A stretch of 36,900 nucleotides of DNA from Bacteroidaceae bacterium (GTDB taxonomy: Bacteria; Bacteroidota; Bacteroidia; Bacteroidales; Bacteroidaceae): NCBI GenBank assembly GCA_017483605.1, contig JAFUWG010000006.1, positions 1 to 36,900 on the forward strand, given 5' to 3'. The position numbers and the translations under genes were made by a program. The number at the start of each line of letters is the position of its first letter. Positions within the stretch are counted from its first letter, which is position 1. The notes under the pieces are model-generated. The model saw only the letters and a list, made by a program, of their open reading frames with translations, was not told the origin of the DNA and did not search any database. Shown piece after piece: positions 1-36,900 of this stretch.

Positions 1-71
1 CATGTCATGGATGATTTTTGCTTGTCTTGATTTGCAGCACTAAGGTAAGTGAAAAATCTGACATGGCAAAA

Positions 72-98
72 TCCTGGGCAACTTTTTGTTGCTCAGGA
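72..98. terminator. Hairpin upstream of the histidine kinase
   Basis: An 11-bp stem (one G-U pair) closes on a five-T loop: arms 72-82 and 88-98, core cctgggcaac / gttgctcagg. No strong T-run follows on the plus strand and only a short one on the minus strand. It could end a gene lying left of the window or be a structured spacer. Nothing else coding is visible in 1-190. Confidence 0.35.
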
Positions 99-145
99 AC
101 TTATAAAAATAGTTAAACTAAAGTGCTGCGGAATTAAGGAATGCC

Positions 146-153
146 TAACTTTG
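146..153 (+). promoter_or_regulatory. Probable -7 promoter element for the histidine kinase
   Basis: TAACTTTG fits the Bacteroidetes -7 consensus TAnnTTTG and lies about 40 bp before the ATG at 191. No convincing TTTG is seen at the -33 position, so this rests on the -7 element alone. Confidence 0.4.
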
Positions 154-190
154 TGGCACAAAAAAGCAAAATATCATATTTTTTCAGTCT

Positions 191-1000
191 ATGTGGAGTA
201 CATTATCCATCATTGTGATTGTGGTGCTGGTCATTGCCTTGGGGGTTATGGCATATCTATACCACAAGAAGAAAGAACAATGTGACAAGTATAAGCAGGG
301 CATTCTGGTGCAGAAGGGCTATCTTCAGAACATGAGCCATGATATCCGTACACCGATGAATGCCATCTGTGGTTTTTCTCAGATTCTTTGCAACAGCCAG
401 GTTCGCAACATGCTGTCGGAAGAGGAGATTTCTGAATATGGCGTCATCATCCAGAGCAACACCGACCTGCTGAGTACGTTGGTGGATGACATCTTGGACA
501 TCTCCGACATGGAAAGCGGCAAGTATCGTCTGAATATCGGCGTATGCAATGTGAACGATGTGTGTCGCAAGGCAATCAGCACGGTGAAGTTCCGCTGCCC
601 CGACAAGGTGAACATGTACATGACCACCGATGCGGCTGATACCTATACGATTAAGAGCGACCCGAAGCGTGTGGAACAGGTGATTATGAATTTCTTGACC
701 AATGCCGTGAAGCACACGGACGAGGGGGAGATTCATCTGCACGTGTCTCTCACCGAGAACCCGGGCATGGTGACGTTCTCTGTGGCAGACACGGGCGAAG
801 GTGTGGCTCCAGACAAGGCGGAAGTCATCTTCAAGCGATTCGAGAAGTTCAACACCATCAATGGCGGTACGGGCTTGGGATTGGCGATTTGCCGAATGAT
901 TGCGACTCAGTTGGGCGGCGAAACGAAACTCGACCTCAACTACAAGAAGCAAGGAGCACGTTTTGTGTTTACGCACCCCGTGGATGCGGAACTTCGCTAA
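191..1000 (+). CDS. Small membrane-anchored sensor histidine kinase
   Basis: Predicted 269 residues. One hydrophobic segment (about residues 5-24) is followed directly by the kinase core, with no periplasmic sensor domain. The HisKA phospho-acceptor is His50 in NMSHDIRTPMNA. The ATP-binding domain shows the N box (QVIMNFLTNAVKHT), G1 (DTGEGV) and G2 (GTGLGLAI). The kinase should autophosphorylate His50 and pass phosphate to a response regulator, but no regulator is encoded in the window, so the partner is either just upstream of base 1 or encoded elsewhere. An in-frame stop at 146-148 overlaps the -7 promoter element, so the ORF cannot extend upstream of it and the start at 191 is well supported. 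The input signal cannot be inferred. Confidence 0.85.
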   Translation: MWSTLSIIVIVVLVIALGVMAYLYHKKKEQCDKYKQGILVQKGYLQNMSHDIRTPMNAICGFSQILCNSQVRNMLSEEEISEYGVIIQSNTDLLSTLVDDILDISDMESGKYRLNIGVCNVNDVCRKAISTVKFRCPDKVNMYMTTDAADTYTIKSDPKRVEQVIMNFLTNAVKHTDEGEIHLHVSLTENPGMVTFSVADTGEGVAPDKAEVIFKRFEKFNTINGGTGLGLAICRMIATQLGGETKLDLNYKKQGARFVFTHPVDAELR

Positions 1001-1027
1001 AAAATGATCAATGAAAAAAGGTCACTG

Positions 1028-1060
1028 AAGATAGGATGGTCGAAAAGGCTATCCTATCTT
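1028..1060. terminator. Bidirectional terminator between convergent genes
   Basis: A stem of about 14 bp with arms aagataggat (1028-1037) and atcctatctt (1051-1060) extends inward through G-U and G-C pairs to a GAAAA loop. It lies after the kinase stop and overlaps the stop codon (1049-1051) of the opposing lipoprotein gene, so it can serve both strands. The T-runs are short. Confidence 0.65.
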
Positions 1061-2020
1061 TATGTTTTGGTGGATCATGCGGAGGAGGAAATACGCCAAG
1101 ACAATCAACAGCAGGTAGCCGATGTAGATGAGCGTTGTCCACGAAACAATGAGATAGACCAACATGCTGACACCGATGAGTTCTGCCAAATACGTCACTC
1201 CCTGGGCAAAATAGAAGTGATGGTACACTTCGTCGATGACGGCAATGAAGGTGATGATGACCAGCCACATCAGCACAACGAGCGTCGCCATGACGGGAGG
1301 AAGCACCAAGGGGTTGAGTGTGGGGTGGAAATAGTATTCTTGCCAAAATTCGGGCACGAAGTTCTGCACGGAGGCGTAGAGCGATGCCATCAGTGCGACC
1401 AGCAAGAGAAACAGGGGCGGATAGATGCTGGGCATCTCCTCAAACCGCAGTATCAACGGCATTGCCAACTTCTTTTTCCTGCCGAAGAAGATGGCAATGA
1501 CACCTAATGCCACAAGTGCCGACATCCAGATGGCACGACTGCTCGACAGGGCATACAGCATCTCCGAAATGGGGTCGTCGGGAGTCGTCCCTTTCAGCAG
1601 TTCCTGCTCCGGTATCCATCCCATGGTGAACTGGTTGCTTGCCACTTTCACCCAGATGGAGTCGATGGAATCGCCTGGCAATGCCTTGATTTCTGCCACG
1701 GCGATGATGTCGTCGGCATAGACGTGGCAAGTGTCGGTGATGAGGTCACCCTCGCGAGGAATGAGGGTGAGGGAATCTGCTTTGACGAGGAAGTTGAAGT
1801 TCTCGGAATAATGGTGCGTGAGTCGGAACATGAGGGAATCCACTTGCTTGGGGGATAGGCTCAATAGCGTCGTGTCAACGGTCGTGGTGGTATCGACAAT
1901 GGTCACGATGGTAGGCACCGAATCGCTGTCTTTCGGTGTCGTGTCTCCTGCTCCCGTTGTGGCTCCTCCCACACACGACATGATGAGCAGAGAAATGAGG
2001 ATGTAGAATAGTTTTTTCAT
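1049..2020 (-). CDS. Membrane lipoprotein with SH3-like segment, function unknown
   Basis: Predicted 323 residues. The N-terminus MKKLFYILISLLIMSC is a lipoprotein signal with the lipobox cysteine at residue 16. A Thr/Asp-rich linker follows, then an SH3b-like stretch containing IWVKVASNQFTMGWIPEQEL, then four or five transmembrane helices in the C-terminal half. The minus reading frame is open further upstream, but that part overlaps the U32 gene and lacks a signal sequence; the start at 2020 gives a clean signal peptide. Its ATG overlaps the U32 stop as ATGA, so translation is probably coupled to the metA-U32 operon. I do not recognise a named family. A lipobox on a polytopic protein is slightly unusual; the N-terminus could instead be an ordinary signal anchor. 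Confidence 0.7.
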   Translation of the reverse strand: MKKLFYILISLLIMSCVGGATTGAGDTTPKDSDSVPTIVTIVDTTTTVDTTLLSLSPKQVDSLMFRLTHHYSENFNFLVKADSLTLIPREGDLITDTCHVYADDIIAVAEIKALPGDSIDSIWVKVASNQFTMGWIPEQELLKGTTPDDPISEMLYALSSSRAIWMSALVALGVIAIFFGRKKKLAMPLILRFEEMPSIYPPLFLLLVALMASLYASVQNFVPEFWQEYYFHPTLNPLVLPPVMATLVVLMWLVIITFIAVIDEVYHHFYFAQGVTYLAELIGVSMLVYLIVSWTTLIYIGYLLLIVLAYFLLRMIHQNIKIG

Positions 2021-3657
2021 GCGAGATAGAGTTTCATGAGGCAGTTCTTGCAGTCGAAGTCGAGCCGGAAGGTGGTGCCGTTTGCCATCTTCAAGGCAAG
2101 GTTCTGGTTTCTCTCTTTGGTCGTGCTTTCCTTTAGGCAGATGCCCAGTTGGCGGCGGATGCAATGGTGGCAAATCATCACAGGAGTAGAACGGTCGTGA
2201 GTCTCTTCGTAAGGCGTCTCCACCTCCACATCGATAGGTGTGTGCAACTGCTCTTCCTGCGGATAGAAACGGAGCCGTTCGGCGGTGAGTTGCTCTGTGA
2301 GGGTGCGTCGCCACTGGCTAAGCAGAGAGGATGGAATGAAATAGTTCTTTTTCAGCAAGATGCGGATGTCACGTGCCTCGAAGATGGTATCGCCCAATTT
2401 GCTCAGTTGGCGACGTATGTTGTCCGACTGGTGGGTATGTGCCAGTTCGAAGTGGTTGTCGAAGTGAAGATGGGCAGCGATGCCGTCTTCGTCCGTCATG
2501 GTGATGTGGTCGTCCTGCACTTCGATGTCCACCGCCACCTTCCTTTCTGCCGATGGTTTGCTGAGCATTTTGTCCCACTCGATGTCTTGGTTCCGATAGT
2601 ACTGAATGCCTTTCACGGGGTGGAAAGCCGATGCGTTGTTCACTCGAAAACCCACCAGTTGCCCTTTGTCAATGTAGCAAAGTCCGTCGCCATTGTGCAG
2701 CACCGTGTGGCGAGTGAGCGGTTCGCCCATTGATTTCGGCGTGTCGAAGTTGGCTTCGGGTTTGTTCACATCCTTCACAAAGCCACGGTTGAAACTTTTC
2801 AGCACGTCAGGCTCAAACTTCAGGTTTACATACCCAGAGGAGGCACGGCAAAACATGTCGGGATGCTTGGCAATCACGGCATCCAGTGCTTTCGAGTATG
2901 CCGCCGTCACATTCTTCACATAATCAGCCTCTTTCAAGCGTCCCTCGATTTTCAACGATGAGGCTCCCGCCATGAGCAGTTTTTCGAGGTTCTCTATTTG
3001 GCAATTGTCTTTCAGCGAGAGCTGATGCTTGTCTTTCAAGACCGGTTTGCCGTTGGCAAGCAGGTCGAACTTCATGCGGCACACTTGGGCACATTCACCT
3101 CGGTTGGCACTCCTGCCAAAAAGGGCTTCGCTGGCGTTGCAGCGTCCGCTCAGGGATACGCACAATGCTCCATGCACAAAGACTTCAAGTTTGGTGCCGG
3201 GGCATTTTTTGTGTATCTCAGCAATGGTCTCGATGGGCAATTCGCGGGCAAGAACGACTTGAGGAAACCCCAAGTCAGCAAGGCGTTGTACTTTCTCTGC
3301 TGTGCGGTTGTCCATCTGTGTGCTGGCATGAAGTGGAATGGGAGGAAGTTTCAGCGATAGCAGCCGCAAGTCTTGTACAATCAGTGCATCGACTTTCACT
3401 TCATAGAGTCGCCAAATGAGCCTTTCCACCTCTTCCATCTCATCCTTGAAGATGACCGTGTTTACCGTCACATACACCTTCGCCTTGTACAGATGGGCAA
3501 ACGCCACCAACCTTTCGATGTCCTCCACGCTGTTCCCTGCCGCTGCACGGGCACCAAACGCTGTGGCACCTATATAAACAGCATCAGCACCGTGGCGAAT
3601 TGCCTCGATGCCAATGTCAGCAGTCTTTGCAGGAGCGAGAAGTTCGATGGGGGTCAT
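2017..3657 (-). CDS. U32 family peptidase-like protein (RlhA/TrhP type)
   Basis: Predicted 546 residues starting MTPIELLAPAKTADIGIEAI, the usual U32 beginning; an upstream extension of 30 residues lies inside metA and was discarded. The conserved core includes HGADAVYIGATAFGAR and the cysteine region ALCVSLSGRCNAS...RGECAQVCRM. A C-terminal segment has further cysteines (CHHCIRRQLGIC and CKNCLMKLY). In E. coli, U32 members RlhA and TrhP act in prephenate-dependent hydroxylation of 23S rRNA and of tRNA wobble uridine, and the clustered cysteines are thought to bind an iron-sulfur centre. RNA hydroxylation is therefore more likely than proteolysis, but this is inferred from the family. Start and stop codons overlap both neighbours by 4 bp. 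Confidence 0.85.
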   Translation of the reverse strand: MTPIELLAPAKTADIGIEAIRHGADAVYIGATAFGARAAAGNSVEDIERLVAFAHLYKAKVYVTVNTVIFKDEMEEVERLIWRLYEVKVDALIVQDLRLLSLKLPPIPLHASTQMDNRTAEKVQRLADLGFPQVVLARELPIETIAEIHKKCPGTKLEVFVHGALCVSLSGRCNASEALFGRSANRGECAQVCRMKFDLLANGKPVLKDKHQLSLKDNCQIENLEKLLMAGASSLKIEGRLKEADYVKNVTAAYSKALDAVIAKHPDMFCRASSGYVNLKFEPDVLKSFNRGFVKDVNKPEANFDTPKSMGEPLTRHTVLHNGDGLCYIDKGQLVGFRVNNASAFHPVKGIQYYRNQDIEWDKMLSKPSAERKVAVDIEVQDDHITMTDEDGIAAHLHFDNHFELAHTHQSDNIRRQLSKLGDTIFEARDIRILLKKNYFIPSSLLSQWRRTLTEQLTAERLRFYPQEEQLHTPIDVEVETPYEETHDRSTPVMICHHCIRRQLGICLKESTTKERNQNLALKMANGTTFRLDFDCKNCLMKLYLA

Positions 3658-4574
3658 TCCTTGATGTCGTCGATGTTGAACGGTGTTTCTTGATATACGT
3701 AATAATTCAACCAGTTGGTGTAGAGCAGGTTGGCTGCCGCTCGCCACCTCACAATCGGGTGTTTCGTCGCGTCATCGTTCGGATAGTAGTTCTGCGGCAA
3801 GTTGATTGGCTTATTCTTCGCCAAGTCACGTTTATACTCGCCGTCCAGTGTCAGGGGCGAATACTCCAAGTGGCAGGTGATGAAGAACTCTCTACCGTTT
3901 CTTGCCTCCACGATGGTCACACCTGCCTCTTTGCTGTCGGCGATGATGTGCAGCCCAGGCACCTTCTCGATGTCCTTGCGATACACCTCGCAGTGACGGC
4001 TATGAGGTGCATAGAAAACATCGTCGAAACCTCGGAAGATGGGTAGTTCGGGGGCTAACATCCGATGCTCGAACACGCCAAAAATCTTACTGGTCGTGTT
4101 GTACTTCGGCACACCATAGAAATGGTACAAACCCGCAAATGCCGCCCAGCACACATAGATGGTGCTCGTCACGTGGCTATGTGCCCAGTTGAACACCTCT
4201 TGCAGTTCCTCCCAGTAGGTCACCTCTTCATAACTGATGAACTCCAGCGGGGCACCCGTCACGATGAGACCGTCGTACTTCTCCTTCTTCATTTCCTCGA
4301 AGTTGCGGTAGAACGCCAACATGTGCTCAATGGGCGTGTTCTTGCTCGTGTGCGATTTAATCTTCATAAACTCCACCCTGATTTGCAGAGCCGAGTTCGA
4401 CAAGATGCGAATGAAGTCCGTCTCTGTCGTTATCTTCAGTGGCATCAGATTGAGCACAGCCAATCGGAGCGGACGAATCTGCTGACTGTCTGCCCGTTTA
4501 TAGCCCATCGTGAAGATGTTCTCCTGCTTCAGTTCATCAATGGCAGGGAGTTGGTCGGGTAATATGAGTGGCAT
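3654..4574 (-). CDS. metAA: Homoserine O-acyltransferase, probably acetyl-CoA specific
   Basis: Predicted 306 residues, the normal MetA length. It activates the homoserine hydroxyl for methionine synthesis. Numbering matches E. coli MetA closely: nucleophile Cys142 in VCWAAFAGLYHFYG, His235 and Glu237 in FITCHLEYSP. Position 111 is Glu (TGAPLEFISY); Glu111 is associated with acetyl-CoA and Gly111 with succinyl-CoA use, so O-acetyltransferase is the better call. Two residues beside the active site look atypical: Phe146 where Gln is usual (CWxxQA) and Cys234 where Gly is usual (TGH). It is the first gene of a coupled run metA-U32-lipoprotein. No SAM riboswitch or clear -7 promoter is visible in the 114-bp gap upstream; read-through from leuB is possible. 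Confidence 0.9.
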   Translation of the reverse strand: MPLILPDQLPAIDELKQENIFTMGYKRADSQQIRPLRLAVLNLMPLKITTETDFIRILSNSALQIRVEFMKIKSHTSKNTPIEHMLAFYRNFEEMKKEKYDGLIVTGAPLEFISYEEVTYWEELQEVFNWAHSHVTSTIYVCWAAFAGLYHFYGVPKYNTTSKIFGVFEHRMLAPELPIFRGFDDVFYAPHSRHCEVYRKDIEKVPGLHIIADSKEAGVTIVEARNGREFFITCHLEYSPLTLDGEYKRDLAKNKPINLPQNYYPNDDATKHPIVRWRAAANLLYTNWLNYYVYQETPFNIDDIKE

Positions 4575-4601
4575 AAATGTCTAAGGTAAAAATGAAAAGG
4601 T

Positions 4602-4675
4602 AAAAGTGAAAAATTTGCTACCGCACTTGTGCAGTAACAGGTGGGAACTTTCGCGGTAGCAAATTTTTCACTTTT
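4602..4675. repeat. 23-bp perfect inverted repeat with TTTTCAC-like tail
   Basis: Arms at 4602-4624 and 4653-4675 are exact reverse complements, with core tttgctaccgc / gcggtagcaaa, separated by 28 bp. The outer arm continues into degenerate tandem copies of cttttcac (about 4669-4692), echoed less exactly on the other side (4585-4610). The element fills the leuB-metA gap. It may form a long hairpin between the two genes, acting as a terminator, attenuator or simply an intergenic repeat. Confidence 0.75.
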
Positions 4676-4688
4676 CACTCTTCGCTTT

Positions 4689-5750
4689 TCACTTATTCTT
4701 GATGTAGTTGACAATCCATTCGCCTACTTCCTTCGTGCCATACTTCTCGCCGCCTTCCACTTGAATCTCTGGTGTGCGTACATTCTGGTCGAGAGAAGCA
4801 TTGACGGCTTCGCGGATGAGGGCACCTTCTTCCTTCAGGTCGAAATACTCATACAGCATGGCAACGGAAAGAATCTGTGCCAGTGGGTTGGCGATGTTCA
4901 AGCCCTTTGCCTGTGGCCAACTGCCGTGGATTGGTTCGAAGACAGGAGTGTGCTCGCCTGTCGAAGCCGATGGAAGCAAGCCCATAGAGCCTGTGATGCA
5001 ACTGCCTTCGTCTGTAAGGATGTCGCCGAAGGTGTTCTCTGTCACCATCACGTCAAAGAACTTTGGCTCCTGAATCATTCGCATGGAAGCGTTATCAACA
5101 TACATGAAGTCTGTCGTCACATCAGGATACTGTGGTGCCATCTCCTGAGCCACGGCTCTCCACAGACGGCTCGATGCCAACACGTTTGCCTTGTCCACCA
5201 CCGTGAGATGCTTCCGGCGCTGACGGGCATACTGATATGCCACCTTCAAGATACGCTCCACCTCAGCACGGCTGTAGGCGTTCGTGTCGTATGCGTAGTC
5301 GTTGCCTTCCTTCTTCTCGCCGAAGTACATGCCGCCTGTCAACTCGCGGATGCAGATGAAATCAGCACCACGCACCAGTTCGTCCTTCAGTGGAGATTTG
5401 TGTACGAGACAATCGAAAGTCGTCACAGGGCGAATATTGGCAAACAGTCCCAACTTCTTTCTCATTGCCAGAAGTCCCTGCTCAGGACGTACCTTCGCAT
5501 TGGGGTTGTTGTCAAACTTGGGGTCGCCCACCGATGCAAAGAGCACCGCATCAGCCGCCATACACGTCTGGAACGTATCCTCGGGGAAAGGGTCGCCCAC
5601 CTCGTCAATGGCATGAGCACCACAAATTGCCTCTTTGTAACTTACCTTGTGTCCAAACTTCTCAGCAACGGCACTGCACACAGCCACGCCTTGCTCCATA
5701 ATCTCTGGTCCGATGCCATCACCAGCCAGCACTGCAATTTTCAGTTCCAT
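4689..5750 (-). CDS. leuB: 3-isopropylmalate dehydrogenase
   Basis: Predicted 353 residues, normal length. It carries out NAD-dependent oxidative decarboxylation of 3-isopropylmalate in leucine biosynthesis. It begins [17 protein letters not shown] and holds the family signature with metal-binding aspartates and the NAD loop, seen as [24 protein letters not shown] and [10 protein letters not shown]. The other leu genes are not in the window, so the pathway is dispersed or lies elsewhere. The gene runs in the same direction as the thiD-like gene upstream (184-bp gap) and metA downstream. No TAnnTTTG promoter was found in the upstream gap, which is filled by an octamer repeat. Confidence 0.95.
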
Positions 5751-5789
5751 ATTTGTTCAATTTATTTAAGTTTCGCAAGTATTCTTTTT

Positions 5790-5895
5790 GTAGTTAAGGA
5801 GTTAAGTAGTTATCGCTACGCTCAGGAGTTAAGCCATTACCTTTCATCAGCCAGAGTTTCGGCTTAACTACTTAACTACCGACTACTTAACTACC
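5790..5895. repeat. Octamer (cttaacta / tagttaag) repeat block with inverted halves
   Basis: The left half has tagttaag, gagttaag, tagttat and gagttaag; the right half has cttaacta three times. The innermost copies pair exactly (agttaagcc 5827-5835 with ggcttaact 5861-5869) around a 25-bp loop. The block lies between the leuB start and the thiD-like stop. Its design, short tandem words on either side of a non-repeated centre, resembles the element at 4602-4675, although the sequence differs. Confidence 0.65.
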
Positions 5896-5934
5896 TATCG
5901 AAAGTTCTGTCAATTATACATTATAAATTGTATA

Positions 5935-6792
5935 TTAGTTATAGATTCTTTCAAATGTTACCTTGTCCTCCATGAAGCATGGATGCACAGGACCATACCC
6001 GTGCCCGAACTCATACTCTGCACCCAACGCAATCGCCTTGTCGATGAACTCTTCGCCTCGCTCCACCGCCTTCTCCAGTTCGTAACCCTTTGCCAGATAG
6101 GTGGCAATGGCCGACGAGAACGAGTCGCCCGTGCCGTTCACGTTGTGGGTAGGAATGCGGCGTTTCCGAAACTCCCTCACCTTGCCATTCGTGGCATCAT
6201 AGAGGAAATCGGACAGCATATCTTGAGCCGACGAGCCTCTGCCTGCATAGAACTGGCTCGCCATGCTCTTCACAATCACGCTGTTGCCCCATTGTCCCAG
6301 TTCTTTGATGTCCTCCCAGATGTTGGTGATTTTTCGTTTCAACAGCACTTCTGCCTCACGGAAATTAGGCGTAATCAGTGTCGCCATCGGAAACATCTTC
6401 TCCTTGTACGCTCCGATGCTCTCGTCACTCACCAGTTGCACCCCGTTGCTGTCCACAATCACGGGATCCACCACCTTCTTCACCGTCGGATACCGTTTCA
6501 ACAACGCAGATACTCCATCAATAATTTCCGCCGTAGGCAGCACGCCTGTCTTGATGCACTGTGCCCCTACGTCACCCAGAAAAGACTCTGCCTGACTCAC
6601 CACCAGTTCCACAGGCAGTGGAGTCACGCTTTTCACCCGCCTCGTGTCTTCATCCACAATACCCGTCAACGCACACGCCGCATAGCCACCACAAGCCGTA
6701 ATCGCCTTGATGTCCGCCTGCATTCCCGCGCTGCCCAACGGCTCGCTTCCTGCAATCAGAAACACGATGCTCAATGATTTTTTCTGTGCCAT
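5935..6792 (-). CDS. thiD: ThiD-like hydroxymethylpyrimidine / pyridoxal kinase
   Basis: Predicted 285 residues of the ribokinase-like superfamily, starting MAQKKSLSIVFLIAGSEPLG. The N-terminal GSEPLGSAGMQADIKAI corresponds to the ThiD substrate motif (GSDxxGGAGIQAD) with changes. DPVIVDSNG and TPNFREAEVLL are the usual middle motifs. The C-terminal anion-hole motif is HNVNGTGDSFSSAIA. Classical ThiD has HGTGC here, whereas GTGD is commoner in pyridoxal kinases, so the true substrate may be HMP, HMP-phosphate or pyridoxal. The longer open frame (to 6837) overlaps the promoter's -7 element and was not used. No thiamine riboswitch is seen upstream, so a salvage role is plausible. Confidence 0.75.
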   Translation of the reverse strand: MAQKKSLSIVFLIAGSEPLGSAGMQADIKAITACGGYAACALTGIVDEDTRRVKSVTPLPVELVVSQAESFLGDVGAQCIKTGVLPTAEIIDGVSALLKRYPTVKKVVDPVIVDSNGVQLVSDESIGAYKEKMFPMATLITPNFREAEVLLKRKITNIWEDIKELGQWGNSVIVKSMASQFYAGRGSSAQDMLSDFLYDATNGKVREFRKRRIPTHNVNGTGDSFSSAIATYLAKGYELEKAVERGEEFIDKAIALGAEYEFGHGYGPVHPCFMEDKVTFERIYN

Positions 6793-6834
6793 AACCCTGA
6801 TGAAAAAGTACTGCCTTTTTGCCGTATTTGGCGG

Positions 6835-6866
6835 CAAAGGTACGATTAAGTGAGCACAAAAGCAAG
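6835..6866 (-). promoter_or_regulatory. Promoter of the thiD-like gene
   Basis: On the minus strand TACCTTTG (6842 to 6835) matches TAnnTTTG. A CTTG at 6866-6863, 20 bp further upstream, is a three-of-four match to the -33 TTTG. The expected start site is about 35 bp before the ATG at 6792. Confidence 0.55.
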
Positions 6867-6993
6867 AAAAAGAAAAATTTTTTGCTTGTTTTGTCGAATG
6901 TGAGTACCTTGCGCGGAGCGAACGGTACGATTATTTTACAGATAGGCAAAAGATTAACTGAAAAAGTGCCCCTCTTCCCCCCCCTACGCGATA

Positions 6994-7066
6994 CCTCGAT
7001 GCGTATTAATTCATGTACTCGACACGAATGAATACACATAGAGGGATTGAATTGATACGAGTCGAG
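6994..7066. repeat. Palindromic interspersed repeat, copy A
   Basis: The left arm 6994-7012 (cctcgatgcgtattaattc) and right arm 7049-7066 (gaattgatacgagtcgag) are imperfect inverses. Nearly the same sequence occurs at 16893-16966 (copy B), and the shared left part runs on through about 7025. The two copies bracket the giant surface-protein operon. A tract of eight C residues (6977-6984) lies just left of this copy. Confidence 0.8.
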
Positions 7067-7142
7067 CATGGCAGAATCCATGCATACGCAGCATCCGAAA
7101 AGTGCATCTTCTTTCACTTTCTTCATTTTTTTTGACAAAAAG

Positions 7143-7173
7143 TTTGGCATGTGAATAAAAATGCCTATCTTTG
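7143..7173 (+). promoter_or_regulatory. Promoter of the surface-protein operon
   Basis: TTTG at 7143-7146 and TATCTTTG at 7166-7173 are separated by exactly 19 bp, a full match to the Bacteroidetes housekeeping promoter. A second -7-like word, TACTTTTG (7179-7186), overlaps a small palindrome but lacks a -33 partner. Transcription would start near 7180, leaving a leader of about 280 nt before the ATG at 7460. Confidence 0.75.
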
Positions 7174-7210
7174 GGGCGTACTTTTGCAAGTACATCTCTT
7201 TTATTTGTTC

Positions 7211-7340
7211 AATTTTCCGCTCGAACTACCACCTCGTCAGGAGATTTTTGAACAAACCTATACATCGTTGAAGTGTGTACCTTAGTGGTGCAGACTTCTC
7301 TGTAAGATGTATAGGGGCTGTGGTAGGCCTGAGCGGAATT
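7211..7340 (+). ncRNA. Structured 5' leader RNA of the surface-protein operon
   Basis: Downstream of the 7143-7173 promoter, nested complementary segments fold into a rod. P1 pairs 7215-7222 with 7331-7338, P2 7226-7232 with 7320-7326, P3 7257-7266 with 7306-7315 (10 bp), P4 7270-7274 with 7294-7298, and P5 7277-7281 with 7287-7291 (one G-U pair). The P1/P2 internal loop is GAA against GCCT. P2 and P3 are separated by 24 nt on one side and GGCT on the other. No intrinsic terminator was recognised before the ATG, so a cis-acting leader is favoured. The large asymmetric bubble also recalls 6S RNA, but I cannot match it to that or to any named riboswitch. A similar rod lies at 33865-33978 on the other strand. 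Confidence 0.5.
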
Positions 7341-7459
7341 ACGACGAAGGCTGCACTTTTTGTATGCCCATACATGTCATGCGGGTGTCGGCTGGGAGAG
7401 TCGGAACTTTTACTAACTGACTACGGACTAACTACAAAACAATAAAAAAACAGAAAATC

Positions 7460-10400
7460 ATGATGAGACGATTTTTATTAACCGCTATTACTTTTTTAGC
7501 ATGTGCTGGGCTTTGGGCACAAGAAGTACTTTCATCGCAAAAAATTAATGGTATCATGTATCAGCCTTATGAAGACTCTGATGGTACAAATCGTTTTTGG
7601 TGTTATGAAGTAAGTGGTGGTTTCCTCAATGATGAAGTGTGGGTGGCATACGACTCGGAATTCTTCGAGCAATTGACAGATGATGAGATAACCATTGATA
7701 TCGCAGCCTTTATCGAGGTGGATGGACATCCATATCCTGTCAAACGTATATCCTCAAATGCTTTTACGAGATTCCCCAAACCTTTAAGAATCAAAATTCC
7801 TGAAACGATTGATTATTTCTATGGAGTTGATAGATGTAATCTTATCGGTTTGACAATAGACGAGAACAACAACTCTCTCGTAGTAGAGGATGACATGGTG
7901 TTTAATAAGGAAAAAACGGGCATATATTATTATCTCCCTTATAAATCGGATGTCTCTTTTACGGTACCAGATAATGTCACGTGGTTTCATGGCGTACAAG
8001 ACAATCCCTATTTGGAGACAATCCAGATACCAGCAACTTGTTCTTCAGTAGGCTATTTTTCAAACTGTTCTAATCTCCGCAATGTAACTCTTCCTGAAGG
8101 AATTATTGAAATGCCTCAAATCTACGACTGTCCTCAATTGACGTCTATTACGATTCCAGAAAGTGTTAAGATTATCAGAGAGCATACCTTTGCAGGGTCT
8201 GGATTGCAAGAAATTACAATTCCTGCCAATGTGGTATATATCGGTAATGGAGCATTTGCGACGTGTTCCGATTTACGATTTGTCAATATACTTGCGACGA
8301 CTCCTCCTACGTTGGGCGGTAAGTACGTTTTTACTGGGCTGCCATCTGATTATGTGATTCAAGTTCCCACATCGCCAGATATTGTTGCTCAATATAAAGT
8401 TCAATGGAACCAGTATTCGGGGCATATCGGTGGAGAAAGTGACGGCACAATTGGTAGTGCTGGCGGTGCTTTGATTAGCCGGGGCGGTGTGAAGTATTAT
8501 CTTAAATCTGAGATCCAAGAGGGACCTGAGTACGGCGAAACATATTATTATGTGGTTGGCAATGGAACAGAAGGTGGCGGCTTCGTGAGTGGGTATGAAG
8601 AAGGAAAAGATGTTTGGAACAGCGAGACAGACCGCAACGAATGGGTTTCTACGCCTGTTTCTTCTCGCCAGATTGCGAGTACAATCAATGGCATTCCAGT
8701 TCGAGGGATAGAACCGAATGCCTTCAAAAATTGTACTGAACTGACAGCCATAGGCATACCTTCGAGTCTCGAATATGTGGGCAGCCGTGCTTTTGAGGGA
8801 TGCACCGGTTTGACCTCTGTTGCCGTTCCTTGCCGTATAGAGGCTTCCGCTTTTCAGCACTGTTCCAACTTGGAAGAAGTTTTGTTGCTGGGCGGAAATG
8901 GCACATCTACAACCGACGCTTGTTTTGATGAAACGAATAATTGTCCTATCTATGTGGTAGACAACATTTATGATTCGTGGCAAGAAGCCTATCCCGACCG
9001 TGTGAAGAAAATGACCGAAAAAGATTTGGTCATTCTTGATGGTGTGAAGTATTATAAAGTCGCAAACGACGGAGAAAGCACAGAATATCATTATGAGGTC
9101 GGAAGACATTTTGATGAAAGTGCTCCGATTAACACGTTCCGTCTGACATTGCCCCAATTGGATGAGGATACAGGTCAACCTATGTATCATGATAGCGAAC
9201 AGCATGATCCAGTCTTGAAACAGGTGGAATTTTCTGCTTATGGCTATTTGCATCATGGACAATTTTATACTGGTGACATCGACCAAAATTTTGGGAAAGT
9301 GCTTCTTGATTTCGAAGATGAAAATGAGTTGGCAGAATACACTTTTTTGACAAATGAAACAGAGCCAGGTTATTATAATAACGTTGAGGACTTCCCAACT
9401 GAAGTTATACAACATATAACGAAATCAGCATATCTCAACAATTCGGGATTTGATGAGGCGACGGCTCTGACTTCGACAAGAGAAAATATGGGAGTATCTC
9501 ATAAATTGATTCGTCTGATTATCCTTGGACAGATTGATGATGTACAAGTCACTGCCATCAATCCGTATGCCTTTGTAGATGAAGATTATTATAATGATTA
9601 TGGATATTACAACTCCAATCCTGAGACATGGTATGATGTATCCATTGGAGGCGAAATTGAAAAGATTCAACCTTTCCAGGTTTATGTTGACAGTTTGATT
9701 TTTGAGGCAGCACAGGATCCTGTTGATGATGACAAGTGGAATAATGGTTATTGGGTGGAAAACAATCTGAACATGGGTGGAGAGTCCTCAATAACTGCCA
9801 ACATTGTCAAGATCCTTAGAAATATGGGACAGTGGGGTAATGGTTACAGATACTTTTTCCGTTTGCGGGATAATAATAACAAGGTTTTTGTTCCTAACAC
9901 CCAATTATCAACTTACATGGGAAATTGGACGGATATTAATACCAAGATTTACCCCATCACTACTACATCCAAAGGCATCACCATTTCTGAAGGTGTCAAG
10001 TATTATTTGCAAGAAGGAGGCGAATACAATCCTTGTACCTATTGTGGAGCGGAAGAGATGCACTGGCATGTGGGAGATGCAGGGGAAAAGGGACGAATTT
10101 GGGATGACAGACAACAATGCGAAGTTGACTATTTTGAAGGTGTGGCTGGGAGTGCTTATGATGCACCAACTTGTCGTCGAGGTATGAATATGGAATGGGA
10201 ATACACCATTTGTCTCGTAAACATTCCTTCAGTCATGCGTTACGTACCGCCACAGGAGTATGATGAGTGGGGCAATCTAATGCCATCAAATGATTGGCGT
10301 GAGGGTGAATATCCTGTTACGGCTGTCGCTCCTCGTGCATTTCAAGGGTGTACAGATATTACAGATGTGCTTTTTGGTTCACATGTGTGGAATGAAGAGA

Positions 10401-13400
10401 CTCGGCAAGAAGATTTTGTGCCGAATGAAAATTTAACTCTCATTGGCGACGCTGCTTTCGAGAACTGTACAAACTTGACCCGTGTGGATTTGCCTAAGAA
10501 TTTGGCATCATTGGGCTCTGCTTTCTTGAAAGGGGGAGCCTTTGCTGAATGTAGCAGCCTGAAAAAGATGAGTATTCCTAAATTAGTGACATCTTTGTAT
10601 GGAACTTTTAGTAGATGTACTCAATTGGAAGAGGTCGTATTTGAAGAAGGCAGTTTGTTGGAAACACTGGAATACCCGTTTGATTATTGTACGAACTTGA
10701 AATCTGTGTATATCAACGGAACGAGGGTTTCGCAGGTGAATCTGCAAGGTGTCATAGGACTTTCAGATGGCGGTAATCCCCCCAGTTTGAATAATGATAT
10801 ACCAGGAGCCGGTACCGTTTTGCAGTATGTGATTTATGTCCCTACAGACGTGTATGCGTTAAGAAACAACGAAACGGAATATCCTTATTATAAAATAGAT
10901 TTTTCCACGCCCGTTAATGTGGAATGGTGGAATGAAGGATCACATAACACGGCTTCCATGAACCCTTATGGCAAAATCACTATTCAGCCTCGTGCCATTT
11001 GTGGTACAGAAGAAATGCGATGTGATTATACCATTCAGGATAGAGATGGAAACTATTATGTCGTAGATACAGAAATGGAGACACCCAGTGGTCATGAGGT
11101 GTATAAGAATGTCGCCACGGGCGAAAGATGGTTTTATGATGAAACTGATGCTCATTGGTACGGATATGGTTATGATTATACTTCTTCTACACACTATTAT
11201 GTTGAAGGTGATTTTATTTATCACATCAAGACGGCTGAAGGTTTGGTGTGGGTGGCACATCAAACAAATCAAATTCTGACCTTGACCGATGAACAAATCA
11301 ATAGTGGAAAGGGAGTAGAAGACTGGAGTTATGGCAAATCATTCGTGCTGGACAACGACATTGACATCTCCGGCTACAACTGGACACCTATCGGTAACAG
11401 CGTCCGTCCGTTTGTGGGCGTATTTGATGGGAATGGAAAGACCATCACAGGGCTTCATATATCGGAAGATGGCAGTAGTGCTTCTTTCTATGCTGCAGAA
11501 CCACGTATTGAATGGGACGAGAATCCAGAAACTCATGAAATGGAATGCAGGATTGTTCCACAAGAACTTACGACTTATACTCCGTTAGGATTGTTCGGTG
11601 CTGTTGGTTCTTCACTTGTATCTTACGAAGCATCGGATCAAACCCGACTGGGGCTTCAACAAGATTCGGGCAGAGGAACTATCGCTAATCTGAAACTGGA
11701 TGGCGTAACGATTGACGTGACGAATTATAACGCTGATCATGGTGGTAACACTTCTAACGAACTAAACGTGGGTGGTCTTGTTGGTAGTTTGTACGTTGAT
11801 GGTGGTGTGGTGGATTGTGAGGTATCAAACGTAAACATAACCGTTCAGAACAATAATGGAAAGCCTTGTTGTGGTGCCATAGCAGGTTTTGTGTACGGCG
11901 ATGTTGAAAGTAGAATCAACATGCCTACTGTTGATTCTTATGCCCCATATTATATCAATCCTATCTCCTGCAATTATTATACCTCCTCTACTATCACTCG
12001 TTACGATGGCGAGGACAAAGAAAATGGAACTTCTAAAAACGATGGAATCGCAGTGGGAAACTATGGTTGGGACTTTGGAGGATCTTTTTCTGACGCTGCT
12101 CAAGACATTGATGACGGAGAAGACGCAATGGTGGCAGACAAATTGACCTTCGACGATTGTATATTGACAGTCACAGGAGATGATACGTATAACGGACAGG
12201 CGAAGAATTTGCAATTGACTGTAACGAAAGGAGGCGAGGTCATAGCCAACACAAATTATGATCTGGGAGAATATGGAAGGGAAAATGATGGCATGTATGT
12301 TTGTAGAACTGGATATATCAAGACAGAAACAGATATTGAGACTCCCGATGACATTTCACTTTTCGACTGGGAATATTACGAGCCAGAAGCCAAGAATGCC
12401 GGAACTTATTATGTCCGTATCAGTGGCACAGGGGATTATCGAAAAAACTCTAAACTGACTGCCAAGTTTGTGATTCAGCCAAAGGAATTGCAAGAAGACT
12501 TTGTAAACATTCCTGCAACGACCTTCACTGGTGCAGAGCAGACGGCGAATGTGACGGTGACGGATACAGAGTTGGAAGAAGGCGCTCAACCAATCGGCAG
12601 AAACGACTATGACATCAATGCTGAAAGTGGCACGAACGCTGGTGAGTATAACGTGACAGTGACAGGAAAGGGTAACTACACGGGAATGGTCAGCAGCAAG
12701 AAGTTTGTCATCAACAAAGCAAACTTTAACAATGTGACAGTCGGAAGTGTTGACGAAGTTAAAATGCTGGGTTCACAAGCCTACACCCCGACACCAGAAG
12801 TGACATTGGACGACTATACGTTGACATCCGACGATTATAGTCTCTCCTATGAGAACAACGACAAGGTGGGTACTGCGACCGTGACATTGACCTCGACGAA
12901 TCAGAACTTTGAATCAGGGTCGAAGCAAATCACCTTCACCATTAAGCGTGACTTGGGTTCGATTCGGTTCAACAGCGATCGCATTTGGCAAACGTATTAT
13001 GCCGCAGAGGATTTGGCTCTGCCGGAGAATGTGACGGTTCACACGGTGCTCAGTGTGACGAATGATGTGATTGCTATATCAGATAATCTTGGTTATATTC
13101 CGCAGGGAGTGGGTGTGCTGCTCTCATCGGAGAGTGAATTGAGCGAAATGGCTGCTGAAGCATATACAGGAGAGAAAAAGACCTTTGGCAATGGTGCAGG
13201 AGAAGAGTCTAAGGGCTTGCTGGTTGGTTCGCTGGAGCCTATCGAAAACCTGCCTGCAAATAGTTATATCCTCTATGATAATGCGTTCATTCTGGTGAAT
13301 GGCGGTACGTTGCCAGCCAACCGTTGCTATCTGCCTCTGGCAGGTGTGTCAGGTGGTGATGCTCCTATGCGTCTGGTGATTGGTGGCGGCGACGATGAGG

Positions 13401-13558
13401 ATGCTACGGCTATCGCTCAGTTGGAAGTAGTGATTGACGGTGCGGTGTATGACCTTTCGGGCAGAAAGGTGGCAGACAGTTATCGGAAGAGTGTGGAGAA
13501 CCACACGCTGCCTTCGGGTCTCTATCTTGTGAATGGAAAGAAAGTGATGGTAAAATAA
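7460..13558 (+). CDS. Giant BspA-like leucine-rich-repeat / MBG surface protein
   Basis: Predicted 2,032 residues, with signal peptide MMRRFLLTAITFLACAGLWAQ. The N-terminal two thirds hold clusters of BspA-type LRR_5 repeats (e.g. AFATCSDLRFVNI, AFKNCTELTAIGIPSSLEYV, AFENCTNLTRVDLPKNL) near residues 210-285, 415-480 and 955-1080. Similar headers (INGIMYQ, GGVKYYLK, DGVKYYKV, EGVKYYLQ) at about residues 29, 344, 526 and 843 each begin a new module. Around 1300 is a GLUG-like stretch (NWTPIGN...FVGVFDGNGKTITGL). MBG-type beta domains follow at about 1570-1830. The end, VYDLSGRKV...LPSGLYLVNGKKVMVK, resembles a type IX secretion sorting tail. BspA proteins bind host matrix proteins or other bacteria; adhesion is inferred. 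Either of two adjacent ATGs (7460, 7463) may start it. Confidence 0.9.
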   Translation: MMRRFLLTAITFLACAGLWAQEVLSSQKINGIMYQPYEDSDGTNRFWCYEVSGGFLNDEVWVAYDSEFFEQLTDDEITIDIAAFIEVDGHPYPVKRISSNAFTRFPKPLRIKIPETIDYFYGVDRCNLIGLTIDENNNSLVVEDDMVFNKEKTGIYYYLPYKSDVSFTVPDNVTWFHGVQDNPYLETIQIPATCSSVGYFSNCSNLRNVTLPEGIIEMPQIYDCPQLTSITIPESVKIIREHTFAGSGLQEITIPANVVYIGNGAFATCSDLRFVNILATTPPTLGGKYVFTGLPSDYVIQVPTSPDIVAQYKVQWNQYSGHIGGESDGTIGSAGGALISRGGVKYYLKSEIQEGPEYGETYYYVVGNGTEGGGFVSGYEEGKDVWNSETDRNEWVSTPVSSRQIASTINGIPVRGIEPNAFKNCTELTAIGIPSSLEYVGSRAFEGCTGLTSVAVPCRIEASAFQHCSNLEEVLLLGGNGTSTTDACFDETNNCPIYVVDNIYDSWQEAYPDRVKKMTEKDLVILDGVKYYKVANDGESTEYHYEVGRHFDESAPINTFRLTLPQLDEDTGQPMYHDSEQHDPVLKQVEFSAYGYLHHGQFYTGDIDQNFGKVLLDFEDENELAEYTFLTNETEPGYYNNVEDFPTEVIQHITKSAYLNNSGFDEATALTSTRENMGVSHKLIRLIILGQIDDVQVTAINPYAFVDEDYYNDYGYYNSNPETWYDVSIGGEIEKIQPFQVYVDSLIFEAAQDPVDDDKWNNGYWVENNLNMGGESSITANIVKILRNMGQWGNGYRYFFRLRDNNNKVFVPNTQLSTYMGNWTDINTKIYPITTTSKGITISEGVKYYLQEGGEYNPCTYCGAEEMHWHVGDAGEKGRIWDDRQQCEVDYFEGVAGSAYDAPTCRRGMNMEWEYTICLVNIPSVMRYVPPQEYDEWGNLMPSNDWREGEYPVTAVAPRAFQGCTDITDVLFGSHVWNEETRQEDFVPNENLTLIGDAAFENCTNLTRVDLPKNLASLGSAFLKGGAFAECSSLKKMSIPKLVTSLYGTFSRCTQLEEVVFEEGSLLETLEYPFDYCTNLKSVYINGTRVSQVNLQGVIGLSDGGNPPSLNNDIPGAGTVLQYVIYVPTDVYALRNNETEYPYYKIDFSTPVNVEWWNEGSHNTASMNPYGKITIQPRAICGTEEMRCDYTIQDRDGNYYVVDTEMETPSGHEVYKNVATGERWFYDETDAHWYGYGYDYTSSTHYYVEGDFIYHIKTAEGLVWVAHQTNQILTLTDEQINSGKGVEDWSYGKSFVLDNDIDISGYNWTPIGNSVRPFVGVFDGNGKTITGLHISEDGSSASFYAAEPRIEWDENPETHEMECRIVPQELTTYTPLGLFGAVGSSLVSYEASDQTRLGLQQDSGRGTIANLKLDGVTIDVTNYNADHGGNTSNELNVGGLVGSLYVDGGVVDCEVSNVNITVQNNNGKPCCGAIAGFVYGDVESRINMPTVDSYAPYYINPISCNYYTSSTITRYDGEDKENGTSKNDGIAVGNYGWDFGGSFSDAAQDIDDGEDAMVADKLTFDDCILTVTGDDTYNGQAKNLQLTVTKGGEVIANTNYDLGEYGRENDGMYVCRTGYIKTETDIETPDDISLFDWEYYEPEAKNAGTYYVRISGTGDYRKNSKLTAKFVIQPKELQEDFVNIPATTFTGAEQTANVTVTDTELEEGAQPIGRNDYDINAESGTNAGEYNVTVTGKGNYTGMVSSKKFVINKANFNNVTVGSVDEVKMLGSQAYTPTPEVTLDDYTLTSDDYSLSYENNDKVGTATVTLTSTNQNFESGSKQITFTIKRDLGSIRFNSDRIWQTYYAAEDLALPENVTVHTVLSVTNDVIAISDNLGYIPQGVGVLLSSESELSEMAAEAYTGEKKTFGNGAGEESKGLLVGSLEPIENLPANSYILYDNAFILVNGGTLPANRCYLPLAGVSGGDAPMRLVIGGGDDEDATAIAQLEVVIDGAVYDLSGRKVADSYRKSVENHTLPSGLYLVNGKKVMVK

Positions 13559-13570
13559 ATAATGTGTATT

Positions 13571-16500
13571 ATGAAGAAACAAGATTTGAAATATATCATC
13601 GTTTTGTTGGCTCTGCTGATGCTGAATGGTCAGGTGTGGGCTAATGGTAATGTGACGATTGTAAAGCAGGTGGATGGTGAGGTAAGTACGGATGGTGGTA
13701 CGGCCGTGAGTAGCATATCGGAGGGCACTTGTACGCTAACGGTGGTGCCTGCTGCGGGGTATTATGTACAAAATGCCGACATCACAGGAGTGGTAACTTT
13801 GAATGCCGGAAATGCTTGGGCAAAGCCGCGACGCACACCTCAAAACCCGGGAGTCGGCATGACTGTGACGATAACCGGAACGCTACTGGCTGGTGCTGGC
13901 GAGACAGGCACTTACACGTTCACGATGCCCAACAGTCCGTATGATGTGACGGTCACGGTAAACTTCCGCACTTGTACATCTATCACAGAGGAAATGATTA
14001 GTGGCTCGTTTGAGGCAGTCACGTTTGATGGAAATAACCATTTGCCTGCTGTCACTGTAACGAATGGCACGGCTCTGATAGAAGGAACAGATTATACAGC
14101 AGTGTGGACAAATTCAAGCAATGAGACCGTGACAACGGCAGTGAATGCGGACACTTATACGCTGACGGTGACAGGTCAGAAGACTTATACGGGTACCCCA
14201 ACAAAGACGTTTACCATCAACAAAGCCGAGTTTAATAGTGTGGGAGTATCTGGCATTACGAATCAAACCTATTCAGGCGAAGCCATCACGCAGACACCTG
14301 TAGTGACGTTGAATGACTATACGTTGACTGATGCTGATTATGCGGTATCTGGAAATAGTGAGACAAATGCAGGAAACTATACTGCCATCATTACCAGTCG
14401 GAATGTGAACTTTACCGCAGGAACAAAACAGGTGAATTATACCATCACCGCACAATCGAAAACGCTGAATGAATCAGATGTGACATTTGGTACAACCACT
14501 GTGGAATACACAACAGGAGGTACCACACCATCCATCACTGTGACTGGTTTGACTGAAGGGACGGATTATGACGTGGCGTGGAAGGATGCCAACAATCAAG
14601 ATGTGACTCCTCCTCTGACCAATGCAGGTGACTATACTGCCACCATTACATTGAAAGGCAATTATTCAGGAGATCCCTTTACACCAACGCAGAAGTTTAC
14701 CATCGCCCCCAAAGCCGTAGCATCACCCACTATCACACTGAGTACGCCTTCCTACGAATACGACGGCACAGGACAATCCCCTACGGTGACGGTGAAGGAT
14801 GGTGACAACACTATCAGTTCGGAAAACTATGATGTGGTTTGGAAAAATTCGGCTAATACAGAAGTTTCGCTTCCTTTGACGGATGCTGACACATATACCG
14901 CTTATGTGACGCTGACAGGCAATTACAGCGGTGAGGGAAGTATGACATTCACCATTTCCACTAAAGAAGTTGCGTCACCAACTATCATATTGGATGCGTC
15001 ATCATTCACCTACGGCGGCACGGCAAAAGAACCGACGGTGACGGTGAAGGACGGCGACAACACCATTAGTTCAGAAAACTATAATGTGGTTTGGACGGAT
15101 GCCCAAGATAACACAGTGAATCCTCCTTTTACGAATGTTGGCACATACACTGCCACAGTTACGTTGAAAGGCAATTACAGCGGCGAGGGAAGTACGGCAT
15201 TCACTGTCAACCCAGCATCGAAGAACTTGGAGGAAAACGATATTCATTTCAGTTCTTCTTCGACAGTGTATTCTCCAGAAGGAGTTGCTTTGCCAACAGT
15301 GACAGTGGATGATTTGACAATCAATGATTATGACGTGGAGTGGAAAGATAAGGACGGCAATGTGGTGACAACACTGACCAGTGCTGGTGAATATACTGCC
15401 ACCATCAAACTGAAAGGTAACTACACAGGAAGTTATACCTCTACAACGAAATTTGAAGTAAATCCGAAATCGATTACCCCCAGTCTTTCGCTGAGTGTTG
15501 AAGAATACATTTATGATGGCACGGCAAAAACGCCTATGGTGACGGTGAAGGATGGGAACGAGGTATTGGATGCCTCCAATTATGAGGTGGCATACAGTGA
15601 CAACACGAATGCTGGCACTGCAAGTGTGACTGTGACGCTGAAAGGCAATTACAGCGGTTCGAATAGTGCGACTTTCACGATTCATCCTCATGAAATCACA
15701 AAGGATGGTTCTACGATACAAGAAGATGGCAACAATGTGACACTGACTCACGTCACGGAGGATGCCGGAAAGATAGCCGTTCCTAATGCAGTGGACGGGA
15801 AGACGATTACTGCCATTCAGGACGGTATCTTCGCTGGCACGACGGCTCCTTATATCGACCTGACAGCAGCAACAGGGCTGTCGGACTTGACAGTGGACAG
15901 AAGCAACGGAACCTTCCAGGGTGTGTCAGAGAGCACATTGATTATTCTTCCTGGTAACAAGGGCCACAATGCTGCCAGTGGTGAGAAGAATGTCATCATC
16001 GGCGGCACTTGCAATGACTTGCAACTGAAGGATGCCAACGGGTATGCATCGCCCATTTCATTCACCGCAACAACGGTAACCTACGACCGAAATCTGACAG
16101 CAGGCATTGCTTATACGGTTTATCTGCCATATAGCGTGCCACAAACAGAAACGATGAAGTTCTATGAGTTTGTGGGTATAGAGGACAACGTGGTGAAGTT
16201 TAAGGAGAAGGAAGAGGAGGCAACCTCTCCGCTGACACCCTATCTGGTGGTGACATCGGAGAATGGAAACTTTAACCTCACTACGGCAACGACCATCAGT
16301 GCCACACCGTCGGAGGGTACGACTGGCGAGATGCGTGGAACCTTGACCAAAATTAACCATGAAGATGCTCTCAATTTCTACATCTTGCAGGCAGAAAACA
16401 AATGGAAAAAAGTGGGAGATAATGAGAATGCCTATATTCCTGCGTTCCGTGGCTATATTGTGGTGAACACGAACGCGCCATTACGCACGATATTGGATGA

Positions 16501-16648
16501 TGCCAAAGCAGTGGGCGTAGGAAGCATTCTGACCGTGGATGCCGACGGCACGGAAACATGGTATGACATGAGCGGCAAGCGGCTGAAGGGCAAGCCTGCA
16601 CAGGGAGGATTGTACATCAAGAATGGCAAGAAAGTGCTGGTGAAGTAA
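13571..16648 (+). CDS. MBG-repeat surface protein
   Basis: Predicted 1,025 residues from ATG 13571, with signal peptide MKKQDLKYIIVLLALLMLNG up to about VWA; the ATG at 13562 adds only MCI. The body is a chain of MBG-like beta domains of about 85 residues, each with phrases such as PTVTVKDGDNTISSENY, NAGDYTATITLKGNYSG and KFTI. At DNA level successive copies near 14785 and 15040 are close duplicates with a period of about 255 bp. The C-terminus (WYDMSGKRLKGKPAQ...GLYIKNGKKVLVK) matches the upstream giant's tail in style, suggesting the same secretion and anchoring route. It lies 12 bp after the upstream gene and shares MBG modules with it (EFNSVGVSG here, NFNNVTVGS there), so the pair probably arose by domain shuffling. 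No enzymatic motif is seen. Confidence 0.88.
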   Translation: MKKQDLKYIIVLLALLMLNGQVWANGNVTIVKQVDGEVSTDGGTAVSSISEGTCTLTVVPAAGYYVQNADITGVVTLNAGNAWAKPRRTPQNPGVGMTVTITGTLLAGAGETGTYTFTMPNSPYDVTVTVNFRTCTSITEEMISGSFEAVTFDGNNHLPAVTVTNGTALIEGTDYTAVWTNSSNETVTTAVNADTYTLTVTGQKTYTGTPTKTFTINKAEFNSVGVSGITNQTYSGEAITQTPVVTLNDYTLTDADYAVSGNSETNAGNYTAIITSRNVNFTAGTKQVNYTITAQSKTLNESDVTFGTTTVEYTTGGTTPSITVTGLTEGTDYDVAWKDANNQDVTPPLTNAGDYTATITLKGNYSGDPFTPTQKFTIAPKAVASPTITLSTPSYEYDGTGQSPTVTVKDGDNTISSENYDVVWKNSANTEVSLPLTDADTYTAYVTLTGNYSGEGSMTFTISTKEVASPTIILDASSFTYGGTAKEPTVTVKDGDNTISSENYNVVWTDAQDNTVNPPFTNVGTYTATVTLKGNYSGEGSTAFTVNPASKNLEENDIHFSSSSTVYSPEGVALPTVTVDDLTINDYDVEWKDKDGNVVTTLTSAGEYTATIKLKGNYTGSYTSTTKFEVNPKSITPSLSLSVEEYIYDGTAKTPMVTVKDGNEVLDASNYEVAYSDNTNAGTASVTVTLKGNYSGSNSATFTIHPHEITKDGSTIQEDGNNVTLTHVTEDAGKIAVPNAVDGKTITAIQDGIFAGTTAPYIDLTAATGLSDLTVDRSNGTFQGVSESTLIILPGNKGHNAASGEKNVIIGGTCNDLQLKDANGYASPISFTATTVTYDRNLTAGIAYTVYLPYSVPQTETMKFYEFVGIEDNVVKFKEKEEEATSPLTPYLVVTSENGNFNLTTATTISATPSEGTTGEMRGTLTKINHEDALNFYILQAENKWKKVGDNENAYIPAFRGYIVVNTNAPLRTILDDAKAVGVGSILTVDADGTETWYDMSGKRLKGKPAQGGLYIKNGKKVLVK

Positions 16649-16678
16649 TTGTTAAACAGATGAAAAATAAAGAGAATT

Positions 16679-16840
16679 ATGGAGAAAAAACTTTATATCA
16701 AGCCCGAAATGGAGACCCTGGAGATTGCCGCATTATCAATGCTTGTATTGAGTGGCGACCTGAGTGACGAAATAGCAGATGAACCTGCATACGCCCCCAT
16801 TCGTGGCGGTGGCGGAGATTGGGATTGGGACGATAAATAG
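16679..16840 (+). CDS. 53-residue peptide of the surface-protein operon
   Basis: This short ORF starts 30 bp after the MBG gene and encodes 53 residues, beginning MEKKLYIKPEMETLEIAAL and ending PIRGGGGDWDWDDK. The opening KLYIKPEMETLEI follows a K-x-Y-x-x-P-x-x-x-x-x-x-I pattern I associate with short uncharacterised Bacteroidetes ORFs. The middle is acidic (SGDLSDEIADE) and the tail carries four glycines and a W-D-W-D repeat. There is no signal peptide, transmembrane segment or cysteine. The layout (conserved head, small-residue SG, short distinctive tail) could suit a precursor peptide, but no modification or export gene is adjacent. Codon phase and operon position support it being real; function is unknown. 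Confidence 0.6.
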   Translation: MEKKLYIKPEMETLEIAALSMLVLSGDLSDEIADEPAYAPIRGGGGDWDWDDK

Positions 16841-16892
16841 TCTAAACCTTCCTTCATACAGAACGTGCCTGTTTTGAGGTTTATTCCTTCAT

Positions 16893-16966
16893 CCTCGATA
16901 CGTATCAATTCATGTACCCGACACAAATAAACTTGTGTTGAGTATACGAATTGATACGTATCGAGG
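16893..16966. repeat. Palindromic interspersed repeat, copy B
   Basis: Arms 16893-16911 and 16948-16966 are perfect 19-bp inverses (cctcgatacgtatcaattc and its complement). An inner stem (acacaa 16921-16926 with ttgtgt 16933-16938) gives a cruciform-like layout. The left arm and spacer closely match copy A at 6994-7025. It lies about 50 bp after the small-peptide stop, so as RNA it may also end the surface-protein transcript. Confidence 0.85.
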
Positions 16967-16975
16967 GATTGTTTT

Positions 16976-17014
16976 TAGAAATTCAAAAGACCTAAAAATG
17001 TGAATTTCTCAATG
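16976..17014 (+). other. AT-rich hairpin before the Mfa2-like gene
   Basis: The words agaaattca and tgaatttct form a 9-bp stem between repeat copy B and the promoter at 17059. It may be a secondary terminator for the upstream operon. Apart from this, copy B and the promoter, the gap 16841-17165 shows no gene. Confidence 0.35.
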
Positions 17015-17058
17015 TTGAAATGTTTTTAATAGAAATCAGATAGAAAAAATCACGAGTT

Positions 17059-17090
17059 TTTGTACAAAAACGAAAAAAGTTGTACTTTTG
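17059..17090 (+). promoter_or_regulatory. Promoter of the Mfa2-like / cyclophilin / M16 operon
   Basis: TTTG (17059-17062), a 20-bp spacer and TACTTTTG (17083-17090) match the Bacteroidetes consensus. The predicted start is near 17097, giving a leader of about 70 nt before ATG 17166. No separate promoter is seen in the 11-bp gap before the cyclophilin gene. Confidence 0.75.
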
Positions 17091-17165
17091 CGAAAGATAA
17101 AGAAAAAAATCGTGAAGAGGAAAAACAAGGAAAAATGACAAAGACTTAAAAAAATAGAGAACAAA

Positions 17166-18518
17166 ATGAAAAAATCACAAACAAGTTGGAGGAAGTTTCT
17201 TCCATCAATTTTAGTATTAGTTGGTTTGTCTGCATGTGACAAACAGTCTGTAGATGAAGAAAAAGAAGATGCGACAACATCGATGCTTCAGATTTATACG
17301 AGAACGAATGACGCAAGTGACCCAACCGTAAGTTACCCCGTAAATGTATATGTTTTCAAGGGCGACCAGTGCGAGGCAACACAAACTATCAATGATGCAA
17401 ACGAGACACTTAGTTTGCCATTATCTGAGGGGGATTATACCGTCTATGCCATAGGTGGTGCCTCAACGGCGAACTACACATTGCCCTCTCAAGAAAATGC
17501 AACAAAAAATTCCATAATTGTACTAAATGAAGGGAAAAAGCATGGAGACCTGATGGCTGCAACGTCAAACGTAACGATAGCAAAAGAAGGAACGAACAGC
17601 ACGACTTTGACAATGGCAAGAAAGACCATGTTGTTACAAAGTATAACGATGCATAATATTCCTGCAGATGCTACAGCGGTTTCTGTGACAATTGCTCCTT
17701 TGCGGGAAAACATTGCGATAGATGCAACTTACTCTGGAGAATCGGGAAGTGAAACAACTGCGTTGACAAAACAGGATGATGGAACCACATGGGCTTTTGA
17801 AGGGGAGAAGTATCTTTTACCTCCTCCGCCTGAGACATCTGTTACTATTACGATGAGTGTTACTCTTCCGGGTGGCACAAACAATTACCTTTACGAAATA
17901 GAAGAATCGTTATCTGCTGGTTATAAACTGAATATAGAAGGAACATACACAGAAGCCGCGGCGATTCGACTGACAGGAACAATTGTGGGTGCTACATGGG
18001 AAGGTGTCAAAAATGTATCCTCCGATTTCAAGGAGAGTGATCGTGCTTCAGAATCAGAAGGGAATTCTGACGAGGCTGATGACAACTCGGAAGATTCTGG
18101 AGTAACAACATTTACAGAAACGGCTCTTCCCGCCGTAGGCTCAACCTACAAGACTTGTTTTGTCCTTTCTGTGAATAGTGACGTAACACCTGCCGAGGTT
18201 GTGTTGCTTTCGCCCAAAGAGGAAGTGCTCGGAGGGACCACCCAAAATGATAACATGGTTAGATTAGAAGGAGCCTTAGGAAGATGTGCAGTGACAGGCA
18301 TAGAAGGTTGGCGGTTGATGACCAGAAGTGAAATCAAATCCCTTTTTGATATTCGGGCAAATGTTGTTCCGAGTCTTAATTCTGACAGCAGATATTTGTT
18401 TGATGAAGATGGAACAATGAAGGCTGCCAAAATGAAATTGAGTTTTTCTCCCGCACAGTCTCTAACCAACACGGATATTCTTCGTCCTGTAGCCACCGTA
18501 AAAATCAACATTGAATAA
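17166..18518 (+). CDS. Mfa2/FimB-like lipoprotein (fimbrial anchor family)
   Basis: Predicted 450 residues. The signal peptide ends in the lipobox LSAC with cysteine 24. The segment PVNVYVFKGDQC...LPLSEGDYTVYAIGG resembles the Mfa2/FimB N-terminal fold of Bacteroidales fimbrial tip or anchor proteins. A long Thr/Ser-rich beta region follows. An acidic Ser/Asp/Glu linker near residues 278-302 separates it from a C-terminal domain (TYKTCFVLSVNSDVTPAEVV). No major fimbrillin, Mfa1 or minor tip genes accompany it, so it may act as a stand-alone adhesive or structural lipoprotein. Its base composition is visibly more A/T-rich than the cyclophilin gene that follows only 11 bp later, which hints that it was inserted into an older operon. 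Confidence 0.6.
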   Translation: MKKSQTSWRKFLPSILVLVGLSACDKQSVDEEKEDATTSMLQIYTRTNDASDPTVSYPVNVYVFKGDQCEATQTINDANETLSLPLSEGDYTVYAIGGASTANYTLPSQENATKNSIIVLNEGKKHGDLMAATSNVTIAKEGTNSTTLTMARKTMLLQSITMHNIPADATAVSVTIAPLRENIAIDATYSGESGSETTALTKQDDGTTWAFEGEKYLLPPPPETSVTITMSVTLPGGTNNYLYEIEESLSAGYKLNIEGTYTEAAAIRLTGTIVGATWEGVKNVSSDFKESDRASESEGNSDEADDNSEDSGVTTFTETALPAVGSTYKTCFVLSVNSDVTPAEVVLLSPKEEVLGGTTQNDNMVRLEGALGRCAVTGIEGWRLMTRSEIKSLFDIRANVVPSLNSDSRYLFDEDGTMKAAKMKLSFSPAQSLTNTDILRPVATVKINIE

Positions 18519-18529
18519 CAAATAGTTTT

Positions 18530-19360
18530 ATGAAGAAGATTTTTGTATTGATGCTTTGGGCCTGCTGTCTGGTATGTGCTGGATGCACGAGTCAGCAGGG
18601 AGAGAAAGAGACGGAGGTGGTGCTGGAAACTACGGTGGGCGAGATTCGTCTGAAATTGTACAACGACACGCCGGGTCATCGGGACAACTTTGTACAGAAC
18701 GTGAAGGATGGGCTGTACACGGGTGTGACGTTCCACCGTGTGATTCGCAACTTCATGATTCAGACGGGCGACCCAAAGACTCGCCCGCAGGGGTATGAGG
18801 TGAAGTTGAACGAACAGGGTGACACCATCCCCGAGTGGATCCCTGCCGAAATCGTGTGGCCGAAGCATTTCCATGTGAGGGGAATGCTGGCGGCGGCTCG
18901 TGAGGGGGACGAGGAGAACCCGAAGCGGATGAGCGACAAGTTTGAGTTCTACATCGTGACGGGCAAGGTGCAGTCGGATGATGACATGGACAACATGGAG
19001 AAGGCTCGTGAGCAGCGGGATGCGGAACTGCTGTATCAGCAGAAGCAACTGGCGAACAAGGAGAAACTGGAGGCCTTGCGTGCTGCCCGCGACAGGGACG
19101 GGTTGAGCGACCTGCTGGAGAAGTTGCAGGACGAGGCGAAGTGGGAGGTGTCGGAGAATCCGCCCATCACTTATCCGAAGGATGTCCGCAAGGCATACAG
19201 GGTGCATGGCGGTGCTCCGTGGCTGGACAATGAGTACACGGTGTTTGGCGAGGTGGTGAAGGGCATGGATGCTGTGGAGACGATTCAGAAGGTGAAGACG
19301 GATGCCACGGATAAGCCTCTGAAGGAAATACGCATCGTAAAAGCCTATGTGGTTGAGTAA
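18530..19360 (+). CDS. Peptidyl-prolyl isomerase lipoprotein (cyclophilin type)
   Basis: Predicted 276 residues. The lipoprotein signal MKKIFVLMLWACCLVCAGC ends in the lipobox with cysteine 19, so it probably sits on an envelope membrane facing the periplasm. The cyclophilin fold is seen in TTVGEIRLKLYNDTPGHRDN, GVTFHRVIRNFMIQTGDP and the late motif EYTVFGEVVKGMDAV. Between FYIVTGKVQ and YRVHGGAPW lies a charged, helical insertion of roughly 70 residues (LLYQQKQLANKEKLEALRAA and similar), which is not in minimal cyclophilins. It should speed proline isomerisation during folding of secreted proteins. It overlaps the M16 gene by 14 bp, implying joint translation, and shares the operon with the Mfa2-like gene. 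Confidence 0.88.
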   Translation: MKKIFVLMLWACCLVCAGCTSQQGEKETEVVLETTVGEIRLKLYNDTPGHRDNFVQNVKDGLYTGVTFHRVIRNFMIQTGDPKTRPQGYEVKLNEQGDTIPEWIPAEIVWPKHFHVRGMLAAAREGDEENPKRMSDKFEFYIVTGKVQSDDDMDNMEKAREQRDAELLYQQKQLANKEKLEALRAARDRDGLSDLLEKLQDEAKWEVSENPPITYPKDVRKAYRVHGGAPWLDNEYTVFGEVVKGMDAVETIQKVKTDATDKPLKEIRIVKAYVVE

Positions 19361-20582
19361 GCACACGCTGGAGAACGGGCTGAGGATTGTGCATCAGCAG
19401 GACACGTCCACGCAGATGGTGACGCTGAATGTGCTCTATCAGGTGGGCAGTCGCAACGAAAGTCCCGAGCACACGGGATTCGCCCATCTGTTTGAACATC
19501 TGATGTTTGGGGGCAGCGTGAACATTCCCAACTATGACGAACCGCTGCAACTGGCATGTGGCGACAACAATGCGTTCACTACCAACGACTATACGAACTA
19601 TTACCTGACTGTACCTGCCGCCAATGTGGAGACGGGCTTCTGGTTGGAGAGTGACCGCATGATGAGTCTGGCGTTTACTCCCGAGAGTCTGGAGGTGCAA
19701 CGAAAGGTAGTGATGGAGGAGTTTAAGCAGCACTACATCACCCCGCCTTATGGCGACATCAGTCACCTCATCTCGGCACTGGCATATAAGGTGCATCCCT
19801 ACCGATGGCCTACCATCGGGCTGAAACTGAGTCATATCGCCGACGTGACGATGGACGAAGTGAAGGACTTTTTCTTCCGTTTCTATGCTCCCAACAATGC
19901 CATCCTTTCGGTGGTGGGGAACATCACGATGGAGGAAACGGTGCGGCTGGCTGAGAAATGGTTTGGCCCTGTGCCCCGTCGGCAGATTGACATGACGCCC
20001 ATTCCGCAGGAACCGGAGCAGACGGAACAGCGGCGGCTGACGGTGGAGAGGGAGGTGCCTGGCGATGTGCTCTATTTTTCCTTCCCCATTGTTGGCGTGA
20101 CACACCCCGACTTCCATTGTTGCGACATGATTTCCGACACTCTTTCGGCAGGGAAATCTTGCCGCCTGAATCATCATCTGGTGGAAGAGCAGCACCTCTT
20201 CACCAATATTGATGCATACGTCGCCCCTCACATCGACCCAGGGCAACTCTTTATCGCGGGGATGCAGGCAGAGGGCGTCTCGATGGAGGAAGCCGAAGCG
20301 GCGGTGTGGCAAGAGTTGGACATGCTTCTTGACGAAGGAATCGGTGAAGACGAACTGGAGAAAGTGAAGAACAAATTTGAAGCAAACTTCATGAAGGAAC
20401 GCGCCAATCGCCAGAAGTTCGCCGCCCAACTTGCTTTCTATGAGATGCTGGGTGATGCCGCATGGGCAGACAAGGAGGTGGAAGCCTACCGAAGTGTCAC
20501 AAAGGAACACTTCATGCAGGTGTGCCACAAGACGCTAAGAAGAGAAAAGGCAAGCGTGTTGTGGTACTTGAGGAAAAAATGA
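19347..20582 (+). CDS. M16 family zinc metalloprotease
   Basis: Predicted 411 residues, a single-repeat pitrilysin-type protease. The inverted zinc motif HxxEH is present as HLFEH (His47, Glu50, His51), with the downstream acidic zinc ligand expected in the VVMEEF region near residue 125. NAFTTNDYTNYYLTVPA and APNNAILSVVGNI are typical family phrases. No signal peptide is visible, so a cytoplasmic role in peptide processing is likelier than secretion. Its start lies inside the cyclophilin gene (14-bp overlap). Family members often work as a catalytic/non-catalytic pair; no partner is seen here. It faces the rluA-like gene convergently across 54 bp. Confidence 0.9.
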   Translation: MWLSKHTLENGLRIVHQQDTSTQMVTLNVLYQVGSRNESPEHTGFAHLFEHLMFGGSVNIPNYDEPLQLACGDNNAFTTNDYTNYYLTVPAANVETGFWLESDRMMSLAFTPESLEVQRKVVMEEFKQHYITPPYGDISHLISALAYKVHPYRWPTIGLKLSHIADVTMDEVKDFFFRFYAPNNAILSVVGNITMEETVRLAEKWFGPVPRRQIDMTPIPQEPEQTEQRRLTVEREVPGDVLYFSFPIVGVTHPDFHCCDMISDTLSAGKSCRLNHHLVEEQHLFTNIDAYVAPHIDPGQLFIAGMQAEGVSMEEAEAAVWQELDMLLDEGIGEDELEKVKNKFEANFMKERANRQKFAAQLAFYEMLGDAAWADKEVEAYRSVTKEHFMQVCHKTLRREKASVLWYLRKK

Positions 20583-20636
20583 AGAAAGAAAAATGGAGAA
20601 CCTTTGGCTCGATGAAGTCAAAGGGGAGTTGACCAA

Positions 20637-21305
20637 TCAACAATCAAAAGATTTCCAGAGGTTGTCGTCGGGTAGGGGTGCCGTGACGGCAACTTCTTTT
20701 TTGCTGACAGGGTGGATGAACTGCATGGTGCGGCTGAGCAGAGAAATGCTGCCGTCGGGATTGGAGCGTTTGGCTCCATACTTGAGGTCACCTTTGATGG
20801 GGCAACCCATCTTTGCCAATTGACAACGAATCTGATGATGGCGACCCGTCTTTAGGTTCACCTCGATTAAGAAATAATGGTCGGAACGCCCAATGACCTT
20901 GTAGTCGAGAACGGCTTTCTTGCTGTGAAGCACTTCGTGGTCGTAGGCATACGACTTGTTTTGTCTCTCGTTCCGAACCAGCCAGTGGGTTAGTGTCCCT
21001 TCGGTCTGTGGTGGGGCGTTCTTCACAATTGCCCAGTAGGTTTTGTGAACTTCGCCGTTGGCAAACATGGCGTTCATGCGAGCCAAAGCCTTGGAGGTGC
21101 GGGCAAAGAGCACCAAACCAAACACGGGACGGTCGAGACGATGAACAACACCAAGGAAAACGTCGCCGGGTTTGGCGTACGCTTCCTTGATGTATCGTTT
21201 CACTGTTTCGCTCAGAGGCTTGTCGCCGGTCTTGTCGCCCTGCACGATTTCGCCCGATGTCTTCGAAACAATGATGACGTGATTATCTTCGTAGATGACT
21301 TCCAT
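20637..21305 (-). CDS. RluA-family pseudouridine synthase
   Basis: Predicted 222 residues, short for the family because no S4 domain is present. The catalytic motif is HRLDRP with aspartate 58 as the expected nucleophile. GRHHQIRCQLAKMGCPIKGD is the conserved C-terminal substrate-binding motif. It should convert specific uridines in rRNA or tRNA to pseudouridine; the target cannot be deduced. Its ATG shares one base with the fabG stop (TAATG), so it is translationally coupled as the last gene of the tetR-fabG-rluA operon. Confidence 0.9.
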   Translation of the reverse strand: MEVIYEDNHVIIVSKTSGEIVQGDKTGDKPLSETVKRYIKEAYAKPGDVFLGVVHRLDRPVFGLVLFARTSKALARMNAMFANGEVHKTYWAIVKNAPPQTEGTLTHWLVRNERQNKSYAYDHEVLHSKKAVLDYKVIGRSDHYFLIEVNLKTGRHHQIRCQLAKMGCPIKGDLKYGAKRSNPDGSISLLSRTMQFIHPVSKKEVAVTAPLPDDNLWKSFDC

Positions 21306-22063
21306 TACATATTCATGCCGCCGTCAATCTGGATGACCTGACCAGATACGTAACTGGACATGTCGGACGCGAGGAAGAGGCAGACATTGGCGATGTCTTC
21401 TACCTGACCTCCACGACGGAGTGGAATCTTCTGCATCCAAGCCTTGCGGATTTCCTCTGGCAGTTGGGCTGTCATGGCTGTCTCGATGAAGCCTGGAGCC
21501 ACAGCGTTGGCACGCACGCCCTTAGGACCGAGTTCCTGTGCGATAGACTTTGCCAAGCCAATCATACCTGCCTTGGAAGCAGAGTAGTTGCACTGGCCTG
21601 CATTGCCGTGAACACCGACCACGGAGGACATGTTGATGATAGAGCCACCACGCTGACGCAGCATGATAGGAGCACAAGCGTGGATGAAGTTGAATGCAGA
21701 CTTGAGGTTGACGTTGAGCACAGCATCCCACTGAGCCTCTGTCATGCGGAGCATCAAGCCGTCCTTGGTGATGCCTGCATTGTTCACCAGCACGTCGATA
21801 GAGCCAAAGTCTTCGTGAATCTTCTTCACTACAGCCTCAGTCTCGGCGAAGTCGGCAGCGTTGCCAGCGTAGGCACGGCAAGTTACGCCCAGTGCCTCAA
21901 TCTCCTTGCGAGTAGCCTCGAGGCCTGCAGCCATGTCGTCGTTCAAAACCAAATCTGTGAATGCGATGTTTGCACCTTCCTGAGCAAACTTGATAGCGAC
22001 AGCCTTACCGATGCCGCGTGCAGCACCTGTGATGAGTGCTGTCTTACCTTGTAAAAGTCCCAT
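21305..22063 (-). CDS. fabG: 3-oxoacyl-[acyl-carrier-protein] reductase
   Basis: Predicted 252 residues of the short-chain dehydrogenase family. The NADPH-binding TGAARGIG motif (residues 12-19) and NNAG (94-97) are present. The catalytic set is Asn119, Ser147, Tyr160 and Lys164 (NVNLKS, MSSVVG, YSASK). QIDGGMN at the C-terminus is typical. It reduces beta-ketoacyl-ACP in each fatty-acid elongation cycle. It lies 27 bp after the tetR gene and overlaps rluA by one base. Close linkage suggests that the regulator senses an acyl or envelope-lipid signal, but that is inference. Confidence 0.93.
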   Translation of the reverse strand: MGLLQGKTALITGAARGIGKAVAIKFAQEGANIAFTDLVLNDDMAAGLEATRKEIEALGVTCRAYAGNAADFAETEAVVKKIHEDFGSIDVLVNNAGITKDGLMLRMTEAQWDAVLNVNLKSAFNFIHACAPIMLRQRGGSIINMSSVVGVHGNAGQCNYSASKAGMIGLAKSIAQELGPKGVRANAVAPGFIETAMTAQLPEEIRKAWMQKIPLRRGGQVEDIANVCLFLASDMSSYVSGQVIQIDGGMNM

Positions 22064-22090
22064 AATTCGTTTCGTATTATTGGTTGTTAA

Positions 22091-22681
22091 TTAATATCTC
22101 AAATTGCGTCCAAAGTGCTTGAACACCATGTTGCGAACGTAGGGATAGAGTTCCTCGGCGTTCTGCACGGCATAGCGGCCATAGATGTAGGGCACTTCGC
22201 AGCCTTTCAGGCAATAGTGGGTGATTTCTGCTGTCAGACGCACGTTGCGAATGTCGAACACGCCCTTGTCGATGCCTTCGTTCATGATGCGACGGAAGAG
22301 ATTGATTTCGTTCTTGTCGAAGTTCTTACGCACCGCTTCCACTTTCCAGATGTCGCGGAAGAACTCGGCACGCAGGTTCCCGTTGCGATAGACGGCTTCC
22401 TTCATCACGTTGAGGTGGGCAAAAATCAGTTGCACCATCTTCTCCTCGGGAGAGATGTTCTTGCGTGCCACCTCCTCCATGCGTTCGAACAAACGTTCCA
22501 ACTCCGTCTGGATGACAGCCAGATAAATCTCTTCTTTGCTATTGAAATAGGTGTAAAGTGTGCGACGACCTCGGTTGGCAGCAAGTGCGATGTCATTCAT
22601 GGATGTATTTTCAAATCCATTCTTGGCAAACAGTTGACGAGCCACATCAACCAGAAGTTCCCTTGTCTTCAAAACCGACAT
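22091..22681 (-). CDS. TetR/AcrR family transcriptional regulator
   Basis: Predicted 196 residues. An N-terminal helix-turn-helix spans about residues 8-55 (LLVDVARQLFAKNGFENTSM, NRGRRTLYTYFNSKEEIYLA), the standard TetR signature. The remaining two thirds form the helical ligand and dimer domain. It is the first gene of an operon with fabG and rluA. A palindrome covering its own -7 element (22699-22722) is a likely operator, implying autorepression and control of fabG. The ligand is unknown; a fatty-acid intermediate is a reasonable guess given the neighbour. Confidence 0.9.
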   Translation of the reverse strand: MSVLKTRELLVDVARQLFAKNGFENTSMNDIALAANRGRRTLYTYFNSKEEIYLAVIQTELERLFERMEEVARKNISPEEKMVQLIFAHLNVMKEAVYRNGNLRAEFFRDIWKVEAVRKNFDKNEINLFRRIMNEGIDKGVFDIRNVRLTAEITHYCLKGCEVPYIYGRYAVQNAEELYPYVRNMVFKHFGRNLRY

Positions 22682-22698
22682 AATTCAAGATTGTTTCA

Positions 22699-22722
22699 TT
22701 TTGTGTGCAAAATTACACAAAA
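22699..22722 (-). promoter_or_regulatory. Candidate TetR operator overlapping the -7 element
   Basis: The 8-bp arms TTTTGTGT (22699-22706) and ACACAAAA (22715-22722) flank an 8-bp centre. The -7 hexamer region (TAATTTTG, 22715 to 22708) lies inside the palindrome, so binding of a dimer here would block transcription. Twofold symmetric sites at the regulator's own promoter are usual for TetR proteins. Confidence 0.55.
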
Positions 22723-22738
22723 AAAAGGAATCCACAAA
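22708..22738 (-). promoter_or_regulatory. Promoter of the tetR-fabG-rluA operon
   Basis: On the minus strand TTTG (22738-22735), a 19-bp spacer and TAATTTTG (22715-22708) form a full-consensus Bacteroidetes promoter. The transcription start would be about 20 bp before the tetR ATG at 22681. Confidence 0.8.
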
Positions 22739-22829
22739 GCATTTTTTGCACATCTTTTCATAAAAAAGCGTTAACAGACAATGAATCAGGATTTTAGTAA
22801 ATGCACAAATAATGTTAAATTGTGTACTG

Positions 22830-24233
22830 CTATCCAAACAACTCTCGCAATGCCTCTTCCACCTTGCGAACAGGCACGACCTTGATGTTGAATTTGGTGG
22901 TGTCGATGCCATTCATGTTGGCGCGGGGCACAATCATCTTGCGGAAGCCCAACTTGTCTGCCTCGGCGATGCGTTGCAAAATGCGACTGACAGGACGCAC
23001 CTCGCCACTCAAGCCAACCTCGCCCGCAAAACAGATGTCGCGAGCGATGCCTGTGTCCACATTGCTGGAAAGCACGGCGGCAATCACGCTCAGGTCGATG
23101 GCGGGGTCAGTCACGCGGATGCCGCCAGCGATGTTCAGATACACATCACGCTGTGGCAGTTTGAAACCCACACGTTTTTCGAGCACAGCCAAGAGCATGT
23201 TGAGACGTCGCAAATCGAAGCCTGTCGCCGAACGTTGTGGTGTGCCGTATGCGGCGGTGCTGACTAGAGCCTGTGTCTCGATGAGCAGGGGACGCACTCC
23301 TTCGATAGAGCAAGCCACCGCCACACCGCTCAATTCTTCACCATTCTTCACATCGCTCAGCAGGAGTTCCGATGGGTTCTCCACAGGTCGTAACCCATTG
23401 TGTACCATTTCGTAAATGCCCAACTCCGCTGTTGAGCCAAAACGGTTCTTGATGGCACGCACAATGCGGTACATATAGTGTTGGTCACCTTCAAACTGCA
23501 AAACGGTGTCCACCATGTGCTCCAATATCTTCGGCCCCGCAATGGAACCTTCCTTGTTGATGTGACCTATCAGGATGACAGGCGTGTTGCTCTCTTTGGC
23601 AAACTTCAAAATCATGGCTGCACACTCCCGAATCTGACTCACACTGCCAGGGGAGGACTCCACCGTCTCTGTCGCCATTGTTTGGATGGAGTCAATCACC
23701 ACCAAATCAGGCTCCACCACCTTGATGTGCTCAAACACTGTCTCAATCATGGCTTCACACACCACCTGCACATCTGCCAATGCCTCGCTTGCCGCACCGT
23801 CCTCGTACTTCTCCAGCAATCTGTCTGCCCTCAGTTTCAACTGCCTTGCACTTTCCTCGCCACTCACGTAGAGAATTCGAAGCCCTTTCAACCTCAGCAC
23901 CGTCTGCAGCACCAGTGTGGACTTGCCGATGCCTGGTTCACCACCCAGCAGCGTCAAACTGCCAGGCACCAAGCCTCCGCCCAGCACACGATTCAGTTCC
24001 CCGTCCAGCATGTTGATGCGAGGCTCATCCTCCGTCTTGATTTTCGACATCGAGATAGGGCTGGACTTCGATTCCATACTGAACTCTTCTCGGATGCCCT
24101 GCAAAGGTTTTTTCTTGCCGAGTTTCTGTTCCACAAAGGTGTTCCACTCGCCACATGCAGGACATTTGCCAATCCATTTCGGACTGTCATAGCCGCATGA
24201 AGTACAAACGTATGCAATCTTCTCTTTTGCCAT
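22830..24233 (-). CDS. radA: DNA repair protein RadA
   Basis: Predicted 467 residues starting MAKEKIAYVC, as is normal for RadA. The N-terminal C4 zinc finger has cysteines 10, 13, 24 and 27 (CTSCGYD...GKCPACGEW). Walker A is GGEPGIGKST (about 97-106). The RadA-specific KNRFG motif is at 262-266, and a Lon-protease-like C-terminal domain follows. RadA is a DnaB-type ATPase that drives branch migration of recombination intermediates. The frame is open up to 24254 via a TTG, and another ATG at 24239 adds only MN, but the -7 element at 24252-24259 rules out the longest form. The gene is divergent from the DUF3943 gene. Confidence 0.95.
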   Translation of the reverse strand: MAKEKIAYVCTSCGYDSPKWIGKCPACGEWNTFVEQKLGKKKPLQGIREEFSMESKSSPISMSKIKTEDEPRINMLDGELNRVLGGGLVPGSLTLLGGEPGIGKSTLVLQTVLRLKGLRILYVSGEESARQLKLRADRLLEKYEDGAASEALADVQVVCEAMIETVFEHIKVVEPDLVVIDSIQTMATETVESSPGSVSQIRECAAMILKFAKESNTPVILIGHINKEGSIAGPKILEHMVDTVLQFEGDQHYMYRIVRAIKNRFGSTAELGIYEMVHNGLRPVENPSELLLSDVKNGEELSGVAVACSIEGVRPLLIETQALVSTAAYGTPQRSATGFDLRRLNMLLAVLEKRVGFKLPQRDVYLNIAGGIRVTDPAIDLSVIAAVLSSNVDTGIARDICFAGEVGLSGEVRPVSRILQRIAEADKLGFRKMIVPRANMNGIDTTKFNIKVVPVRKVEEALRELFG

Positions 24234-24251
24234 ATTCATCTTTTTGGTGTG

Positions 24252-24259
24252 CAAAGATA
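24252..24259 (-). promoter_or_regulatory. radA -7 promoter element
   Basis: TATCTTTG on the minus strand (24259 to 24252) matches the -7 consensus. A GTTG at 24283-24280, 20 bp upstream, is a near -33. The leader would be only about 10-15 nt, which fixes the radA start at 24239 or 24233. Confidence 0.6.
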
Positions 24260-24316
24260 CGGCTTTTTGAACAATACTGCAACCTTTTTGGCAATCTTTA
24301 TCTTAGAAAAAAAGCG

Positions 24317-24324
24317 TAACTTTG
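24317..24324 (+). promoter_or_regulatory. -7 element for the DUF3943 gene
   Basis: TAACTTTG matches TAnnTTTG on the plus strand, in the divergent gap with radA. No TTTG is seen at the proper distance upstream. A start near 24331 supports the ATG at 24356, preceded by agagagg, over the ATG at 24338. Confidence 0.5.
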
Positions 24325-24355
24325 CAGCCAAAATGTAATGTCCCCACCAGAGAGG

Positions 24356-25954
24356 ATGAACAGAATTGCACATCTCATACTACTTGCCATCGCTTGGCAG
24401 ACACTGTGTGTGACGACTCATGCCACAGAGAATGATTCTATCTGGCATGACTCCATCACTGGTACCCGTATGCACCTGCAGCGGGTGGAGGCACTGACAC
24501 CCTATCATTGTTCACTGCACTTTTTCGGTCAGAAACCAGATGGCTCCCCAAAATCACCTGCTCTACAGGCATTGGTCGAGGACATTGGCATCAATGCCCT
24601 CGTTTTCAGTTGGGACCACTTTGTAACCGACCGCGAGTGGGCACGTGTCACCAATTCCACCCTCCATCAGAACCTCAATGGCGGCTGGGTGTGGGACAAC
24701 GATAGTTTCTCGGGCAACCAGTTCAGCCACCCTTATCATGGCAGCATGTTCTACAATGCCGCCCGTGAACATGGACTATCCTACGGCGTTTCACTCATCT
24801 ACCCACTTGTGGGTTCTGCCACGTGGGAACTCTTCTGCGAAACCAACAGGCCCGCCTTCAACGATTTCATTTCTACAGGTGTCGGCGGAGCAGGCATTGG
24901 CGAAGTGACTCATCGTGCTTCCGACATCTTCTTCGACAACAGCAAGCGAGGGGCATCACGTGTGGCCAGAGAAATTGTCGGCACCCTGCTCAACCCCGTG
25001 CGTGGCTTGCATCGTATCATGTCAGGCGAAATGTTTCGTGTCAATCATCTGTCGGCAGGAAAGAAAGAGACCCCTGAACCATACTCGTTCCAGATAGGCA
25101 TAGGCGACCGCTACGTGTATGACATGGGCGACATACACCCCCAGTTGGGACGTCGGTACCATGAGCACATCCCTTTCCTCGACATCCGTTTCAACTACGG
25201 CAACCACTACAACAACCTTGACGAAGGAAAGGCAAGTCGTGCCTACGACTATTTCGACCTCTACGCATTGGTCAATCTCGACTCAAGCCATCCCACCATT
25301 GGCGAACTTGACATCATGGGACGCATCGGCTCCATCCAGCGTCAGTTGCCCCTGCGATGGAAACTCGACATCGGCTTCTATCAGAACATCAAATACATCG
25401 ACCATTATGGCAAAGATGGCCACCAACAGGCAGGCAATCTTGCCATTATCTCCGAAGCCGCCAGTTTCGGTGCAGGATTCCACGCCGAGCGTCAAGGCAA
25501 AGCCATCACCCTGAAGCACGACCTCATGCTCTCAGCCGTGCCATTGGGAGGCAGTACTGCCGACTACTTTCCCTTGCGACGCTACAATTTCGGCACAGGC
25601 TTCTCCGTTCGTCACAATTTCCAATTCATCTATAACCGTCACATCTCTTTTGGCAATCAGTTCTACTTCATGCGTTTGTTCATCGTCAAGGGAGCCGACC
25701 CAGCCCGCCTCGACCTGTACATCAACCATCCCGACCAGTACGCAAAAGAGATGACCGACGGCATCAATGCGTGGGGCGACCTCGGCGAGCAGAGCATCCT
25801 CCAGAACCGCCTCTTCCTTAGCGTCAACGTCACCCCCTCCCTCCAGTTCCATCTCCAAAACGAATTCTACCTTCGTCACGGCAACTACCGCGACTACCCC
25901 TCTCGCACAGCCAAAAGCATGGAATGGAAAGCAGGCTTCAGTTATGCATTGTAA
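24356..25954 (+). CDS. DUF3943 family outer-membrane-like protein
   Basis: Predicted 532 residues. The signal peptide MNRIAHLILLAIAWQTLCVT is cleaved at about THA. The segment FSGNQFSHPYHGSMFYNAAR, followed by ELFCETNRPAFNDFISTGVG and GAGIGEVTHRASDIFFD, is the hallmark of DUF3943. The C-terminal half alternates polar and aromatic residues in beta-strand-like runs and ends with a hydrophobic residue (GFSYAL), consistent with an outer-membrane barrel. Function is unknown for the family. An ATG at 24338 would add MSPPER in front of the signal and is less likely. The gene converges on the transglutaminase-like gene with only 9 bp between stops. Confidence 0.8.
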   Translation: MNRIAHLILLAIAWQTLCVTTHATENDSIWHDSITGTRMHLQRVEALTPYHCSLHFFGQKPDGSPKSPALQALVEDIGINALVFSWDHFVTDREWARVTNSTLHQNLNGGWVWDNDSFSGNQFSHPYHGSMFYNAAREHGLSYGVSLIYPLVGSATWELFCETNRPAFNDFISTGVGGAGIGEVTHRASDIFFDNSKRGASRVAREIVGTLLNPVRGLHRIMSGEMFRVNHLSAGKKETPEPYSFQIGIGDRYVYDMGDIHPQLGRRYHEHIPFLDIRFNYGNHYNNLDEGKASRAYDYFDLYALVNLDSSHPTIGELDIMGRIGSIQRQLPLRWKLDIGFYQNIKYIDHYGKDGHQQAGNLAIISEAASFGAGFHAERQGKAITLKHDLMLSAVPLGGSTADYFPLRRYNFGTGFSVRHNFQFIYNRHISFGNQFYFMRLFIVKGADPARLDLYINHPDQYAKEMTDGINAWGDLGEQSILQNRLFLSVNVTPSLQFHLQNEFYLRHGNYRDYPSRTAKSMEWKAGFSYAL

Positions 25955-25963
25955 AAAATCGTA

Positions 25964-26764
25964 TTATTCAAGCAGAATGACATTTGCCGTCTGATTGTCC
26001 ATGCCAGGCATCGTCCTTCCTATTGGGGCACCGATATATGTAGGGTCGCACACCACAAACTTACGTCCATTCAGATTGATATAGTCCCCAGCCACACTTT
26101 CTGTGAATTGTACGGCAGAAGCCAAATGTCCTGGATAATAGATGAGAATGCACTTTAAGCCGAACAAGTCACGCACCAATCTCGTGAACAGTATAGACCT
26201 GTCCTCACAATCACAATACGGATAATACAAGGTTTCTTCAGGGAAGAACGCCCTGTCGCCACCCCAAACCTTATCATCATATTCATATACAAATGCTGTC
26301 TGTACCCAATTGAGCAATCGTTCGACCGCTTCTTTCTCGCTCAAAGTTTTCAACTTCTCTTTGAACATCGGCAACAGTTCTCCCCGCAATCGGTCCTCCA
26401 AAGGCATGTTGGCGTACATTGCCCATCGGGTCATGAAATTATCCTCTATCATCGATGTTGGATAATCATTCATAAAGTCAATCAGATTCCTGTTCACACT
26501 CACCTTCATTTCTATCTCAGGATAACGTTCCGCTTTTAGAGTTCTCACGTCAGAACGCCAGTTTGTCAACTCCATCGCTTGCGGAATCCAAAGCGACAGC
26601 GATTTTTCTTGTGGAAATGCCGCCTCACAGATGCTCATTCGTTCCGCATCCTCACCATACAGATAAAAGTCGCCTCCTTCAATCGAGAAATACATCTTGT
26701 CATAAATTGCATGTTTCGACGAATATAGTAGCCTTAATTTGCTGCCATCCATGCCAAGCCTCAT
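25964..26764 (-). CDS. Transglutaminase-fold protein
   Basis: Predicted 266 residues. A transglutaminase-like Cys-His-Asp triad is apparent: Cys in YPYCDCEDRSILF, His in YYPGHLASAV and Asp in VVCDPTYIGAP. This fold is found in cysteine proteases and protein cross-linkers. The N-terminal 80 residues show no signal peptide. An in-frame stop just upstream and a consensus promoter ending about 30 bp before ATG 26764 show that the protein is complete as transcribed. Related Bacteroidetes proteins that I recall are longer and exported, so a shortened cytoplasmic form is possible. The substrate is unknown. Confidence 0.65.
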   Translation of the reverse strand: MRLGMDGSKLRLLYSSKHAIYDKMYFSIEGGDFYLYGEDAERMSICEAAFPQEKSLSLWIPQAMELTNWRSDVRTLKAERYPEIEMKVSVNRNLIDFMNDYPTSMIEDNFMTRWAMYANMPLEDRLRGELLPMFKEKLKTLSEKEAVERLLNWVQTAFVYEYDDKVWGGDRAFFPEETLYYPYCDCEDRSILFTRLVRDLFGLKCILIYYPGHLASAVQFTESVAGDYINLNGRKFVVCDPTYIGAPIGRTMPGMDNQTANVILLE

Positions 26765-26792
26765 CTTATATCCTGGCTAAACGAGTCGGTTG

Positions 26793-26823
26793 CAAATTTA
26801 CAGCATTTCTTGTAAATCGCAAA
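26793..26823 (-). promoter_or_regulatory. Promoter of the transglutaminase-fold gene
   Basis: On the minus strand TTTG (26823-26820), 19 bp, and TAAATTTG (26800-26793) match the consensus at ideal spacing. In the 458-bp gap 26765-27222, only this promoter and the array at 27020-27175 were recognised; 26824-27019 shows no feature. Confidence 0.75.
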
Positions 26824-27019
26824 AAAATCTCACAAAAAATCAAAAAAACAGGTAAAAAGATGAATAAAAAAGGAGAAATAGTTCTGTATATGATGTTGAG
26901 CCTAACGAAGATGGAAAGGATAAAAAGATATCATTCTGTCCATCGGCACACATCGTGACAGCCATCTTTTACTTCTCTTAAATTTTCGTATAATGGAAGC
27001 CTCTTGTTTCTTATGCCGT

Positions 27020-27175
27020 AGATGTATCAAATATTTAGCCTGATTACACCTCAAAATTTGGCTTGAATACAACTTCCAATTTAGCCTGAATACACTAAAG
27101 TGTAATCAAGCCAAATCAATTCTTGTAATCAAGCCAAATTGTAAGTTATAATCAGGCTAAATATTTGATACATCT
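27020..27175. repeat. Six-unit inverted 23-bp repeat array
   Basis: Three head-to-tail units begin with atttagcctg / atttggcttg at 27033, 27056 and 27079. Three inverted units end at 27116, 27139 and 27162. Both halves have an exact 23-bp period, and the symmetry centre is in acactaaagtgt (27092-27103). The outermost arms (27020-27046 and 27149-27175) are perfect 27-bp inverses. The whole could form a hairpin with a stem of almost 80 bp. It starts 47 bp beyond the tex stop. It could be a strong terminator, a MITE-like element or a protein-binding array; no protein partner is evident. Confidence 0.9.
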
Positions 27176-27222
27176 GCAGCGAGAGATGACTGGGGTTACG
27201 ATATATGGTAAAAACAGGTCAT

Positions 27223-29391
27223 TCATTTTGTCCCTTTCATGCTCAACTGCATTCTGCCGCGTTGGAGGTCAACGCCGATGACACGGACGGTGACGTGCTG
27301 GTGGAGTTGCACTTCCTCGGAGGGGTCTTTCACGAAGTGGTCGGCGAGTTCGCTGATGTGGACGAGTCCTTTGGTGTGGACTCCAACATCGACGAAGCAG
27401 CCGAACTGGGTGATGTTGGTGATGATGCCTGGGAGGGTCATGCCTACCTGCACGTCTTCAAGTTCCTTCACATCTTTGGAGAACTCGAACACGGTGAGTT
27501 GCTGGCGTGGGTCGCGACCGGGTTTGTCGAGTTCCTGCATGATGTCTTCGAGGGTGGGGAGTCCCACTTTGTCAGTCACGTAGCGGTGGATGTCGATTTT
27601 CTCACGCAGTTCCTTGCTTGCCATGAGTTGGGCAACGGTACATTGTTGGTCTTTTGCCATCCGCTCGACGATGGGGTAACTCTCTGGGTGGACGGCGCTA
27701 TTGTCGAGGGGTTGCTTGCTGCCGCTCACTCGCAGGAATCCTGCTGCCTGTTCGTAGGCTTTGGGGCCCAGTTTGGGCACTTTCAGCAAATCGCGACGGG
27801 AGGAGAAGGCTCCGTTCTCGGCACGGTAGGTGACGATGTTCTGAGCAATGGCAGGACCGAGACCAGAGATGTAGGTGAGGAGGTGCTTGCTGGCGGTGTT
27901 GACGTTCACGCCCACTTTGTTCACACACATTTCCACAGTTTGGTCGAGGGAGTGTTTGAGTGCTTTCTGATCCACATCTTTCTGATACTGTCCCACACCA
28001 ATAGAGTTCGGGTCAATCTTCACCAGTTCAGCCAGAGGGTCCATGAGTCGGCGACCGATGCTGACGGCTCCACGCACGGTCACGTCGTAGTCGGGAAATT
28101 CCTCACGGGCAACTTTGGAGGCGGAGTAGATGCTGGCTCCGTCTTCGCTGACGACGAAAATCTGAATCTCCTTGGGTAACCCCAGAGAACGCACAAACTC
28201 CTCTGTCTCGCGGCTGGCTGTGCCGTTGCCGATGGAGATGGCTTCGATTTTGTATTGCTTGGTGAGTGTCCAGAGTTTGTCGGCTGCCGCACGGCGTTCG
28301 TTCTTGGGAGGGTGGGGGTAGATTGCCTCGTTGTGGAGCAGGTTGCCTTCGGCATCGAGGCAGACGACCTTGCAACCTGTGCGGAAGCCCGGGTCGAGTG
28401 CCAGCACACGCTTCTGCCCCAAGGGGGCTGCCATGAGCAGTTGTTCGAGGTTCTTCACGAAGATGCGGATGGCTTCTTTGTCAGCCTGTTCCTTGGAGAG
28501 GTTGGCAAACTCCGTCTCGATGCTGGGCTTGAGGAGACGTTTGAAACCGTCCTCGATGGCATCCCACACTAGTTCGGCGCTGCGGCTGGAGTTGCGGAGG
28601 AACTGACGGTCCAGTCGGTCGAGGCAACGTTCATCGTCGCCGCTGATGCTGACCCGCAGGATGCCCTCTGCCTCGCCTCGACGCATGGCAAGGAGACGAT
28701 GAGAGGCACACTTCGCCAATTTCTCCGAGAAGTCGAAGTAGTCACGGTATTTCTGCGCCTTCTCTTCCCATGCCTTTTCTTCCTCTTCCGTCTTCGTCTT
28801 AGGCTTCACCTTAACAGACGAAATCACGGCATCTTTCTTGAAGTTGAAGCGGACGATGTTACGGGCTTCCTCGCTTTCGCTCACTTGTTCGGCGATGATG
28901 TCCTGTGCGCCTTGGATGGCCTCGTCGGCAGTCTTCACGCCTTTCTCTTCGGAGATGAATTCCTTCACCTTCTTGTCGATGTCGGCATTGGGGTTTTGCA
29001 GCATGAGGAAGGTTGCCAATGGCTCCAGTCCTTTCTGACGTGCCACTTCTGCACGCGTCTTACGCTTGGGCTTGTAGGGCAGGTAGATGTCTTCCAGTTC
29101 GGTGCTGTCCCACGAACCCTCGATGCGGGCTTTCAGTTCGGGGGTCAGTTTCCCCTGCTCCTCGATGGTGCTGAGGATGGTCTCTTTGCGCTTCTCCAGT
29201 TCCATGAGTTTCTCCAGATGATCGTTGACGCTTGCCACCTGCACCTCGTCGAGGGTGCCTGTCACTTCCTTTCTGTATCGGCTGATGAAGGGGATGGTGC
29301 ACCCCTCTTCAAGCAGCCCCACTGTGCCTGCCACCTGCCGTTCGCTGATGCCGGTTGCCTTGGCAATGAGTTTGACAAATATATTGTTCAT
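27223..29391 (-). CDS. tex: Tex family transcription accessory / RNA-binding protein
   Basis: Predicted 722 residues starting MNNIFVKLIAKATGI; the frame is open to 29418 but includes the -7 promoter region. Tex has an N-terminal helical domain (GLLEEGCTIPFISRYRKEVTG), a YqgF/RNase H-like domain (RVLALDPGFRTGCKVVCLD), helix-hairpin-helix repeats (YISGLGPAIAQNIVTYR) and a C-terminal S1 RNA-binding domain (GIITNITQFGCFVDVGVHTK). It is a nucleic-acid-binding factor linked to transcription and stress or toxin expression in other bacteria. It stands alone, divergent from the Cthe_2159-like gene, and is followed by the 23-bp inverted array. Confidence 0.95.
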   Translation of the reverse strand: MNNIFVKLIAKATGISERQVAGTVGLLEEGCTIPFISRYRKEVTGTLDEVQVASVNDHLEKLMELEKRKETILSTIEEQGKLTPELKARIEGSWDSTELEDIYLPYKPKRKTRAEVARQKGLEPLATFLMLQNPNADIDKKVKEFISEEKGVKTADEAIQGAQDIIAEQVSESEEARNIVRFNFKKDAVISSVKVKPKTKTEEEEKAWEEKAQKYRDYFDFSEKLAKCASHRLLAMRRGEAEGILRVSISGDDERCLDRLDRQFLRNSSRSAELVWDAIEDGFKRLLKPSIETEFANLSKEQADKEAIRIFVKNLEQLLMAAPLGQKRVLALDPGFRTGCKVVCLDAEGNLLHNEAIYPHPPKNERRAAADKLWTLTKQYKIEAISIGNGTASRETEEFVRSLGLPKEIQIFVVSEDGASIYSASKVAREEFPDYDVTVRGAVSIGRRLMDPLAELVKIDPNSIGVGQYQKDVDQKALKHSLDQTVEMCVNKVGVNVNTASKHLLTYISGLGPAIAQNIVTYRAENGAFSSRRDLLKVPKLGPKAYEQAAGFLRVSGSKQPLDNSAVHPESYPIVERMAKDQQCTVAQLMASKELREKIDIHRYVTDKVGLPTLEDIMQELDKPGRDPRQQLTVFEFSKDVKELEDVQVGMTLPGIITNITQFGCFVDVGVHTKGLVHISELADHFVKDPSEEVQLHQHVTVRVIGVDLQRGRMQLSMKGTK

Positions 29392-29414
29392 TATTTTTTT
29401 AATATGTATGATGG

Positions 29415-29422
29415 GCAAAGGT
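29415..29422 (-). promoter_or_regulatory. tex -7 promoter element
   Basis: TACCTTTG on the minus strand matches TAnnTTTG and lies about 24 bp before the tex ATG at 29391. A -33 TTTG at the right spacing is not evident. No clear TAnnTTTG was found for the divergent gene at 29584. Confidence 0.5.
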
Positions 29423-29583
29423 ACGAAAATTTGTTCATTAATTTTTGTTACTTTCTGCTAAATGATGTTATTTCTGGGAAATGTTGCATTCGTTCTGCAA
29501 AATAAATGCTTGATGAGTTCGTTTTAACAGGTAAAGAAAACAGAATTTATGCTAAATTTTTTGAATCAAAATATCGTAAAACA

Positions 29584-31098
29584 ATGAAGAAAAGTGTATT
29601 GATGTCTTTGGTGCTCTTGGCAGGGATTGTGTTCTTGCAGAGTTGTTCGTCGGACGATGACGAAGAGTTAGGAACGGGTGGCAGTTCATCGAGTGTGTGG
29701 AACGGCACGACGAAGTATGCCACGTATGATTCGAGTTTGGCGGACAACACGGTGCAGGTGGTATGGAATGACTCTGCAACGGTGGTCATGGCAAGCAACC
29801 TGAACGGTGTAGTGTCTGCCGAGATTCGGGGTGGGGCAGTCGTGCTGCTTGCCGATGAAAGTCTGGAAGAAGAGGTGACCTATACACTGAGTGGTGTATC
29901 TGCCAGAGGCTCGCTGTGGATGGATGGGTCGTATAAGGCGACGTTTGTGCTGAATGGCTTGACGTTGACAAGTGCAGACAGTGCAGCCATCAACATTCGG
30001 GATGGAAAACGTATCAATGTGGAGTTGGCTGATGGCACGGTGAATACACTTTCTGATGCCAAAAATGGAACTCAAAAAGCGTGCATGATGGTGAAGGGAC
30101 ACACGGAGTTTAGTGGTGGCGGGAGTCTAACGCTGACGGGCAACACGGGACATGCCTTTTGGGGTAAGGAGTATGTACAGATAAAGGCTTCTGTAGGTAA
30201 GATTACGGTGAAGAGTGCTGTAGGTGATGGCTTCAATGTGAACGAATTTTTCCAGATGAATGGTGGTACGCTCGACATCAGTGGTGTGGGTGATGATGGC
30301 ATTCAGGTGAGTTATAAAACGGACGATAACGATAATGTGATTTCGCTGACAGAAGATGAGGACAATACAGGTGAGGTGCTCATCAAGGGAGGTACGCTCA
30401 CGACTATTGCTACAGCCAGCGGTGCACGAGGAATCAAAACGGAGGGCAACATCACCATCAACGAGGATAAGGGTACGGTGGTCGTTACAGCCACTTCGTC
30501 ACAGCATGAGGGCATGGAGGCAAAAGGAACCATCAGCATCAGTGCCGGCACGGTGTACGTTCAGGCTAAGGACGATGCCATCAACAGCGGTGGCGACATG
30601 ACCATCAGTGGCGGAATGGTGTGTGCCTACTCGACAGGTAATGACGGATTAGATGCCAATGGCAACTGCTACATTCAGGGTGGGACGGTGTATGCCATCG
30701 GTGCTTCGCAGCCAGAAGTGGGTATTGATGCCAACACGGAGAAAGGGTATAAACTCTACGTGACGGGTGGAACGATTGTCGCCATCGGTGGTTTGGAGTC
30801 AGGTTCGAGCCTCACTCAGTCGTGCTATCAGGCTTCTTGGAATCGGAACACGTGGTATGCACTCTACAATGGTGATGACCTTGCTTTCATCTTCAAGACC
30901 CCTTCGAGTGGTGGTACGAACTTGGTGGTATCGACGGCTTCAACACCATCACTCAAATCGGGTGTGAGTGTGTCGGATGGTACCGAAATCTTTAGTGGAT
31001 TGGGTCTGACTGGTGGTTCTGTCAGTGGTGGCTCTTCCGTATCGCTGTCTGCCTATAGTTCAGGTGGAAATGGAGGACATCCAGGTGGGTGGCATTAA
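29584..31098 (+). CDS. Carbohydrate-binding lipoprotein (Cthe_2159-like)
   Basis: Predicted 504 residues from ATG 29584. The lipoprotein signal ends FLQSC with cysteine 21, followed by the acidic SSDDDEE that often marks surface-exposed Bacteroidetes lipoproteins. The longer frame to 29506 would put 26 residues before the signal and was dropped. The body is a right-handed beta-helix of short Gly/Thr-rich rungs (GNITINEDKGTVVVTATSS, KGTISISAGTVYVQAKDDAI, GGDMTISGGMVCAYSTGNDG). This fits the Cthe_2159 family, whose founding member binds polygalacturonic acid and cellulose-like glycans and carries calcium. Sugar specificity is not known here. It stands alone between divergent tex and a convergent gene. 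Confidence 0.8.
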   Translation: MKKSVLMSLVLLAGIVFLQSCSSDDDEELGTGGSSSSVWNGTTKYATYDSSLADNTVQVVWNDSATVVMASNLNGVVSAEIRGGAVVLLADESLEEEVTYTLSGVSARGSLWMDGSYKATFVLNGLTLTSADSAAINIRDGKRINVELADGTVNTLSDAKNGTQKACMMVKGHTEFSGGGSLTLTGNTGHAFWGKEYVQIKASVGKITVKSAVGDGFNVNEFFQMNGGTLDISGVGDDGIQVSYKTDDNDNVISLTEDEDNTGEVLIKGGTLTTIATASGARGIKTEGNITINEDKGTVVVTATSSQHEGMEAKGTISISAGTVYVQAKDDAINSGGDMTISGGMVCAYSTGNDGLDANGNCYIQGGTVYAIGASQPEVGIDANTEKGYKLYVTGGTIVAIGGLESGSSLTQSCYQASWNRNTWYALYNGDDLAFIFKTPSSGGTNLVVSTASTPSLKSGVSVSDGTEIFSGLGLTGGSVSGGSSVSLSAYSSGGNGGHPGGWH

Positions 31099-31135
31099 AG
31101 TTTGTTTCCCCATTGCTAGTTTAAAGGCACACAAT

Positions 31136-31175
31136 AAGGGAGGAAAAGAGGTCGTTCTCTCTTCCCCCCCCCTTT
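31136..31175. terminator. Probable bidirectional terminator
   Basis: An imperfect purine/pyrimidine hairpin (aagggaggaaaagag against ctctcttcccccccc) sits in the 96-bp gap between convergent genes. A run of nine C (31164-31172) and then tttataatt follow on the plus strand. Confidence 0.45.
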
Positions 31176-31194
31176 ATAATTATGGGAACAAATA

Positions 31195-32733
31195 TTAGTA
31201 AACAATAGTTTTTCCCACTGTTTGATGGTTGAAACTTATGATATAAATGCCAGCCGGCAAGAGGAACGTCTGGGTGTTTTGTTCCGCTCTACCATGACTC
31301 ACTCTTGTTCCATGCGTGGAATAGATGTCGATGATGCCAAAGTGAGGAGCAAAGACCGACAGATTCCCTTTCCCTGAATGAATGCTGATGCCATCCATTT
31401 GTATGTTTGTCACGTTTGTTGCATTGTACGACATATAATTTACCTCTACGGTTTCTGTTGCAACAGACATGCCCCAGAGCAAGGCATAGAGTTTGGGAGT
31501 TGAGGCTAAAGCCTTGTAATTGATATGCCCAGTTTCCTCATTCTTTTCTTTGATGACCTCTAAGGGGATTCCTGTTTCATCATAGAGGTCAAAATGTCCC
31601 TCCCCATTTACATCGAAAACGATGCTGTCTCCAAGTTCTACCTCTGCATTAAAACATTGAATAGTTCCTTGCGAGGGGGCTTTCACTTCTTCCGTTACAT
31701 TGTTTTGCAAAGGATTCGGGTGCAGCGGGACTGGAATGGTGTAGGGGAAACTCTCTGATACGATGCCCGATGAAGGATGTCCTGCGTTGTCAAATGCTTG
31801 GATGCCAAATGTCACTTGGTCGGGTACATATGCGACGCCTTCTATCACGTCAAATCGGTAATCGCTTGTGATGGTATTGGGTACTACATCCTTCACTTCA
31901 ATAACCATGTTCTGCAAATCCAACGGATTCTGTTCCCCCACCTCTACGCATACTCGCGGGCCTTGATTGAACCAGTATTCGTAGGCGGTGATGCCCGTGA
32001 TGGCTGGCTCGGTGGTGAAGTCGGGGATGACGAAATGTTTCACGAAGGGAGCGGTGTAGATGCCACGGCTGTCCACCGTGCGGTAGCCGATGGAGTGCAC
32101 GCCCTTTGCCATTGCCGAGATGTCGAGTGCCACGGCGGCATTGCCATTGGTAGACTCCAGTGTTTGGCGGTGGTCAAAGTCGTAGTCGAACCAATACTCC
32201 ATCTTGACAATCTGGTTGTCGTCGTAAGTGGCAGGTGGCAGGGTGGGGATGACAAAGTGCTTGACGAAGGGGGAGCACCACAGCCCCTTGCTGTCTCCGA
32301 AACGGAATCCGATGGAGTGCACGCCTCTCGCCATTGCCGAGATGTCAAGTGCTACAGCGGCATTACCATTGGCTGACTCCAGTGTTTGGCGGTGGTCAAA
32401 GTCGTAGTCGAACCAGTATTCCATCTTGACAATCTGATTGTTGTCGTAAGTGGCAGGTGGCAGGGTGGGGATGACAAAGTGCTTGACGAAGGGGGAGCAC
32501 CACAGCCCCTTGCTGTCTCCGAAACGGAATCCGATGGAGTGTACGCCTTGAGGCATAGCAGACACATCAAACTGGCGTTTGAACTGCTCGTTGCCGTTCA
32601 ATGCCACCGTTTTCCGATGCTCAAAGTCATAGTCAAACCAATATTCGCAGGTCTGCATCATTACCGCGTTCTGTGCTTGAGCCACACCACCTGCTATGGC
32701 AGCGGCAAACAAAATCATATTGAACTTCTTCAT
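31195..32733 (-). CDS. Secreted protein with three 74-residue repeats and sorting-like C-terminus
   Basis: Predicted 512 residues with signal peptide MKKFNMILFAAAIAGGVAQA. Three tandem repeats of 74 residues (222 bp) follow, each opening EYWFDYDFxHRxT and containing DISAMxxGVHSIGFRFGDSK (last copy diverged to YRTVDSRGIY) and FVKHFVIP. A fourth, degenerate EYWFNQGPRV starts the next domain. The C-terminus, NLSVFAPHFGIIDIYSTHGT then LLPAGIYIISFNHQ, resembles a type IX secretion signal domain. Copies two and three of the DNA repeat (about 32150-32535) are almost identical, implying recent duplication or gene conversion. It lies 20 bp after the beta-helix gene and shares its promoter. The function is not known; a beta-rich surface or adhesive role is inferred. 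Confidence 0.75.
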   Translation of the reverse strand: MKKFNMILFAAAIAGGVAQAQNAVMMQTCEYWFDYDFEHRKTVALNGNEQFKRQFDVSAMPQGVHSIGFRFGDSKGLWCSPFVKHFVIPTLPPATYDNNQIVKMEYWFDYDFDHRQTLESANGNAAVALDISAMARGVHSIGFRFGDSKGLWCSPFVKHFVIPTLPPATYDDNQIVKMEYWFDYDFDHRQTLESTNGNAAVALDISAMAKGVHSIGYRTVDSRGIYTAPFVKHFVIPDFTTEPAITGITAYEYWFNQGPRVCVEVGEQNPLDLQNMVIEVKDVVPNTITSDYRFDVIEGVAYVPDQVTFGIQAFDNAGHPSSGIVSESFPYTIPVPLHPNPLQNNVTEEVKAPSQGTIQCFNAEVELGDSIVFDVNGEGHFDLYDETGIPLEVIKEKNEETGHINYKALASTPKLYALLWGMSVATETVEVNYMSYNATNVTNIQMDGISIHSGKGNLSVFAPHFGIIDIYSTHGTRVSHGRAEQNTQTFLLPAGIYIISFNHQTVGKTIVY

Positions 32734-32753
32734 GTTGAACGAGGTTTAGACGG

Positions 32754-33803
32754 TTATTCCTTGGTTTGTGCTTCCACCTTGAAACTGACATTCAGTTTCC
32801 CGTCCTCTGCCGTGCGCAGGTCTACGTCGGCTGCAAGGATGCGTGGGATGGGCGAGATGCGGTCAAAAGGAGCATTGCCACCATTGATACCAACTTCTGT
32901 ACCATCGGTGCCGATGTAGTTCTGTGGAAATTTGAGGGCAAAGGTCTTGGTGTCACTGTAGTTCCCGTCTTCATTTGTATCAGCCCAAATATCAGCATTC
33001 GAAAGTCCCTGCCAATTACCTTCGGCATCCACAAATTCAGTCGAAGAATAACTTGCCACTTTGATATTATTGCTTCCTGTGCTATAAGTTGGGTATGAAG
33101 CATAAAGAATACAATTTGTATAGTAGGCAATTGCATTTGATTGGTTTTGAGATGGCTCAAAATTATAAATAATGCAGTGGTCAAAATGGATGTTGTTACT
33201 AATGCTGTTATTTCCTCTTACTCCACTCAACCACGAGTTCTCTATGTTAAATTGTTGAGCACGACAGCCTGAATATGAAGTGTCCATTCTTGAATATACA
33301 CATTGCGAAATCAGACAATTTTCAGAACTTGCTCCCATCTCGAAGAACGTACCTTTGCATTTACGCACTTTGAGGTTGCGGATAACAGCCTCATGTGCAT
33401 TATTTGAAATGCGAACGGAAACATTCAAACCTTCCAATGTTACAGTTGGGTACTCATAAGTCAAATTTTCATCATCGTCCGATTGTTCCCTACATTCAAT
33501 AGATAAAGTACCATATACCTCTGTCGATGCATTCTTTGAATCGGCATCAGTAGCATGTCCGCTTCCATATATTGTGAGTGATTTCTTAACATGAACTTCT
33601 GAACTGAATGTGCCAGGGGATAGTACGATGATGTCATTATCAACAGCATTGTCATAGGCCACCCCAAAAGCATTCATTCCATAGTACACATTGGTTTGGT
33701 CTCCATGAATGAGTGTGGCACTTTGAATGTCCGATTGCACTTGAGCGAAAGAATTGGCGGTAATGATGGTAAGTGCGACCATCGTAATGAGTAATCTTTT
33801 CAT
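32754..33803 (-). CDS. Secreted parallel beta-helix protein
   Basis: Predicted 349 residues with signal peptide MKRLLITMVALTIITANSFA. DNDIIVLSPGTFSSEVHVKK followed by SLTIYGSG is the opening of many pectate-lyase-like (right-handed beta-helix) proteins. Later rungs include GLNVSVRISNNAHEAVIRNL and NSWLSGVRGNNSISNNIHFD. No catalytic set for polysaccharide cleavage can be named, so binding or structural roles are possible. It is the first gene of a two-gene operon with the 74-residue-repeat protein and follows an unusually long 5' leader of about 430 nt. Confidence 0.75.
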   Translation of the reverse strand: MKRLLITMVALTIITANSFAQVQSDIQSATLIHGDQTNVYYGMNAFGVAYDNAVDNDIIVLSPGTFSSEVHVKKSLTIYGSGHATDADSKNASTEVYGTLSIECREQSDDDENLTYEYPTVTLEGLNVSVRISNNAHEAVIRNLKVRKCKGTFFEMGASSENCLISQCVYSRMDTSYSGCRAQQFNIENSWLSGVRGNNSISNNIHFDHCIIYNFEPSQNQSNAIAYYTNCILYASYPTYSTGSNNIKVASYSSTEFVDAEGNWQGLSNADIWADTNEDGNYSDTKTFALKFPQNYIGTDGTEVGINGGNAPFDRISPIPRILAADVDLRTAEDGKLNVSFKVEAQTKE

Positions 33804-33864
33804 TTTTTTGTTGAATAAGATGTGATTGAAAAAGAAAGGCGTGACACTATTCTAATGCCTGCCT

Positions 33865-33978
33865 CCCATTAGGTACCGCCAAGTAACCTTATCACAACAA
33901 GCACGAACAGTTCACGCCCAAACGACGTGAACTTTCAGCCTGCTTGTTCTTGTGATTGATTTTGGCGGTTTCAATGGG
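33865..33978 (-). ncRNA. Structured rod in the long leader of the beta-helix operon
   Basis: On the minus strand five helices stack. P1 pairs 33973-33978 with 33865-33870, P2 33962-33969 with 33875-33882 (8 bp), P3 33950-33956 with 33891-33897, P4 33941-33946 with 33898-33903, and P5 33926-33933 with 33909-33916 (8 bp, 9-nt loop). The P1/P2 internal loop is GAA on the 5' side and ACCT on the 3' side, the same form as in the plus-strand leader at 7211-7340. The rod ends 62 nt before the ATG at 33803. It is a candidate cis-regulatory RNA; no known riboswitch consensus was matched. Confidence 0.55.
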
Positions 33979-34238
33979 TAGGGAACAAGAGCCAAAAGCC
34001 CTATTTGTATATTTTAGTTGTTATCAGTCAAGAATAGCCTTACACACACTTTCCAAATGAATAATTAGGTTGATTTTACGTTTCTCGACAGGAGGGAATA
34101 ACCTCCAGCCTTTCTTGTGTGTTGTCTAAATGTCTTGGTCTTTCAGCCTCCTTTCTTTTAAAAAATAAACGAATACTATGGTTAATTGATTCTTCAAAAA
34201 TGGTTGATACTCTCAGCCGTTTCTTTGTTTTCTTGCCA

Positions 34239-34270
34239 CAAAATTACATCCTTTTTCCGTGCTCTCCAAA
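34239..34270 (-). promoter_or_regulatory. Promoter of the beta-helix / repeat-protein operon
   Basis: On the minus strand TTTG (34270-34267), 20 bp and TAATTTTG (34246-34239) match the consensus. Transcription from about 34232 gives a leader of roughly 430 nt. It contains four copies of GGCTG (34218-34214, 34148-34144, 34110-34106, 33940-33936), mostly in A/G-rich settings, and the rod at 33865-33978. No open frame of note is seen in 33804-34480. Confidence 0.7.
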
Positions 34271-34426
34271 TTTTTTGAAAGAAAAATGGGAAAAGGACTC
34301 AAAACAGATTGATTAATTTTTGTTGTGGTCTACAAAATGATGATATTTTTTATGTTGGAAAGACGTGTGGCGATAATAAAGGGTAAGAAAAATGTTTTTG
34401 GAAGAAAGGATGGTAAAAAAACGTAC

Positions 34427-34487
34427 CCCTCGGATACGGAGTGCCATACCCGAGGGGTACGATGCGTCGGAGTCGAGGGGTACGACA
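34427..34487. repeat. Palindromic gtacccctcgg repeat cluster
   Basis: gtacccctcgg and its exact inverse ccgaggggtac (11 bp) flank a 16-bp centre, and a further cgaggggtacga copy follows. It sits between the YhcH-like terminator and the divergent-looking promoter region. It resembles the family at 6994 and 16893 only in style (cctcg...ata words), so it is listed separately. Confidence 0.6.
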
Positions 34488-34536
34488 AAAGGCGGTAATG
34501 TTCAAGGGAAAACACTGCCGCCCTTTTTGTGTCGTA
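34481..34536 (-). terminator. Terminator of the YhcH-like gene
   Basis: The strong stem ggcggtaatgtt (34491-34502) against aacactgccgcc (34511-34522) has one mismatch and one G-U pair. It is extended by A/T pairs and by tacgac/gtcgta at the base. It lies 12 bp past the stop at 34548; in the minus direction TTTTG follows the stem. Confidence 0.75.
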
Positions 34537-34547
34537 AGGTTGCTTGT

Positions 34548-35183
34548 TTATAGTTTGTAATCCACTTTAATCACCAGCACACGCAGGTTTTGGCTTTCAG
34601 CATCGGTCTTCACCTTGGCGATGTGCCAGTCGCAGGGAAACATGATGTTGAATGTGCCCGGGATGGAGGTGAATTGCTCCAGACGGTCGTACTGGAAGTG
34701 GTAGTCGAGGCGGTCGGGCTTGTAGTCAGAACGTGGGGTGGAGGTTTCGTGGTCGAGTCGGCAGAAACCTTCAGTACCTCGCACGACATACATGAAGTCT
34801 ATCTTCTGATAATGGCTCTCGGAACCTTTGCCTGCACGGAGGTCATCTTGCGAGCACCAGTTGTCGCCATCCTCGACACTTACGGTCAGCGTGGTGCCTG
34901 GAATGGGGGTGCGACCTGCGGGGATGGCAAGCAAATCTGTCTCTTGCAGCCATTTGAACAGGGCGTTCCATTGTTCGGAGTTCTTCTGATATTGGAGGTA
35001 GAACTCCACCAGATTGACGGTGGGGGCAGGTGAGGCTTTGGTGAAGCCGTTGCGCCACTCACCTTTCTTCGCCCATTTCTCAGCCAATTTGTTCAGTTCC
35101 TTGGGGTAGTGGTTGGTGTAGGTTTGTGCCGACAGTCCCAGCGAGACGGTTAGGGCTGCAAAGAATGAAATGTATTTTTTCAT
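34548..35183 (-). CDS. Secreted YhcH/YjgK/YiaL family protein
   Basis: Predicted 211 residues with signal peptide MKKYISFFAALTVSLGLSAQ. The YhcH fold is shown by DFMYVVRGTEGFCRLD, DYHFQYDRLEQFTSIPGTFN and IMFPCDWHIAKV, where the His and acidic residues are the expected metal site. Cytoplasmic members (NanQ) are sugar anomerases linked to sialic-acid use; this one has a signal peptide, so it would act in the periplasm or outside. It follows the secreted beta-propeller gene with a 139-bp gap holding a 104-bp palindrome. It could be co-transcribed with the propeller gene or expressed from its own unseen promoter. Confidence 0.8.
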   Translation of the reverse strand: MKKYISFFAALTVSLGLSAQTYTNHYPKELNKLAEKWAKKGEWRNGFTKASPAPTVNLVEFYLQYQKNSEQWNALFKWLQETDLLAIPAGRTPIPGTTLTVSVEDGDNWCSQDDLRAGKGSESHYQKIDFMYVVRGTEGFCRLDHETSTPRSDYKPDRLDYHFQYDRLEQFTSIPGTFNIMFPCDWHIAKVKTDAESQNLRVLVIKVDYKL

Positions 35184-35200
35184 GTTGGTCTGTTTTTAGA

Positions 35201-35304
35201 GGAAACAAATTTGAATAATATGAATAATTTTGGTCACAAATTTTTATAATAATATTCATGCTTATTTGTGGATAAAATTATTCATATTATTCAAATTAGT
35301 TTCC
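35201..35304. repeat. 104-bp palindromic element, complete copy
   Basis: Arms of 41 bp (35201-35241 and 35264-35304) are inverse with only a few mismatches. The shared core words are ggaaac, aatttgaataatatgaat and cacaaat. The element fills the gap between the propeller stop and the YhcH-like start, ending 18 bp upstream of that ATG. The first 52 bp recur exactly at 36709-36760, again just upstream of a start codon. No TAnnTTTG promoter is seen on the minus strand inside it. Confidence 0.9.
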
Positions 35305-35322
35305 ATAAAAATATAAAAGTCT

Positions 35323-36699
35323 TTATTTTTTTGTTTTCACTTCGAAGATGTCCACGCAGTTGCCGCCACCGTTGGAGCGACCTTGGGAGGTGGTGAAGAC
35401 GTACTTGCCGTCTTGGGATACTTCAAGACCGACGGGATAACTGTCGTCGTTCATGTGGGCGATGACCTGAAAGGTCTGAGTATCCACCACATAGAGGGTG
35501 CTGCTGGCGTTGCAGGCAGCATAGATGTAGCGGCCGTCGGGTGAGGTCTCGATGGTGCGTGCGCCTGCTCCCACCTGACAGTTCTGCCATCCAGAGAGGG
35601 TTGTGGTCTTGGTGGAAGAGGCTTTGAGGGCAGGAACGGCATCGAGGAACTGGGCGAGAGGCATCCGTTGGATGTAGCCGTCGCGGTTGATGCTCAGGTA
35701 GAGATAACCGTCGCGGATGATGATGTGGCGTAGGTTGTACATGTTGCCGAGCACACGGCCGAGATAGCGGGGAGCCCCCTCTGACTCTCCAGCCTGGGGG
35801 AGAGAAGAAGGCTGGAGGTCGATGATGGCAATGCCGCCACCATTGGCACCTCCCATGCAACCCACGAGTAGGTAATGGTTGTCGGGCGTGAAAGCCGTGC
35901 CACGCAGGCAGTAGCCGCTGTCGTTGTCGCGGTCAACCTGCTTGGTGAGGCTATAATTGAGTTTCAATTGCTGGTCGACGATGGCGAGGGTGAGGTGATG
36001 CCAGTCGGCAGGGTGGGGACTGCTGATGTCGATGATGCCCACGGTATTGTCGCCCCAATGGGTGATGGCGAGCAGTTTTCCATCGGGTGAGGGGGCAATC
36101 ATCTTGGGCAGGGGACCTGTGTCCATCAATCGGATGATGGAATCGGTCTCTGTGTCGATGATGGCGACTGCTGAGGGGTCTTGGGCATTCAGGTCGTAGG
36201 AACGGCGGTAGTAGGGAATCCAGAGGTAGCGACCGCCATGTGTGAAAGCGCTCTCCACGGGCTTGCCATAGAAGGCTCCCCAGCCGCCGAATCCTGAGAC
36301 GGGATGCTTGGCGTCGGGCAGATGGTGGGTGAACTTGTAGTAAGGTTTGGCACCCATAAGGAGAACGGTGTCTGCCTCTGTGAATTCGTGACGAATCACC
36401 TTCAGTTTCTGGTTGGTCTTGAAGTCATACACGACCGTGGTGGCACCCTCCAGCGAATTGACGTAGTATTTGGTGCTGTTGGGGTGCATGTTGACCGACT
36501 TGGGCGAGTTGATGTCCTTGTCGGCGGTCTGTGTGTCGGCAGGGTCGAAATATTGCTTCTTGGCAATCAGTTCGATACAGAAGGTGCTGTCGGCAGAGTA
36601 GGCTTGGGTGCCGATGGCAGGATGCACGATCTTCAATTGCGCTTGGGCGAAGACCGTGGAAGCCAATAAGAAACAGAAAGAAATGTATTTTCTCATCAT
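35323..36699 (-). CDS. Secreted beta-propeller (YncE-like) protein
   Basis: Predicted 458 residues with signal peptide MMRKYISFCFLLASTVFAQA. Seven-blade-type propeller repeats are seen: SAVAIIDTETDSIIRLMDTG, IAPSPDGKLLAITHWGDNTV, GTAFTPDNHYLLVGCMGGAN, TIETSPDGRYIYAACNASST and LEVSQDGKYVFTTSQGRSNG. Such YncE/lactonase-like propellers bind ligands or partners; no catalytic residue can be named. Either of the first two methionines can start it. It precedes the secreted YhcH-like gene, suggesting a shared extracytoplasmic sugar-related task, but this is only a guess from position. Confidence 0.8.
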   Translation of the reverse strand: MMRKYISFCFLLASTVFAQAQLKIVHPAIGTQAYSADSTFCIELIAKKQYFDPADTQTADKDINSPKSVNMHPNSTKYYVNSLEGATTVVYDFKTNQKLKVIRHEFTEADTVLLMGAKPYYKFTHHLPDAKHPVSGFGGWGAFYGKPVESAFTHGGRYLWIPYYRRSYDLNAQDPSAVAIIDTETDSIIRLMDTGPLPKMIAPSPDGKLLAITHWGDNTVGIIDISSPHPADWHHLTLAIVDQQLKLNYSLTKQVDRDNDSGYCLRGTAFTPDNHYLLVGCMGGANGGGIAIIDLQPSSLPQAGESEGAPRYLGRVLGNMYNLRHIIIRDGYLYLSINRDGYIQRMPLAQFLDAVPALKASSTKTTTLSGWQNCQVGAGARTIETSPDGRYIYAACNASSTLYVVDTQTFQVIAHMNDDSYPVGLEVSQDGKYVFTTSQGRSNGGGNCVDIFEVKTKK

Positions 36700-36708
36700 T
36701 GATAGGGA

Positions 36709-36760
36709 GGAAACAAATTTGAATAATATGAATAATTTTGGTCACAAATTTTTATAATAA
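36709..36760. repeat. Half copy of the 104-bp palindrome, cut by an IS end
   Basis: Identical over 52 bp to 35201-35252, then abruptly different from 36761 (ataccgt-like sequence, atacctgttgg). The missing right half is replaced by the flank of the transposase gene fragment, consistent with an insertion into the palindrome. It ends 10 bp upstream of the propeller ATG. Confidence 0.8.
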
Positions 36761-36776
36761 ATACCTGTTGGTTGAA

Positions 36777-36900
36777 TTAAAAAAATGCATACTTAACTTG
36801 TCCTATAGGGCGATGGTTGAGAAAGTTGAAATACTGCAACATTGTGAAAGCCGCCACTTTGGCAGCCATTCTCGCAAAGAGTCCATCTGGCTGCTTTGCA
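36777..36900 (-). CDS. Transposase C-terminal fragment (IS982-like), runs off the window
   Basis: The last 40 residues of a minus-strand ORF that enters from the right edge: it reads KQPDGLFARMAAKV then FTMLQYFNFLNHRPIGQVKY and stops at 36777. The pattern of a basic/aromatic tail ending PIGxVKYA resembles Bacteroidetes IS982-family transposases; the family assignment is from memory and less certain than the call of a transposase. The gene start, catalytic residues and the other IS end lie outside the window, so whether it is active cannot be said. The IS boundary is likely near 36761. Confidence 0.55.
   Translation of the reverse strand, partial: AKQPDGLFARMAAKVAAFTMLQYFNFLNHRPIGQVKYAFF

Follow-up and report, generated by a model that had tools for sequence, protein, structure and literature searches.

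A convergent 23-bp repeat array, putatively protein-binding, carried by a dispersed BrickBuilt-like element in a Bacteroidaceae genome

Architecture of the array

The 36.9-kb stretch of DNA analyzed here (the window) contains, at positions 27020 to 27175, an array of six 16-bp units, three per direction, that converge on a central dyad. We regard this structure, tentatively but in preference to other readings, as a dyad-centered, putative protein-binding array within a BrickBuilt-like element that is non-coding and dispersed between genes.

In the left arm, units matching a degenerate pattern lie on the minus strand at 27033–27048, 27056–27071 and 27079–27094 (third, second and innermost from the center, respectively). 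Plus-strand units of the right arm lie at 27101–27116 (innermost), 27124–27139 (second) and 27147–27162 (third), the last being the sixth unit of the array and departing from the pattern by one mismatch. Pitch within each arm is exactly 23 bp and the step across the center of the window array, ACACTAAAGTGT, is 22 bp, not 23, with the six bases CTAAAG (27095–27100) in the middle of the dyad (ACA-N6-TGT). A first-pass annotation of this DNA had described six units at exact 23-bp spacing, three each way, with perfect 27-bp outer arms. Unit starts bear this out, with the center step at 22 bp, and the left outer arm (27020–27046) is a perfect complement of the right (27149–27175), with which it pairs. 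Outer units of a type termed X continue the 23-bp register of the core, one on the minus strand at 27010–27032 (CTTATGCCGTAGATGTATCAAAT), whose inner 13 bases are part of the 27-bp outer arm, and one on the plus strand at 27170–27192 (ACATCTGCAGCGAGAGATGACTG). The array is situated between a 266-aa ORF without a Pfam match (25964–26764, minus strand) and the gene encoding Tex (731 aa; 27223–29418, minus strand). It is the sole place in the window with a triple of direct units of equal quality at any pitch from 17 to 35, and 0 of 40 Markov-1 random windows hold a comparable triple.

The same architecture characterizes arrays elsewhere. Six genomes supplied 36 arrays for comparison; of their 200 same-direction steps, 199 measure 23 bp and one 46 bp, and the sole orientation switch of each array is convergent at 22 bp (36/36). 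An array of G034, visible by eye, was left out of this count because its reverse arm has degenerated beyond recognition by the pattern. The center step was also 22 bp in 13/13 cases among fourteen further rows from four genomes, which represent 10 distinct new loci given two duplicate pairs (L066/L071 and L074/L077) and the repetition of L058 as L065. Recognized arms hold from one to nine units. Each unit joins a 16-bp core to a seven-base spacer that is far less conserved, with identity between different loci of 0.84–0.85 for cores versus 0.34–0.43 for spacers. Core positions 1 and 3 are invariant (96/96 units) and position 5 is A or T with roughly equal frequency. In 13 of 16 arrays the two innermost units do not pair at their variable A/T position (columns 65 and 80 of alignment A1; window positions 27090 and 27105), and the inner pair tends to asymmetry there.

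Conservation drops outward from the center, with units 1 to 4 of G000, the window's own genome, averaging about 1.5, 1.45, 1.3 and 0.5 bits per column, and column conservation in the outer X-type unit falling to 0.52 bits. The 23-bp register nonetheless extends into these diverged outer units, of which X carries TTGCCGTA and a second type, Y, carries CATCTC or GCCTC. In G000, the one genome with a clean figure for flank periodicity (G007 is nearly so; G025 and G017 figures include core units), identity at lag 23 is 0.338 in DNA 70–160 bp from the center, versus a mean of 0.269 over lags 10–59. Copies are short (100–1000 bp), non-coding, and located between genes. In G025 and G017, whole copies span approximately 330–450 bp with a leader and tail common to many loci; by eye, leader and tail seem to be inverted relatives in one register.

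Distribution and neighbor genes

A search of the window's own genome (3.06 Mb, 81.5% complete) and its relatives, suggested by the first-pass annotation, revealed 8 such arrays in G000, all of them composed of six units with three per direction. Among 61 genomes searched, the pattern was matched in 7 of 37 from the genus, G000 included (6 of 36 others), and in 0 of 24 from other families. The unit almost never occurs alone: 42 of 42 matches in G000 fall inside its 8 arrays, as do 40 of 41 in G007. G007 and G017 each have a single unit outside known arrays, a tally that for G025 covers the matches listed, and G002 and G016 have no match to the unit in the whole genome. A scan of genome contigs for two consecutive units yielded 37 stretches in seven MAGs (Bacteroidaceae, Prevotellaceae or Bacteroidales), some of them from goat reticulum and roe-deer rumen; the names of RUG and RUI isolates suggest rumen origin. 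Two aspects of this distribution count against a protein-binding reading, namely that 30 of the 36 other same-genus genomes do well without arrays and that solitary units exist in G007 and G017 outside known arrays.

Searches of viral contigs (IMG/VR) for exact pattern matches, and of phages and plasmids by blastn, returned nothing, and a phage or plasmid origin was rejected on these results. Single operators in array-free genomes were also rejected as a candidate, the dyad being missing from 20 of 25 same-genus genomes.

Of 36 neighbor proteins scanned, 25 had a Pfam match, with no common theme, and 11 had none. They include Tex, PAP2, an SNF2-type helicase, argininosuccinate synthase, GmrSD, MnmG, GH97, an epimerase (GDP-mannose dehydratase type), phosphate acetyl/butyryl transferase and BPG-independent phosphoglycerate mutase. 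A regulon was rejected because the neighbors with a Pfam match share no theme.

A UG26-type reverse transcriptase (RT) (PADLOC RT_UG26, E 4e-161) with a 173-aa partner ORF (weak RTasCOG2852 match) lies between two arrays in G017 (L051:3005-5565) and behind one in G025 (L042:3029-5298). The module is also present at the same transporter without an array in G002 (L232); a further locus listed with these is L233 (G000). A link between the arrays and this enzyme was rejected, since RT presence does not track arrays in the genomes searched.

Change between species

Relatives gain and lose whole units. In seven orthologous pairs of G025 and G017 copies, gap length is a multiple of 23 in 5 of 6 cases inside arrays versus 3 of 36 in the flanks, and unit count per arm is unequal in six of the seven pairs. 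Counting all gaps in a fixed zone around arrays, the gap-to-substitution ratio (25:208) is like that of other intergenic DNA (20:152), a result that weakens the protein-binding reading; the peculiarity of the arrays resides in gap lengths. The first-pass idea of an element built by unit amplification fits this behavior of dispersed copies.

One intergenic site is occupied in three species (G000, G007 and G025; L029, L039 and L049). Here the innermost left core matches at 16/16 bases in every one of the three comparisons, the remaining cores at the two inner positions agree at 12–15 of 16 bases, and spacers at 1–6 of 7. The aligned right flank is itself 65–78% identical, which leaves a modest surplus of conservation in the cores of orthologous sites and counts against the protein-binding reading.

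Two further sites differ in occupancy. At the L048 site, the element is complete in G025 and has lost its center in G017, which keeps outer units. No unit is present there in G016 or G002, which have none genome-wide, the single dyad of G003 is on another contig, and in G007 the site is occupied by an element of another family, A (see below). Flanks of this site in G016 (L169) and G025 are 99% identical over 880 bp on the right and 86% on the left, which suggests that a tract was recently exchanged. At the transporter/UG26-RT site, arrays are present in G025 (479 bp between genes) and G017, which differ by one whole outer 23-bp unit (L042/L051), and absent in G002 (127 bp). Clean insertion ends are lacking at both sites because more of the flanking sequence also differs. 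For the window copy, a search for an empty site in 12 same-genus genomes placed the left neighbor within 1.5 kb of none of 13 other tex copies.

Alternative interpretations

Somewhat unlikely, in our judgment, is a non-autonomous, MITE-like mobile element with a trapped minisatellite and no host role, whose symmetry would reflect iterated inverted ends. Short, non-coding intergenic copies dispersed with a common leader and tail are what such an element would leave, as are site occupancy that differs between species and a variable unit number. Conservation, however, is strongest at the center and not at the ends, a site kept in three species means that at least some copies are old, and the two sites compared have no clean ends. 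The first-pass annotation had entertained a MITE and pointed to possible target duplications beside the array. The copies are indeed dispersed, short and non-coding, but the window copy has no target duplication (27015–27019, GCCGT; 27176–27180, GCAGC) and no partner transposase was found among the 25 neighbors that Pfam recognized (the other 11 gave no match). With edges shifted by up to 12 bp, the longest direct repeat flanking the window copy is 5 bp, a length equaled by 126 of 300 random edge pairs. A transposon circle junction, with tips facing across N6, was rejected because the flanks are ordinary genes.

Improbable is a selfish or neutral minisatellite palindrome in which slippage, template switching and gene conversion multiply and move the 23-bp unit with no protein involved. 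This would account for close species differing by whole units, including the outer unit at L042/L051, for the almost identical left arms of the two L051 arrays, and for partial loss of the G017 array at the L048 site. It sits poorly with a conserved core beside an unconserved spacer, with a center step that is constantly convergent at 22 bp, and with the same 23-bp pitch in unrelated sequence families; moreover, no dyad without arms was found in the same-genus genomes searched.

We find decidedly improbable an RNA or cruciform hairpin acting as a bidirectional terminator, transcript stabilizer or small-RNA precursor. The strand of the window array folds at -70.7 kcal/mol (z -16.5) and the array lies 60 bp downstream of the tex stop codon. 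Against this reading, in a gap-free alignment of the 16 arrays from G000 and G007, mirrored positions are paired in 77.3% of cells versus 78.2% after partners are shuffled, with covariation scores of 0.134 and 0.140, respectively. Permuting the arms of core units among loci likewise gave no mirrored covariation (p 0.94 for G000, 0.18 for G007); one of six permutation tests, on outer units 4–5 of G007, favored mirrored similarity (p 0.016). Pairing as such is not conserved between mirrored units, and arms are complementary because both follow one consensus. Accordingly, the hairpin proposed in the first-pass annotation finds no support in covariation, while its statement that this is not an ordinary terminator stands: a test for a GC-rich stem followed by a T run found 0 terminator-like sites at the window copy. 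Rfam returned microRNA-hairpin models alone, all 8 under the gathering score. Crude ORF calls place 9 of 37 copies between divergent gene pairs (flanking orientations at the 37 loci: ++ 16, -+ 9, -- 7, +- 5), and an intrinsic terminator was rejected on these grounds and the absence of a site at the window copy.

That arrays are landing sites for gene modules, supplying homology for recombination as with the UG26-type RT module, is hardly credible. In its favor, G017 has the order array, ORF173, RT_UG26, array, while at L088 (SRR8387717_bin.84) and L058 (G013) a single array stands between related outer flanks, and the DNA examined there contains no RT. Against it, the genomes searched include three with arrays but no RT hit (G007, G003 and G013) and one, G002, with the RT but no array, and recombination between any repeats would give the same outcome.

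Comparison with known systems

BrickBuilt of Porphyromonas gingivalis is an intergenic element with a 23-nt unit, a leader and tail, and variable unit number. It is known from one species and close kin, has been proposed as a MITE, and contains segments that drove a reporter in E. coli (PMC4596501). With it the element reported here shares a tandem 23-nt unit, as a rule without indels (here 199 of 200 steps), an intergenic location with 8–19 copies per genome, variable unit number, a leader and tail, a unit with conserved and non-conserved halves, and restriction to a narrow group in the order Bacteroidales. It differs in having two convergent arms around a fixed dyad (36/36) where BrickBuilt has one direct array, in a unit sequence that is unrelated by eye, and in outer parts that are themselves in 23-bp register. 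The two-unit BrickBuilt consensus, allowing up to 3 mismatches, is absent from G000 and 294 other genomes of the order, a draw that does not necessarily include P. gingivalis. The IS5-like terminal inverted repeat (TIR) of BrickBuilt, GAGACCTTTGCA, was not found at both ends, that is, never with one on either side of an array. TIR-like strings (up to 2 mismatches, within 350 bp) accompany 5 of 36 arrays versus 1 of 36 control stretches, and the five matches, one per array, are two orthologous pairs and one single. Unit sequence, two convergent arms and the missing TIR pair set the element apart; judged by these sequence features, it is a variant of the BrickBuilt kind and not a BrickBuilt member. 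A literature search turned up no paper describing an element of this kind in the group, and BrickBuilt was the one 23-nt relative it brought up.

The copies resemble MITEs in being short, non-coding, dispersed, inverted in symmetry and variably present; unlike MITEs, their middle is best conserved, and target duplication (window copy) and a partner transposase (neighbor genes) are lacking. REP/BIME and REPIN elements are small intergenic inverted repeats in many copies, a description that also suits the arrays, which differ in their fixed pitch and convergent arms. A Y1 transposase (PF01797) scored above the curated cut-off in 1 of 6 genomes (G000), with none in array-rich G007. Iteron arrays and multi-site operators set sites in a row with a conserved core, variable spacer and a pitch near two helical turns. 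The arrays share the core, spacer and pitch and are distinguished by many loci per genome, unrelated neighbors and convergence on one dyad.

A 23-bp pitch in unrelated families

In some genomes, families unrelated in sequence (A, B, CD, E and others) also repeat at 23 bp. We scanned intergenic DNA for three 15-bp units at any pitch from 17 to 60, counting by place and leaving out L207, L208 and L210–L212 (short contigs, that of G055 among them). Pitch 23 accounted for 23/34 places in G000, 6/9 in G007, 3/4 in G002 and 6/22 in G025, with additional places at pitch 46 numbering 3, 1, 0 and 3, respectively. Four more genomes of the genus gave 3 of 17 (G016, 1/5; G010, 1/4; G030, 0/5; G036, 1/3) and six from other families 1 of 7; the low share in other genomes of the genus weakens the protein-binding reading and means that the rule is not general there. 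A shuffled control over pitches 17–35 in the first four genomes yielded none, against a companion count in which long arrays were taken more than once.

Family A (GGTSTGASTCASACC) comprises 13 elements of three units each at exactly 23 bp in 397 kb of G000 (L098–L114). In the copies inspected, its variable positions hold either C or G, and a similar unit occurs at 24-bp pitch in G030 (L186:13379). Family B (CGTACCCSWSGGGTACG) has one copy in the window (34422–34484), consisting of three palindromic CGTACCC..GGGTACG units at 23-bp pitch. The GC-rich families include several copies situated just downstream of genes, which may be of a different nature. In G016, palindromic three-unit arrays at L178:1712 and L178:8350 have a 22-bp pitch (GAACATATGTTC; GAGTTAACTC), and the window also contains a 222-bp tandem duplication at 32087–32548 (2.1 copies, 94% matches).

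Model and significance

The window array and its relatives combine a fixed pitch, changes by whole units, a conserved core with a variable spacer, a fixed and best-conserved dyad, and next to no solitary sites, a set of features that fits a cooperative protein-binding array. Core conservation, spacer variability and fixed spacing are the signature of such an array, and of the candidates raised in the first-pass annotation this one appears to fit best in its core, spacer and pitch. Alternatively, the register could be kept by frequent copying of whole units, not by selection.

Under the protein-binding interpretation, a sequence-specific candidate protein would nucleate at the central site pair (ACA-N6-TGT) and then fill sites outward in 23-bp steps by way of the weaker outer units, and a higher-order complex would form on the intergenic DNA. 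Copies may spread by recombination or borrowed transposition activity, and unit number may shift by slippage or unequal exchange.

A broader proposal is speculative, and we think it unlikely though worth stating. The 23-bp families may be the imprint of a candidate family of multimerizing DNA-binding proteins in part of the genus, and perhaps in wider Bacteroidales, with oligomer geometry fixing the pitch, site specificity diverging, and the dyad array of the window representing one putative nucleation site. The 38-bp central dyad provides a concrete probe for seeking a protein. With a second element of unrelated sequence showing the same pitch, together with a fixed dyad and strict register, the 23-bp pitch may be a rule and not an accident.
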